Shown one piece after another: positions 1-64,000 of a stretch of DNA of 64,000 nt. Origin of the DNA: Marvania coccoides (taxonomy: Eukaryota > Chlorophyta > Trebouxiophyceae > Chlorellales > Chlorellaceae); contig OY978101.1 of NCBI GenBank assembly GCA_963854735.1, positions 806,001 to 870,000 of the forward strand, written 5' to 3'. How positions within the stretch are numbered: the stretch's first letter is position 1; each line of letters opens with the position of its first letter. A program made the translations under genes and the position numbers. Below the pieces are notes generated by a model that saw only the letters and a list, made by a program, of their open reading frames with translations, was not told the DNA's origin and searched no databases.

Positions 1-123
1 TGTCTGTCGCATCGCTGCTCGGTTGACCTCACTCACCTCGCTGAAAGGAAAAAAGGGCAGAGGGAAAATAAAGAGGAGCATAGTGTCCAGCGCCATTTAA
101 ATTTATGTTTCAAAGGGATTTTG

Positions 124-1508
124 ATGCAAGCAGTGGTCCGGGTAGCACTGAGGATACGTAATGTGACGTGCATGGCAGCGACAACTGGATCTCTTCATTC
201 GAGCGGTCGGGCTTTCTGCGAGGTCGCCAGGCCTTCGGCTTTTCCGCGACACATCCGACGTATCGACCCAATGGCCGGCCCCTGGGGCAGCCTCCACTCG
301 CTGTTTAGGAGCGTGGCAGCCCGCCCTGTGGCAGCAGCGGCGTTTGGCGTCACCACAGTAGGAGCAGGCGTGCTGGTGGCCAGCGGCCTGGGCAGCAGAC
401 GCTCCCACTGCACCAGCGCCAACCCTGTGGGCCCACGCCCCGTGTTCTCCAGCGTGAGCGACAATACGCAGGCATCAGACTCTGCCACCGAACCAAGGTA
501 AAATTATTCAATTTTAACTCTAATTTTCATAAGGGTTTCGCTGCAAATCCCTCCGCAATCTACCTCATACCCTTCTCTCCATCGTCAACCCTCATCCCCA
601 CCTAGATTTCCACCCAAACCTCACTTAAACCCCCCAAATAATTCTGCAGCGCCACCGCCGACGCAGAGCACTTCATTTTGGCAGCCGGCGCCGCCATGAT
701 CCCGCATCCCGCCAAACAGGACAAGGGCGGCGAGGACGCCTACTTCATCTGCGAGTCTGGGCGGTGTTTGGGCGTGGCAGACGGCGTAGGAGGATGGGCA
801 GAAATCGGCGTCGATCCTGGGCTCTACTCCCGAGAACTCATGGATCACGCACGAGACGCCTCCCTTTTCACGCCCCCCGGGCCCGAGGGCCCCCAGCGCA
901 TCCTGGAGTACGCGCACCGCTGCACCGCAGCACGCGGATCATGCACAGCATGCATCATTTGCGTCTACGACGGCGTGCTGCACGCCTCCAACCTGGGAGA
1001 CTCGGGATTCATGCTGGTGCGCGACGGGGAGCTGGCGTTCATGTCCCCCCAGCAGCAGCACGAGTTTAACTTCCCGTACCAGCTCGGCAGCGCGGACTCT
1101 ATGGCCGACATGCCGGCGGCGGCGCAGCGGTTTTCGATGGAAGTGAAATTGGGAGACGTGGTGGTGGCAGCGACGGACGGGGTGTTTGACAACGTGTACC
1201 CCGATGAAGCGGCCGCCATGGTGGCGCTGGCGAAGCGCAACGGAGACTCGCCACAGGCGGCGGCGGCGATCTTGGCTGCCTTTGCCAGGTCTCGGGCTGT
1301 CGATCCCACGCATCTGTCGCCGTTTGCGTACGGCGCGCAGCAGCTGGGGTACCGGTACTTTGGGGGCAAGTTGGATGACATCACGGTGGTGTGTGCGTAC
1401 ATTGAAAAGGGGGAAATTCCAAAATCGGGATGCAGCGGCGGCAGGGAGGAAGGACAGGATAATGCGGACAGCAACAATGGAAACGGCGCTGCCGCGCCAA
1501 AAATGTAA
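124..1508 (+). CDS. PP2C-family protein phosphatase, PTC7/PPTC7-like
   Basis: Exons 124-497 and 650-1508, with a GT-AG intron in phase 2, give 410 residues. The N-terminal ~140 residues are basic, Ser/Ala-rich and non-conserved, as in an organelle-targeting extension. The catalytic domain shows the compact PTC7-type PP2C layout: a start region with AYFIC, the metal-binding motif GVADGVGGW, NLGDSGFMLVRDG, then ATDGVFDNV and the terminal DDITVV. These Asp/Gly motifs are the Mn/Mg-binding core of PPM phosphatases. PTC7-like members dephosphorylate Ser/Thr in mitochondria or plastids. The C-terminal ~35 residues are low-complexity Gly/Asn/Ala. The first ATG of the open frame is at 124; another at 172 is possible. 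Family assignment is firm; compartment is inferred from the leader only. Confidence 0.9.
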
Positions 1509-1903
1509 AGCAGCTGTTGAGAAGAGTGTCGTGAGGGAGAGAAGAGTGTCGTGAGGGGAGGCATGGGCACAAAAAAATTCTTCTGGAAAGGAAGCTCTCG
1601 TGTGGGATGGATCGTCAATCTGGGTGGACTGCATCAGCGGGATTAGTGGGTGGAGCCTGCTCATCGTGGAGTTTAAATATTAATTGGCATTTTTATTCAA
1701 CCTCGACACGACATCGTCAGGCTTGACGCCGTCCCCAACTCATCTATTGTCATCACCGTCCTCCTTCGATACCTGACGCTGCTGCATTGCCATTTTGAGA
1801 CTTGTGATTGCAATTGCAGCCCATCAAAGCACGTTGCAAAGTAGCGGAGGTGTGCAATCGCCCAAAAAGCTTCGCCAATTCAATCTGTTCAGTCGTCCAA
1901 GAA
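1509..1903. other. intergenic, no gene seen
   Basis: This is the 3' flank of the phosphatase and the 5' flank of the KAS gene. A frame open upstream of 1904 has no ATG and is probably 5' UTR. No repeat or RNA gene was recognised. Confidence 0.5.
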
Positions 1904-3795
1904 ATGTTGCTTCAGCAAGCGGGACGCCCGCAGGCGGTCCTCGACCTGCAGCGCCCATGTAGCAGCCGACAAGTGTGCAGCAGCTCAGGTGCGCATTGCG
2001 GCGTGATCACGAAAAGATTTTCTCTTGTTTTCGGAACACCAACCTTGGTTTTTTCAAAAAATTTTCTCTCTTGTGCTCACCTCCTTTCGCCCCATTTCCA
2101 CTGCAGGACGCAGCTTCCTGGCAGCTCCAGCAGCGCGGCCTGCCCCTTCACAGCGGCTTTGCGTGCAGGCGACGGCGGCGTCTGCCGACTCTGCCACTGC
2201 CACCCCGCCTCCCTTTGGAAAAGGCGCAGCTCGGCGGGTGGTGATCACCGGAATGGGGGTGGTCAGCAGCCTGGGCCACGACACAGAAGAGTTCTACGGC
2301 AATCTACTGGCGGGCAAGAGCGGAATCAGCCTCATTGAGTCCTTCGACACGAGTGAGTAAACGCTGCCTAGTTTGCTCAAAATGAAAGCATTTTCAGCTT
2401 TCAAAACTGCATTTTAACACATTCAGTAAACTCTCTGCTCTAAAAGCATCTAAAATATCCAAATTAACCTAGGAACCGTATATTTTTTTCATTATTTCCC
2501 CCCCCCTGCAGCCGACTACTCCACCAAGATCGCTGGTGAGATCAAATCGTTGGACTGCGACGGCTACGTGCTGAAGAAGTGGGAGAGGCGCATCGACGCG
2601 GTCATGCGGTACCTGCAAGTGGCGGGCAAGAAGGCGTTGGAGGCGTCGGGGCTGCCATGGGAAGGGCAAGAAATCAAAGACATTGACCGCTCCAAGGCCG
2701 GCATCCTCATCGGCACGGCCATGGGCGGAATGAAGACATTCGCCACGGCCGTGGAGGCGCTGGAGACGTCTGGCCTGCGCAAAATGAACCCGTTTTGCAT
2801 CCCGTTTGCCATCTCAAACATGGGCGGGGCCATGCTGGCGATGGATCTGGGCTTCATGGGCCCTAACTACTCCATCTCGACGGCCTGCGCCACGGGGAAC
2901 TACTGCATTCTGTCCGCGGCGGAGCACATCCGGCGGGGGGAGGCGAACCTGATGCTGGCGGGGGGGGCAGACGCGGCAGTGATCCCTGCAGGCATCGGCG
3001 GCTTCATTGCCTGCAAGGCGCTCAGCAAACGCAACGACGACCCCGCGGGGGCGTCGCGCCCCTGGGACAAGGGCCGCGACGGCTTCGTGATGGGCGAGGG
3101 CGCGGGGGTGTTGGTGCTGGAGGAGCTGGAGCACGCCAAGGCGAGGGGCGCCCCGATCCTGGCGGAATTCATCGGTGGAGCCTTCACCTGCGACGCGCAC
3201 CACATGACGGAGCCCGAGCCTCAGGGGCGCGGCGTCATTTCGTGCATCGAGAAGTCGCTGGCATACGCGAGGGTGTCGGCTGATGAGGTGCAGTACGTTA
3301 ACGCTCACGGCACCTCCACACCCGCTGGCGACATGGCGGAGTATCGCGCCATAACCACCGCCATCCCGCACAAGGGCCTGCGCATCAACTCCACCAAGTC
3401 GATGATTGGGCACCTGCTGGGGGGGGCGGGGGCGGTGGAGGCAGTGGCGGCGATTCAGGCCATCCGGACAGGGAAGATCCACCCCAACCTGAATCTGACG
3501 GACCCTGAGGACGCAGTGGACCTCAACGTGGTGGTGGGGGACACCGCCATCGAGCACGACGTCCAGGTGAGGAGGGGACAAACTTTATCTTTTTCCTTTT
3601 CTGGGGGTTTTTCGAGAGAGAAAAATGCATCTTGCTTCCATTTTTTTTTTTTTGCGATTCGGGGCCTTCTTTTGTATGTGTGTATCAATTGAAACCCTAA
3701 CTACCTTTCTTGTTTTTGCGAAGGTGGCGCTGTCGAATTCCTTTGGCTTTGGCGGCCACAACAGCTCCATCCTCTTCCGCAAGTACGAAGAGTGA
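1904..3795 (+). CDS. 3-oxoacyl-[ACP] synthase (FabF/KAS I type), plastid precursor
   Basis: Exons 1904-1988, 2107-2352, 2512-3566 and 3724-3795 give 485 residues with all phases matching. It is the condensing enzyme of type II fatty acid synthesis, extending acyl-ACP with malonyl-ACP in the plastid. The first ~65 residues are rich in Ser/Ala/Arg with few acids, like a transit peptide. The mature enzyme begins at RRVVITGMGVVSSLG. The Cys-His-His triad is visible: Cys in STACATGN (about residue 235), His in NAHGTSTPAGD (about 375) and His in KSMIGHLLGGAGA (about 410). The C terminus SNSFGFGGHNSSILF is typical. The Arg-rich loop around residue 130 resembles plant KAS I more than KAS II, but I cannot separate the two firmly. 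Confidence 0.93.
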
Positions 3796-5195
3796 AGAGG
3801 TTTTTGAGAGAGCGACAGCAGTTGTATTCCATTTTTATACATTTACCATGAGCTGGAAAATAATTAGTTGAGAGAAAGAGGGAGGCAGACAGAGAGGAGC
3901 GGCAGCAATTAACACAATGCATGAGAGGTGTTTTTTTTGCTTGGAAGTTGGGTCTAAAGAGAGTGCAACTTTTGTTACATACTGGATCGTACTTGAGACA
4001 CATTTCATGAATTTTTTCCATGCTGTGAACCTGTGGTTGATAAACCGATAAAAAATTTCCCCGACAGAGAAAACAGGAAGCGACGTGAAGGTAGAATTTG
4101 TTTATCTCAGCGTCCACCACCGATGAGAGAGGAGATTAAATGCAGGTGCTGCGGTCAGCACACAGACCTTTCAACCATAGTGCGGTGGCATTGGGAATAT
4201 TTCAGGCTGGTTTCTTTCTGTAGCAGCATGGAGCCAAGGCCTGGGGCTCCAAGCCTTGATGGCCGGCTTTCTAATGAGCTGGGGGAGTGGGGCGCGTCAT
4301 CTTAGCTGGTGTGCAGCAGCGGAGTCACTTCTCTCCCCCCATATAGCACCCATAAAATTGGAGGCAGATTCAATCCATTGAGGGAGTACTTATTTTTTAG
4401 TGCATCATCATAATCACGTTTTTTTAAAGAAGCCCATTTTTTTTTGTCTATATCCATTTGATGGCTATGGGCTGATGATCATTTTGAGTGGACTTGTGTT
4501 TTCATTCATCCACATGTTTTCATCTTGATTTCAACCCTATTCCCTCATTTTTGTTCAAGAATTGTGGTTAAATTCTTTTCGAAATTATTAGCATTTTTCT
4601 CATCACTCAAGCTACTTTAGTAACTCAATCGAGGTTAAATATTTAGCTAACCAATTTTGTCTTTCTTTTCAAATAATGCATTTTATTTTTATTTATTTTT
4701 AAACAACTTTTTTCTCTCCCTCTCTTCGGAGCGCGGGGCTTTGGGGGGTACCAGAATCGGGTACCAGAGTTTCTGGTCTGGCGTTAGAACTTGCTGAGTT
4801 AGGGGTATTATATTTGGGTGGCAAACTAACCAATAACCTTTTTGCTGGCTTACTATCAGGTTTATATGGTGGGTGCTGCGAAGACGAGACCATAAAATAC
4901 CAGGGAGGCGCATTGTCTGAAACGCAGAGGCTTCATCGCATGTACTTGTGTACAAAGACTGCCCGCACCTGCTCCAGATATCCTCATCCTGGGTTTGCGA
5001 ATGGAAGCAGGCAAATAGAAGTTCAAAATTTATATTTTGGCGCGTGGGAAAAAAATCACCCTTCACTTCCTCGATTGATCGAGAGGCGCTAGATTGAAAT
5101 ATTAGCCTGCTTTTGATCGCGGCGGCAAAGGGTATCTCGCGATCCAACACGCCCATTTTTTAATAATAAATCGAAATTAAAATCGAGCCTAGCCT
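3796..5195. other. long intergenic region, AT-rich
   Basis: About 1.4 kb without a supportable gene. The first part is the 3' UTR of the KAS gene. Several frames stay open by chance; the longest, on the minus strand at 4689-5156, has no recognisable domain or coding-like composition. T-rich runs occur around 4420-4440 and 4680-4710. Confidence 0.5.
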
Positions 5196-7347
5196 ATGTC
5201 TTTGCTTTCGCTGCGCCGTTTAACGCAGGTAAATGCATTTCCCTCAATCCACACAATTCCGTGTTTGCATGATTGCGATCAGCGCTCTTCCTTATTCTAT
5301 CTTATTTTCTTCTGCCACCCCACTCCACTCTCACCCAACATTTTCCCTCTCCCAAAGGCACGCAGCCCAATTTCCCATGCCCCACTAGCTGCCCCCCGCT
5401 CTCTGAGCGGCCGTCGCCGCGCCGTGACCTGCCCTGCGCTCTCCCCCGCTGCTTCCACCTCCGTTTCTTCAAAGCGCCTGTTGCAGTGGCTGGAAGAGAA
5501 CGATGCTGCCCCTGACAAAGTCACGGTGCAGAGTGTGGTGCGGGAGGGCGTGGAGGTGGACGTGGTGGTGGCCACCCAGCCGTTAGCCCCAGGGGACGTT
5601 GCTCTGACCGTGCCTGAAAATCTCATCGTAACACTTGATAGGATCTTTGAGGACTCCACCGTAGGGGAGCTACTGACCAACGGGAAGCTGTCGGAGCTCA
5701 GCGTGCTGACGCTTTACCTGATGTACGAGAAGAAAGCAGGAGTTGCTAGTCCCTGGTACCCCCTCATCAAAGAGCTTGATCGCCAGGCAAGTCGTCCTGT
5801 GTTATCAACTGCTGTTTATACCCCTTCGACACACGTTTCTTCTTTTTCATTCAGTTATTCTTCATTTACCTTTATTTGATTTCTGCTGACTGTACATTCC
5901 CTTTCACTTTTTGCTCCCCGCAGGCTGGTCGCGGCCCTCAGGGCGCCAAGTCGCCCTTGCTGTGGGGCGAGGGCCAGGTGGAGAGCTACCTGGCAGGCAG
6001 CCCCGTGATCGCGCAGATCAACGAGCGGCGCAAGGGCATCATGAAGGAGTACGAAGAGCTGGACACAGTGTGGTACATGAGCGGGAGCCTGTTCAGCAAG
6101 TGAGTACGACTATAGTACAATGTGTAGTATCGGTGTATAAAACAAAGAACCAAAGAACCAGTATTATAACGGGGAAAGTAATAATATATTACTTCTTTTT
6201 TGCCATTTACAATGCTCCAAAGAGCAGCCACAACTTTTGCATGCACCGATATGAATCTCTCTGCAAATTACAGCGCCGCAGCCCCCCCCCCCCCCGCCCC
6301 TTTTTTTGCTCAAATGGGTTTGTCCCCTTGCTTCAGGTACCCGTACGATGTCCCCACCGAGCAGTTCACCGCCGAACGCTTCCTCCAGGCCTTTGTGGCA
6401 GTGCAGTCCAGCGTCGTGCACCTCCAGGGCGTCGCGCTCTCAAAGCGCTTTGCGCTGGTGCCGCTGGGCCCGCCGCTGCTGGCCTACTCCTCCACCTGCA
6501 AGGCGCTGTTGAAGTACAGTGCAGAAGGTAAGGCAGTCCAGTTGGCGGTTGACCACGCGTACAGCGCTGGAGATGAGATCCAGGCGTGGTGCGGGCCGCA
6601 GCCCAACAGCCGGCTGCTGCTGAACTACGGCGTGGTGGACGAAGGCAACCCCTACGACAAGCTGCCCCTCGGAAGTAAGCCATTCGAGTAGCTTTCATCA
6701 TTCAATTCCCCTTTGAGTTCCCCCTCCAAGAAAATTGACGGAGCATAATGCTCCAGTTGTATTTCTTTATCTACAATCTCATATTTAACCTCGCCATATC
6801 CGTTAGCTACTAAATCTAGAACAATCCACTTATTCCGTAGTTAACTATTCTAGTACTTTTCCATCAATCTGCAGTCACCATCCCCTCTGAAGATCCCTTC
6901 TACCGCGAAAAGCGCGCGTGCCTGGCGGGGCACGACCTCTCCACGCAGCAGACATTCCAGCTCTCCGCAGCAGGCCCCAACCCTCTGCCCCCCAACATTC
7001 TGCCCTACCTCCGCCTCACGTTCGCCGCCACAAAAGAAGAGTTGGCGGCGGTGGAATTTAATGCAGAAGCGCCCCCCGTATCCGCAGCCAACGAGGCCCG
7101 GGTGCTAGCGCAGCTGGCGGGGCACCTCCAGTGCCGCCTGTCCAGCTATAGGACTACAGTTGAGGAGGACGGCGCTATCATCGCTGATCCTTCCTCAGGA
7201 CCCCGGCAGACTGTGGCCTGCCGGCTGCTGAGGATAGAAAAGGGCATCCTGCAGGGCGCGCTGGCGCAGGTAATGCAGCAGCCGGGCGCGGCGGACGCGA
7301 TCGCGACGGGGGCGGCGGCCGGCAGCGGCTGCGTTAAGTTTATTTAG
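5196..7347 (+). CDS. SET-domain protein methyltransferase, Rubisco LSMT-like
   Basis: Exons 5196-5228, 5358-5786, 5924-6099, 6337-6674 and 6875-7347 give 482 residues in frame. The start fits a plastid transit peptide (basic, Ser/Ala-rich to about residue 45). Family features are the iSET-type split SET domain and its end: CGPQPNSRLLLNYGVV followed by EGNPYDKLPL, close to the Y-G-x-x-x-N-x-x-L-L-x-x-Y-G-F pattern of plant LSMT and SETD3. A Rubisco-LSMT substrate-binding domain follows (ITIPSEDPFYREKRACL to the end). Known members methylate a Lys of Rubisco large subunit or of plastid fructose-bisphosphate aldolase. The second intron starts with GC (5787-5788): no GT nearby preserves the frame. 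Confidence 0.88.
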
Positions 7348-7695
7348 ACGGGAGAAAATGGTCGTTGAAAATGCGAAACAATTATGACCTGCCAGCTCCT
7401 GTCCGTGCTGCTTGTGTTTTACATAGTTTTGAGTTTGAGAGAAGCTGCCTAGAACTTGTATGCTTGAAAAAAAATGCACACACTGTTGACGCTGTTTTTT
7501 AGGCCCCCCCCCCCCCCCCCCCCAACACACACACACATAGTTTCCTTCCTTTTTCATAATGATACATATAAACCACTTCTAGTGTGTAATCCCGACGACA
7601 TAAACTGCTTCTTAAAAGTGGGGTAACTGTTTTTTAAAAGAATTTATCGTTATTTAATACTAAAACTGCTATGTTTCGTCATTTTTTCCCTGTTT
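7348..7695. other. convergent intergenic spacer with poly-C tract
   Basis: This lies between the stops of two convergent genes. It contains an uninterrupted run of about 20 C at 7504-7523, followed by an (AC)n stretch. No gene was seen. Confidence 0.6.
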
Positions 7696-8286
7696 TCATT
7701 GCTGCTCTCCCGCATCTGCTGCTGCCAGTGCCTTTGCTACGCTGCCGTTGTTGTCTTCCACCAGCACGCCCGCTTTCCAGCACCCCAGCCGCTCCCCCAG
7801 CTCCCGGTGCTTCTCCCGCTCAGCGTCCACAGCTGCTCGGTGCCCCTTCCAGCCCACATGCCTCGCCAGAGACTGCGTGCCCAGCAGCCTCGCCGCCTTA
7901 ATGCGAATGAACTGCTCGTCGTAGCGCCGAAGCTCAGGGTACTCCTGAATGATCTCACGCCACTTGCCCACGCCGTGTTTCTCCAAGCCCTGCCCAACGA
8001 GAAGAAAAAGAGAACAGGACGAAACTTTAGATGCGTGTCGGTTGGGCAAGAAGTTGTAATTTTGGGCTGAATGGGGTGGAAATGTGGCGATGCGTACCAG
8101 GTAGAGTGCTTCTCTCTCGGGCTGCCCCCACTTTTTGTCCTCCGTGAGCTGGATGATGATTTTCTTGGGCTTGAAGAAATCTTGGTTGATGGTGCCGTCG
8201 TCGTGGCACATGCCCTCTGGACTGAAGTTCTCCCGCATCATCTTGGCCCAATCCACGCGCACGTCCTCCTCGGGGACGACATCCAT
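7696..8286 (-). CDS. SANT/Myb-like domain protein, function unknown
   Basis: Exons 8286-8098 and 7989-7696 give 160 residues. The second exon opens with GLEKHGVGKWREIIQEY, the W-containing first helix of a SANT/Myb-like fold, followed by a conserved-looking RRYDEQFIRIKAARLLG and SLARHVGWKG. The first exon carries a charged region with WGQPEREALYL just before the splice site. I do not recognise an experimentally characterised relative. The ATG at 8286 is the first in frame, but the frame is open upstream to 8373, so an additional 5' exon is possible. It diverges from the deaminase gene at 8599. Confidence 0.6.
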   Translation of the reverse strand: MDVVPEEDVRVDWAKMMRENFSPEGMCHDDGTINQDFFKPKKIIIQLTEDKKWGQPEREALYLVRIATFPPHSAQNYNFLPNRHASKVSSCSLFLLVGQGLEKHGVGKWREIIQEYPELRRYDEQFIRIKAARLLGTQSLARHVGWKGHRAAVDAEREKHRELGERLGCWKAGVLVEDNNGSVAKALAAADAGEQQ

Positions 8287-8598
8287 CGACGAGGGGCCTG
8301 GAACAGCTGCTTCTTCAACCGCAATTTGGAAGCTTTTATAAATGCTATTGACAATTGATAATTGAAAAGCCAAAGCCTGTGTTGTTTCCTTCGAGTACTT
8401 TTTGCTAATTCATAAATTTACCAGGTTCTAGAATGCAAAAACAACTCGGACTTTTTTTCAAATTAAAAAATTCAAGAATTCTGAGAAAGGCTGCTATACC
8501 GTCTTGCGCGGGCCAGCCTTCGAAAAAAATAACAGGACTTAAATTTTAATAACGCGATATTGAATCAGATCGTCGCCTGCATCGAGCATTGGCAGACC
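8287..8598. promoter_or_regulatory. divergent intergenic region, presumed promoters
   Basis: About 310 bp between a minus-strand and a plus-strand start. It is AT-rich. No specific element was identified. Confidence 0.35.
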
Positions 8599-9792
8599 AT
8601 GGCAGACGAACATTTGCTTGATGCCTCTCCCGATGACCCGACTTTCGGCGACCTCATGCTGGTTCCCGCCCACGACAAGAACGTTCTCGATCTGATGGAC
8701 ATGTACGCGTGCACAATTGCCGCCAAATCGTGCTCCGCCGTGATGGCCCGACTCTCTTCCGCCGCCAAACTGGCTGACAGCTACAGCCATGCCAGACGAG
8801 TGCGCAAGGGTGCAGACGGCAAGCTCGACATTCTCCTGACCCCCGTACACCGCGAAGACGCCATGGAAGACCCAGAAGACGCTCCAAATGGCTCTAATGC
8901 GGCACTAAACGCCAACACCGCTGCCGCTGAGTTTTCAATCATCAGCGCTGGCCCGTCGTCTCCGAGGGGCAAACCAGGGCTGGAGGCGTTGCCGCAGACT
9001 GTCGCTGCAGCGGTTGCAGACGTTAATTTGGAGCTTAAGACTGTGAGAGTGCCTCGTTTCCCGCCACATACAAAAGAAGACGCTGCCGCCTGGAGCGCAG
9101 CCTACTGGCCGGTGTCGCTGCGCCCGCTGGACAAGCGGTCGATGCGGGACCGCGCACAGCTGTTGCCTGCAGAAATCGCGTCCGCTAGAAAGCACATGGC
9201 GGCTGCGTTGAAGTTGGCTGCACAAAGCGGGGGAAATGCTGCGGAGGCAGGGAGGGCTGGAAACGCCTGTTTATTAGTGGACCCGGTGACGGACAGCGTG
9301 GTGGGTGCAGGGGTGGATTGCACGCACGTTCACCCCCTGCGGCATGCTGTCATGGTGGCGGTGGAAGCGGTAGCTTCCTGGCAGCGCCGGACGTTTTACG
9401 GCGAAGAAGAAGCCCAGCAGGCGCAGCAGGCAGAAGAGGAGGATGTGGAGGGCGAAGAGGCGAAGCGGCGGCGGCTGGATGGGGGCGTTGCGCTGCCTAT
9501 TAATGCGCAACAGCAGCAACAGGAGGCGGCGGCAGAAAATGCAAGCAGCTTCAGTGAAAACGAAGTGCCGCCGTATCTATGCACTGGGTATGATTGCTAC
9601 GTGGTGCAGGAGCCGTGTGCAATGTGCGCGATGGCGATGGTGCACAGCCGGCTGCGGCGAGTGATATTTTGTTGTAAGGATCCTAAAGGCGGGGCGCTGG
9701 GCGGCAGCGGCTGGAAGCTGCACTCCAAGCGCACGTTGAATCACCATTACATCGTGTTTAGGCTACCGTTGGAGAAGTCTTGGGTCAGTTAG
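8599..9792 (+). CDS. tRNA-specific adenosine deaminase subunit ADAT3/Tad3-like
   Basis: Single exon, 397 residues. The C-terminal cytidine/deoxycytidylate deaminase-like domain shows HPLRHAVMVA and, about 100 residues later, EPCAMCAMAMVHSRL, that is the zinc ligands His plus PCxxC. In Tad2/ADAT2 the first motif is H-A-E with a catalytic Glu; here it is H-A-V, the hallmark of the non-catalytic partner Tad3/ADAT3. The heterodimer makes inosine at wobble position 34 of tRNAs. The end of the protein (GSGWKLHSKRTLNHHYIVF) also matches this family. An insertion of about 80 residues rich in Glu/Gln/Ala separates the two zinc motifs. Start chosen at the first ATG. Confidence 0.88.
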   Translation: MADEHLLDASPDDPTFGDLMLVPAHDKNVLDLMDMYACTIAAKSCSAVMARLSSAAKLADSYSHARRVRKGADGKLDILLTPVHREDAMEDPEDAPNGSNAALNANTAAAEFSIISAGPSSPRGKPGLEALPQTVAAAVADVNLELKTVRVPRFPPHTKEDAAAWSAAYWPVSLRPLDKRSMRDRAQLLPAEIASARKHMAAALKLAAQSGGNAAEAGRAGNACLLVDPVTDSVVGAGVDCTHVHPLRHAVMVAVEAVASWQRRTFYGEEEAQQAQQAEEEDVEGEEAKRRRLDGGVALPINAQQQQQEAAAENASSFSENEVPPYLCTGYDCYVVQEPCAMCAMAMVHSRLRRVIFCCKDPKGGALGGSGWKLHSKRTLNHHYIVFRLPLEKSWVS

Positions 9793-9861
9793 TCATTTGG
9801 TAAATGTTGAAGGAATTTATTCACGAGTCAAGAAAGAAAGAAACATGAAAAGTGCAGCGGC

Positions 9862-12446
9862 TTAGTTTTTCCGCCGCAGCGACAACAGACACAGCTCCTC
9901 CTGGTCTCTCCGTATTTTGTTGATATCGCCGTACATGTCTGCGTCTCTGGGCGACAGCTCTGCCCTCAGCTCTGCCAGCTCCGCTCTGCAACAACGGGAG
10001 AAAGGATGCGGGAAAAGTAATTTGTGAGAAAGAGGGAAAATAACCTACGGTAGATTACAACAATGTTTCTTATTTGAAATCCACGAATTCACGCATTCTT
10101 CCCTTTAGCATCTTCTTACCTGGTGGCCATGAGCTGCTGCACCAGCATCTTCGGCGTGAGTCCCTCTGCCGCCAACGCCCGCGCTTCCTCGCACTCGGGC
10201 TGCCGCAGCACCGCTAGCTGCGCGTCGCGCTCTTGCACCGCCCTCTCCAGCTCCGCCACCTGCGCATTCATGATCTCCTCACGCGCTGTATTGCTTTCCA
10301 CAGCCCGGCGCTTCGCCTCTCGCAGCTGCCCCCGCAGCGCGCTCACCAGCACTTGAGCGTCGGCAGCCTCTTTCTGCACCTCGGTCAGCCGCCCCCGCAT
10401 CGCCTCCGCCTCCGCCAGCTTGGCTTCGAGCTGTTTTGCGCGAGCAGCGGCCTGCTTGGCCTTCTCCACGGCCTGCATGAACTTGGCGCTGCTGACCCCG
10501 CTCTCCAGCCCTTTGCGCGTCTTTTCTAGCGCAGCACGCAGCAGTGCGACCGTGTCCAGCAGCTCCTGCTCCCGTTCGTTGGGCGCCCGCTTTCCGCGCT
10601 GCGCCCGCTGCGCCGCCCCTGCGCCACGCTGTTGGACGCCGCGCAGAGGGTCGGACTGCCCCAGTTCCACCAGCCACGCGTCCAGCCGCTGCTCTGCCCG
10701 TGCTGCGCGTGCTGTGGCCAGATCTCTTTCCAGCTCTAGATCCAAGATTCGCAGATCTGTCTTGATGGCAGACGCGGGTGGCTGAGTGCCACCTGGCGGC
10801 TGGAAACCAGGCATTCCTGCTCCGCCTTCAATGCACCGCGCCGGGTCGTAGGGCTGCAGTGCCGCCGCGGGTCCAGGAGACGCCGAAGGCGAGCGTGCGA
10901 ACAAAGCTGAGCTGCTAGCAGCTGCTGCAGCGGCGGCGCTTTCACGGTGGCGCTGAGCGGCGTTTGCGGCCGCCAGTTGACGCTGCAGCGTGTCCCGCTG
11001 CTGTACCGCTGCGTGCAGCTCTCGCAGGGTGGATTGAAGGGCAGAGGCGGGAACGGTGCCGTCTGCCGCCTTGGCCTCCGCCTGCTGCAGTTTAGCCTGC
11101 AGCTTCTTGTTGGCGCTCTGGCTCTGCGCCAGCTCCTCCTGCAGTCGGAAGATGCGTTCCTCCAAGCGGGCATGGTTGGCTGCCGCAGCGGCTGCAGCCT
11201 CCCCCTGCTCCCTGGTTTTGGCCTGCAGCAGCTCGATCTTGCGCCGCAGCTTCTTTCCTTCGTGCCATTGGTCCACGCGACCGCTGGTTTGCGGTTGAAG
11301 TTGCGCGGAAGGTGGCCAGGAGGCGTCGGGTGCCGGGGTCACCGGCAGGCGCACCACGCTGCAGCTCAGCTCCGGTTCAAGGCGAGGCGACAGCTGAATG
11401 AAGGCACCGTGGCTGCTGGTCAGATTGCGCGCGCTTTGGGCTGCGGCGGCCGCTGCCACCTCCTTCAGTTTGGCGTTTTGAGTCTCCAGCACTCGCACGC
11501 GCTTCTCCAGCCTCAGCGACTCCTGTATGGCCGCCGCAGCGGGCCCGGCCGCAACTTTGGAGTCGTGCTGTGCCTGCGCCACCAGCAGCCTGAACTGCTC
11601 CGCCTGCCCTCTCGCTTCTTGCATTTCAGCCTGCGCCTGACGCAGCAGCCCCTGCAGCTCCGCGTTGCGGCTCTGCAGCTCCGCCGCCTGCGCCATGACC
11701 GCCCTGGGCACCGCAGATTCCATCATTTGCGCCTCCAGACTGTGCACCACCCCGTGCAGCCGCACAATCTCGCGCCCCCGCGCCTCCACCTGCCGCCGCA
11801 GCTGCTGCACCTGCAGCTGCCAATGCGCTGCGCTGAGCTCGGAGGGGGAGGCTTCAGCGCTGCCATGGGCGTGCTCCTCTGACAAGGGAGGGGCCGCTCT
11901 GCCGTGGGGCTGATGCGCCTCTTCAGGTTGAGACACAGTGCTGCGTCCAGAAGAAGAAGGGAAGTCTTCGAGGTGGGAAGGGTCGAGCTCCTCGTAGATC
12001 GAGTCTTTGGATTCCATTGGGTAGAACTCAGGTGGTGGGGGTGGGGGTGCGGCAACTTGGACGGGGTACGAATAAACAGCAACAGCTGCGGCAGCAGCAG
12101 CGGCAGCATTTTCTGCTTGCTGCCGCTCGTTCTCTTCCCTCAGTCGTCCAAAGTCGCGCTGAATCTCTGCCAACTGCGCCAGCAGCGCTGAGAAGCGCGC
12201 GCGGGCGTCCTCAGTTGCTGTCTCGCCAGCGAGGAGGCTGGCGAGGAGCGCAGGGCTGGCAGACGCAGGCAGCAAGGCGCTGGGGTCTTCCTCATCGAAG
12301 GTGAGGACCCCCTCGGGCTCTCTGCCTTCTAGAAATGCGGTGACGGTCTCCAGTTGGATATGTAATTGGTGCAGCCCGCGGAGCTGCTTGCCGAGCTCTT
12401 GCTTAGAGGCAGCGAGGGATGGTGGGGGCCCAGGCGACGCAGCCAT
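9862..12446 (-). CDS. long coiled-coil protein, possible CEP290-like C terminus
   Basis: Exons 12446-10120 and 9985-9862 give 816 residues; the splice completes an Arg codon. Most of the protein is heptad-rich Glu/Gln/Ala/Leu/Arg sequence predicted to form long coiled coils, interrupted by low-complexity Ala/Ser/Pro linkers. No catalytic domain is seen. The last ~45 residues (AELAELRAELSPRDADMYGD, then INKIRRDQEE) resemble the end of the ciliary transition-zone protein CEP290, but that protein is about three times longer, so this is only a suggestion. It could equally be another centrosomal or scaffold protein. It is divergent from the isomerase gene. Confidence 0.7.
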
Positions 12447-12864
12447 CCCCAAAATAATATTTTATTGGTGACTTCAAGCTAAGAGAGATTTTAGTTTGAC
12501 TCTAAATTGTTTAAGGTGTGTGGGCTTGCTGTTTGAATTTTCAAAAATCCTTTTCGTTTGCCAAAGCAGTGGGGAACTGTGCCTAGATTTTAGTGGCAAG
12601 TTATAGCGTGGCTCTGTAAGCATCCACAGAGTGTATTCAGGCCCTGTGCTCCAACCGAAAATTGAAAAATATTTAGACTTGACTTTTGGTCAAAATTTTA
12701 TGCTGGGCCTGCTGCCAGGTCATGTCGGCATTTTCAGCAGAATAGGCTAAATTATTTGATTAAAGTAAATTTCGGGTTTAGCGCATTTGAGAGAGGTCGC
12801 CGAGCTGCTGAACTCCTGTTTTGCCGCGGATAAATTTCCAAACTGTTAGATTAATAAACTTAAA
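12447..12864. promoter_or_regulatory. divergent intergenic region, presumed bidirectional promoter
   Basis: 418 bp, AT-rich, between the start codons of the coiled-coil gene (minus) and the isomerase gene (plus). No motif was resolved. Confidence 0.35.
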
Positions 12865-14071
12865 ATGGCAGCGTGCAAGCGGCCTGCGCCGTCATCAACC
12901 CCCGACATAAACATCGAAATCAAGGGCGCCTATGCCGTGGTGTCACTGACGCGCGAGCCCGTCAACACCATGAATTTGGCGATGTGGCAGCAGCTGGCGG
13001 CGGCGCTGGACTCTCTGGAAGCAGACCCCAAAGTGCGGGGCGTCATCTTTCAGTCTGGACTGCAGCGTGACGTGTTCACGGCGGGAAACGACATTCTAGA
13101 GCTGTACGCGCCCAGCACCTCCAAGGAACGCTACCAGTGAGAACACAAAACAGTGGCAAATTTTCTAGCTTTTTATTCGTTTTCAGGCCCTTTTTGCTGC
13201 AATTTCACTCTGAAACTTTTCTTTCAAATTTAAGGCTGTCATTTACCTATATATATCTGGTTTTGTGCAGTACATTTTGGGTGACAAGCAATACTTTCCT
13301 CTCCTGTCTATACACCTCTCGTCTGGTCACAGTGGCAGCCATCCGCGGGGCCTGCCCCGCGGGAGGGTGCTGCCTGGCGCTGTGCTGCGACTACCGCGTG
13401 ATGACGGAGACGGGCAGCATCGGCCTCAATGAAGTGGTGAGCATAGGAACGAACAGATTGAGGGCAAAACTAAAACTCGTTTAAGTTGTCATTATTGTGG
13501 GGTTTTAATTTAGGAGCTGATGCCTAATTTTTATATATTGTGTGTTTCTTTGCAGGCTCTGGGCATTTCTGTGCCTAAATTTTGGGGGCAGCTGATGCAG
13601 CGCACCGTGGGGACAGGCCCCGCTGAAAAGCTGCTGCAGTTCGCGGTGATGGCCACGCCTGAGGAGGCCAAAGAGATGGGACTGGTGGACGACGTCGTGG
13701 CACGCCAGAAACTGCAGGCGACCGCGGAAGCCACGCTGCAGGAGCTGCTGAAACTGCCTGACGGCGGAAGAGCGGTGAGACCTCTCCACAGTTTTCCCAA
13801 TTTTGCACATTTACTTAGTAGAATTTAGCTTTTTATCAATCTGATATTGTTCCTGAATAGATGATGCTCAATTCAATGTTTATTTTGACATTCTTAGGAG
13901 ACGAAACGGCTGCTGAGGGGCGAGCTAGCAGAGCAGTGGCGGGCCTACTTGGATGGCGAGGCGGAGCACGCGTGGGGGCTGCTGAGCTCGCCAGCCACCG
14001 TGGCCAGGCTGAAGGGGGTGATGGAAAGGCTGTCAGGAAAGAAAGGCCAGCAGGGGAGGAGCAAAATGTAA
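12865..14071 (+). CDS. delta3,delta2-enoyl-CoA isomerase (crotonase family), likely peroxisomal
   Basis: Exons 12865-13136, 13271-13436, 13556-13774 and 13898-14071 give 276 residues in frame. It has the crotonase fold: VNTMNLAMW near the N terminus, the oxyanion-hole segment FTAGNDILELY, IRGACPAGGCCLALCCDYR, and GLNEVALGI, where Glu sits at the position of the catalytic acid of ECI1-type isomerases. Overall order and length match mitochondrial/peroxisomal ECI. The enzyme shifts cis/trans-3 double bonds so unsaturated acyl-CoAs can enter beta-oxidation. There is no obvious mitochondrial leader, and the C terminus is Ser-Lys-Met, an accepted variant of the PTS1 peroxisomal signal in plants. 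The second exon starts in the middle of the tryptophan-containing helix FWVTSNTFL. Confidence 0.87.
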
Positions 14072-14107
14072 AGAGAGGACTCGACAGAAAAGGCAATGGC
14101 GGAAAAA

Positions 14108-14135
14108 GAATATATATATATATATATATATATAG
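14108..14135. repeat. (AT)n microsatellite
   Basis: About 14 TA units in the 3' flank of the isomerase gene. Confidence 0.9.
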
Positions 14136-14411
14136 AAAGTAGGTCACAGTGGTAAACGATGGAAGTAAGGTGGCATTGTGTTTGCGGTTAGAAAAGTGCT
14201 GCAGTGGTAGGGCAAATGGGAGGGTGGTGGGAGAGAGCTTCCTCTCGTAAGAAAACACTGTAAAAACAACCCTCACCGCATGGCATCAGCATCCCGGCAT
14301 CGACCTCAACGGGAGCACCAACCAGTGAGGCAAAAGAAAGCATCTGCCGAAGGAGAAAACAACTTTGAGAACCGTTTTTTTTGTAAAAAAATAACCTTGG
14401 AAAAACTGAAA

Positions 14412-15113
14412 ATGGATAACTGGGGCTTCAAGTTTGAGCACGCCAAGAGCGGCAGGGCTCAGTGCAGATCTGGAGGTGAGAATTAATCAATTTATTGTGT
14501 TGAAGAGCCAAGACTGGCTCGCCCTCCCTGCTGCTAAATTGAGCATATCCCCAATTGCAGCCATGCGGTGTCCTGGAGCAATAAACAAGGGCGAGGTTAG
14601 GTCAGTTGTATAATTTCCTGTTCCGAAACGGTGGCAGAGGAGCATCAGGTTGAAGTTATAATATTTCTCCAGGTTCTGCGAGGGCATCATGGGCTGGGAT
14701 TTTACCCCAGACTACAAGTTCTGGCACGTTGACTGCGTGAGGAAGTCGATGTGCATCAAGGCGCTGGACAATTGCAACAACGACATCACGACCCTCTCGG
14801 TAAGAAAATATATTTTCTTGCTAGTTGTATGCTTCCAAAACACCGAAAATCTGAACTTTTATTATACACGTTTCCTCAGGGATTCGCGGGGTTGGAGGAA
14901 GGCGAGCAAGACCACATCAAGCAAGTGGTGGCCTCAAAAACCGCCGCCAAACCCCCAAAGCAACCAAAGCAGGGCACCAAGCGCAAGACGCCTGCCACCC
15001 CTGCTGAGCGCGAGGACAAAGAAGCTCCAGCTAGCAGCGGCCCTGCGGCTGAGAGCGCGACTCCGCTCGCTCAGAGCGGGGAGAACTTCTTGAAGGCAGA
15101 GAGAACGGAGTGA
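14412..15113 (+). CDS. small PARP-type zinc finger protein
   Basis: Exons 14412-14475, 14561-14600, 14673-14799 and 14880-15113 give 154 residues. The domain starts WGFKFEHAKSGRAQC and continues with a second Cys, GAINKGEVR, FTPDYKFWHVDCV: the C...C...H-x2-C DNA-nick-binding finger of PARP1, DNA ligase III and plant ZDP. Here the first two cysteines are six residues apart instead of the usual two, with the insertion exactly at the first intron. The tail is Lys/Pro/Ala-rich, with a possible nuclear signal KRKTPATP. No catalytic domain follows. It is a convergent partner of the minus-strand paralogue at 15383-16629. The role is presumably DNA-break or chromatin binding. Confidence 0.72.
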
Positions 15114-15382
15114 AAAGGGATGGGGTGAATTAATCAGGTGTAGCGAAGCAATGCGGCCTTAAAAATGAAATAAATAGAGCAATGGCCCAACCATGCAATA
15201 CTGTCTTCAGTCCATAATCGGTTTCGTTAAACTGCCTCGTTTTATTTTAATTCAAAGAGTGGTCTACAAGGAGTTCTCCTTGGGCGCGTCGCCGATGACG
15301 GCGGCGGAAAGGAGCGGTTCATGCTGGTTGTCGATCAACATGAAGGTGGAGGGTGTCCCCGGAATCTGGGTGGGAGTGTCCT

Positions 15383-16629
15383 TTAAGCCGGCGGAGATGA
15401 TGCGCTGCTCGTGCCCTCCATCACCAGCAGAGCTGGGAAGGAGTCCACCCCTGCGGGCCAGGCGCGGACAAGCTGAACACTGCCCAAGGCCATCCCGGCT
15501 TCGATGTCAGGGGTGGCGGCTTTCTTCCCCAGTTTAGGTTTGTGCTTAGCTGGAGGGGAAGCTAAAAAAATAGCACACACACAAACACTTCAAATGTGCA
15601 CTTGAGTTATGATTACAGGAAATTGCACGCATACCGAAAAGTCGTTGTCTTTAAATTTCGCAGGCAGTAAAATGTCAAAGTCTCGTCAAAATGGTTCAGA
15701 ATGGTAATACGACAAAGGATCAGTCGAAGGCATTATTTACCAGTCGTATTCTGAATGTCCTCCTTTCTACTCTACAGCGGTGGCCTTTTGAGTCCGCTTC
15801 GCCATTCTCCCCCCCCTGCTCGCTTTTTTCTTCAGCTGCAGCTCCTCCTCCTCCTCTTCCTCAGCTGCGGCACCCCCGCCCTCTCCCTCTTCCTCCTCCT
15901 CCTCTTCTACCTCAGCGCGCTTGCGGCCCTTGCCTTTGCCCTTGGCAGCAGGTTTCTTCGCCGCTGCTTTCTTCTTTTTATGTTTTTCTTCCACCTCTTC
16001 TTCCTCAGCCGCCTCCTCCTCCCCCTTGGCGAGCGTTCCAGGCGGCACCTTTCCCTCCATCACTGCCTCGACGGTGTTCTTAACGAGCTCTTGGTCAGCC
16101 TCGCTCAAGTCGGCGTAGCCCTTTGAAAAGGAAAAGAAAAGAACGAAAAAAAAGCATGCTTATTACAAAGTAAAAATGAAAGGTGTCAACCTCAATCGAA
16201 GTAAAAAATTTTAAAATTGTGCATGTTAATTACCATGCATTAATTAGAAAGCTTTTGGGAGAAAACTTGCCTCGATGGCGGTGACGTCGTCTCCGCTTTC
16301 CTCCAGCGCCTTGGTCCACGCCGACTGGGGGGCGCAGCTCAGGTGGCGCCAAGTGGTCATCTTCCGCTCCCCTGACTCGAAAGTGTCGCCCAGCCTGCAA
16401 TAAAAAACAAAGAAAATACGCACGGCGGAATTTTATAAGTCCCTGAAGGTCTCTCAGGGAGGCAGAACATACCTCACAGCACCCTTGTCGATCTTTTCCT
16501 TGCATTCGGCGACTGCATGCACACCAAAAGAGAGTGAAACCCGTTGCTTGCAACAAAAATTGAGGTGAAGGCCTCACCCTTGCAAGTGCTTCGGCCAGAC
16601 TTGGCGTACTCCAAGTGGAATCGGCCCAT
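15383..16629 (-). CDS. PARP-type zinc finger protein, paralogue in opposite orientation
   Basis: Exons 16629-16578, 16512-16473, 16394-16271 and 16120-about 15767 are well supported. They encode a finger (YAKSGRSTC, ECKEKIDKGAVRLG, TTWRHLSCA) followed by GYADLSEADQELVKNTVEAV and a Lys/Glu-rich tail. The intron after TAIE begins with GC (16270-16269). The frame of the fourth exon closes with TAG at 15767. However, 15561-15383 reads SPPAKHKPKLGKKAATPDI and on to FPALLVMEG, which looks like a further exon whose donor I could not place. That exon's coding-like sequence then continues one base out of frame to 15264. The 3' structure is therefore uncertain: an unseen small exon, an alternative transcript, or a damaged end. 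Confidence 0.6.
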
Positions 16630-17389
16630 GTTGAAAAACAGATATACAAACTACTATATCGAACAAGGCCGAAACTGCAAGCCTCGAGCTCGCAGCAATT
16701 TAGCCAAGTCCAAGACGTTTTTTCTTCATTTCGGCATTTATTTCTCATTATTTGCAATTAACGAGAGCCGCAGACCGATTGTGTGGACCCTAGAGACTGC
16801 AAATAAAAAATCATAGGAGCTCCCTCTTGCAGCAGAAGCCGCTGGGCAGCGCCGCTGCCGTTTCCGCCCCTGCCTCTGCCAGCATTCCTGCCTCTGAGGA
16901 TTATTGCGGCGTTTCGTCAACAATCAGGACGGCGTTAAGCGCGCGATCTTGACTTGGTGCCCCCCTAAAAACTGAATTTGGAAGGATTTATATGGCTGCT
17001 AGCGGCGGTCTTCCGATGCAATGCAAAAAAGCTGCTCAACTCCTTCTTTCTAGGGAGAGAGCTCATGGCTGCCGTGTAACCTACACGAGGGTCTCTGCAG
17101 AATCTAGAAATGGGAGAAAGCTCGTTGTTGATGCTGAAGCCAGAGACTTTAACTTTAAACGAGAGCAGTACTGCTAACTAGTTGAGCTGTTGCGACATGT
17201 CAACCGGAAAAAAAAATTCACAGGCGTAAATTAAATTATTATTTAAATACTGCATAATATATAATATATCTGGATCGTTTGCGCTTTCAATCCTCCCTCA
17301 TATTGAATTTTTCGTCCGACGGTTACGCGGTCATCAACGAATCGAATTTTCACAACGCTCACAGCTGCCGGGAAACACTGCGCGTCAAA
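16630..17389. other. intergenic, no gene seen
   Basis: About 760 bp holding the presumed upstream region of the minus-strand zinc-finger gene and the 5' region of the coiled-coil gene. Short open frames lack coding character. Confidence 0.45.
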
Positions 17390-18691
17390 ATGACCATTGA
17401 ATCCGATGCTTGCGGCCAGCTGCGCTCATTGAGCCGCGAGGTGGCCACGCTGACCGCGGCCCTTCAGCGGGAGAAACAGCGCCGCTCCGCCATCGCAGCG
17501 CACGCTAAGGACCAGGAAGCGCTCGCTGCGGAAGCTGTGAAGAAGCTGCGGGCGGTGCAGTACGCCAACAAGCGGCTGGAGGAGGAAGTGGCCAAGCTGA
17601 AAGAGGCTCAAGAGGTTGCCCCGCCTGCTACCGCCTGCCCCGGCCTCAAAGACCAGCAACGCCAGCAGGCGGAGGAGGACCTGTTCAAAGAGCGGCTGAA
17701 GCAAGAGATCTTGAGCCTCCGGGGCGATCTGTCGCGGGCGCAGGCGCGGGGCCATGCGCTGGAGCAGGCAGCAGCAGCGGCAGAGCGCCAGCAGCATGAA
17801 AGCAGCACGCGAGAGAGCAGCGGCGTGGACGCGGCGCTGGCGGAGCTGCAGGCCATCGTGCCGCAGTACAAAGCGGCCATTTCAGCGCAGCAGAGCCGCG
17901 TGGCGGTGCTGGGGAAGCAGCTGGAGGCTGCTGACGCTGCAAAGGTCGATGCGGTGAAGGAAGCGGTGCGCTGGCGAGAAACGGCGCAGCGCTTCGAGTC
18001 CAGCTTCGCAGCCGCCGCCGCCAGGGTGCACTCCCAGGAGGCCGCGGCTTTGGAGGCCGCCGCTGCCGCTCGCAACAGAGTCAGCGAGCTTGAAGGCGAA
18101 GCGGCGGCGTGGCGACGGCGGTGCGAAACGGTCGAGGAGGAGCGCGACGCGGCGGTGGACGCTGCGCAGCGCGCGCAGCACGATGTAACCGCGCAAACTA
18201 AGCTGGTGGCCACCCAGAGCAACACCATTGCGAGGCTGGAGGGCACCGTGCGGGAGCAGCAAGAGGACATCATGGCCGCTCTTGACTTGGTGTGTTCCAG
18301 CCACCCTACGCGGCCGCAACAGCAGCACCTGCCGGACAGCGCAGCTGCTGCGCCCGGTTTCTCATCGAACTCTGCCTTTGGCGAGAAGCTGGGAGGGGCG
18401 GGAGCAGGCGGGGTGGAGAGGGAGAAGGAGTGGACCATTCCTGCTGCGGGAGCGGCGACGGCAGTGGGAAAAGCTGTCGATGAATTGTTGGACCCGCTGG
18501 AGGCCTGGCTCAGCGAAAGCCCCGCCAAAGGTGAAGCTGCAGCTGGGGGAGTGAAAGAAGCCGCAGAGGAGCATCTGGCGGCGGCGAAGCGAGCAGCAGC
18601 GGCGGTGGCGGCGAAGAATCGCGGGCGGGAGATGGCGGCGCTGGCGGCGGACATCGTGGCGCTGAAAGACGCGCTCAAAGCCGTTTTGTGA
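17390..18691 (+). CDS. Ala/Glu-rich coiled-coil protein, function unknown
   Basis: Single exon, 433 residues. Heptad patterns run almost throughout (SREVATLTAALQREKQ, NKRLEEEVAKLKEAQ, SELEGEAAAWRRRCETVEE). A short Gly/Pro linker at about residues 300-345 is followed by an Ala-rich helical C terminus. No enzymatic motif, signal peptide or membrane segment is visible. The frame is open for another 37 residues upstream without an ATG, so 17390 is taken as the start. It could be a cytoskeletal, basal-body or Golgi scaffold; the sequence does not say which. Confidence 0.68.
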   Translation: MTIESDACGQLRSLSREVATLTAALQREKQRRSAIAAHAKDQEALAAEAVKKLRAVQYANKRLEEEVAKLKEAQEVAPPATACPGLKDQQRQQAEEDLFKERLKQEILSLRGDLSRAQARGHALEQAAAAAERQQHESSTRESSGVDAALAELQAIVPQYKAAISAQQSRVAVLGKQLEAADAAKVDAVKEAVRWRETAQRFESSFAAAAARVHSQEAAALEAAAAARNRVSELEGEAAAWRRRCETVEEERDAAVDAAQRAQHDVTAQTKLVATQSNTIARLEGTVREQQEDIMAALDLVCSSHPTRPQQQHLPDSAAAAPGFSSNSAFGEKLGGAGAGGVEREKEWTIPAAGAATAVGKAVDELLDPLEAWLSESPAKGEAAAGGVKEAAEEHLAAAKRAAAAVAAKNRGREMAALAADIVALKDALKAVL

Positions 18692-18870
18692 AGCTGTTTT
18701 TACATTTATTATACAACCGCGACTATTTGTACGTATCAACCTACGTTTCTCTGTTTAAAGTATAGTAAATAACATTTGATTTGATTTGATGATCACAACA
18801 AATCAACACAGCACATGGCCAACACGTCCCTAATTTTTTCCACGAATTTTATTTTGTTCCTCCTAATAAG

Positions 18871-20434
18871 CTAGCGCTCTCCTTTCCCCGCGGCCGCCAT
18901 GGCCCGCAGCTTGCCCTCGTACCGCCTGTCCCACGCCCCTGGCAGCAGCGATGCAGCCATCATCACAGGGCTGATGTCGTGGTCCCGCTCCAGCACCCTC
19001 GGCGCCCAGAAAGCATGCAAAGCAGGCGCCCTTTGGGTGCGCCAGCTGTCGGACGCCGCAGGGTTGACCTGCACCCCCAGCGTGGTGCCGAGCTCACGGA
19101 AGGCCAGGCGGTAGCCGGGCGGCTCGCGGAAGTAACCCTGGGTCCAAAGGTTGTCGAGGCCAGCAGCAGAGCGGCGGGACACTTCGGAGGCCCAAGGCTG
19201 CGGCAGCGCCCAATGCGTCAGCCACAGGGCTTCCCCCAGGTCGAGAGGGTCGGAGCTGGAGTAGTGCTGCCACTTGGCATCGGCCATTGCCTGAAAAACA
19301 TAAAATGTGATGCAGATAACGCCTTGAATTTCAGGATTAAAAAAGGCAGTTTCAGCGGTTTGTAAGATTAGTACAGGTGTGGGTTCTATCGAGAGGACAG
19401 CTTGCCTGGAAGTCTGCTTCTTCTGCGACCAAGGTGGAGTCGGGGTCGGGGGACGCCTGGCGAACGACCCTGGAGATAGGGAATAAGGGATAAAGGTGAA
19501 ATTATACATAATTCAGTAGCATGTAAACCCCTCAAAATGCACGCCAATATTTAAAAGATGTTTTTTTAGGATAAATATCAACTAGCGCAAACAAAAAAAC
19601 GGATTACGCACTGTACAGTGACGAGGCCGTCAAACGGGTCCAGGTTACCCTCGCTGGGCACCGCAGGTCGCTGCAGGTCGATGGAAATCTTCCAGAACAT
19701 GCGAGGGGGGGCGCTGCCCGGCCTGCGGTGCACAAAGGCGGGGTGCACCGCCGCCAACAGCTCTGCCGCCCACTGGTTGTACTGGGGGTCGCCTCTGGCG
19801 ATGCTCATGCGGTTGAGGGCGTAAGCCCACTTGGTGAGGTAGTGGTAGTACTGGCCGTCGCCGTCCGGGTGACCTGAATGTACAACGCTTTTATTTTTTT
19901 TATTTTTTTAAACAGCGCTGGAAAACTTTAATAATAGCGAACCGAGGGCCTGGATTTTATCTTACGCCTACCTTCGCCGTGTACTTTCCCGATGCGGAGG
20001 CCGCCCAGGGTGGGGTGCTCCTCGGTGGCTGCGCCCAGGCGGGCATGCTGGCACTCCCCAGGCCGATGGCGCCCCAGCGTCGAGTGCACTGCCTTGATGA
20101 GGGCGTCGGCTGCATCCAGGTAGTGCCGCTGGCCCGTCTCGCAAGCGAGGCTGATGTAGTTCACCACGCCAAAGGCGTCAGTCCATAGGTATCGAGATTT
20201 ATCGGCAAAGGAAGCCGGCAGCCAGGTGGACGTGGTGTGTTTAGCGGGGTCGTAATTCCCATATACGTGCTCCATAAGCGCCCCTGCCGCGTCGACGCGG
20301 CCTTGCGGAGATGTGAGGTCCTTCAGGTGAAGGCTGAGAGCTGCAGCACTTATTTTCATAGCTCGGCCGATTTTGCTCGATTTGGGGGCAAGCGTGTGCG
20401 TAGCTGGGATTTTGGACAACTTCAAAGAATGCAT
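18871..20434 (-). CDS. six-hairpin glycosidase-like protein, uncharacterised
   Basis: Exons 20434-19972, 19873-19612, 19469-19406 and 19290-18871 give 402 residues. Repeated aromatic helical segments (RYLWTDAFGVVNYISLACET, GQYYHYLTKWAYALNRM, LGEALWLTHWALPQPW) are compatible with an alpha/alpha toroid like those of six-hairpin glycosidases, but I see no diagnostic catalytic pair. No signal peptide is evident; the N terminus (MHSLKLSKIPATHTLAPKSS) is basic and could target an organelle. A downstream Met at 20359 may be the conserved start. The third intron begins with GC (19405-19404). Function is unassigned. Confidence 0.65.
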
Positions 20435-20734
20435 TTGTATTTAATAAGGCAGTGGGGATCCTTTTGATAGCTTTTCGTGAAAGTTTGGGCGCGATGCTGG
20501 CGTGGCAGCTTTGTCTTCTTTCTTCTCCCAGCCCTGCCGCTCAACTTGAATGCAGTCCGCTCTGCAGTCTCTGCGCAGCTGGCGCTGGCCACAAGTTGAG
20601 TTTCCTGGAAATTAAGAGCCATTTTAGAAGAAAAGACCCCCCCCCCCCGCTTTGGACGGTAAAACTGACATAATAATATAGCCAGCAACTCGCTCCCCAG
20701 CCAGCCCACCCAAGGTTTCAAGATTTTTCAAGGT

Positions 20735-20965
20735 TTTACAAATGGTTTAACGTCCACTACCGTGGTCACTCCTAAAGGGACCCGGAAGCCGACGTGCCAC
20801 AAACCCCGCCACAGTAAGGCGGAGCCCCCTTCCCTCCGTCGGATCAACCTCAGTTCTAGGCTCCAGCCCCTGCCCCCGAGTCCCCGACGGCCCGACCGAC
20901 ACAAAACAGGTGCATGCAGGGCAAAATACAGGTGCAAAACAGGCACAGGTGCATGCAGAAATGTG
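20735..20965 (+). repeat. dispersed repeat family B
   Basis: About 230 bp related, in inverse orientation, to 60775-61060. Shared landmarks include a segment around GACGTGCCACAAACCCCGCC, a GGATCAACCTCAGTTCT-like segment and a Cys-codon-rich GCATGCA stretch. It has no coding capacity. It looks like an old, diverged transposon or SINE-like unit. Confidence 0.6.
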
Positions 20966-20984
20966 AAAAGCTGCGGAATGGGTC

Positions 20985-21205
20985 TGGGAATTTTTTCATA
21001 TGCCCAATAAGCACCGAGGATAATTAAGCTCAGTCTTATTTCTCAACAGAAATAAGATTTGAAAGAGTCCCCAAGGGGAGGACGCCTATAGTAGGTGCAC
21101 AGTTCCTACACATAAGGTTTCCCTCGTCCAGTCACTTAAACTTATCGAGTGTACCACAATCAAAGACCGATTCCAATTCTTCTAGATTGTGGCTAAATGT
21201 ATGAA
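20985..21205 (+). repeat. dispersed repeat family A, diverged copy
   Basis: Related to 50810-51130, 54560-54745 and, inverted, 55855-56150. The family carries CACCGAGGATA, GGGGAGGACGCC followed by TATAGTAG, then TCGTCCAGTCACTT and GTGTACCACAATC. This copy is clearly more diverged than the others. No open frame is shared, so it is likely a non-autonomous element. Confidence 0.7.
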
Positions 21206-21326
21206 GGGGAATTTTTTCATATTGGGGAATGTATGTAAAGCTGAAAACTATTCTTGGCGCAATTTATCATCTCTCAAAAGCGAATTTAAGTATTAAAGAA
21301 TCTCTAGCCAATCAGCAAAACTAAAG

Positions 21327-22490
21327 GTGTTAATGGCGCCACGGCATGAATGCTGTCATGAAAAGCTTCCTCGAGTCAAAGTGGAGGCGCTCCAAGGCGC
21401 CACGATCGAGCATATTAACGAAGTAGAAGATAACACAATTTTTGGCTGGCCGCCGCCCCTCCAGGAGGCCACCACGTTGTCGCGCATGGCAACTTTGAAA
21501 TTTTCAGAGCACTCCTCAAAACTGGAGCTGAAGTCAACGCTGGGGCCGAAGACCACCTCACCAACTCTTCTGCATATTCTGAGACTGGAGGAGCGCTCGA
21601 GCTGATCATTCTTCTTCTCGACTTCGGTGCCAACCCTAATTCACATTTCCTATGCACGGGCTAGCAAATTTGGCCACGTATATTCTAATTAAAATGTTAT
21701 TAGTTAGTTAGTCACCCTCACCCGAATACAATACCCTAGCTCAGTAAGTTCCAACGCCTGGCCAGAAACTCTGACATTCGATCTGCCCTGGGGAGAGTGC
21801 CCTTGGGGGATTGCAAAGGCGGCGGGATGGCCCTGGGAATTTACAATTTTGCCCCTAATTCTACCGAAGAAACCCGTAACATGGATTATCAAACTTCTCC
21901 CCGCTCCACATCGCCTGCCGCAGCGGTCACATCCATGCTGTGCAGCGCTTCGTCGCAGCTGGGGCACATCAACGCGGCTACTGATTATTGCCCCCCCCCC
22001 CCCCCCCCCTCCCCTCCACCTCGCAGCCAAGCACCACGAGGTGGTGAAAGCGCTCATTGGAGCTGGATTCAACATCAAGAGCCGCTCGGAACCATCAGAG
22101 ACCCTCCGCATCGATGGCTGTTTCATGCCCGCTGCACTGAGCTGCGGAGCATGGGAATGCAAACGTCGTGCTGCTGCTGCTGGACTTTAGAGCTGCCCTG
22201 GAACCGCTTTGCAGCTTTCGCAACATGCCTTTCCGCGGTGTTTGCTGGGCACCACGAAGCCGCAGAGGCGCTAATTCACGCTGGCGCAGACGTCTCGGGC
22301 AAGAGCATCCCGGGGAAGCACTCCTACATCAGTCCAATGAGCTGCGCGTTGAGGAAGAAGAAGGAAGGAAGGGAAAATAGTTCGGCTGCTAGGCGTGCTG
22401 CGTTTTTGCTGCGCTGCAGCAGCAGAGCGTGCCTACTAGAAAGACGACAAAATTTGATACGACATCCTTTTGGTCCAGGAGCAAGAAATC
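21327..22490 (+). pseudogene. ankyrin-repeat gene remnant
   Basis: Ankyrin consensus pieces occur in changing frames: LLKTGAEVNAGAEDHL and LLLDFGANPNS near 21520-21650, LHIACRSGHIHAVQRFVAAG near 21905-21965, AAKHHEVVKALIGAGFNI near 22025-22075, and AVFAGHHEAAEALIHAGADV near 22240-22300. Stops and frame changes separate them, and a poly-C tract interrupts at about 21990-22008. No intact reading frame longer than about 230 codons keeps the repeat register. I read it as a decayed member of an ankyrin family rather than an intron-rich live gene. Confidence 0.6.
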
Positions 22491-22658
22491 ATTAAACTAG
22501 GCTAAATTTTTATAAGAGACTCCGGGAGTGCCAGTTGCTAACCCATTGGTCCCCCAAAAATCGAACGGATCTAAATTTTGCAGTGTTATATCACCTGTTC
22601 ATTAGCTGACTGGAGCTAATCGAGAAAGTCATTTTTCTCTCTCTGTGGGTTTCAAAAA

Positions 22659-23480
22659 ATGCGTGGAGTCAATAATATCTCATATTTCCTGATGCGGACG
22701 CCGGCTTTGACCTGCGTGGCAGTGATTTCTGCCTTTCTAAGCTGTGTTTATCTGGCAAGTAAGGGAACTAAAATTTGCTTGGTCTCTCCCCATCTATCTG
22801 GCACTCAACAAATTGGCTTCACGTTCAACCCATGCAACCGTGGAAATTCATCAATTCCTTCATTCTTTGATTCTAAAGATTTCATGAATAATAGTATGAG
22901 AGCAGTGCGGGCCATTTATCGACTGAAAACTATTGGTTTCTTTAGTGTTTGCAGTGCTTCCAGCCCATGCACAATTGTGGATGTTGGGGCTGGACATATG
23001 GCAGTCAAGCGCCAGCTTGAAAGTGAGAATTTGCATGAATTTGTGCACTACATTCCTGTCGATAGAGTTCCTCGGTATGAAGAAACTGTTGTGTGTGACC
23101 TGAACAATTTGGAGTTTCCTTTTTATGAGATCGACAAGGCCGGGGGATCTCGTGTCGCATTCCTTTTTCTTGGAAGCTTTGAATACGTCGTGAATAAGCC
23201 AGACATTTTGAGGGCAACCGCTCAATATTCGGATTCGTTGGTGTATCTTGAGTATAATTTCGGGAGAGCACTGGAGAGTCAGTCTTCAAAATTCAAATGG
23301 ATTGCTCCGATGACCCCGGAGGAAATAGGATTGTTGTGCACACAATTAGGTTGCAAAATGTGGTCAAGTGAAGTAAATAAGACGACGATTACTGCTAAAG
23401 CATCCTCAGCTGTTTTATTGCATAAAGAAGTGGCTGTCGGAATTGAATCCTCGATATTCAAAAATTCAGAAACACTGTGA
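22659..23480 (+). CDS. membrane-anchored protein with methyltransferase-like core
   Basis: Single exon, 273 residues, with a true ATG. Residues ~10-34 form a hydrophobic helix (signal anchor), suggesting type II topology in the secretory pathway. The core contains CTIVDVGAGHMAVKRQL, then YIPVDRVPRYEETVVCDLNN and a later LVYLEYNFGRALE. The D-x-G-x-G and following acidic strand resemble the SAM-binding start of class I methyltransferases, but the family is not recognised. Codon use is strikingly AT-rich and the gene has no introns, unlike its GC-rich neighbours, which is compatible with recent transfer or a different compositional history. It sits beside repeats and an ankyrin pseudogene. Confidence 0.7.
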   Translation: MRGVNNISYFLMRTPALTCVAVISAFLSCVYLASKGTKICLVSPHLSGTQQIGFTFNPCNRGNSSIPSFFDSKDFMNNSMRAVRAIYRLKTIGFFSVCSASSPCTIVDVGAGHMAVKRQLESENLHEFVHYIPVDRVPRYEETVVCDLNNLEFPFYEIDKAGGSRVAFLFLGSFEYVVNKPDILRATAQYSDSLVYLEYNFGRALESQSSKFKWIAPMTPEEIGLLCTQLGCKMWSSEVNKTTITAKASSAVLLHKEVAVGIESSIFKNSETL

Positions 23481-23822
23481 ATTGCAAGCAGTAGTTTGAG
23501 TAATTTGTAGTAGAAGCTGGCGAGGCGGTAATTCCACTCAGAAGCAGCTATCATAGAATTTCACATGCCCCAGTGTACTGACAATAATTGAATAATCCGG
23601 TGAGACAGCAGCAGACCGTTTCGAAAATAGGGCGGTGGTTTAGAGATAGCTCTCAAACTAGGTAGTACAACAACTCGTACTAGAATTCTCTTGATATTTA
23701 TCATTTCAACCTTTGCGGTTTTCTCTTATAAAATCTCTTGTAAAACAATATTATGTATTCAAACAAAAAATCCCAACCACAACTTAAGCATAGAAATCAT
23801 GAAATGCGTGATTTTTCTCTCT
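23481..23822. other. intergenic, no gene seen
   Basis: This separates convergent genes. It is AT-rich. No gene or repeat was recognised. Confidence 0.5.
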
Positions 23823-26800
23823 CTAACTCTGTTTGCACCCTGGCGGCGCTTCTTCCTCTTCCTCTGCTGCAGCTGCGCTCTCCTTCTCTTTTCCCGCTTC
23901 CGTTCCATTGGCGGCCGCAGGCGCTGCGTCTGCTGCAGCCTCCTGACTTGCAGAGGACGGCGCATTCGTAGCCTCATCAGCTGGCGCCTCTGGCGGCTGG
24001 ACAGCCACTGCAGCAGCAGCTCCGCTGCCGTTCGATCTCATCGCCAACGCTGCCTCTGAGACCACTGCCACTGCCACTGCTGGTGTCGGAGCTGGAGCTG
24101 CTGGCTGGGGCAATGGCGGCGGCGGCTGCTGCTCCCCTCCAATGCCTGCCGCGTTCAACATTTTGGGCGTCAAGCCCGATGAGATAGTGGCAGCTTTGGT
24201 CCATGTGATTTCCCACAAGCTGCGCCCCTGTCCGTCCGTCCAGTCGGGCACCAGAATGCCGCTGCTGGCCAGCACCAGCAGCAGGTTCTTCACGTTCTCC
24301 GGCACGCTCTCCAGCACCGCCTCCTGCCGCACCTCCATGCACGCCTGCAGCGCGCCCAGCGCGTTGCTCCACAGCTCCAAAAAGTCGCGGTCTGTCGCCA
24401 TCACCGGCACGTATTGCAGCAGCACCTTGGTCAGCATGTTCACCGCCAGCCGCACCGTCTTCTCCAGCCCAGGCCGCGTGCGGGCGGTCTTGGGGCTTGC
24501 CGCCATTTTCGCCAAGTCGCCCACCAGCGGCACCAGCAGCTCCCCCGTGGTTTGCACCCACAGCTCCGCCGGGAGATTCAGCGGGGCGGAGGCGATCAGC
24601 GTGCGGTGCAGCGCCGCCACCGAAGTGTCCCTCAACTGCCGGGCATCTTCCCGGCACAGCCCCCTGGCCATCACCCCCACCGATGTCAGCCACAGGTCCA
24701 CCAGGGACTCGTCCGACAGCACAATGGGGGTGGAAGACTCCTCGCTCTGCGCCGCCAGCGCCTGTGTCGGCAGCCAGGAGAACAGCGCGTCGGCGCAGTC
24801 CAGGAACCGCGCTGCAGCTTCCGGGTGGCTTCCTTTGTACCGGTCGATCAGCTGCAGGCAAGACTCCAGCAGCGGCATGTAGGACTCGGCAGACAGCCCC
24901 CCTGGGTCTCGGCATGCCAAGCTCAGCGCCTCAAAAGCGGCGGGCACCGCCTCTGGGCGCGCAGAAGTCATGCGAATGAGCGCCGCCACCGTGCGCCAGT
25001 CCGCCTCGCTGCGAATGTACGGCGCGCTGCTCTTCAGCAGCGCCAGCAGGTCCCCAGAAATGGGCTCAGACAGCGTCCACGCCGCCGGCTGCGGGAGACC
25101 CACCACCAGCCGCAACGACGCCAGCAACATGGCGGCGGTGTCTTCCTTGTAGGGCAGCAGCCGCTGGCACACCCGGAACAGCCCAGCCACGGCGCGTTCC
25201 ACCAGCGGGGTGGCTTCTTCCGCTGCGTCGGGGGCGGTGCATGCGGCCACGTACTCGTGGATGAGTGGCCACACCAGCCCCACGCGGTCGCGATTGCGCA
25301 GCGCCAGCGTTATGAGCAGCTCCAGCGCCAGCTCCGCCGTGTCAGACTCTTCCCCGGTGCGGGCGGCATTGACGACGTTGCCGCCGGCCCACATCGTGGC
25401 CTTGACCAGCTCCACCAGGGACTCCGCAGTCTGCAGTTAAAAAGCGTGTAGTACTGAGTAAGACCAGACGATTTCAAGTATTTGGGGGAGGGTTCAGAGC
25501 GGGGAATGGCCGATGTCATATTAATAAAAAGAGATGAAGAAAGGGTGAATAAAGCAAAGAAAAAAGCGTGAAAACAAAATCTCAATCATACGTACCAGGA
25601 ACTTTGAGTCGGCGATGACGTCCTCCACGTGGCAGGCCTCCACGCTCTGCTGCGCCGCCGCCACCGCCGCCTGCTCGCGCGCTGTGGCCAGCTCCGCCGA
25701 CGCCGCGTCCCCGCCCTCGATGGAGATCAGCGAGTTGATGGCGCGCGAAAACAGCGAGGAGGAGGACCCCCTGCTCTTGGACAGGTGCGGCCGAGGCAGC
25801 CGGCGGCGAGCGTCCTCGATATCTTCCACATCTGCTGCCACCACCGCCGGGGTCAACAGCCCTGCCTTGTGCAGCCGCACCACGCAGTCCAGAACGTGCC
25901 TCCACCCCCCGTGCAGGCTGTCTCCGTACCGGTTTGCGATCGCAAAGGTGGCCTCAACTGCCGCCCGTCCCTTCTCAGATTCGCCGAACGCCAGCGCTGG
26001 CTTGGGCGCCGCGGGGTTCAGCGCGGCGGTGTACTTGCCCAGAGTTGCCAGCAGCTGGTCGCACACGTCAGGCACGCCGTGCAGCGTCGCCAGGCGGGCG
26101 GCGACCAGCAGGCCGTCCATAGCTCGGTGCGCAATGCCAGGGTCGACAGAACCGTCCAAAATGACGCTCACCGCCGCCAGCGTGGGTCCCCACACCAGCG
26201 CAAACATGTCGCGCTCCACGGCGGCGTCCACGCGCGCTCCCCGCTGCATGCGCCCCCGCGGCCGCGCCGCCTCGCGAATGAGCTGTTCCCAGAACACAGA
26301 CTGCTGCGGCAGCTCCTCAGGGGTGCACTCCGACGAGATCTTCAGCTCGTCCCCCGAGATCCGCTCGTAGATGCTGCTCAGCAGCTCCTTGGGCATGGGT
26401 TCCCCGTCGTTGGTATTGTCGTTGATCCGAGAAAAGTCCTTCAAGCTCATCTTCTTCTTGTTCTGGGTGTTGTGCAGGTCGGTGTTCAGCATGATGACCG
26501 AGAACGCCAGCACGTAGGCCGCGTCAGCGCTCTTCAGCCCCGCGCCCGACATTTGTTCGTGGTAGCGGCGTCCAAAGACTTGCATGATGCGGTCGATTTT
26601 CTGGCCCTCGCCCGGCGGCCGGAACGCGTCCATGAACAGCCGCAGCGCCAGGTCGAACTCCATGCCCTGGAAGTCGAAGGTCTCGATGAAAGCCAGCCGG
26701 ACGTTGTCGTAGAAAGTGTCCCGTTCTCCCAGGACCTCGCCGATGGCTGCCTTGGCCAGACCGGGGCAGCACCGCAGGAACCGCGCCACAGAGGTGGGGT

Positions 26801-29020
26801 CCAGTGTGGGGGGCAGCAGATTGAGCGACTGGCAGTACTGCAGCCCTTTCTTGGCGTCGCGATTGAAATGCTCCGCCACCGCTGCCAGCCGCGCTTTGAG
26901 GTGCTTTTCAGCGCGCGCTATCTGCGCGGGGGACGCATCTGAGTCGTCCAGCAGCGTGGGCGGCAGCCCGCGCGTCAGCGGCGTCCAGATGTCGATATAC
27001 GACTGCGGTTCTGGTGGGGGCGGGGCAGCAGCCGCTGCCAGGTCTTCCAGCGACGGTTCCGCGCCCAGCTGCGCGCTGGCCACGCCCAACGACGCCAAAA
27101 TCGCGATGATGCCGTCCAACGAGATGCAGTGCACGGAAGAGACCGGGCCGTTGACTGGGAACGCTGCCTTTGACAGCAGCGTGCAAATCTGCTCAAACAG
27201 GTTCGACCGCTCGATGCGGCAGTCCAGGTTGAGGTAAATGTCTTGAACGAACCGCGGCTGGTTACAAAAGTCCAGCACCCCCTCCAGCGCCACCTGCTGG
27301 GCCTCCATCGAGGGCGCCCCCCGCCCCTCCGCCATCGGCAGCAGCAGCAGCCCCAGCAGCGCCTCCACCTGCAGCAGCATCGTGCGGTTGAAGTACACGT
27401 ACAGCGCCAGCGCCACCTGGCAGATTCCAGCCAGGCACGCCAGGCTGGCGTTGGCTGATGCCGCAAACATTGCCTTTACCAAGTCCCGCTGCAGCATGGA
27501 AGAAAGCAGCTCATGGGAGTCCAGCGCCGGGCCGGCGGCGTGCAGCGCGCACAGCACCAGGTCGAGACCGTGCGCGGGCAGCCCGCTGTGCTGCTTGGAG
27601 GGCGCGGCGGCCACGAAACTGACGATGAACTGCAGCACTTCGCACAGCGCCTCGATGCCGTAACCATCCTCGTCTGAGGCTCCCACAGCGGACAGGCTGT
27701 CGTCGGCAAAGGGGGAGCTGATGGCGCCCTCCACTGCGCTGCCTTTGGGAGGTGACAGCAGCGAAACGATGCCGTGGTGAGGCGTCGTGTCGGAGGTGGC
27801 AGCTGAGGCGGCAGATGCCTCGCTCGCTATCGCTGCAGCCTCAGGCTCAGGCGTGGGGGGCTCCGCAGCGGTGGGTACAGCCCGCCCAGGCGTCTTCGCA
27901 CTGCCACCTCCTTGCTGTTTTGCCGCATTTTCATTTTCTTCTTCCGCCGCTGCTCCTGCTGCTGTTGTTTTCTCCCCTGCCGTTCCCTCAGCCAGCTCCC
28001 CTGAGCCGCGCGGCGTGGCGGGCGGCGACACCTTCAAGCGGCGCTGGGCGTGCAGCAGCGCTGCGGGGGAGCGTCCCGGCGTCACGCTCTGCATGGCGTC
28101 AACCCTCGAGAAAATTGCCGCCACCAAATCTTTCATCGCCCGGCGAGAGGCCTGCGTCAGCAGCTCGGAGGTGTCCCGCCCCTTTTCCGTCTGGTAGTGC
28201 CCGATGCGGTAGCAGGCTTGGAAGATGTTGATAAGGTTGTCGTGGGTGAGCAGCCGGCCCTCGGCTGAACATACCGTGGCCACCAAAACATCGAGGATGC
28301 GGTTCAGCACGCACTCGTCGAACGCAGGGTAGGTGGCCTCGAACTTGCACTGCGTCACCGCCTCCGCCACCGCGTGCAGCGCCTCCGAGACCCCCACAGA
28401 AGAGGCAGCTGCGAGGGAAACAGCAAGGCGGTCAGAGAGGGGAAGAAAATGCTATGAAACAGCAAACATCGGCGGCATAAAGGAGCTGGGAAAGTGAAAG
28501 TTTAGAATCAGCGTAAATGTTGAAATAATTCTTACAGAGGATGTCGCTTCTGAGGACTTTGAGCACCGCTGAGAGGGCGACGTCAGTAACAGTGCCGCTG
28601 GTCTCAGGGGACTTGATTACGTGGAGGAAGGGCGTCAGATAGTCCAGGGGCTCCACCTTGGACCAGTCTGTGTGGGGCAAAGGGCGTTGAATGAGAAAAA
28701 AATGTGTTTGCACAAGCAAGATCATCGGGAGCTGGCGACTTGCCTGGCCAACCAAATAGCTTGCGCCTCAAATTTTTTAGAGCCTCGCTGAGACCGTCTT
28801 CCAGCTCGTTTTCCTGCAGCCCAGAGCTCAGATCAGTTGCGAATTCCGCGGAAAACAATAATTCAGAGTAATATTTTATTTCCTGCCAACTACTCACTCC
28901 GTATCTCCCTCCTGCCGCAGACCACCGATTGCTGGAGCGCATGGACGCCAGCACCGCTGCGGCCTCTCCATTAAGGAGCAGAGCCGCGGGATGAATAGAA
29001 TTGTTGTTCTGTGACTCCAT
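23823..29020 (-). CDS. GNOM/GBF1-type ARF guanine-nucleotide exchange factor (SEC7)
   Basis: Exons 29020-28898, 28813-28744, 28667-28536, 28408-25596 and 25430-23823 sum to 1581 codons in frame. N-terminal DCB/HUS regions match plant GNOM in order (AAAVLASMRSSNRW, LDYLTPFLHVIKSPET, FEATYPAFDECVLNRILDVL). The SEC7 domain contains FIETFDFQGMEFDLALRLF and the catalytic glutamate finger in FRPPGEGQKIDRIM, plus FSVIMLNTDLHNTQNKKKM. HDS domains follow (NRDRVGLVWPLIHEYV, LVERAVAGLFRVCQRLLP). The protein loads GTP on ARF for COPI or recycling vesicle budding. An Ala/Glu/Pro-rich insert of ~130 residues lies before the HUS box, and the C-terminal ~80 residues are low complexity. The second intron uses GC (28743-28742). 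Confidence 0.93.
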
Positions 29021-29314
29021 CTGCTTAATGCGCAAAAAGACCTTCCATTCTCGCGGCAACAGCGAGTACCAATTTTCAATTTTGATGTTAAAAAAAAAAC
29101 GCTTTGCAATGCAGCATTTAAAATGTCTAATAAATTAAAATTTTCGCTAGAACCCCTCAGTGTGCTGCGAGTGCTCTGCCTGGCCCCTCATGGAGAAAAT
29201 TATTATATTTGTATTTAAGTAAATAAAGCTAAATGAAAGTAGCATCCGCATGTAATAATGGATTGATTAAGGGGGGAGGGCCATGCTCAAGTTTCATTCA
29301 AATCTGATCACCAT

Positions 29315-31622
29315 TCACGCTTCGCCGCTGCTCCCTGCCGTCGCTGCCAGTTCATGCCCGCTGCTGCTCTTTCCCTTTCCATGGTACCATCGGTACGCAA
29401 AGTACAGCCCCAGGCCTGACACAGACGCCCCTGCCGCCAGCAGCGCCGCCCTTCTCAGCATTCTGCGGTGCTGCTTCTTGGCCCTTAGAGATGGAGTTTC
29501 AGGAATGGAAGCTTCAGACTTCAGGGCTGCGCTCACGACGGCCTGGTACACGGGAGCCAGCGCTGCAGCTGCCTCTGACGACGGCAGCCCCGCAGTGGCG
29601 GGGAACGCCACCGGCAGCCTGATTCTGAGTGCTGCACAGGCTTCGCCGACCTCTGCCGCCACCGCCGGCGCCATGTGCTCCTCGTTGAAGCACAGCAGCA
29701 CGCAGGGCAGCGCGTCGCCCGCGGCGGTGGCCACCGCCACCATCTGCTCCATCGCCGACCGAAAAGTCTCCGGCTCGCAGCCGTCAAAAGCAAACACTGC
29801 AGCGTCGCAGCGCTGCAGCTCGGCCGCCCGGTCGGGGCTCACCAGCAGCGCCCCAGCCTGCTCGTCGGTCATCGACCGCAGCACCAGGGTCAAACTAGCG
29901 CTCGCCGCCGCGGTTGGCGAAGCTGCTGCAGAGGGGGCGCCAGCATCAGATGATTCCTCTGCAGCTGCTGCATCTGCTGTGGAGCTTGACGGGGCGGGAA
30001 GCGACACAACAGCTACCGCTGCTGACGCGGGCCCCGTGTGGGCGCCATGCGCGGGCCTGGCTTGCGTGATGAGGCCTTCCAGCACCGGTCTTGTGTCCAC
30101 CCCCGCTCCTCCGAAAACCAAGCAGTGCAGCAGCCCCCGGGCGCCGTCCTGCCCGCGCCGCTCCTGCTGTCGCGGCTTGGACACCGTCAGCAGCTGCTGC
30201 AGCGGCTCAAACACTGGAAATCCCAAGTAGACGGCACTCGCCAGCACCGCCTCTGGGTCGGTTGCGGCAGCGTAGGCCAGCAGCGAGAGGTAGCCCTGCA
30301 GCGTGAGGAAGCCATTGCGCTTGCTGATCTCTACCAGAATGCCCTCGTACTGCGGCGCCTTCCACGGGCTGTGTAAAGAGAGGGAGCGAGGGGGGGAGAT
30401 AGTTTTTGGCGTCAGTTTTTGCTCATAAACCCACCCAAATGGGGGCATTGAGACGGCGAATCTAATTGTAAACGAATACTGCATAAAACTCACTCTTCCG
30501 GGGCGGTAGAGAACATTTCTTCCCGCTCCTTCACCGACAGCGCCCCGTCCTTGTCCACATCGAATTTGTTGAACGTCTCCGTGAAAAACGCGCGCCCTGC
30601 GGGGGTCAGCTCCACCACCTGATCCGCGCTGCTTCGCTGCGGCGCCTTGCCGCGCGTCACGTCGTCCCGCAGCCGCAAATTGTTGGCGTACCCGAACTTT
30701 CGCAGCACCGCCCACGTGGTCTCCAGGCGCCCACGCTCGATGAACAGCGCGTGCAGGAACAGAAACCCCTTGAGCGTGAGCCCCCCCCGCACGATGCCGT
30801 CCTCGCACTTCTCGGTCACTACCTGCTTCACGCCTGCCAGCTCCTCTGACTGCAGCGGCGTGTTGAAGCAGTGGATCTGAAACATATCCAGCTCCGCGTC
30901 GTTCAGCACGCCGTCGCCGTCGTAGTCGCACCACATGAAGATGCGTTTCAGCGCGCGCGCGCACAGGGGCCGCAGTTTTTGGGCCTCGGGCTCATAGAGC
31001 GGGGCCATGGGGTGGACGACTGATTTGAGGGCGTAGTAAAACACCTCACCCACGAACTGGAGCTTGCGGGAGGAGCACTCCATGCAGGTCTCGATCTGCG
31101 GGAAGGTCTTGACGATGGGCAGCACCGCCTGCGAGCTCAAAATATTGAGTATTATTTTGGGTGGGGTTTCCGTCGCTTTTGGTGGGCTAAACGCAGGAAA
31201 GAGAGGGATTTTGTTTGAAAACATACCTGGTGCAGGGACTGGTCTGCAGCGCGGAGGTCGCTCTTGCACCCCACGAGCAAAATGGGGACGGTGGTGCCCA
31301 GGCGGCGCAGCTCGGGCAGCCAGTGCGTGGACACGCGGCGCAGGGTCTGGGGCTTCTCCATGCTGAAGCACAACACAATGACGCTGGCCTCCCTGCATGC
31401 CGACTCCAGGGCTTGCTTGTCCTCGGGCCTGGAGGAGGTGTCGGTGATCACCACCGGCACGCCCTCAGGAGTGGTGTCAGCGGGGAGCCTGGCAGGCGGC
31501 AGCACGGGGGGAGGGTGATCGGGGAAGGTTTCTGTGGCAGCGGCGGTGATCAGCGAGGTCTTGCCGACGCCAGAGTCGCCCACAACAGTAATGAACACTG
31601 TTTCAGCAGGCTCGGTCGCCAT
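29315..31622 (-). CDS. Miro, mitochondrial Rho GTPase
   Basis: Exons 31622-31227, 31128-30494 and 30368-29315 give 694 residues. The first GTPase domain has the P-loop GDSGVGKTS (15-23), switch region ITDTSSRPED and the base-binding VGCKSDL. Two EF-hands follow (DYDGDGVLNDAE and DVDKDGALSVKE), each with the ELM-type partner helices. The second GTPase-like domain starts GLLHCLVFGGAGVDTRPVLE, where the P-loop Gly-Lys-Ser/Thr is lost, so it probably does not bind GTP normally. A single C-terminal transmembrane helix (RRAALLAAGASVSGLGLYF) with basic flanks anchors it in the outer mitochondrial membrane. Miro links mitochondria to motors and ER. It diverges from the IF1-like gene 247 bp away. Confidence 0.93.
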
Positions 31623-31869
31623 CCTGTAGGATCCCAGGCGGCAGGCGGGGCGCGAACTGTGTGCACAGTTATAACTATTAATCAAATGGATGATCCAGAG
31701 AGGGACGCCACAAGTTGCCCGCCCTCTCTTTGTCTTTCTTTGCAAAAACTAGATGACTGAGAAAATTAATGAAGGAGCGCCTCCTGCGAGCCAATCGAAA
31801 AGCTAAAAATAATCCTATTAAAAAGGGTTTTATCTTGCGGTTGCGTGAAAAAATCAGAGAGGGTAAAAG
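31623..31869. promoter_or_regulatory. bidirectional intergenic region between two mitochondrial-protein genes
   Basis: 247 bp between the start codons of Miro (minus) and the IF1-like gene (plus). It must hold both promoters; no element was resolved. Confidence 0.4.
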
Positions 31870-32409
31870 ATGTTGCACGCTGCAATGCGCAGGAGTGCTC
31901 GCTCCTTGGCCCCCAAGGTCGAGGCGGTGGTCGTGGCACAGCGGGGCAACGCATCTTCGATGCAAGGAATGAAGGGTGCGCCGCCCATGGAGGACGCGGA
32001 ACACTCCGAGTTCCGGAACCGTGATCTTCCACAATATGTATTTTTTATGGAGGGCACTCACCTTACCCTGCTGTTTCTGTGCAGGCTATGAGGGTAAGGA
32101 ACAAGCGGAGGAGGCTGTGTTCTTCCACAAGGAGGACGAGAAGCTCCTGAAGAAGCTGCTGGGCAAGGTGCGGGCGGCGGCGGAGGTCAACGACAAGCAC
32201 GCTGCCGCGGGCGCCCGCGCGACGGAGCTGTCCTCCCTTGAGTCGATCGTCGGCAGCAAGCTTACGGACGCCGACAAAGAGGGTGAGAGAGAATCGTGAC
32301 TTCATGATTTTTTTATTATTATTTATATAACTAAAGCGCTCTTCTTACTCCCCCCTTTCTCCCCTCCCCTCACCCTGCAGCGCTCCTGAAATGGAAGCAT
32401 GACCACTGA
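31870..32409 (+). CDS. IF1-like mitochondrial F1Fo-ATPase inhibitor
   Basis: The last two exons, 32085-32282 and 32381-32409, are clear and encode EQAEEAVFFHKEDEKLLKKL, a Glu/Lys-rich helix then an Ala-rich segment ending LLKWKHDH. The first exon starts at 31870 with a basic, acid-poor leader (MLHAAMRRSARSLAPKVEAV) typical of mitochondrial import. Its donor is ambiguous: GT after 32020 or after 31975 both keep frame, giving 125 or 110 residues. The E-x-x-Y/F-F-x-x-x-x-x-x-x-L-x-x-L helix is the inhibitory region of IF1, which blocks ATP hydrolysis at low pH. Similarity is by helix pattern, so family membership is probable rather than certain. Confidence 0.6.
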
Positions 32410-33050
32410 ACAGCAGCAGCATTGTGATTGGAAAGTTACTATGGAGGGAAGGCATCCATAGGAAATTATAGTCTTGGCGTGCCTTTTTGCTCGCCCCGTC
32501 ATGATGGAAAAGACACTTTTAGTAAATTTTGTTGCGCTTTGTTTTTTTCTTCTTCTTTCCCTCCGTCTTGAAGGCGGGCATGTAAAACGCGTATTTGGAA
32601 AGTTACCTGATGTGTTTATCGTAGGGTGGGCTGAAAATGAGACAACGGTTAAAAAGGCATTACAAAAAAAAAGTGGCAGGTCTTCTGACGGGACAGCATT
32701 GCACATTCTCTGCCATACGCATTGCCCCCATTACGATCTTACAGTTACTGAATTATGCTGAACTTGGAAAGCATCTTTAGAAAGAAAATGCCATGCAAAC
32801 CACTGCAGCACTGGAAAAAAGCAATGCCTGATGCGAATGGAATAGAGGAGAAATGCATTACAATGTGAAAATCGTATCAAACACATATGCAGCCCAAAAA
32901 AATTAATGAAAAGCAACAACAGCATTGAGGGCGATAAAACTAGAAATTTGCGTTAGTTGCCTTATTTCACAACAAAATTAATGACTGAATTCACGACAAT
33001 ACTTATATTAGCATCACGAGACGGCAGGCTTGTGCATGCCGCCATCGAAT
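32410..33050. other. intergenic with a possible small secreted ORF
   Basis: Within this 640-bp gap an ATG at 32501 opens an 86-residue AT-rich frame. It has a hydrophobic leader (MMEKTLLVNFVALCFFLLLS) followed by KLPDVFIVGWAENETTV, and ends at 32761. The segment after the leader resembles the 5'-phosphosulfate-binding start of sulfotransferases (LPDxFIVGxxxxGTTxL) but lacks the key Lys/Gly, and the rest of such an enzyme is absent. It may be a truncated relic or chance. Confidence 0.3.
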
Positions 33051-36000
33051 CTAAGCGCCCTGGCCTTCAAAGGAATCCCTCGGCTGAGAAGAACCCTCGG
33101 CGGTGGAAGTAATGCTGTAGACGGAAGAAGAGTCGCCAAGCGCAGGGCTCCTGTTGGGAGCAGCTTCGGGGGTCTCCAGCAGCCTGGCCGCAACCTGCGC
33201 TGCTGTCGGCCTGCGCGCCGGCTGGGCATCGAGGCACTCAAGGATGAGGTCCCGCACCTCTGCAGGGCCCTCCTCGGGCACTATCAGATCCCGCAGCTGC
33301 CCTATCTCCGGCGTATCCCCGCTGCATATCTCCCTGCGAGAAAGCATTGAAATAATCGAGGGCGGTGAAAAAAGCGTCAATAATTCGTTTTATTAGTAGG
33401 AGATTCAAAAAAGCAGATTTTAAGGATTTAAAGTTGCTTAGATACCATTAAACACGTTTCTCACCAAATAATGACGCCCAGCGAGTAAATATCGGCTTTC
33501 AAGGTGTGGGGGACGCTGCTCTCCCCCGCCAGAAGCTCCGGCGCGCTCCACGCCGCCGTGGCCACGCCCCTCACCTCCCTCCACCCGTCCTCCATCACCC
33601 TGGCCATCCCCATGTCGCAAATTTTGGCGGTGCGGCGGTCCCTGGTGAGCAGAACGTTGGAAGACTTGAGATCAAAATGCGCGACGTTGCGCGCGTGGAG
33701 GAAGGTGAGCCCTTTCACGACGTCGATAGCCAGCTTGCGGCCGTGCCGCCACCAGGTTACGCGCCCCGCTGCCAAGGCGTCCATCAGGTCCCCTCCCTCC
33801 ATGCACTCCATCACCAGAGTGATGGCGTCGGGGCTGACTTGCGCGCCCACAAACATGACGATGTTGGCATCGCGGCACGTCCGCAGCAGCGCAATCTCCC
33901 GCTTGAAGTCGGCCACCGTAACCTTGTTGCGGCCGCCGCCCGGTTTCTGCATTTTATATTTAAAAAAAAAAAAAATGAGTTTATACTCCGCACAGACACG
34001 GCAAAGGCAACACAGCAGAGAGACAAGCTAAAATGAATAAGTTAGATTAAATTTATGTTGAGCTCTAAACACGGGGGAGTGCCCTAAGGGGGAGTGCCCT
34101 AAGGAGATTGCGCAATAGCGGCGGGGTGGTCGTGGGAATTCTCAAACACGGTGAAGTATCATTAATGTTCTTCAATGGATTGATATTATTCAACTCACGA
34201 GCTTTTTGACGGCCACCGGCTGAACGCCATGGTGCAGGCCCTTGTACACACGGCAGAAGTCCCCGTGGCCCAGCACCCACTCCGAACCGTCTGGGCGGCG
34301 CATGATCTCAATCTCTGCGGCGGCAAAGAGGAAAGGAAAGGAAAGGAAATAAATAGTATTATTAGAGCTTAATTATCTTCGGAGTATATTGGGCACATGA
34401 AAATATTATTAAAATATAATACTAAAATAAAAATGCTGCAAAATGAAATGTCAATTGCCTAACAGCAGCTCACCCTCAGGGTCGATCTCCCAGTCAGAAA
34501 CGGGGACATTAACCGTCGTCTCAGGGCCGTTCTCGGAGGGCTCCGCCCACCGGCTGCTCTGCTTGCTTTGGGGTACTTTTGGGGCACTTCCGCCCTTTGA
34601 CATTTGCGCCGACTGCCGAGGGCCCACGACGCTGATGGGCGACGCCAATTCGACGTCGCTACGAGCTGTGCGAGGCAGGGAGTGAGGCGAAGAGTGCGAG
34701 TCGGGCGTGGACAGCAAGTTGCCGCTGCCGTTGCCGTTTCTTGAAAAAGCCCTTTTGACAAGTTCGTTGAGCCAGGTAACGAGGGGGGAGCAGGGTTGGT
34801 CGTTAGAAACGTTGCTGGAGCTGCGTCTAGAGGAGGTGGTCACCGATTTGTCAACAGCTTGCACAGCAGCAAAAGGCGATGCAAGACTCGACTGGCCCTC
34901 AAGGGTGCTCGGAGAAGGCGCCTGAAGGGCGTCAAACGATTTAAATTAATTGCAAGCCCCCGGGTAGTAATGCTTTAAAATGTCGCAAAAAAAATAACTT
35001 GCCATTATGCTGTGCCGCCTCTTCCGGCCCCGGTGGCTCTCGATGAGAAGAGCTGCGGCTAAAATAACCGCCAGAGCGCCAATCACGGAGACAGGCACAG
35101 CCACAGCTGAAACGGGGAGGCCCCTGTCGCCCGAGTCAGAAGCTTTTTGAGCTCCTTGGCTGACACCATCTATGGCAGTCAAAGCGCTGCAAGGCGCAAG
35201 TTTGGGCAACTCCCTGCACCATTTAAAATATTATTTTAAAATCATAGAAATGCTAAAAGACACTCGTAGAGACAGTTGAATAGTTTTAATACAACGTTGT
35301 TGGCGCGATTACATGTCTTCAGTGACCGGCAGCGCTCCGATGGCTGCCCATGCGGCCGGAAGCTCCCCGGTCAGCAGCGAACTGCTCAAATTGCTGCGGG
35401 AGAGGAAAAAGAGTTGTCTGTGAGTTGAAAGTAAAAACCAGTTCATGAAAACTAACTCACAGGCTCTGCAGGTTGAGCATGGGTCCATTCCACTCGGCAG
35501 GAAGGCCGCCCCCCAGTGGATTCTTGCTCAGGTCGAGGCGCACGAGGTCCGGGAACGCAGCTGGAAGACCCCAAGATGCCGGTACGCCACCTGTCAGATT
35601 GTTGTTTTGTAGATCCCTGTTGGCGAAAGGGGGACAAAAATCAGCAATACCTATATGCTGAAATTTATTATTTCGAATTTGCAATGGATGGTTGGCATCC
35701 TCACATTTCTTCCAAAGTTGCGCTTGTCCAGTTCAAAAGCAGTTTTCCAGCCAGCAGGTTGTTTTGCAGCGCCAGAATCTGCAGGAGGGGCATGTTGCCC
35801 AGCAGCTTTGAGCTCAGCATGCCGTCCAGCTTGTTCCCGGAAGCGCGCAAAACCCGCAGACAGGGGAGCCCCAAATCATCTGGAAACGTGCCTTGCAGCT
35901 GGTTGCCTTCCAGCCTCAGCAGCTTCAACAGCGGAAAGCTGGCCCCGTGCCAAGGAACGGCGCCGGAGAGGTTATTGCCTTGGAGAAGAAGGTCTTGGAG

Positions 36001-36590
36001 CACCGGGAAACGGCCCTGCTCAGACCATTTTGGTGGCAGGGAGCCGTAGAAATCATTTGAGTTGAGGTCCAGCGTGCCCAGGGCTTCGAGGTCGCACAGA
36101 GAGGCGGGAAGCATGCCAGCGGCTTTCGTCTTGCAGCCAATTCCACAGGGCAGGTCTCTACGGGGAGGGAGGGAGGGAGGGAGGGAGGATGGGCAATAAA
36201 TCAGTCAAACGATTTAGGATGAAAAATAGGCTTAAAATATATTCATTCTTTAAAATTTACTCACACGAAGATCACTCGGCCGGCGTCGGTGCAGGTGACG
36301 CCAGTCCAGCCACACGCAGCCGCAGAATCGTTCCACCCCACCAGGCCTTTCTCAGCGGCAAACAGGGGCCAGTTGACGACGGCGTCGCGAAGAGAAAGGA
36401 GTGCGGCGGCTGCAAAGGGAATAGGAAAGTCCAGGTTGTAAAATATATTGGTACGCATTTCCAAACTAGATATAGCTTTGTTTGGCTGCGACGCACTTTC
36501 AGTTTTGTTTTCGGAGGCGCCAGAGGTAATCGTCAAAGTAGCGAGCAAAATACAAAGCTGCAGGCAATATTTTGGGGCAAGCGCTGCCAT
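33051..36590 (-). CDS. LRR receptor-like kinase 1 (downstream copy)
   Basis: Exons 36590-36265, 36157-35705, 35616-35461, 35393-35313, 35213-35003, 34921-34474, 34314-34199, 33946-33465 and 33333-33051 give 851 residues in frame. Order: signal peptide (LCILLATLTITSG), LRRNT-like cap (ALLSLRDAVVNWP, CGWTGVTC), about six plant-type LRRs (LRLEGNQLQGTFPDDL), Cys pair, transmembrane helix (VSVIGALAVILAAALLI), Ser-rich juxtamembrane region, TKL-type kinase. VAVKKL keeps the ATP-site Lys. The Gly-rich loop is altered (GHGDFC), the catalytic loop reads HFDLKSSN (non-RD) and DFG is DMG. The fifth intron begins with GC (35002-35001). It is likely a membrane receptor of unknown ligand; catalytic strength is doubtful because of the loop change. 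Confidence 0.88.
34076..34145 (+). repeat. short dispersed repeat in RLK1 intron
   Basis: GGGGGAGTGCCCTAAGG, preceded by a tandem copy of GGGGAGTGCCCTAA, then a GCGGGGTGGTCGTGGGAATT-like stretch. It resembles 21788-21845. It lies wholly within an intron. Confidence 0.5.
36165..36188. repeat. (GGGA)n microsatellite in RLK1 intron
   Basis: About six GGGA units directly upstream, on the plus strand, of the second coding exon; on the coding strand it forms a pyrimidine tract near the splice acceptor. Confidence 0.8.
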
Positions 36591-37347
36591 CTTTTTAAAT
36601 TCCCTGACAGCGATTACAAGTAGAGCGTACATTTTTTTGCTTTAAGAAAAATATATATTAATTTGCAGGCGGAACTCTGTCGGAAGGAGAAAAGCCGAGT
36701 TGTTTTTCTTTAACGTCATGGCAGCATCATGGAGCCGCGGTAGGCTGATTTTCTTGGATGTAAAGTGAATTTGCAATTGATAAATACTGCGCTCTCTGAA
36801 ACGTGCCCGGTTGTCGGTTGAAGAAAGCATTTTTCCCCCCAAAGAGCAACCCCGCCGACGGAGCAAATACCCTTTCTTTCTGAAATTATAAACGGGCGGG
36901 AGGCTTTTTTGCATACAGGCCCAGTGCGACAAATTCAATCACAATGAGGGATCGCGTTGAAAGAAGAAGAAGACACCAATGACCTTGAACAACTAAAACA
37001 TTTCTACGACACGGGGTTTCAGGTTTGGGCACCGCGCAGCACCCTACCTGAGCGAAACGCTGGTGGCATCTAGCTGTGACAGACCTCCTGAATCTCATAC
37101 AGGGAGGACCTGAAAAAGAAATCTCCCAGACTTAAGGATCGGCCAAGAGTGCGGTGCAGAGTGGTACCACCAAAACAAGAAGATCAAAGAAGGCAACGGC
37201 TTGTAAAAATACCGCATACGCACCTTTAATGCAAACGAACACGAACAGATGTACACCGAATCCACGAATCCACTTCAAAATAGAGCAAGCAAGCAAGCAA
37301 GCATCACAGAGGTGTCCAGACGGCGCTGAGCAGAAACAGCAAACCAC
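36591..37347. other. spacer between the tandem RLK genes
   Basis: About 750 bp: promoter side of RLK1 and 3' side of RLK2. It includes a (GCAA)n stretch near 37285-37302. No gene was seen. Confidence 0.5.
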
Positions 37348-40300
37348 CTAAACCGAAGCGCCCTGCAGGCTTTTGATGCTCCCCAGCGGCGACCCTTCAG
37401 CAGTTGAAGTACCTGCGATGCAGCTGGAGAGCGACGCTGCAGGGGTCCGCCCGCTGGAGAGGCTGCTAGACGCTGACATCGGAGTACCCGGCGATGTTGA
37501 AACCCAGCTTGGCACGCTTGCAGGGGTAGCCATCAGCCTGGCAGCAACCTGCGCTGCTGTGGGCCGCCTCCCTGGACGCGTGTCCAGGCACTCCAGGATG
37601 AGATCTCGCACCTCTTCGCCGCATTCTTGGGGGACGCGCAGGTCTCGCAGCTGCCCCCTCATGGGCACCTCCATGGTGCAAATTTCCCTGCGGGAGGCGC
37701 AGGAGAGCAAATATTAGCATCGGGCGAGCGCATTGGGTATAAGTTCGCATTGCCAGCGCAGCAGAAAGATGAAAAAGACATTGAGCGTAAAATTCAGGGG
37801 GGAACCGCGAAAATGCTTTATTTCTCACCATAAAATCACGCCTAAAGAATAAATGTCGGCTTTCACGGTGTGAGGGGTGCTCTCCCCCCACAGAATCTCT
37901 GGGGCGCTCCACGCCAGCGTGGCCACTTTTGCCCCTCCTCCTCCTCCTCCTTCCCGCTCCCCCAGAACCCTGGCCATCCCCACGTCGCAAATTTTGGCGG
38001 TGCGGCGGTCCCTGGTGAGCAGAACGTTGGAAGACTTGAGATCAAAATGCGCGACGTTGCGCGCGTGGAGGTAGGTGAGGCCTCTGGCGATGTCGATAGC
38101 AAGTTTGCGGCCCCGCCGCCACCATGAGATGCGCCCAGCTGCAATGGCATCCACGAGATTGCCACCGTCCATGAACTCCATCACCAGAATGGCAGAATCG
38201 GGCCCAACGTGCGCTCCCACGAAAAGCACAATGTTGGCGTCTCGGCACGCACGCAGCAGCGCAATCTCGCGCTTAAAATTCTCCAGCGTCACTTCGTTGC
38301 TGCTGTCTCCCAGTCTCTGCAATAATTTAAAGAACAAAGTAATAATATCCGGTGTTAAATGTCCCTATGCAAGCATCAGTCAGATGCTTAAAACAGAAAT
38401 GTGTTTTCCGTGCTGATGGCTGCGACCTCCTTTTCCTGAGGCATGTCATCACGCGCATCAGTGCTTTGATTTTGGAGATTTTGGCGAAAATAGCACCGTT
38501 CATGCGCAATTTGGACCGACTCACGAGCTTCTTGACGCCCACCGGCTGAACGCCGTGGTGCAGAGCTTTGTACACGCTACCGGTGGCCCCAGAGCCCAGC
38601 ACCCACTCTGAGCCGTCTGGGCGGCGCATGATCTCGAGCTCTGCCACAACGGAAATAGGTAGATGTCTTATTGAGGGGGGGAAGAGCACCGTAGAAAATA
38701 TAATAAAAGGCAAAGAGAATACATTTCCGTCGCACAAGGGGATAGCATGCAAAGAATGAAAGAAGCGCCCCGCAGACCTGCTGCGCATCAAATGCATGCA
38801 CCAGTGCTGCGCTCTCACCTGCAGGGTTGATTTCCCAGTCGGAAAGGGGAATATCTGCAACAATTTCCCGGGCAAAATTGGAAGATCTTCTGCTGTGCCC
38901 TGTCGCAACAGATCTCAGTGTTTCAGCGCTGCTCCGCCTCGAAGACGGCATTGGCTGGTGCCGAGGGGAAGGCAGGGGGCTGGCGGACAGCGACATTTCG
39001 ACTTCGTCCCCGGCCATTGGCGTGGGCGTGGGCTGGGTGGTCGGCGGGGAGGAGAAGGAGGAGGCAGGCGATTGTGGGGGGCTGTGGGTCGATGTAAAAG
39101 TACGCTTGACGATGTGAGAGAGCCATCTGGTGAGGCGGGTGCACGAAGAGTGGTGTTCATCGCTCTCAGGCGCCGCATCCAGTCGGCGGGAGGTGGATCC
39201 CTGCGCCATTGCATTGGTGCCGGCAAAGGAGGACGCTACCGATGCAAAAGGCGACGTGAGAGCCGCCTGGCCCTCAAACGTGTCGAAAGGGTGCGCCTGC
39301 TTTGTGCAAAATTCACAATAAGAAATAGCGAGTTGAGCAGCAATGGAGAAAAAACTCCGAGTCGCTCTTACGACAGTCGACCAGTGTAGCAGCACAAGCT
39401 GCACTCCTTTGTTTCTCCTTACTTTAATCCCATCGAATAGCCATCTGACTTAGCATTCCAAATATGCCTCCACCTCTCTTTGATTCCTATTGCATGGCTA
39501 TTTATGCCACTTCCCTTTCAGACACAAGCCCACGTATGCATTCTCCCTTTCTTGGCACACGTCTCGCACGCGCCTCCCTTTTATAAGACTGCGCCTCCCC
39601 ATTCTCGGGGCATTAGTTATTATTGCCATAATTAGTCCTGTAAATACTCATACTAATAGAACTAGTCCCTCTATTACACTTGGTTTCGACTCATTTGCAA
39701 AAAAATCATATCAAGGTCCTTGAACGAGCACGTATATCGGCGCTGTTCAAGTGCTCACCTCCCCATTCATATTTTCATACACTGGTAGAAGGTTTTGTGC
39801 CGTGCCAGAGACACACTTCAACCTCTAGACCACTATATCTAGAATATTCTAGAACACCCAATCGAAAAGAAAAAACGCGTACGCACAATTTCTATCAGTC
39901 CTAAACACACTAGGCTTAACTTCAACACGAGGCTAAACTCAACTTCAAGCCCTACCCACAACACCCATCCACCCACCCACCTTTCATCAAGACCCCCCCC
40001 TGCAATGGAGCCCCCTCAACCAGCGCCTGCATTGGAGCAGCCCAGCGTTGCAGAGGTATTGGCCCACTTACGCCAACTCACCATCCAACAGGAGGATTTG
40101 GCGAACCAACTACGCATCCTCCACGGCGAGAACGCCATTCTCCGTCAAACCGTCAGCGAGCGCCCACCCCCTTCCCAAGCCACTGCCTTCATCCAACAAG
40201 AAGCCAAGGTGTCCAAGTTCTCTGGAGAAGCCACCACTATCACGGCTGAGGACTTTCTCAAGGAGCTGCGCGCAGTTGCGTTCCACGCTCGCCAACTGGG

Positions 40301-43300
40301 TCCCCAGGAGAAGATCGCCTTTGCAGTGCGCAACACTGTCGGCCCTGCACGCGAGTGGGTCGTTAACGTGTCTAGTCAATCCTCCCCCAACGACCCCTTC
40401 CACACCTTTGAAGACTTTGCTGCCGCCCTCACCAAGCAATTTGCGAGCGTCAACTCCAAAGACATCGCCGCCAACGCCTTGCGCGCCATCAACCAAGACA
40501 CCAAGGAGTCTACCACCGCCTTCTACACAAGGTTCATCCACGGGGTGCAGCGCTACGAGACAGCTGGGGGACAGCTCTCCGACGACACCAAACTCGAGAA
40601 ATTCAAGTTCCAGCTTTTGCGCCCCCACCACATGGCTTTAGACAACCACATCGCTGGCAAGCGCGCAGACGACCCTACGTACGACATCACGCTCGACGGC
40701 GCACTCCGCTTTCTCGCGCAGCTGGAGGGTAACCCCCTTCAGTTTGAAGAACACGGCGCCTCCTACACCCCCATGGAGATCAATGCTTTCCTTTCCAACC
40801 CCTACCTCAACAACAAGCGTGGCGATAGGCGCCTGCCACAACATGCGCGCGTGTACCACTACAACGCGCAACAGCGGTCCTTCAACGAAGACCGCACCAA
40901 TGACAACCATGACGACAAGCCCCCAACCAAGACCACCAAGACTTGCTTCAAGTGCGGAGCCCCCAACTGGGCCGACGGCCACCAATGCGCAACCAAGTGG
41001 TGAATTAGCAACTTGCGTCGCACGGCTTCTTGCAGCAACGACTTTGCTATCGTGTCTACCATTTCACTTTGCTTACTATCTAAGCAGCTGACCATATCTA
41101 CCCTACTTGTTTAGACTTCTTCACTAGCGGCTCCACCACCCCGCCCCTCCAATGGCATCCATTCAAGTTCAAGTTTCAACTTAAAGTTCCAAGTTCCAAG
41201 TTTCATCTTCTTCAAGTTTCACGACTTGTGCCCATGGAGTCACCACCAAGGGCACATGAAAGACCAACCTACAAACATCCTTGCGCATTTGCCACACATG
41301 GCCGCTCTTAGGGCCAAGTCGACGAGCGTATTTACCAGCAGACAAGCCCTGCATGGCATCCTCCATCAGCGAGACCATCTCTACCAACGAGAATGCGCAA
41401 CAATCGCGCTAGTAGCCCGCGCCGCAGCTTGATCCCCTGCCGCCAAGGCCAAGAAAACCACACCTCTCCACATCCGCCCTACCTAGACTCCACCACCTTT
41501 ATTACAGACCACCCTTCAGCATGCCCAGAAATCACGGAGCCATCGAAGACGCGAGCCTCACTCTTCAGCATGCCCATAGGTGGCCACTTAATGGAGCCAT
41601 CGAAGCTTAACGCCGCCCTTCAGCATGCCCGGATATCACGGTGCCATCGAAGCCGTCCATTAAGACCAAGCTCACGTTTATCTTCCTTCTCACCGCAATC
41701 AAATTTCATCGACATTTTTCTCTGAGACCAAACTCATGACCACACCGTTGCCAACATGGACCTTCCCTACCTACGTGTCACCCTTGGGCCCCAGTGATAC
41801 CCACCTTGCATTCTCCTCCACCGCCTCCGATTCTAAAGGGAGAACGGGCATCGCCAAGACCAAGAACTGATTTGCACCATGCAAGCCCTGCTCCCAATTG
41901 ACATCATCAAGATCTATAGCTTATTGTGCCTGCTTGAAAGAGTAAAAGGGCGTTGCCACGGCATTTTAGCCAGCTGACACCCCTTCACCTCTGTCGTAGC
42001 ACCACGCCACTTGCCGCTACCATTCCACCTCCGCGCCTCCCAAGTTACAAGATTCATCAACGATTCCATCATGGGTCCTACCCAATGCCTTCAATGCTTA
42101 CCACGCGAATTACTAGACCAAGACGTTCTAGGTCCTCCCTGTCGTCCTCTGCCAAGTCTACACAATAACATCTTAAGACCAAGACCAAAACACAATATCA
42201 AGACCCCGCCAAGCACTTCTATGTGACATTAATATGTATCACATCACTCTAGGAAAATTCGCTTTGACTTTTGCATTATTCAACTTATTCCCATCCATCT
42301 ACGCTCCCTAGCGAACAACCACTCGCATTTTCAATTGAAATGTTTCATTACGTTTCTATGCTCGTGCCTTCAAAGAGGACGTAGCTCTTTAGGAGGGAGG
42401 AAAGTTGTAGCAGCACAAGCTGCACACCTTTGTTTCTCCTTACTTTAATCCCATCGAATAGCCATCTGACTTAGCATTCCAAATATGCCTCCACCTCTCT
42501 TTGATTCCTATTGCATGGCTATTTATGCCACTTCCCTTTCAGACACAAGCCCACGTATGCATTCTCCCTTTCTTGGCACACGTCTCGCACGCGCCTCCCT
42601 TTTATAAGACTGCGCCTCCCCATTCTCGGGGCATTAGTTATTATTGCCATAATTAGTCCTGTAAATACTCATACTAATAGAACTAGTCCCTCTATTACAA
42701 CCAGGGTGTGGGAAATGGCACCTGCTGATGGCGTTCCCGTCACCCTTCAGATATCTTTAAAGAGCTTATATTATATTATTTAAAGAGCTTATATTATAAA
42801 TAATCGTCAAAGCACCCTGTACGCAGGTGAAATATTCTTACCTGAGCGAGTGCTGCTCCACGCCGTTTCTTCCTGCAGCCCCGGTATTTCCTAAACAGAA
42901 GAGCTAGAGCTAAAATAATTGCCAAAGTGCCAATCAGAGCCACAGAGACCACCACGGCCGCAACTGGAACGCCACCTCCGTTGCTTGAAGGTTCATCGGC
43001 GGCGGCGGCAAGCAAGGAGCTGCAGTTTGCCAATTCAGGGTTCTCCCTGCACAAAATTCGTGGAAATGCATGTTCAAAACTGAAATGGTAAGAAATCAAC
43101 AGCATCGAACAATGCTAGGGGTCGAAAATTCAACAGAGCCTCCCAGGGGCACTCCCCGAAAGCAGATCGTAATAAACCAGAGTTTCTGGTCCCCTTTTAA
43201 TGTATTTGTATAATACAGGTGTTCCGGAGTGATTTATTCAACCCCGTGTCATCAGTCACAGCAAAAATGCAAAAGGGAGAGTTATTCTAAGGAGTTCCTC

Positions 43301-45228
43301 GCCTGAGGCAGGAGAGGTCGGTCGCGGAGCACAGATGAAAAGGCAGCGCAGAGGTTTGGCCCCACACACACAGTTCTAGGTTGCCTGGGCGGAGAATTAA
43401 GCGTTCCAGGGTGGAAAACCCGGCCCAGGTGTCGATGCTGCCTCCAACCGAGTCGCCAGAAATGTCGCTGTAAATTCAAGGGTGGGGGTTGGGTAAGCGT
43501 AAGAGGGAAGAGCTTTAAATCGCTGTAAACCGTGCAAGATGTAACTATTTTCGTGACCTACATGCTGTCAATGCTTGGAAATGCTCCAGGCGCTGCCCAC
43601 GACGCTGGAAGCTCCCCCGTCAAAAACGCAGTGGAAAGGTTGCTGCAGAAGAGAAATTTTTAACGGGAGGTTCGAGACACGGGTTACGCAAAATATATGG
43701 GTATTTTAGCAGCAAGCGGCAATGGAAAGGGAGGAAAATATGCAGCAGTAGAAGTCTTCCACGATGTTTCAAATTTGAAAGGGAAGGCCAACCCACGAGC
43801 ACGGCATCAGTTTTCCATTCCATGAGAACTGCTTTGTGAACTCTATTAATATTTAACATCCAACTCACAGGCTGTGCAGGTTGGGCATCGGGCCAGCCCA
43901 TTCAGCAGGAAGGCCGCCGCCCAAAGGATTCTTGCTCAGGTCGAGGCGCATGAGCGATGGGAACGCGTTGGGAAGGCCCCATTTTGCTGGCACGCCGCCC
44001 GTGAGCTTGTTGTCTTGAAGGTACCTGCGGGAGGAGAAAAGAAGAATTTGAATTACAGGGAGGCAAGAACTAAAAGCTGAGGAGAACAGCAAGGCTCCCG
44101 CCTTTTTCAGACTGATTGCAGCTTAAGGAGGAAGAAATGCCGCTATCAGTATTGATTGTTTTGTTTAAAACACGAGAAAAACGCTTCGCATGCATGAGCG
44201 TTTGCACCGAGTGCCAAAATGGGATTCGCATGCCCTCAGAAGGTAATTAAGCGCAATGAATAATTCCCAGAGAAGGGAGCCCAGCAGTAGGTGCCTGTCA
44301 CTAATCGCTGGTTGACCGTCCAGGATGCACTGCCACGATGCAATAAAAAAAAACATCAAACCAAGCTCACAGCTCTTGAATGGTTGCGCTGCTCCACTCC
44401 CGAGGCAGCACACCACTTAAAATATTGTTCTGCAGGGCCAACACCCGCAGGCTGGGGCAGTTTTGCGGCAGGGTTGGGCCCAGCGCCCCGTCCAGCCGGT
44501 TGTTTGAAATCCGCACAATCTGTAGCCTGGGGAGCTTCGTGTCATCTGGAAACGCGCCTTCCAGCTGATTATCGTCCAGCCTCAGCAGCTGCAGCGCTGG
44601 GAAGCTCGTGTTGCGCCACGGGATGGCGCCCGAAAAATTGTTACGGTGGAGAACGAGCTCCTGGAGCGCAGGGAAGCGGCCCGACCATTCAGGCGGGAGC
44701 GTGCCTTGAAAAGCGTTGGAGCTGAGGTCCAGCGTTTCGAGCGCTTCCAGGTTGCTGAGGAGGGCCGGGAGGGTGCCGACGGCTTTGACCTTGCAGTCCA
44801 GCTGGCAAGGCAGACTCCTGCCAAAATAAGAAAAAAGACGGGCCGTTTGAAAAAAACGAGAATATGCATGTAATGCAAAAAGACAAAGGGGATTTCCTCA
44901 CAAACTGACTATTCTCTCGAGGTCATCAGTGCAAGTGACGCCAGTCCACGCACAAGCGGGCACGGAGTCGTTCCAGCCCACTATGCAATTTCCAGCCGCA
45001 AAAGCAGGCCAGTTCACGATGGAATCGCGCAGATAAACGAGGGCTTGGACTGCGAATGAAGAGCAAGCCTCAGCTGTGGGCAAACAAAAATTTATTGCTC
45101 CTCTGCTAAAAAAATGGCACCGCAAGCGTACCTTCAGTTGCAGATTGAAAAGCTGCAGGGGTGACGAAAGTAAAGATGGCCAGCCAAAATAAGAGAGGCT
45201 GGCAGCGTTTTGCAAGCGTTCCTCCCAT
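37348..45228 (-). CDS. LRR receptor-like kinase 2 (upstream copy, hosts an LTR element)
   Basis: Exons 45228-45132, 45073-44902, 44817-44371, 44024-43869, 43642-43562, 43046-42842, 39296-38819, 38640-38525, 38316-37829 and 37687-37348 give 859 residues in frame. Domain order equals RLK1: signal peptide (LLFWLAIFTFVTPAAF), LRRNT cap (ACAWTGVTC), LRRs, transmembrane helix (AVVVSVALIGTLAIILALALL), Ser/Pro-rich juxtamembrane region and TKL-type kinase. Its Gly-rich loop is canonical (LGSGATGSVYKAL), VGVKKL keeps the Lys, the catalytic loop is HFDLKSSN and DFG is DVG. The 81-bp and 116-bp exons have the same length as in RLK1, showing duplication. The intron after the transmembrane exon contains a complete LTR retrotransposon. 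An extra exon at 43287-43467 is described separately. Confidence 0.87.
39385..39678 (+). repeat. left LTR
   Basis: 294 bp, starts TGTAGCAGCACAAGCTGCAC, ends CTATTACA. A TTATAAGA box lies near 39582 and may be the promoter TATA. Confidence 0.92.
40005..41003 (+). CDS. gag-like capsid protein of the LTR element
   Basis: 332 residues from a true ATG. It has an N-terminal coiled-coil stretch (LAHLRQLTIQQEDLANQLR), a Retrotrans_gag-type capsid core (FKFQLLRPHHMALDNHI, FYTRFIHGVQRYE), and a C-terminal zinc knuckle CFKCGAPNWADGHQC. This is a C-x2-C-x8-H-x-C variant, spaced differently from the usual C-x2-C-x4-H-x4-C. The frame is intact, so the protein may still be made. No pol frame follows. Confidence 0.85.
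   Translation: MEPPQPAPALEQPSVAEVLAHLRQLTIQQEDLANQLRILHGENAILRQTVSERPPPSQATAFIQQEAKVSKFSGEATTITAEDFLKELRAVAFHARQLGPQEKIAFAVRNTVGPAREWVVNVSSQSSPNDPFHTFEDFAAALTKQFASVNSKDIAANALRAINQDTKESTTAFYTRFIHGVQRYETAGGQLSDDTKLEKFKFQLLRPHHMALDNHIAGKRADDPTYDITLDGALRFLAQLEGNPLQFEEHGASYTPMEINAFLSNPYLNNKRGDRRLPQHARVYHYNAQQRSFNEDRTNDNHDDKPPTKTTKTCFKCGAPNWADGHQCATKW
41510..41660 (+). repeat. three imperfect tandem repeats inside the LTR element
   Basis: Units beginning (C)TTCAGCATGCCC and ending GGAGCCATCGAAG or GTGCCATCGAAG occur three times at roughly 55-60 bp spacing in the non-coding 3' half of the element. Confidence 0.75.
42406..42699 (+). repeat. right LTR
   Basis: 294 bp, near-identical to the left LTR; one visible difference is CTGCACACC versus CTGCACTCC near the start. 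Confidence 0.92.
43287..43467 (-). other. possible alternative terminal exon of RLK2
   Basis: This segment has a good acceptor (TTTACAG before 43467) and joins in phase after the exon ending at 43562. It reads ISGDSVGGSIDTWAGFSTLE and LCSATDLSCLRRGTP, then TAG at 43287. It looks like one more LRR and a Cys-bearing cap. Skipping it joins the LRR exon to the transmembrane exon exactly as in RLK1; including it would give a secreted ectodomain. Confidence 0.5.
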
Positions 45229-46771
45229 CTTCCACCTCGGGATCCAAGAGCGCAGGGGCCATGCAGCAAGCCCCTAGCAGCACAAATGATCCATTGAAAT
45301 AATATTAAATGCTCTTTGGAGGACGGCTTTAAGCTTCTAGGCGAAATTCAATTTTGCGCCTTCAAACCTTTCTCGACCGTTCTGGCGAGGAATGCAGCAT
45401 AAAAACGGGCCCCTTGGGCGGAGGAAATTGATTTTGTCAATTTTTGTTCTCAAAACAGCTTGGCATGAAGCGAAGGAGGACGAGTTGAGCAGTTTTAACC
45501 TTTTTAAGAAATATTTCCCCAAATTCATGGGAAATTCTCCGCGTCTTGAACTTATTGCGGATTTGTTGAAGCGCTTGTGAAAGTATCGATTCGATTTTTG
45601 TTTGCTGTCGACGGTGATGAAAAAAACTTGAAATTTTGTTAAAATTTTGGCTTGCCTTGCCAACCAAAGTCTAAAACTTTAAACTCGCCATTTCATCTCA
45701 TAAAAAAATCGCCACTGCCAAGCAATGTGCCTTTAATCTGTCATCCGTCAATCTTGAGTTGTTTCGTGCTGTCAGAATCTCAGGGCGCTCGCATGCATGT
45801 GCGCACCTCCCGTTTCCGCCGGCGCGCTGCAGGGCGGGAAATGCTCGCCGTCGGGGCATTTTGGGCATCCTGATTATTGAGGCAGCTGTGTGAGCTGTCA
45901 CAGTTATTTTCATCAGGCCCCAGCCACCGAAGGATCAACTGTTGCAAAGCCGCCGCAACCGTGAACCAATTATTAGAACGTGGGCAGATCTTATCAATCT
46001 CCGGTCCCGCTGCTGCCACATAAAGCAATTTATTTTTTTGTTCGCTAAATGCAGATGGCAAACGCTGATTTGTCTTTATAATCTACCTTGGGCGGTGCAG
46101 CACCATCCCGCCTGGCCAGTTGGCCGCTCATTCCAGCACAAATGCAGTGTTTCATCCTACAAATCGGTTGGACGTGGGATTCGGAAGCCCCAGCACACCT
46201 GCGTGAAGCTTTATTAGCGAAGAAGAGCTGAGGTTTGCCGCCTGCCTTTTTATACAATGGCTGGGCGGTAGCTGCTGCGCCGCGGGACTTCCTGGCGCGT
46301 GCATGCCGAGTAGATGGTGCAGGCATGAGTGCCTGCGGCGGAGGCGGGGATGGAGCGCGCGACCGGCAACAGCACCGTGCTTGCCGAGACGATTTCACTT
46401 TTAACAGAAATGGACCGCTCCGCACTGCATCACTATGTGTGAAATTCGAGGCAGCCCCCGCCCGCCCCCGCCCCTCGCAATACAAGGGGTTTGCAATCCA
46501 ATGAGTCTGACGAAACGCAACAAGCTCGCTGCATGTCAAATTTTTCAAACTGGGTGACGCGTCTTTTGAGGCCCTCTCGGATGTTTAATGACGCAACAAA
46601 ATCATAAGTAAAAAAACGCGGTTTGGATGATAATAGAAGATGGAACCTGGGTCATTTGTGGTTTGCATGAAACAAGCTTGCATGGAGCCGCCTCAATTTT
46701 ATTTTCGCAGCGAGAGGGGATTTTCCACTCGTTTCCCAAAATTTTCACGAATAATTCACATCCTAGATTAT
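45229..46771. other. long intergenic region
   Basis: About 1.5 kb between RLK2 and the palindromic gene. AT-rich to 46000, then mixed composition. Frames here, such as 46235-46504 plus, lack domain features. A CCCGCC-rich tract lies at about 46458-46480. Confidence 0.45.
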
Positions 46772-48339
46772 ATGAAATATCAGCCCGAAGATGCGCGCGG
46801 CAGCGGCCGCACGCGCGCAGCTAGCGACTCCGAAGATGAAGATGAGCGTGAGTGGTAAAATTTTGCCCGTCTCCGAGACCGCACTGCCTGCGGGCGCCGT
46901 TAACCATTCGTTTACCCCCTTGTTTGAATGGGCTGCTTTTCCCGTCAGTCAAAATAATTTGAAATCACATTTTCAGTGGGTTTTCAACTTTTTCGTCCCC
47001 TTTGCAGTGCGCATCGCCAACGAGGGGCGGGCGCTGCAGCGGGGCTCCAAGCGGCGGCACATGTTGATCGAGAGCAGCGACGAGGACGATGGCCCTGTCA
47101 CCACCCGCCCCAGGCACCGCTCTCGATCAACAGGTGCCGCCTCCTCCTCGTCCACCCCCCACCAGGCGGCGGCGCCCCAGACCCCCTTGACACCGGATCA
47201 AGTGCGGGCCATCGACGCCGAGGCTCACTGCCTCTGGCAGGCCGTCCACGCCGCTCACGCCGCCCAGGCCACCCGCCCTGACCCCCCCCTCGAGCTCTGC
47301 CTCCCGGCGGCGCAGACCCTGCAGCACGACCACAATGATGCCTTCGTGGCCATGCAGCGCCTGAAGTCCCACCATGGACTGACGGTGCGGCAGGTGGCGG
47401 GGCACCTTCAAATCCCGACGGTCCAAGAGGCCAAGCGCGAGGCAGGGGTGTCAACGGGTGGCGGCCTGAAGGCCGGGGATCGTGTGGGCGCCGTGTACAG
47501 CGTGGCCCCCAAAATCGGGGCAGCTGAGCACACGGCGGCCCACACCGAGTACAAGAGGTGGCTCGCCCTTTCTCCGGCGGAGAGGGCTGTGGAGGGGCTA
47601 GTCAGCGAGCTCAGCGTCGCCAGGCGCTTGCTGGGGTCAGAGATCGGGGCCATCAAGACCAAAATGACGCCCAAAGATCTCGTCGCTCAGATGAAGAGCC
47701 CAAACCCGCCCCAACAGCGGAAGTCCCAGGCCGCGGTAAGTTTTTTATTTAAATCGTTTTCTCTCTCTCTCTCCCACTCCTCATATGCCCACCCACAATT
47801 TTCCTTCTACCATGCTTTCTTCCTTCTTACATTTTCCTCGCTTGTGCGAATATTCCCCCCCTCTGCTGCAGTTGACGCTCGTCACCCACCTCAAGAAAGA
47901 AACCGCCATAAAAACCAACACTGGCAAGGGGAAGCGCAGCATATATGACGCAATGCAGGAATGGCTCTCCAAGGACATTCCTCTGCGCGTCCTGGCCGGG
48001 GACTTACGTGTTTCCGACGCCTTCGCGTCGTTTGCGGGGGAGTTTTCGAGCTTCACCGCGAAGCAGTGGAATGACGCCACCACTGGCTCAAGGAAGAAGC
48101 CCCCGCCCCCAAAAGGCGCCGTCAAGGAGCTCATCGACGAGGCGGTCGAGCTGCTGGCGGCAGCGCCCCCCGGCTCTGCAGAAATGACTCAGCGGCAATT
48201 CATCGCCGAGGAAGAGCAGCAGGAGCGCGAGCAGCGCCCCCTGTCCTGGATTAAAATGGGCGCCAGTCGTTCCATCTCCAGGTCAAGCTCCCGCTGCTCG
48301 CGCTCCTGCTGCTCTTCCTCGGCGATGAATTGCCGCTGA
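46772..48339 (+). CDS. lineage-specific protein of unknown function, 3' end inside a palindrome
   Basis: Exons 46772-46847, 47008-47735 and 47872-48339 give 423 residues in frame. It starts with an acidic/basic low-complexity head (SDSEDEDE, RRHMLIESSDEDDG) and continues with PLTPDQVRAIDAEAHCLWQ, HHGLTVRQVAGHLQIPTVQE (helix-turn-helix-like), RWLALSPAERAVEGLVSEL and a basic, helical third region. I do not recognise the family. The last ~34 codons (from about 48237) read into an inverted copy of the same gene in antisense, so the natural C terminus is lost. The opposite copy preserves what the original tail probably was (RELDLEMERLAPILIQDRG). Extra fragments exist at 51840-51996 and about 55555-55597, so it is a multi-copy, possibly transposon-related, gene. 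Confidence 0.55.
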
Positions 48340-49420
48340 GTCATTTCTGCAGAGCCGGGGGGCGCTGCCGCCAGCAGCTCGACCGCCTCGTCGATGAGCT
48401 CCTTGACGGCGCCTTTTGGGGGCGGGGGCTTCTTCCTTGAGCCAGTGGTGGCGTCATTCCACTGCTTCGCGGTGAAGCTCGAAAACTCCCCCGCAAACGA
48501 CGCGAAGGCGTCGGAAACACGTAAGTCCCCGGCCAGGACGCGCAGAGGAATGTCCTTGGAGAGCCATTCCTGCATTGCGTCATATATGCTGCGCTTCCCC
48601 TTGCCAGTGTTGGTTTTTATGGCGGTTTCTTTCTTGAGGTGGGTGACGAGCGTCAACTGCAGCAGAGGGGGGGAATATTCGCACAAGCGAGGAAAATGTA
48701 AGAAGGAAGAAAGCATGGTAGAAGGGAAATTGTGGGTGGGCATATGAGGAGTGGGAGAGAGAGAGAGAAAACGATTTAAATAAAAAACTTACCGCGGCCT
48801 GGGACTTCCGCTGTTGGGGCGGGTTTGGGCTCTTCATCTGAGCGACGAGATCTTTGGGCGTCATTTTGGTCTTGATGGCCCCGATCTCTGACCCCAGCAA
48901 GCGCCTGGCGACGCTGAGCTCGCTGACTAGCCCCTCCACAGCCCTCTCCGCCAGAGAAAGGGCGAGCCACCTCTTGTACTCGGTGTGGGCCGCCTTGTGC
49001 TCAGCTGCCCCGATTTTGGGGGCCACGCTGTACACGGCGCCCACACGATCCCCGGCCTTCAGGCCGCCACCCGTTGACACCCCTGCCTCGCGCTTGGCCT
49101 CTTGGACCGTCGGGATTTGAAGGTGCCCCGCCACCTGCCGCACCGTCAGTCCATGGTGGGACTTCAGGCGCTGCATGGCCACGAAGGCATCATTGTGGTC
49201 GTGCTGCAGGGTCTGCGCCGCCGGGAGGCAGAGCTCGAGGGGGGGGTCAGGGCGGGCGGCCTGGGTGGCGTGCGCGGCGTGGACGACCTGCCAGAGGCAG
49301 TGAGCCTCGCCGTCGATGGCCCGCACTTGATCCGGTGTCAAGGGGGTCTGGGGCGCCGCCTGGCGGGGGGTGGACGAGGAGGAGGGGCCTGGGGTGGCAG
49401 AAATGGGAGTGCCGGTGGCG
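47130..49420. repeat. inverted repeat 1 (palindrome of the 46772 gene)
   Basis: The left arm, about 47130-48236, and the right arm, 48292 to about 49400, are nearly identical in inverted orientation around a 55-bp spacer (48237-48291). The arms include exon, intron and splice-site sequence, so duplication was at DNA level. Differences are few (for example HTAAH/HKAAH and SPAER/SLAER in the products). Confidence 0.92.
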
Positions 49421-49443
49421 GTTGGTGACCACATCAACGGCAC
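48189..49443 (-). pseudogene. inverted, 5'-truncated copy of the 46772 gene
   Basis: It contains the counterparts of exon 2 (to about 49385) and exon 3 (from about 48655) with intact frames. It lacks the first exon: upstream it runs directly into the duplicated sulfatase 3' end at about 49433. Its C-terminal frame crosses the spacer and keeps the residues ELDLEMERLAPILIQD absent from the plus copy. No promoter is evident. Confidence 0.7.
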
Positions 49444-49553
49444 CGTGACCCTCTACCAGGGAGGCGGCGCGTTCAGGGGCATCAAGGCCACCCGCTTGCC
49501 GCTGAGCCTGGACCTTGCGGGGGAGAGCACCATCACCGGGTCTGGAAAGTTCT
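49434..49553 (+). pseudogene. duplicated 3' end of the sulfatase gene
   Basis: Encodes the last ~40 residues of the sulfatase at 57130-59345 (VTLYQGGGAFRG, LDLAGESTITGSGKF, stop), in the opposite orientation and fused to the truncated inverted copy of the 46772 gene. Confidence 0.9.
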
Positions 49554-49613
49554 AATAATTTGCTTCTTTCACTGGATTGAACGCCTTGATCATTAATTTT
49601 TTTCACTTCGGTG

Positions 49614-49880
49614 CCAGTCTGCTATGTTGCCTTAGTTGCTTCTTTGTGCGGACTTTAAACCTGTAATGTATGTATGTATGTATGTATGTATGTATGTATG
49701 TATGTATGTATGTATGTATGTATGTATGTATGTATGTATGTATGTATGTATGTATGTATGTATGTATGTATGTATGTATGTATGTATGTATGTATGTATG
49801 TATGTATGTATGTATGTATGTATGTATGTATGTATGTATGTATGTATGTATGTATGTATGTATGTATGTATGTATATTAA
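49614..49880 (+). repeat. repeat unit with long (TATG)n tail
   Basis: A short head (CCAGTCTGCTATGTTGCCTT through GTGCGGACTTTAAACC) is followed by about 50 TATG units (49668-49876). A similar head with only four units occurs at 50258-50335, and its inverted-repeat twin at about 56617-56700. The right arm of the inverted repeat lacks this insertion. Heads ending in a tetranucleotide array are typical of some non-LTR retroposon 3' ends. Confidence 0.8.
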
Positions 49881-50809
49881 TGTTTTTCATATTAATGTTT
49901 TTTTTCTCTCTGTATGTCAAAATTGAATGCGCACAAGCGTACCTCCTCTGCTGCGTGGCCTTATTTGCCATCTCTGTGTTGCCGAGTCAAAGCTTTCAAT
50001 ATGAAAAAAATATGGTGCTTATCGGGCATATGAATGAAAAATATATTTATTTATGTTTATATAAATCAATTTAAAACGCTGTTTATATTAGGAGCACACA
50101 AATGGGTGACCATGCAGGCATGCCCCTGCGTGGAAAATGTGAGGTGTAGACATCACCATATTATTGGCATGTGCAATGCACGCAGCGGCACCAGGAGCGG
50201 CCAAACCGAGAAGACCAGGCGCTGGTGGTACCAGGTATATATTTTAATTATAATTTCCAGTCTGCTACGGGGCCTTAGTTGCCGGTTTGTGCGGACTTTA
50301 AACCCTATAATATAATGTATGTATGTATGTATGTAGTAGTACAAGCACAGCAAAATAATTTGGAAATGCTGGCTTCTAACATTGTTCAGAAAAAATATAT
50401 GCTGTTGAAAGCTTGTAAAAGGGCGTCTCGCCCACAGGAACACGGCGTTCTCATTTATAACATGTTGTTGGGAGTCATAAAACAAAATGCGTTTTTTGTG
50501 ATTTTCTTGATTAGAGGAACAACAGTCTTGGCAGAACTACGAGGCGGGACTTTCCCCATACGATCTCAGTTTATTTTTCATATAATTCGCCGCGAAAGAA
50601 AAATAATGCAACACCCGGAAATTGCGAGAACTTGCGGTCAATGCCAGCGTCCAGAACGGCGAGTTTGACAGAAGCTGGGTGGGCTCGAAACGTCTGCAAC
50701 CTCTCTGGTTTCATGGACAATTGATGTTGCAGTATTCATTTCATTATGTGGCGAGCGGGGGCGCTCTGAATCAGCGTGGGTTTGGATATCAAAATTGTAA
50801 ATTTGGGTT

Positions 50810-51130
50810 TTTTTTCATGTGCCCACCAAGCACCGAGGATATCAAGTCTCAATCTTATGTTTCAACAAAAATAAAAATTAAAGAGACACCAGGGGGAGGA
50901 CGCCCTATAGTAGTTGCACGTTTCTACTCAAAGGTTTCCCATCGTCCAGTCACTTGATGAGTGTACCACAATCTGAGACCGATTCCAATTCTCCTGTAGA
51001 TTGTGGCTTAGCCTATATAAGGACTCCTATAGTAGGTGCTCAGTTCCTACTCAAAGGTTTCCCTCGTCCAAATATTTTACCACATCAAAGATATTCCCAA
51101 TCTTCTATTGATGGTGGTGTTTGGTTTTTG
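50810..51130 (+). repeat. dispersed repeat family A
   Basis: The longest copy of the family. It contains two internal near-duplicates of the segment TCCTACTCAAAGGTTTCCC plus TCGTCCA. It is the inverted twin of 55855-56150. Confidence 0.8.
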
Positions 51131-51185
51131 GTGTAAATCGACGTATTTAGAGGTAATTACACTGCCCAGAGGTGCAAAAAAGGGT

Positions 51186-51368
51186 TTGCAAAGAAGGCGC
51201 TTTGCCACTAAGCTAATGCCCCAAGGAATTAATTAATATTAATATATTAATGCCCCGGAGTGACGGCTGCCTGACGGTGAGCATGCCTGATGGTAAGCTC
51301 ACCGCACTTCTCAGAAAGAAGCCACGTCTTCGATGGAGCATGCAAGGATCGAACTCGCGATCTCCTCC
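51186..51368 (-). tRNA. permuted tRNA-Ala(UGC) gene
   Basis: On the minus strand the 3' half comes first (51368-51334): GGAGG anticodon 3' strand, AGATC variable loop, GCGAG-TTCGATC-CTTGC T arm, ATGCTCC acceptor strand, A73. After 111 nt the 5' half follows (51222-51186): GGGGCAT acceptor, TA, GCTT-AGTGGCA-AAGC D arm, G26, CCTTC anticodon stem, TTTGCAA loop with anticodon TGC. The 7-bp acceptor, 4-bp D, 5-bp anticodon and 5-bp T stems all pair. U8, A14, G18-G19, A21, U33, A37, G15-C48 and the alanine identity pair G3-U70 are present. A T6 run (51181-51176) directly after the 5' half is a polymerase III terminator. Permuted tRNAs are known from red algae and prasinophytes; maturation goes through a circular precursor. 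Confidence 0.85.
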
Positions 51369-51993
51369 ACAAAAACCATACAATATCCGAATACATAAGC
51401 ATACCAGACACCAACAACACAAACACACCAACAACACTGCCCCCAACCTGCCAGCAGCACCGTTCCCTAATCCACACTCACCTTCTACATCACCCACATC
51501 ACATCACAAAAATCTAATAAAAATAGGGCCTCCAGGTGGAAATAAAAGACAGATTCTTGACACCAACGATCCTGAGATTTTCAATGTTGCTCAACTGAGC
51601 GGCCCTAACTTGTGGCTTAATCCCCGTTCTCACCTGGATACATGATGTCGTATATTTAACAACCTAAATCAATGGTGCAGAGGGCCTAAATCAGAGGTTA
51701 ATCGGATGCTTCATAAACAATGTCATCACAGCGATCCAAATTTTTGAGGCCGTCATTTTGGTGAATGGACACCCGCATTGCAATCCAAATAGACTAAAAT
51801 GCATAAAATCAGAGTAGCTGCGGAAAAACATAGGAACCATCAACGCGCCCGCCGCCCAGGCCGCACGCCCTGACCCTCCCCTCGAGCTCTGCCTCCCGGC
51901 GATGCAGACCCTGCAGTTTGGCCACGAGCACGCCTTCAAGGCGATGCAGCAGCTGCATGATCACCACGGACTAACGGTGCGGCAGGTGGCGGG
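51358..51993. other. loop region with fragment of the 46772 gene
   Basis: Mostly unrecognised sequence, ending with a fragment (51840-51996) homologous to exon 2 of the 46772 gene, from AAQAARPDPPLELCLPA through LTVRQVAG. It has diverged more than the palindrome arms. Confidence 0.6.
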
Positions 51994-52103
51994 TGTGAGG
52001 GATGCGACATTTAGTCAGCAATTGAGGACTTCATACTTACAACTAAAAATATATAACTAACTGAACTGCACCGCAGAGCAACTACTATATCAAAGAGGAG
52101 GGG
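51994..52103 (+). repeat. direct repeat flanking the integrase fragment (left)
   Basis: About 100 bp, almost identical to 55364-55471, both starting TGTG(A/G)GGGAT and running through GCAGAGCAACTACTATATCA. Position on both sides of integrase remnants suggests LTR fragments, but ends and target duplication are not resolved. Confidence 0.65.
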
Positions 52104-52162
52104 CTCAAAGGGGAAGAAAGAGTGGAGGGAGGTATTCCCATAACACTACTCCTTTCCCCCCT

Positions 52163-53597
52163 TCAGCGCCGGCCACGGCGCGGAGGTAAAACACGGGAGG
52201 GGCGAGACGGAGCTCGTGACTCCCAAAAAGCAGCGACGATAGCACTAGCGCCGCGCTCAATTTCTGCAATTGGCTCCCACGTCGCGACAGGATCGCCGTA
52301 CCACTTCACCAAAAACTTTTTCTGCGGACGAGAACGATATTCAAGAACAGCTTCAACCTCACAGTAAGCGGCTCCGTCATGATAAAAGAACGGGGGCGGA
52401 ACGGAGTCAACCTTACGAAGAGGAAATTGGGTATCGTCTTCGTGGTACAGCTTCAAAAAGGAAACATGGAATACAGGGTGGCCTCTGAAAAAGTCAGGCA
52501 TTTCCAATCTGTACGCCCACTTTCCAATGCGTTCAACAACGGCGAAAGGCCCAACAAATTTGGGCTGCAGCTTAAATGGCGCGATCGTCAGCTAACGATA
52601 CACTTTTATAATCCAGCATGACTTCCGTACCAACGGAATATTCGACATCTTGGCGGCGACGATCAGCAAAAATTTTCATGCTCGCCTGAGATGCGATCAG
52701 GCAGGCCTGGGCGGCCTGAGTGACGGCGTCTCAGCGACCAGCAAATATAGAAACATCAGATGTTGTAGCAACGGCATGTGGCAGGCCAAGTGAGGCTGGC
52801 GTGCGGGGGTGTTGTCCAAAGTTCATGAAAAAGGGGCTAAAACCAGTAGAGACCTGGGTGGAGTTGTTGTAAGCAAAAGCAGCTTTTCTCAAATGACGGT
52901 CCCAAGAAACAGGGTCAGCAGCACAAAAAGAGCGCAAGTAGCGCTCCAAAAACTTGTTCATGACTTCACTTTGGCCATCCGTCTGTGGGTGGTAGGCAGT
53001 TGACATCGCCAACTTTGTGCCTAACAAATCCCAGAGCGAACGCCAAAACTGTGAAACAAATTTGGGGTCCCGGTCAGACACAATGCTGCGCGGGACGCCG
53101 TGCAGCAAGACAAAATTTTCTATGACTAATTCAGCGACTTCAACGGCGGTAGAATTCGTAGTGAGCGGCAAAAAATACACCATTTTGGACAGGCGGTCCA
53201 CAATGGTCAAAACAGCATCAAAACCACGCATAGTTTCAGTCAGGCGGACAATGTAGTCCATAGAGATGGACTCCCAACGGCGAACAGGTATTTCTAAGGG
53301 CTGCAAAAGACCAGCGGGCAACGCGGCGGGCTTTTTGACGCGCTGACAAACAATGCAGCTGCGGCAAAAATCGCCTACTAAATCAGACATTCCAGGCCAC
53401 CAGAAATGGCGCTTCAAAGACAGAAGGGTTTTGCTGCGGCCAAAATGCCCAGCAAGGCCCAAATCATGATGTTCAGTAATCAGACGTTCACGTAAAGCAG
53501 CAGGAATAAAGATGCGGTTGCCATGCACGTGGCGAAATTGTAAAATACCATCAGCTTTGAAATATTTAGAATTCGGCTTATCAATATCAGCTGTCAA
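52163..53597 (-). pseudogene. Ty3/gypsy chromovirus integrase remnant
   Basis: The frame 53597-52731 encodes an integrase: HHCC zinc finger (HHDLGLAGHFGRSK, then FCRSCIVCQRVK), the DDE core (SMDYIVRL, SDRDPKFVSQFW, QTDGQSEVMNKFLERYLRSF) and FAYNNSTQVSTGFSPF. It breaks at 52731. Further down another frame gives the GPF/Y-type module (PKFVGPFAVVERIG) and 52507-52163 gives a chromodomain (CEVEAVLEYRSRPQKKFLVK, WYGDPVATWEP). At least two frameshifts separate these parts, and no reverse transcriptase is found upstream. It is dead and 5'-truncated. Confidence 0.85.
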
Positions 53598-55363
53598 CTT
53601 TTCAAATTCAGCGTTGGATCATGTTCAGCTTTGGAATTCAGGTCAGTCAGCGGAGAAACAACAAAAGGACAGCATTAGGACTCAAAACGAGCGAGCATAG
53701 CAAGCTAGAGAGGCCAAGAGTGCCCACCATGCATCAAAAATGGAAACAGCGCGAGAGAAAAAGAAATGAAGTATGCAGAAGACCAGGCGAGACAGCGTGA
53801 CATATTTTTCAAGACAAAGCACCGGCTGGGACAGATGGCGGGTTCCACGCCCACACATAGAGAGCCACAGTTGACACTTAAGCGTACTGCAACAAGAAAT
53901 GCATGGCTCGGAGCTCATGAGTTAACAAGGAATGCAGCTGCTCAAAACAGCCGGGGGGATTAATTTCATACTGCGAGTATTGTATCTTATGATCTTATCT
54001 TCAGAGCCACAGAGGCATTCCGAATCTCAGCTTAAAATATTTCAAAGGCAGCGTCGTCAAAACAAGGGGCAGTCAGTCGAATAGGAGAATAGTTAAATAG
54101 GGGAAGCGGGCATAGCATAGCCACGGGCGCAGTCTACAAACGACGACATTGGCGAATAAAAAGTGCAACAGCGACAGCATACGATAAGGAGGCAGCGGCA
54201 AGTAAATGGCAGGTTAATAGATCGGCGACGGGTAAGATACATAAGCGAGAGGCTTTGAAAATGGGCTATCCTCAATTACTGACAACCTGTATGGGGCCCG
54301 GTGTACATGCTTGCTGCCGAAATTGTACGTCATTAACGTAAAATACAATCAACAACAAGTGGGAGCAATTGGGTTCCGTAAACCACGCTGTGAAACTGAA
54401 CCAACTTTCTTGTCTGCGGAGAGCTTTATTATAATTCATATTTTTATAATGCTGTTGTAGCGCAGATTGTAAAATCTGGGCCAACAAAATCATCTGCTAC
54501 AGCGTTCATGAACAACGCAATTTCTTCACCCCGGTGGAGAAACGTGGCAACTTTATTTTATTTTTTCATATGCCCACCAAGCACCGAGGATATTAAGTCT
54601 CAATCTTATTTTTCAACAAAAATAAAAATTAAAGAGACACCAGGGGGAGGACGCCCTATAGTAGTTGCACGTTTCTACTCAAAGGTTTCCCATCGTCCAG
54701 TCACTTGATGAGTGTACCACAATCTGAGACCGATTCCAATTTTATTTTTAATTTTAAATTTTTTAAGCTAATTACAGGATCAAATTCACCAACCAGGACA
54801 TGCATAGAGTGGCATCAAAATTCTGGAGGGGAACAACGGCAAAATCCATGTATCATGATAACGGCTAATTTTCAGCGGTGCATTGGACACCGTCCCTGCA
54901 CAATATCGACGCTATTGAAGCCAGCGACGGTAATAAAATAGGGGTGGCGATCTTTCAGTGTCTCAAGGCTATGGAAAAGATGAACATTTCGACGGCGAGA
55001 GGTTGTTCGAAAGGGCCTGGCAGCTCAGAAAGGCGGCGTGCAGCGTTCAGCGTCAAAATGTTGATAAAATAACATGAATAAAATTGTGCAGCGATGTGCC
55101 CGCTATTCAAGGCTGCAAAACACGTATCGGCGGGCGAAGTGCTGTCCAAAGCAAATTATATGGCTCGTAATTTCGGCTTTCATCTATAACATTTCAAATT
55201 CGACAAAACAAACATGGCAACTGAACCCGCAGCACACATCAACTCAAAGATTTATTTAACCAAGTTTGCTCAAGGCAGTAGCAACAACAGCGTCGAACAT
55301 GGCAGCAACTTAATCGCACCCTCGAAAAAAATTCCCGAGGATCGACTTCAGAGTCGAAGCCAG
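53598..55363. other. loop region without genes
   Basis: No coding feature. It contains a repeat family A copy at 54560-54745 (listed) and degenerate sequence that may be the rest of the decayed Ty3/gypsy element. Confidence 0.5.
54560..54745 (+). repeat. dispersed repeat family A
   Basis: Nearly identical to 50815-51000 over about 180 bp, from GCCCACCAAGCACCGAGGAT to ACCGATTCCAATT. It then ends abruptly. Confidence 0.85.
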
Positions 55364-55471
55364 TGTGGGGGATACGACATTTAGTCAGCAATTGAGGACT
55401 TCATACTTACAACTATAAATATAACTAACTGAACTGCACCGCAGAGCAACTACTATATCAAAGAAGAGGGC
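55364..55471 (+). repeat. direct repeat flanking the integrase fragment (right)
   Basis: Partner of 51994-52103 in the same orientation. Confidence 0.65.
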
Positions 55472-55596
55472 AAGACTATCTGGAACCTCATGCACACCAC
55501 CCACAGCAGCAACAACAATTCCGCTCCCTTCTCCCTTAACAGCGGGACACCTAAAAGTGCTTTTCCCGCCAGTCAAAATATTTTGAAATCACAGTT

Positions 55597-55768
55597 CGAG
55601 TTCGATCCTTGCATGCTCCATCGAAGACGTGGCTTCTTTCTGAGAAGTGCGGTGAGCTTACCATCAGGCATGCTCACCGTCAGGCAGCCGTCACTCCGGG
55701 GCATTAATATATTAATATTAATTAATTCCTTGGGGCATTAGCTTAGTGGCAAAGCGCCTTCTTTGCAA
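55597..55768 (+). pseudogene. truncated copy of the permuted tRNA-Ala
   Basis: The 5' half (55732-55768) and its T6 terminator are identical to the left-arm gene. The 3' half keeps only the T loop and acceptor strand (to A at 55620). Upstream of 55597 the sequence changes to TTGAAATCACAGTT, so the anticodon 3' strand, variable loop and part of the T stem are gone. It cannot fold as a tRNA. Confidence 0.8.
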
Positions 55769-55854
55769 ACCCTTTTTTGCACCTCTGGGCAGTGTAATTA
55801 CCTCTAAATACGTCGATTTACACCAAAAACCAAACACCACCATCAATAGAAGAT

Positions 55855-56150
55855 TGGGAATATCTTTGATGTGGTAAAATATTTGGACGAGGGAAACCTT
55901 TGAGTAGGAACTGAGCACCTACTATAGGAGTCCTTATATAGGCTAAGCCACAATCTACAGGAGAATTGGAATCGGTCTCAGATTGTGGTACACTCATCAA
56001 GTGACTGGACGATGGGAAACCTTTGAGTAGAAACGTGCAACTACTATAGGGCGTCCTCCCCCTGGTGTCTCTTTAATTTTTATTTTTGTTGAAACATAAG
56101 ATTGAGACTTGATATCCTCGGTGCTTGGTGGGCACATGAAAAAAAACCCA
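55855..56150 (-). repeat. dispersed repeat family A (inverted copy)
   Basis: Part of the right arm; twin of 50810-51130. Confidence 0.85.
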
Positions 56151-57129
56151 AATTTACAATTTTGATATCCAAACCCACGCTGATTCAGAGCGCCCCCGCT
56201 CGCCACATAATGAAATGAATACTGCAACATCAATTGTCCATGAAACCAGAGAGGTTGCAGACGTTTCGAGCCCACCCAGCTTCTGTCAAACTCGCCGTTC
56301 TGGACGCTGGCATTGACCGCAAGTTCTCGCAATTTCCGGGTGTTGCATTATTTTTCTTTCGCGGCGAATTATATGAAAAATAAACTGAGATCGTATGGGG
56401 AAAGTCCCGCCTCGTAGTTCTGCCAAGACTGTTGTTCCTCTAATCAAGAAAATCACAAAAAACGCATTTTGTTTTATGACTCCCAACAACATGTTATAAA
56501 TGAGAACGCCGTGTTCCTGTGGGCGAGACGCCCTTTTACAAGCTTTCAACAGCATATATTTTTTCTGAACAATGTTAGAAGCCAGCATTTCCAAATTATT
56601 TTGCTGTGCTTGTACTACTACATACATACATACATACATTATATTATAGGGTTTAAAGTCCGCACAAACCGGCAACTAAGGCCCCGTAGCAGACTGGAAA
56701 TTATAATTAAAATATATACCTGGTACCACCAGCGCCTGGTCTTCTCGGTTTGGCCGCTCCTGGTGCCGCTGCGTGCATTGCACATGCCAATAATATGGTG
56801 ATGTCTACACCTCACATTTTCCACGCAGGGGCATGCCTGCATGGTCACCCATTTGTGTGCTCCTAATATAAACAGCGTTTTAAATTGATTTATATAAACA
56901 TAAATAAATATATTTTTCATTCATATGCCCGATAAGCACCATATTTTTTTCATATTGAAAGCTTTGACTCGGCAACACAGAGATGGCAAATAAGGCCACG
57001 CAGCAGAGGAGGTACGCTTGTGCGCATTCAATTTTGACATACAGAGAGAAAAAAAACATTAATATGAAAAACATTAATATGAAAAAAATTAATGATCAAG
57101 GCGTTCAATCCAGTGAAAGAAGCAAATTA

Positions 57130-59345
57130 TTAGAACTTTCCAGACCCGGTGATGGTGCTCTCCCCCGCAAGGTCCAGGCTCAGCGGCAAGCGGGTGGCCT
57201 TGATGCCCCTGAACGCGCCGCCTCCCTGGTAGAGGGTCACGGTGCCGTTGACGACGGAGAGTTTGCCGAAGGCGGCCTTGAAGCTGCCGGAGGCGGTTCC
57301 GCGGATGATGCCGATCTGGCTGACGATTTTGACCTTTGCCGAGATTTTTCCGACGGTGCTGGGCACAGATTGATGGGGCCAGTTGGGGAAAGTGTGAATG
57401 GGACTTGGGTTGATGGTGAACTCAAAGGTTATAAAGCCCTTGCCGATCGGCGTGCCGCTGGCAGCAAATGTCAGGGTCTTTTTGCCGGCTGTCCCGTTGA
57501 CGAGGATCAGCGTGATGGGCCGAGTGAGCGGCAGCGGGCCCAACCGGTTTAAGTAAACTCTGTTCAGCTTGCGCTTCAGCCGTTGGTACTCCTTCTCCTG
57601 CACCGCTGTGCGCTTGTAGAGCTTGAACGCCAGGTTGGTCTTCTCGGCGGGGTCCACCAGCAAGTCGTACATCTCCCACTGGCTGGCCACTTTGGTGACC
57701 TCGGCGGAGGGGTCAAAGTATTTTGCAATTTTGTAGCGCTTCTCCCGAATGGCGATGATGTGGTTGGGGTTGGAAACGTACGGCGGCGTGTTTTGCCCAG
57801 ACTGAAAATCGTCGTACGTGAACACGACGTGGTCCTGGACTTGGGCCTTTGGGTTGAAGACGATGGGCGAGAGATCGCGGCCGTTCCATTTGGCGCGTGC
57901 AGCGTGGGGGACTTTAAACAGCGTGGCCAGGGTGGGCAAGAAGTCGACGTGGGATGCCAGGGAGGTGGTCTCTTGGGCGGTGGGGTACAGCTTGGGGTTG
58001 GAGATGATGAGGGGGACGTTGATAGACTGCTCATAAAAGTTGTAGTTCTTCTGGCGCAGCAGGCCGTGGGACAGCCCCGCCTCGCCGTGGTCGCTGGTCT
58101 TGATGACCACCGTGTCGTTGAGGAACGGCGCCAGGGCGTCCAGCGCCTGCACCAGGTACGAATCTGCCAATTTGAGCAGGTTGCCGTAAAAGTTGACGTA
58201 GTTGACCTGTTTCTCGGTGGTGTTGAGTGGGCCCAGGACTGCGTCCGCAATGACCTTGAACTGCTGCTGCACTTTGGGCTTGGTGGGCAGCAGCGACTCG
58301 TTGGCGGTGCTCGGCAGGTCGATGTCTCCTTCCAGCCACGTGTCGTTGTAACCCGACGAGTAGAATAGATTTGTAGGGTACCATATGATCTGCAAGTCAA
58401 AACACAAACATTTATTGCAATTGGTTAACGAGTATTAATTATATCTGGAAGCTGGAACGAATGAATTCTAATCTGGGGGCAAGATAAAACATCGCCTACA
58501 GTTATAAAAACAGATGAATCAGTGAAAAATACTCACGTCGTGGGGGTTGACCAGGGAGATGACCAGAAAGAAAGGTTGGCTTTGGGCAGCGTAGTTGTTG
58601 ATCCACTGCAACGCACCCTCCATGCCGTCCTCCACCGGGCCTTCGCTGGCCATGTAGCGATAGTCGTTGTTGGCCCCTTCTGCGGTGCCGCCTCCAAACT
58701 CCACAAAGCCGTTGCTGTCGCCGGAGTCGGGTGGGTTCCACCGCTCAAACCCGTAATTTGCAATATCGCTGGGGACAAAGGTGCCGTTGGGGTTTGCAGC
58801 TTTGTTGAAGTGGGCCTTCCCCTTGTAGACGACGTTGTAGCCGGCCGCCTTCATCGCCGACGCCAGGTTGGGAATCTCGTCGGGCATCTCCACTTGGGGA
58901 TACTGGGTGTCGGGCATGTTGTAGCGGAGCACGTACCTGACGCCGTGCTGCGCTGGCATGTAGCCGGTCAGCAGGGTTGCGCGGGCGGGGCTGCACAGGT
59001 TGGAGTTTGTAAAGTAGTTCTTAAACGACAGGCCGTTCTTCTTGAGGCGGGTGAGCCCGGGCATGTTGGCTGCTTCCCAGCCCTCAGGGAAGTCTTGGGT
59101 GGAGCGCTCCTCATCGGTGAGGAACAGCACGACGTTCTTGCCCTGTACCACAGAATAGAAGGGGGGGGGGAAGTGATTATTTATAATATAATATATCTAT
59201 CATAATTGGGCAGGGGCCGTTCAAATTCACTATCCTGTGCGGGGTGAAAGCCCAGTCTTACCTTAAAATCGTTCACTGAGAGGCCTCGAACGAGTGCCAG
59301 GCCGAGCAGCAGGAGGAGAAGGAGGGGCGAATGCAGGACAGCCAT
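57130..59345 (-). CDS. secreted sulfatase (arylsulfatase family)
   Basis: Exons 59345-59262, 59142-58537 and 58389-57130 give 649 residues in frame. A signal peptide is obvious (LLLLLLLGLALVRG). The formylglycine site is NLCSPARATLLTGY with Cys at about residue 78, the C-x-P-x-R motif modified by the formylglycine enzyme. Metal ligands are suggested by FLTDEER (Asp about 38) and KTSDHGE (about 330). Several N-glycosylation sequons occur (NDT, NTT, NES). It is likely a periplasmic or wall enzyme releasing sulfate from organic sulfate esters. The last ~130 residues form a beta-rich extension beyond the sulfatase fold (TLFAASGTPIGKGFITF-like). Its 3' end is duplicated in inverted repeat 2. Confidence 0.9.
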
Positions 59346-59649
59346 TTTCGAGTGTCTGACGCGCCTGACGGCCAAATAACGGATCTGCAAGCGCCCAACG
59401 GATCTGTGCCGTGTGCAAATAAGCTAGTTCGCCAAGTAGATATGTGCACCGATTCGGAGCCGCGGACCAACACTGATTATTTCGTTCGTTTTTTTCGATA
59501 CTTTAAAAGCACCCCGATTGAGAGCGCTTTCCAACAAATTTAGGATATTTCTATCAGCCCGACATGTCACAGGCTTAAATATTAATATATGAAACGAAAA
59601 CATCGAAATGGACGGCTATTTTTTTTCTTTTTTTTTTCTTTTTTTTTTT

Positions 59650-59900
59650 TAATGGCGCTCGAACGTAGGGTTGGGAGTGTCTTTGCGGCTGGGTTGGGAG
59701 TGTCTTTGCGGCTGGTGACCGGCGTTGATGACCTGCATGCATTTGCCTTTTATTATAAAATTTATAGGGGCGATTTATCGCCCCTTTAGTCACCCCTTTG
59801 GGGTCTTTGTTTTGTTTTGTTTTTATCTTTATCTCGTAAACTTATCTTTATCCTTATTTATAAATAAAGATAAAGGCTTCCATCATCTTTACCCTTTGTG
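59650..59900 (+). repeat. dispersed repeat family D, copy 1
   Basis: Shares with copy 2 the segments (G)CTCGAACGT, ACCGGCGTTGATGAC followed by TGCATGCAT, TCGCCC and AGTCACC plus TTTTGGGGTCT, and flanking AAAGATAAAGGC / CATCATCTTTACCC. It contains an internal tandem duplication of GTTGGGAGTGTCTTTGCGGC. Confidence 0.65.
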
Positions 59901-60429
59901 AACCTTTATTATGACTGATTCTGCCCACCCCCCGCCCGCTGAGGCTCAGAGCTCGCCCAGGAGCGCATCTAATCTGCAATACTGGATAAATAAACGCGCA
60001 TATAGCATCACAAGCAACGTATGCCCTGTTTTTTTGCAATTTACTTGTTAATGTGGTTTTCAGTTGAGATCAATCTCAATGTCAAGTTGCAAATTTTAAA
60101 ATTCTTTATTGCGTGACCACCAACACGTCGTTGTCAGCATTGACGTATTTTGGCAGCATCAACTCAATTCGCATGAAGGCGGCAGAGCGAGGCATGGAAG
60201 TCGGGGTTCGCGGGGGCGGGGCAAGAGCGGTTGCTGCATCATAGTACTTGATCGATGCTGCTCTAGGTTTTTGCTCTAGATTTCTGTATCAAGGGCATGC
60301 AAGAGTGCTTTGTAAGCTTTTAAACTGGATTTTGACCAGCAGAGGCCAATTTTTTGCAGTGATAAAGACAATAAAGAATGGGCAAGTCTTTATCCCACTC
60401 AAAATCTTTAATAAACCTTTATTAAACCT

Positions 60430-60690
60430 TCATTTTAAAGATAAAGGCGAGCCCATCATCTTTACCCCCAACCCTACTCGAACGTGCCGACATACTAGCA
60501 GCTGGCGGCGTGGTGGTTGGAGATTGGCGATTGGCATTCAGGGCGAGAGCTGCGGCTGGCGATTGGGCGAAGCTACGGCTTGCGTTCAACGTGGGGCGGT
60601 GATGCGGCTGGATACCGGCGTTGATGACTTTCATGCATGTTTATATGATTTGTCGCCCTTCCAGTCACCTTTTGGGGTCTAGGTCTTTTC
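60430..60690 (+). repeat. dispersed repeat family D, copy 2
   Basis: Same landmarks as 59650-59900, with a longer GC-rich middle containing GGCGATTGG-type repeats. Confidence 0.6.
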
Positions 60691-60774
60691 TTTTTCTGAT
60701 GAAATTAACAATCCTTTATGAACTGTCTTGACAGAGGGGTGCTGGGGCGTCCCGGCATTGCCCAAGCGTGTACC

Positions 60775-61060
60775 TTGACCGGACGGTTCGCGTTCTCGCC
60801 GTCTGGAGCTTCCTGCATGCCTTGCATTATTGCATGCACCCGTGCCTGTTTTTGCACATGTATTTTTGCTCTGCACCTGATTTCTGTGTCGATCGAGCCG
60901 TCGGGGACTCGGGGGCAGGGGCCAGAGAACAGAACTGAGGTTGATCCGACGGATGGAAGGGGGGCTCTGCCTTACTGTGGCGGTGTTTGTGGCACGTCGA
61001 CTTGCGGTTTCCTGTAGGGTTAACTTCGGTAGTAGACGTCAAACCATCTGCAAAACCTTG
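60775..61060 (-). repeat. dispersed repeat family B (inverted copy)
   Basis: Inverse relative of 20735-20965, sharing AACCTCAGTTCT, GTGCCACAAACACCGCCACA-like and TGCATGCA segments at moderate identity. Confidence 0.6.
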
Positions 61061-61380
61061 AAACCTTTATAAGGAATAAATGAACTTGGTCTTAAATAAT
61101 TATAATTCATTCATCATTCATTCGATCTTATGAATTGGAGTGCTTTTAAGTTTGTTCAATTTAAATGGTGTGCGTGAGGTGATTAATTGCCTGGACCCGG
61201 CCACTGGTAGACGTGGTATTTCCCTCCCCCAGCGTTCCAATTTTTCTACTGAACACCGCTTTCTAAAAGAATAATATGTTTGCAGAATGAAAAAGAAACA
61301 TGAAGCAAAATTTAAAAAGTGCAGCGAGAAGTCGTTACATGAGCGAGGGATACAGAAACAACCATCACCCAGCCACTACT

Positions 61381-63680
61381 CTATAAAAAATCATTCTTAA
61401 CGGCTTCAGGAACCATCTTCGGCTCTACATCTATCGCCTCCTCACTCAGCACCCCTCCCTTAAGCCCCGCCTCCCCCTCTGCCGTCCAGTCCTCCAGATC
61501 CTCTCTCCGCGCAACCTCAGGGCTTGCCGCCGCCGCCCCGCCGTCCACCACTGCGCTGCACTCCACCGCCACCCGCTTTTTCGTGGCCAGCGGCGGCAGC
61601 TCCGCCTCATCGGTCCTCCTCTTCTGCCCGACCACTGGTGCTGGCTGCTCCACTTTATCCACCGCCGCTGCCGCTGCCGCCACCGTTGCCTCTTTCTCTG
61701 CCGCTTCCTCCTCCACCGCCACCGCCTTTGGTTTCCGCGTCCAATCAGGCAGGTTTCGCTGCAACAGGTGCCTCACAAAAATATCCATGCCCGGTTTGCG
61801 GTCAGGCCAGTCCTTGACCTTGTGAGCGAAATCGTTCACAGGGAGGGTCAGGTTCACCTTGCTCTGCGGGATGACCAGCGGCTGGCCGTAGGTGTAGGCC
61901 GTCGCCCGCTTCTTCGCCAGCCCCATGAAGTAAAAGCAACGAGGGCCCGTGCCACCTTCCGCCAACGGCCCTGCCGTAGACGCCGGCAGCAGCGGCGGCG
62001 GCGCGGCCGCCGCGCCATTACCATCGCCGTCTGCTTCTGGAGGGGCTTCCATTGCTGCTGCTGGCTTTTCGCCGTCGCCGTCGCCATCTTGCTGCTCCTG
62101 CTGCTGTGTTTCGGGTTGTGGCGGCGGCGGCGGGCGGAAGGCCTTGGGCCAGGGCCTCACGTCCACCATGTTGCCCGCGGAGCGGATGAGCAGGCGCATG
62201 CGGGAGTGCACCCACCCCTCCCACAGCTCAAAGTCCTCTTTGGTGGCGGCGGTGACCTCTACCATGAGAAAGTGCTTGAAGCCATCAAACACGGGGAGGG
62301 GCGCCAGCAGGCGGGCCCACGCGGTGGGGAGGGAGGCGTTAGACCGCAGAATCTCGTCGCAAATCGTGTTGCCTGCGTGAAAAAAAAGGAGGGAGGGGAG
62401 GCGGCATGTTAAAACAAATAATTTTATGAAAAGATTAAATATAATTCTAAGTGGAAATTGAAACTGCAAAACGGCATGGAAATTCACAGTTGTCGTATTT
62501 TGACGTTCAAGCATTAAATGGGCCTCCCAAACTTTAGCATTAGCAGCTTCAAAATATTGCAAAATGAAGACCCGTTGGTGGAGGGATATAATTTAGCTAA
62601 ATTCGTGCCAAAATTGTATTGCATTCAATCAAACCGTGTCTTGAAATTTTTGAATGCCAAAAACAAAATAAGTTTTATGGAAAAACAGCTCTGTTCCCAG
62701 GAAATTAAATATTCTTGGGCAAAAAGCTGTCGCAGCAACAGAAAATTCTCCAAACTCTTATTCAACTCCTCACCTCGCTTGAACTCGTCGGTCATCACCT
62801 GCAGCGTGCACTCGGACACGTTGTAGGACGAGTTCATGCAGGGGTAGGCGGGCGTGATGATGGGCATCAGGTGGCTGCGGTCCCTGGGGTTCTCCCGAGG
62901 GTCCCACACCGGCATGTTCAACGAGGTGTCGCGCTCAATGGGGCGCAGCATGATGGGCGTGGGCCACGACCACTGGGAGTATAGCCAGAAGAAGCGAGAC
63001 ATGAGCACGCTGGGCGCTGCGTTGGGGTACAACTTGCACACATAAGCGGCCAAAATGGCCCAGTTCACGCCGCCCAGGTAGCCGGTGACGTTGGAGTACA
63101 CCCCGCGGCGCTCCGCCCAGAGCTTCAGCGCGCGCAGCACGGTGCGAAAATTTTCTACAGACGGGACTTCTCGCAGGATCATGTCGGTGACGCGGCAGCC
63201 GTTGAGCGAGCGCACGCTGCGGTCGTCGCAGTGGCGCAGCGTGGCGGTGGCGCCAATGTCCAGATCCTCCCGCACCACCGGCACAGCCAGCTGCGCGTAC
63301 AAAAGATCCACCGAAATCCCTGACATTTTAAATTCAATCACAGGCACGTAGGCCCCCATCACCGCACGCAGCGCGTCCACCTCGGGGGTGCGCTGCAGCA
63401 CCGACTGCAGCGTGTGCGGCTCTGGACCGAAGAAATCAACGTCCCGTTGAGCGTAGTTTGGCCCAACGCAGAGGGTGTCGATATCAGCCCCAGGGCCGTG
63501 CACCCCCAGGCGGTAGGACCCAAAGGTGTAGATCTTGGCGTTGGCGTCGTCTGGGGCCTGTCCCCGCGCCTCCGCCACCCCCCGAATCCAGTCCTTCACG
63601 ATGCTGTCCAGCCGGCCCAACACCTCCTCGCGCAGCTCCGCCTCCATCTGGGACTCGTACAGATTCTCCGCCGTGAGGTA
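61381..63680 (-). CDS. nuclear poly(A) polymerase, 5' end outside the window
   Basis: Exons 63680-62774 and 62372-61381 encode 632 residues plus stop. An acceptor (ATATCTGCAG) precedes 63680, so at least one upstream exon lies beyond 64000. Catalytic signatures: [20 protein letters not shown] with the GS motif and the first Asp pair, then [16 protein letters not shown] with the third Asp. The central domain ([51 protein letters not shown]) and the RNA-binding region ([30 protein letters not shown]) follow in the canonical order. The tail is Glu/Ala/Pro-rich with a possible nuclear signal ([17 protein letters not shown]). The enzyme adds poly(A) to cleaved pre-mRNA. Confidence 0.92.
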
Positions 63681-64000
63681 CTGCAGATATTGGGGATTGG
63701 GTGGGGGGAAGGAGGAGGGAGGGAGAGTGAGAAGCCAAAAAGAAGAAGTTTCCGTTGCCGAGAGAGCGGAGACATCAAGGGGGCCGGGCCCTCGGGAATT
63801 TTCAGGTAAAAAATGAGAGAGAAAACAGGAAAATGCATGAACCCCCATCTTGGAGTGCCCCCCAAAGTGCATTATCAGTTCACAAAAATACTATGTGAAA
63901 TTTGATTGTTCGTTGGAGAGGTGTGGGTTGAAGTTGTTGAGAAACCGGCCTGCGCCCCTAAACACGCATCCAGTACGCCGCATGTTTCTGTTATGAAGCG
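63681..64000. other. intron and upstream part of the poly(A) polymerase gene
   Basis: The minus-strand frame stays open to 63872 but does not resemble the conserved N-terminal region of these enzymes (the T-E-P motif is absent), so I treat it as intron. Confidence 0.5.

Follow-up and report, generated by a model that had tools for sequence, protein, structure and literature searches.

The window that we analysed, a stretch of 64,000 nucleotides of the Marvania coccoides genome, carries on its minus strand the two halves of a tRNA in reversed order, with the 3' half (51369-51334) upstream of the 5' half (51222-51187). The 3' half (TGGAGGAGATCGCGAGTTCGATCCTTGCATGCTCCA) comprises positions 38-73, from T38 to A73, and the 5' half (GGGGCATTAGCTTAGTGGCAAAGCGCCTTCTTTGCA) comprises positions 1-37, from G1 to A37, and bears the anticodon TGC; both were delimited on the sequence and by ARAGORN applied to the joined form. 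The intervening sequence (51223..51333) is 111 nt in length and contains no TTTT, and the 5' half is followed by the trailer AACCC and a T6 run (51181-51176), which together occupy 51176..51186 on the same strand, the run being a likely Pol III terminator. Upstream lies a leader (51370..51400, minus strand), in which ATGGTTTTTG adjoins the 3' half and TATGTAT is found farther out, and which may serve a promoter function. The order of the halves, the distance between them and the T6 run had been put forward in the initial annotation and can be read directly from the sequence; its layout stands, with the start of the 3' half moved to 51369 if T38 is counted with that half.

Joined, the halves form a 72-nt tRNA that was called tRNA-Ala(tgc) by ARAGORN, and pairing is standard throughout its stems (21 of 21 pairs: 7 in the acceptor, 4 in the D, 5 in the anticodon, and 5 in the T stem), with G-U accounting for three of the pairs. 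The letters show G3.U70, A73, T8, A14, G18-G19, T33, T54-T55-C56, A58, and the G15-C48 pair, in agreement with the earlier claim of a fully paired 72-nt tRNA with a Levitt pair, the anticodon TGC, G3-U70, and A73. CCA is absent from the gene, and TCG follows A73. A37 is the last nucleotide of the 5' half and T38 the first of the 3' half, which would set the point of joining at 37/38, and this register fits all eleven of the permuted genes described below. In the genomic order, neither ARAGORN nor Rfam at gathering scores found a tRNA in the window. Our own scanner, which looks for a permuted cloverleaf with a 37/38 junction and short variable loops only, returned a single match in the window, with a score of 35; 300 shuffled windows with roughly the same dinucleotide content yielded 11 matches in total, the best scoring 31 and none reaching 35, in keeping with the initial judgement that chance formation was very unlikely.

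Permuted genes in the nuclear tRNA set

The strain M. coccoides CCAP 251/1B has been described as having a genome of 22.3 Mb in 13 chromosomal pseudomolecules, a mitochondrion of 49.04 kb and a plastid of 99.87 kb (PMC11833223); the assembly that we searched contains 22,462,713 bases in 13 large contigs and contigs of 49,038 and 99,873 bases. A covariance model of permuted tRNA, built on 28/49 rearranged tRNAs, matched the window gene only partly because of the long spacer, and it was replaced by short T-arm and D-arm box patterns followed by application of our own scanner to the places fetched. Ten further permuted tRNA genes were identified on nuclear contigs in this way: Arg(UCG) with a spacer of 43 nt, Arg(CCG) with 6 nt, Glu(CUC) with 8 nt, Phe(GAA) with 8 nt, Ala(CGC) with 21 nt (L108; G000:C6:846945-847335, plus strand), Arg(UCU) with 56 nt, Leu(CAG) with 7 nt, Thr(CGU) with 6 nt, Arg(CCU) with 54 nt, and Gly(GCC) with 85 nt (L111 and L125; G000:C1:2435290-2435600, minus strand). 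Once joined, all 11 permuted genes, the window gene included, gave the expected tRNA in ARAGORN, and the set includes two Ala and four Arg isoacceptors. At Ala(CGC), the whole 5' half and its T-run are repeated in tandem, 61 nt from start to start, an arrangement resembling an intermediate as envisaged in the duplication model of permuted genes.

One pattern search returned 21 places, 18 of them nuclear and made up of 6 permuted genes, 3 conventional or intron-containing genes, and 9 places at which the fetched stretch held no recognised tRNA. A search with GGTTCRARYCC returned 84 places, of which 44 were nuclear; 3 of these were already known, 29 lay outside the examined set, and the 12 that were fetched comprised 4 permuted genes, 2 Ser genes with introns, and 6 places without a whole recognised tRNA. 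Altogether, Rfam, ARAGORN, and the scanner identified 23 nuclear tRNA loci, a lower bound rather than a census, of which 11 were permuted, 6 contained an intron (Pro, Cys, Lys, Thr, and two Ser, the last two by the scanner alone), and 6 were contiguous (Val, Gln, Met, Gly UCC, Glu UUC, and Asp). Places without a recognised tRNA could conceal genes with long spacers, and Gly(GCC) needed 73 more bases beyond L111. ARAGORN found no match in 17 fetched loci, L111 among them, a result that is uninformative on permuted genes. The count of eleven refers to scores of at least 33 on the scale of the second scanner. One row that scored 33 (L078) was dropped because two ordinary mitochondrial tRNAs are combined in it, with a variable loop of 16 nt; the scanner matches at L009/L075 and L010/L078 combined neighbouring organelle tRNAs, that at L003 was AT-rich mitochondrial sequence, and a minus-strand match at L089 with a score of 27 was also dropped. 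Separately, part of the intron-containing tRNA-Lys(CUU) gene was observed a second time, about 5 kb away and on the opposite strand (L121; G000:C8:773511-773751); the repeated stretch is the 3' portion, comprising the end of the intron, the T-arm, the acceptor strand, and a T-run.

Because ten further permuted tRNA genes reside in the genome, permutation is a regular gene format in Marvania and not an accident. These findings suggest that, in the algal clade to which Marvania belongs, much of the tRNA set escapes standard annotation. Several anticodons in Marvania may have a permuted gene as their sole source.

The inverted duplication and the source of tRNA-Ala(UGC)

In a search of the genome, the sequence of the gene was found at two places only, the 51176-51369 region and a truncated inverted copy at 55597-55767 on the plus strand. 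Sequence comparison divided the copy into a 3' half cut off within the T stem and without positions 38-49 (55597..55620), an identical intervening sequence (55621..55731), and an identical 5' half (55732..55767) with the same T6 after it. The two places belong to an inverted duplication of about 1.66 kb, with arm A at 49434..51357 (minus strand) and arm B at 55597..57251 (plus strand); the arms are 100% identical over 1,484 and 172 nt, and an 8-bp tandem array (about 49605-49874) is present in arm A and absent from arm B. The second copy retains the spacer and the 5' half and lacks positions 38-49 because the repeat terminates, at its inner end, within the T stem of the tRNA. A Ty3-type integrase open reading frame (ORF) (52731-53597, minus strand) lies between the arms, and a Ty3-type gag ORF was noted at 40005-41003 (plus strand); direct repeats at 51993-52102 and 55363-55470 may be long terminal repeat (LTR) pieces, and the repeats and both ORFs are remains of Ty3-type retroelements. 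A near-perfect palindrome of 2.25 kb with arms 98% identical and 55 nt between them occupies 47140-49385.

The initial annotation had asked for a normal tRNA-Ala(UGC) gene elsewhere, and a partial survey, consisting of the Rfam tRNA search, BLAST with the joined tRNA, and inspection of Ala-like 5' ends, found no conventional nuclear one. The Rfam search is lossy and missed an intron-containing Pro gene. BLAST with the joined tRNA, at E<=10, revealed no further site in the genome resembling tRNA-Ala(UGC). Ala-like 5' ends were found at 49 places, two of which were the 5' halves of Ala(CGC), and two others among the closest (L123 and L124) were not called as tRNA by ARAGORN. The one other tRNA-Ala(UGC) that was seen is on the 49-kb mitochondrial contig and presumably serves the organelle. 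GCA accounts for 24 of the 116 alanine codons in three ORFs of the window, and a tRNA that reads GCA is therefore needed.

As first proposed from the window, the locus is best read as a permuted tRNA-Ala(UGC) gene that is complete and has its own terminator, and the ten further permuted genes accord with this reading. From its sequence features, we hold with considerable confidence that 51176-51369 (minus strand) represents a working type II (37/38) circularly permuted nuclear tRNA-Ala(UGC) gene of M. coccoides, one of at least eleven. The locus could conceivably be a once-active permuted gene that is now silent or decaying, with some other nuclear gene providing the Ala UGC tRNA; surroundings rich in repeats and retroelements, the truncated copy in inverted orientation, a spacer of unusual length, poor pairing at the junction, and a genome whose tRNA-like places were read only in part would all suit such a history. 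We nevertheless regard it as improbable, since every one of the 21 stem pairs is standard and the gene has its T6 run, BLAST with the joined tRNA disclosed no second source, and ARAGORN did not recognise a tRNA at the two further Ala-like 5' ends.

That two halves of a tRNA are merely resembled by a tRNA-derived repeat or by the primer-binding site of a retroelement is hardly credible, in spite of the Ty3-type gag and integrase ORFs and LTR-like repeats nearby. The locus is not a short interspersed element (SINE) because only two copies exist in 22.5 Mb, and one of these arose through local inverted duplication, which disposes of the SINE-like repeat that had been named as a possible refutation. 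A primer-binding site consists of TGG, complementary to the CCA end, followed by the complement of the acceptor; TGG would have to precede TGGAGC, whereas the plus strand has CGA before TGGAGCATGC, and the pairing spans both halves with the anticodon stem included. An assembly or sequencing join that set the halves in the wrong order, also entertained at the outset and conceivable where a large 100% inverted repeat ends inside a gene and chimeric joins could arise, can be set aside with near certainty because the order of T-arm and acceptor, spacer, and 5' half occurs at two places on the contig, in arms that differ by the 8-bp array, and because the assembly was built from HiFi reads at 1,105-fold coverage with a QV of 66.5 (PMC11833223), quite apart from the ten other permuted genes elsewhere in the genome.

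Junction, spacer, and proposed maturation of the precursor

We suggest that the Marvania cell probably makes its permuted tRNAs by first closing a circle, because at least ten other tRNA genes have the same back-to-front layout. In the pathway described for other algae (PMC3978253), the splicing machinery removes the leader and trailer from a linear precursor, ligation produces a circle, and the spacer is then removed by RNase P and tRNase Z, with subsequent addition of CCA. Transcription of the window gene would proceed through the leader, the 3' half, the 111-nt spacer, and the 5' half to the T6 run, the last of which is visible in the DNA. The halves would fold to a cloverleaf with the anticodon loop open at 37/38; by analogy with the published algal pathway, the splicing endonuclease would cut off the leader and trailer, after which A37 would be joined to U38 by a ligase, for which RtcB is the simplest candidate, to give a circular precursor. 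RNase P, in the form of PRORP, and tRNase Z would excise the spacer at the acceptor stem, and CCA would be added. Candidates for several of these activities are encoded in the Marvania genome: exons matching Sen2 and Sen34, an RtcB gene in three pieces, and a PRORP gene were found. A partial match to Tau95, a component of TFIIIC, was also found, and TFIIIC-free transcription, as suggested for Cyanidioschyzon merolae (PMC3978253), therefore cannot be assumed.

The initial annotation had proposed that the leader and the sequence after the anticodon pair to form a junction like a bulge-helix-bulge, and a trailer-leader helix of AACC with GGTT is indeed possible at the tRNA-Ala(UGC) junction. A control in which leaders were swapped among the ten permuted genes other than Gly(GCC), with the anticodon stem held fixed, gave no support to the proposal, with leader-trailer pairing averaging -7.8 kcal/mol for cognate leaders versus -7.3 for swapped leaders. 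The cognate leader ranked first of ten for Leu(CAG), second for Phe and Arg(CCU), fourth for Ala(UGC), and fourth to seventh for the others, and the bulge-helix-bulge was accordingly rejected as proof of the junction. The rule for an anticodon-intron pair concerns 32:-3, which in the tRNA-Ala(UGC) gene would be T:T, and the joined model sequence folds with a shifted helix of 12 bp that sets 27-38 against a GGAGGAG stretch and the leader. As no consistent bulge-helix-bulge is present at the junction, the endonuclease in Marvania may read the body of the tRNA, in the manner of a ruler, and not a bulge-helix-bulge motif.

Four or more consecutive T residues begin 3-9 nt past position 37 in each of the 11 permuted genes (TATATTTT in Gly(GCC)), against a background in which T4 occurs in 5.8% of 13-nt stretches from 30 fetched nuclear loci. 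TATGTAT and GATATTGTAT are found upstream of the tRNA-Ala(UGC) gene, and inspection by eye of the sequences upstream of ten permuted genes revealed no clear common TATA-like promoter element. TGGTTTT is situated near the 3' half in three of ten permuted genes, Ala UGC (51370-51385), Ala CGC (L108), and Phe (L106); ten other nuclear tRNA genes all lacked it within 60 nt upstream, and its background is 0.0014 per 20 nt. TGGTTTT could reflect a shared promoter or common descent and is only a lead, because it was noticed afterwards.

In the spacer of the tRNA-Ala(UGC) gene, each acceptor strand is present a second time, with a copy of the acceptor 3' strand (GCATGCTC) at 51279..51286 (minus strand; original at 51336-51343) and a copy of the start of the 5' half (GGGGCATTA) at 51248..51256 (minus strand; original at 51214-51222). 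Among 5,000 shuffled spacers, an equally long word common to the 3' end was present in 108, one common to the 5' start in 44, and both in 1, in a test performed after the copies had been noticed. The spacer thus seems to have grown by nested duplication of both acceptor strands inside itself, and these copies would leave competing acceptor pairings in the precursor; the tandem repeat at permuted Ala(CGC) represents an event of a similar kind. A 2014 table gives spacers of 1-74 nt for permuted tRNA genes (PMC3978253), a range and not a definition of such genes, and the 111-nt spacer of Ala(UGC) and the 85-nt spacer of Gly(GCC) exceed its longest entry. Whether all three elements hold together, with 37/38 permutation as a main format of nuclear tRNA genes in Marvania, a spacer that has grown by acceptor duplication, and an endonuclease that reads the tRNA body, we consider evenly poised.

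Relation to permuted genes of other lineages

Permuted tRNA genes are rare, with 34 listed in a 2014 review (PMC3978253), and they have been reported in a red alga, in prasinophytes, in the nucleomorphs of chlorarachniophytes, and in a single archaeon (PMC3978253, PMC4494063) and from Auxenochlorella, a trebouxiophyte (PMC12636532; preprint PMC12633428). The remark in the initial annotation that such genes were described in a red alga and later in prasinophyte-type algae needs amending for Marvania, as the host is neither of these but a trebouxiophyte, a class already represented by Auxenochlorella. The literature that we searched contains no report of permuted tRNA genes for Marvania or the Nannochloris clade, and the main text of the Marvania genome paper uses neither "tRNA" nor "permuted" (PMC11833223). 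The circular-precursor pathway in other algae and permuted genes in Auxenochlorella are thus already known; what is new is the lineage, the number of genes, the spacers of 111 and 85 nt, and the second acceptor-strand copies in the Ala(UGC) spacer. In a culturable green alga that combines a genome assembled to chromosome level, 11 or more permuted genes, candidate genes for much of the pathway, and spacers as different as 6 and 111 nt, circularisation, the removal of spacers, and the recognition of junctions would be open to direct tests, and its lineage and the density of permuted genes make Marvania worth following.

The type II genes of Ostreococcus, Micromonas, and the Bigelowiella nucleomorph likewise have the 3' half upstream and a 37/38 junction (PMC3978253). 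Those set out in that review are mostly Ser, Leu, Cys, and iMet genes with spacers of 5-64 nt and include no Ala; the Marvania gene differs from them in being Ala(UGC) and in its 111-nt spacer with second copies of the acceptor strands. The permuted genes of C. merolae are described as having T-runs past the 5' half and no encoded CCA (PMC3978253), and this red alga possesses a permuted nuclear tRNA-Ala(UGC) gene, of the same amino acid and anticodon as that in Marvania. The C. merolae gene has a type IV junction (59/60) and an 8-nt spacer (PMC3978253), in contrast to the type II junction and 111 nt in Marvania, and because both junction type and spacer length differ, the two permutations, judged on their gene structures, very likely arose independently. 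Auxenochlorella UTEX 250-A, of the same class, has permuted nuclear tRNA genes for which an initial tRNAscan-SE search was incomplete (PMC12636532), a likeness of class and of the presence of permuted genes. In Ostreococcus lucimarinus, the permuted tRNA-Cys(GCA) gene has an extra 5' half adjoining it (PMC3978253), as does Ala(CGC) of Marvania, whereas the extra pieces of Marvania Ala(UGC) are the two acceptor strands within the spacer. Among protein-coding sequences, a poly(A) polymerase is 86% identical to that of the nearest named relatives, Nannochloris sp. 'desiccata', and 88% identical to a JGI protein.
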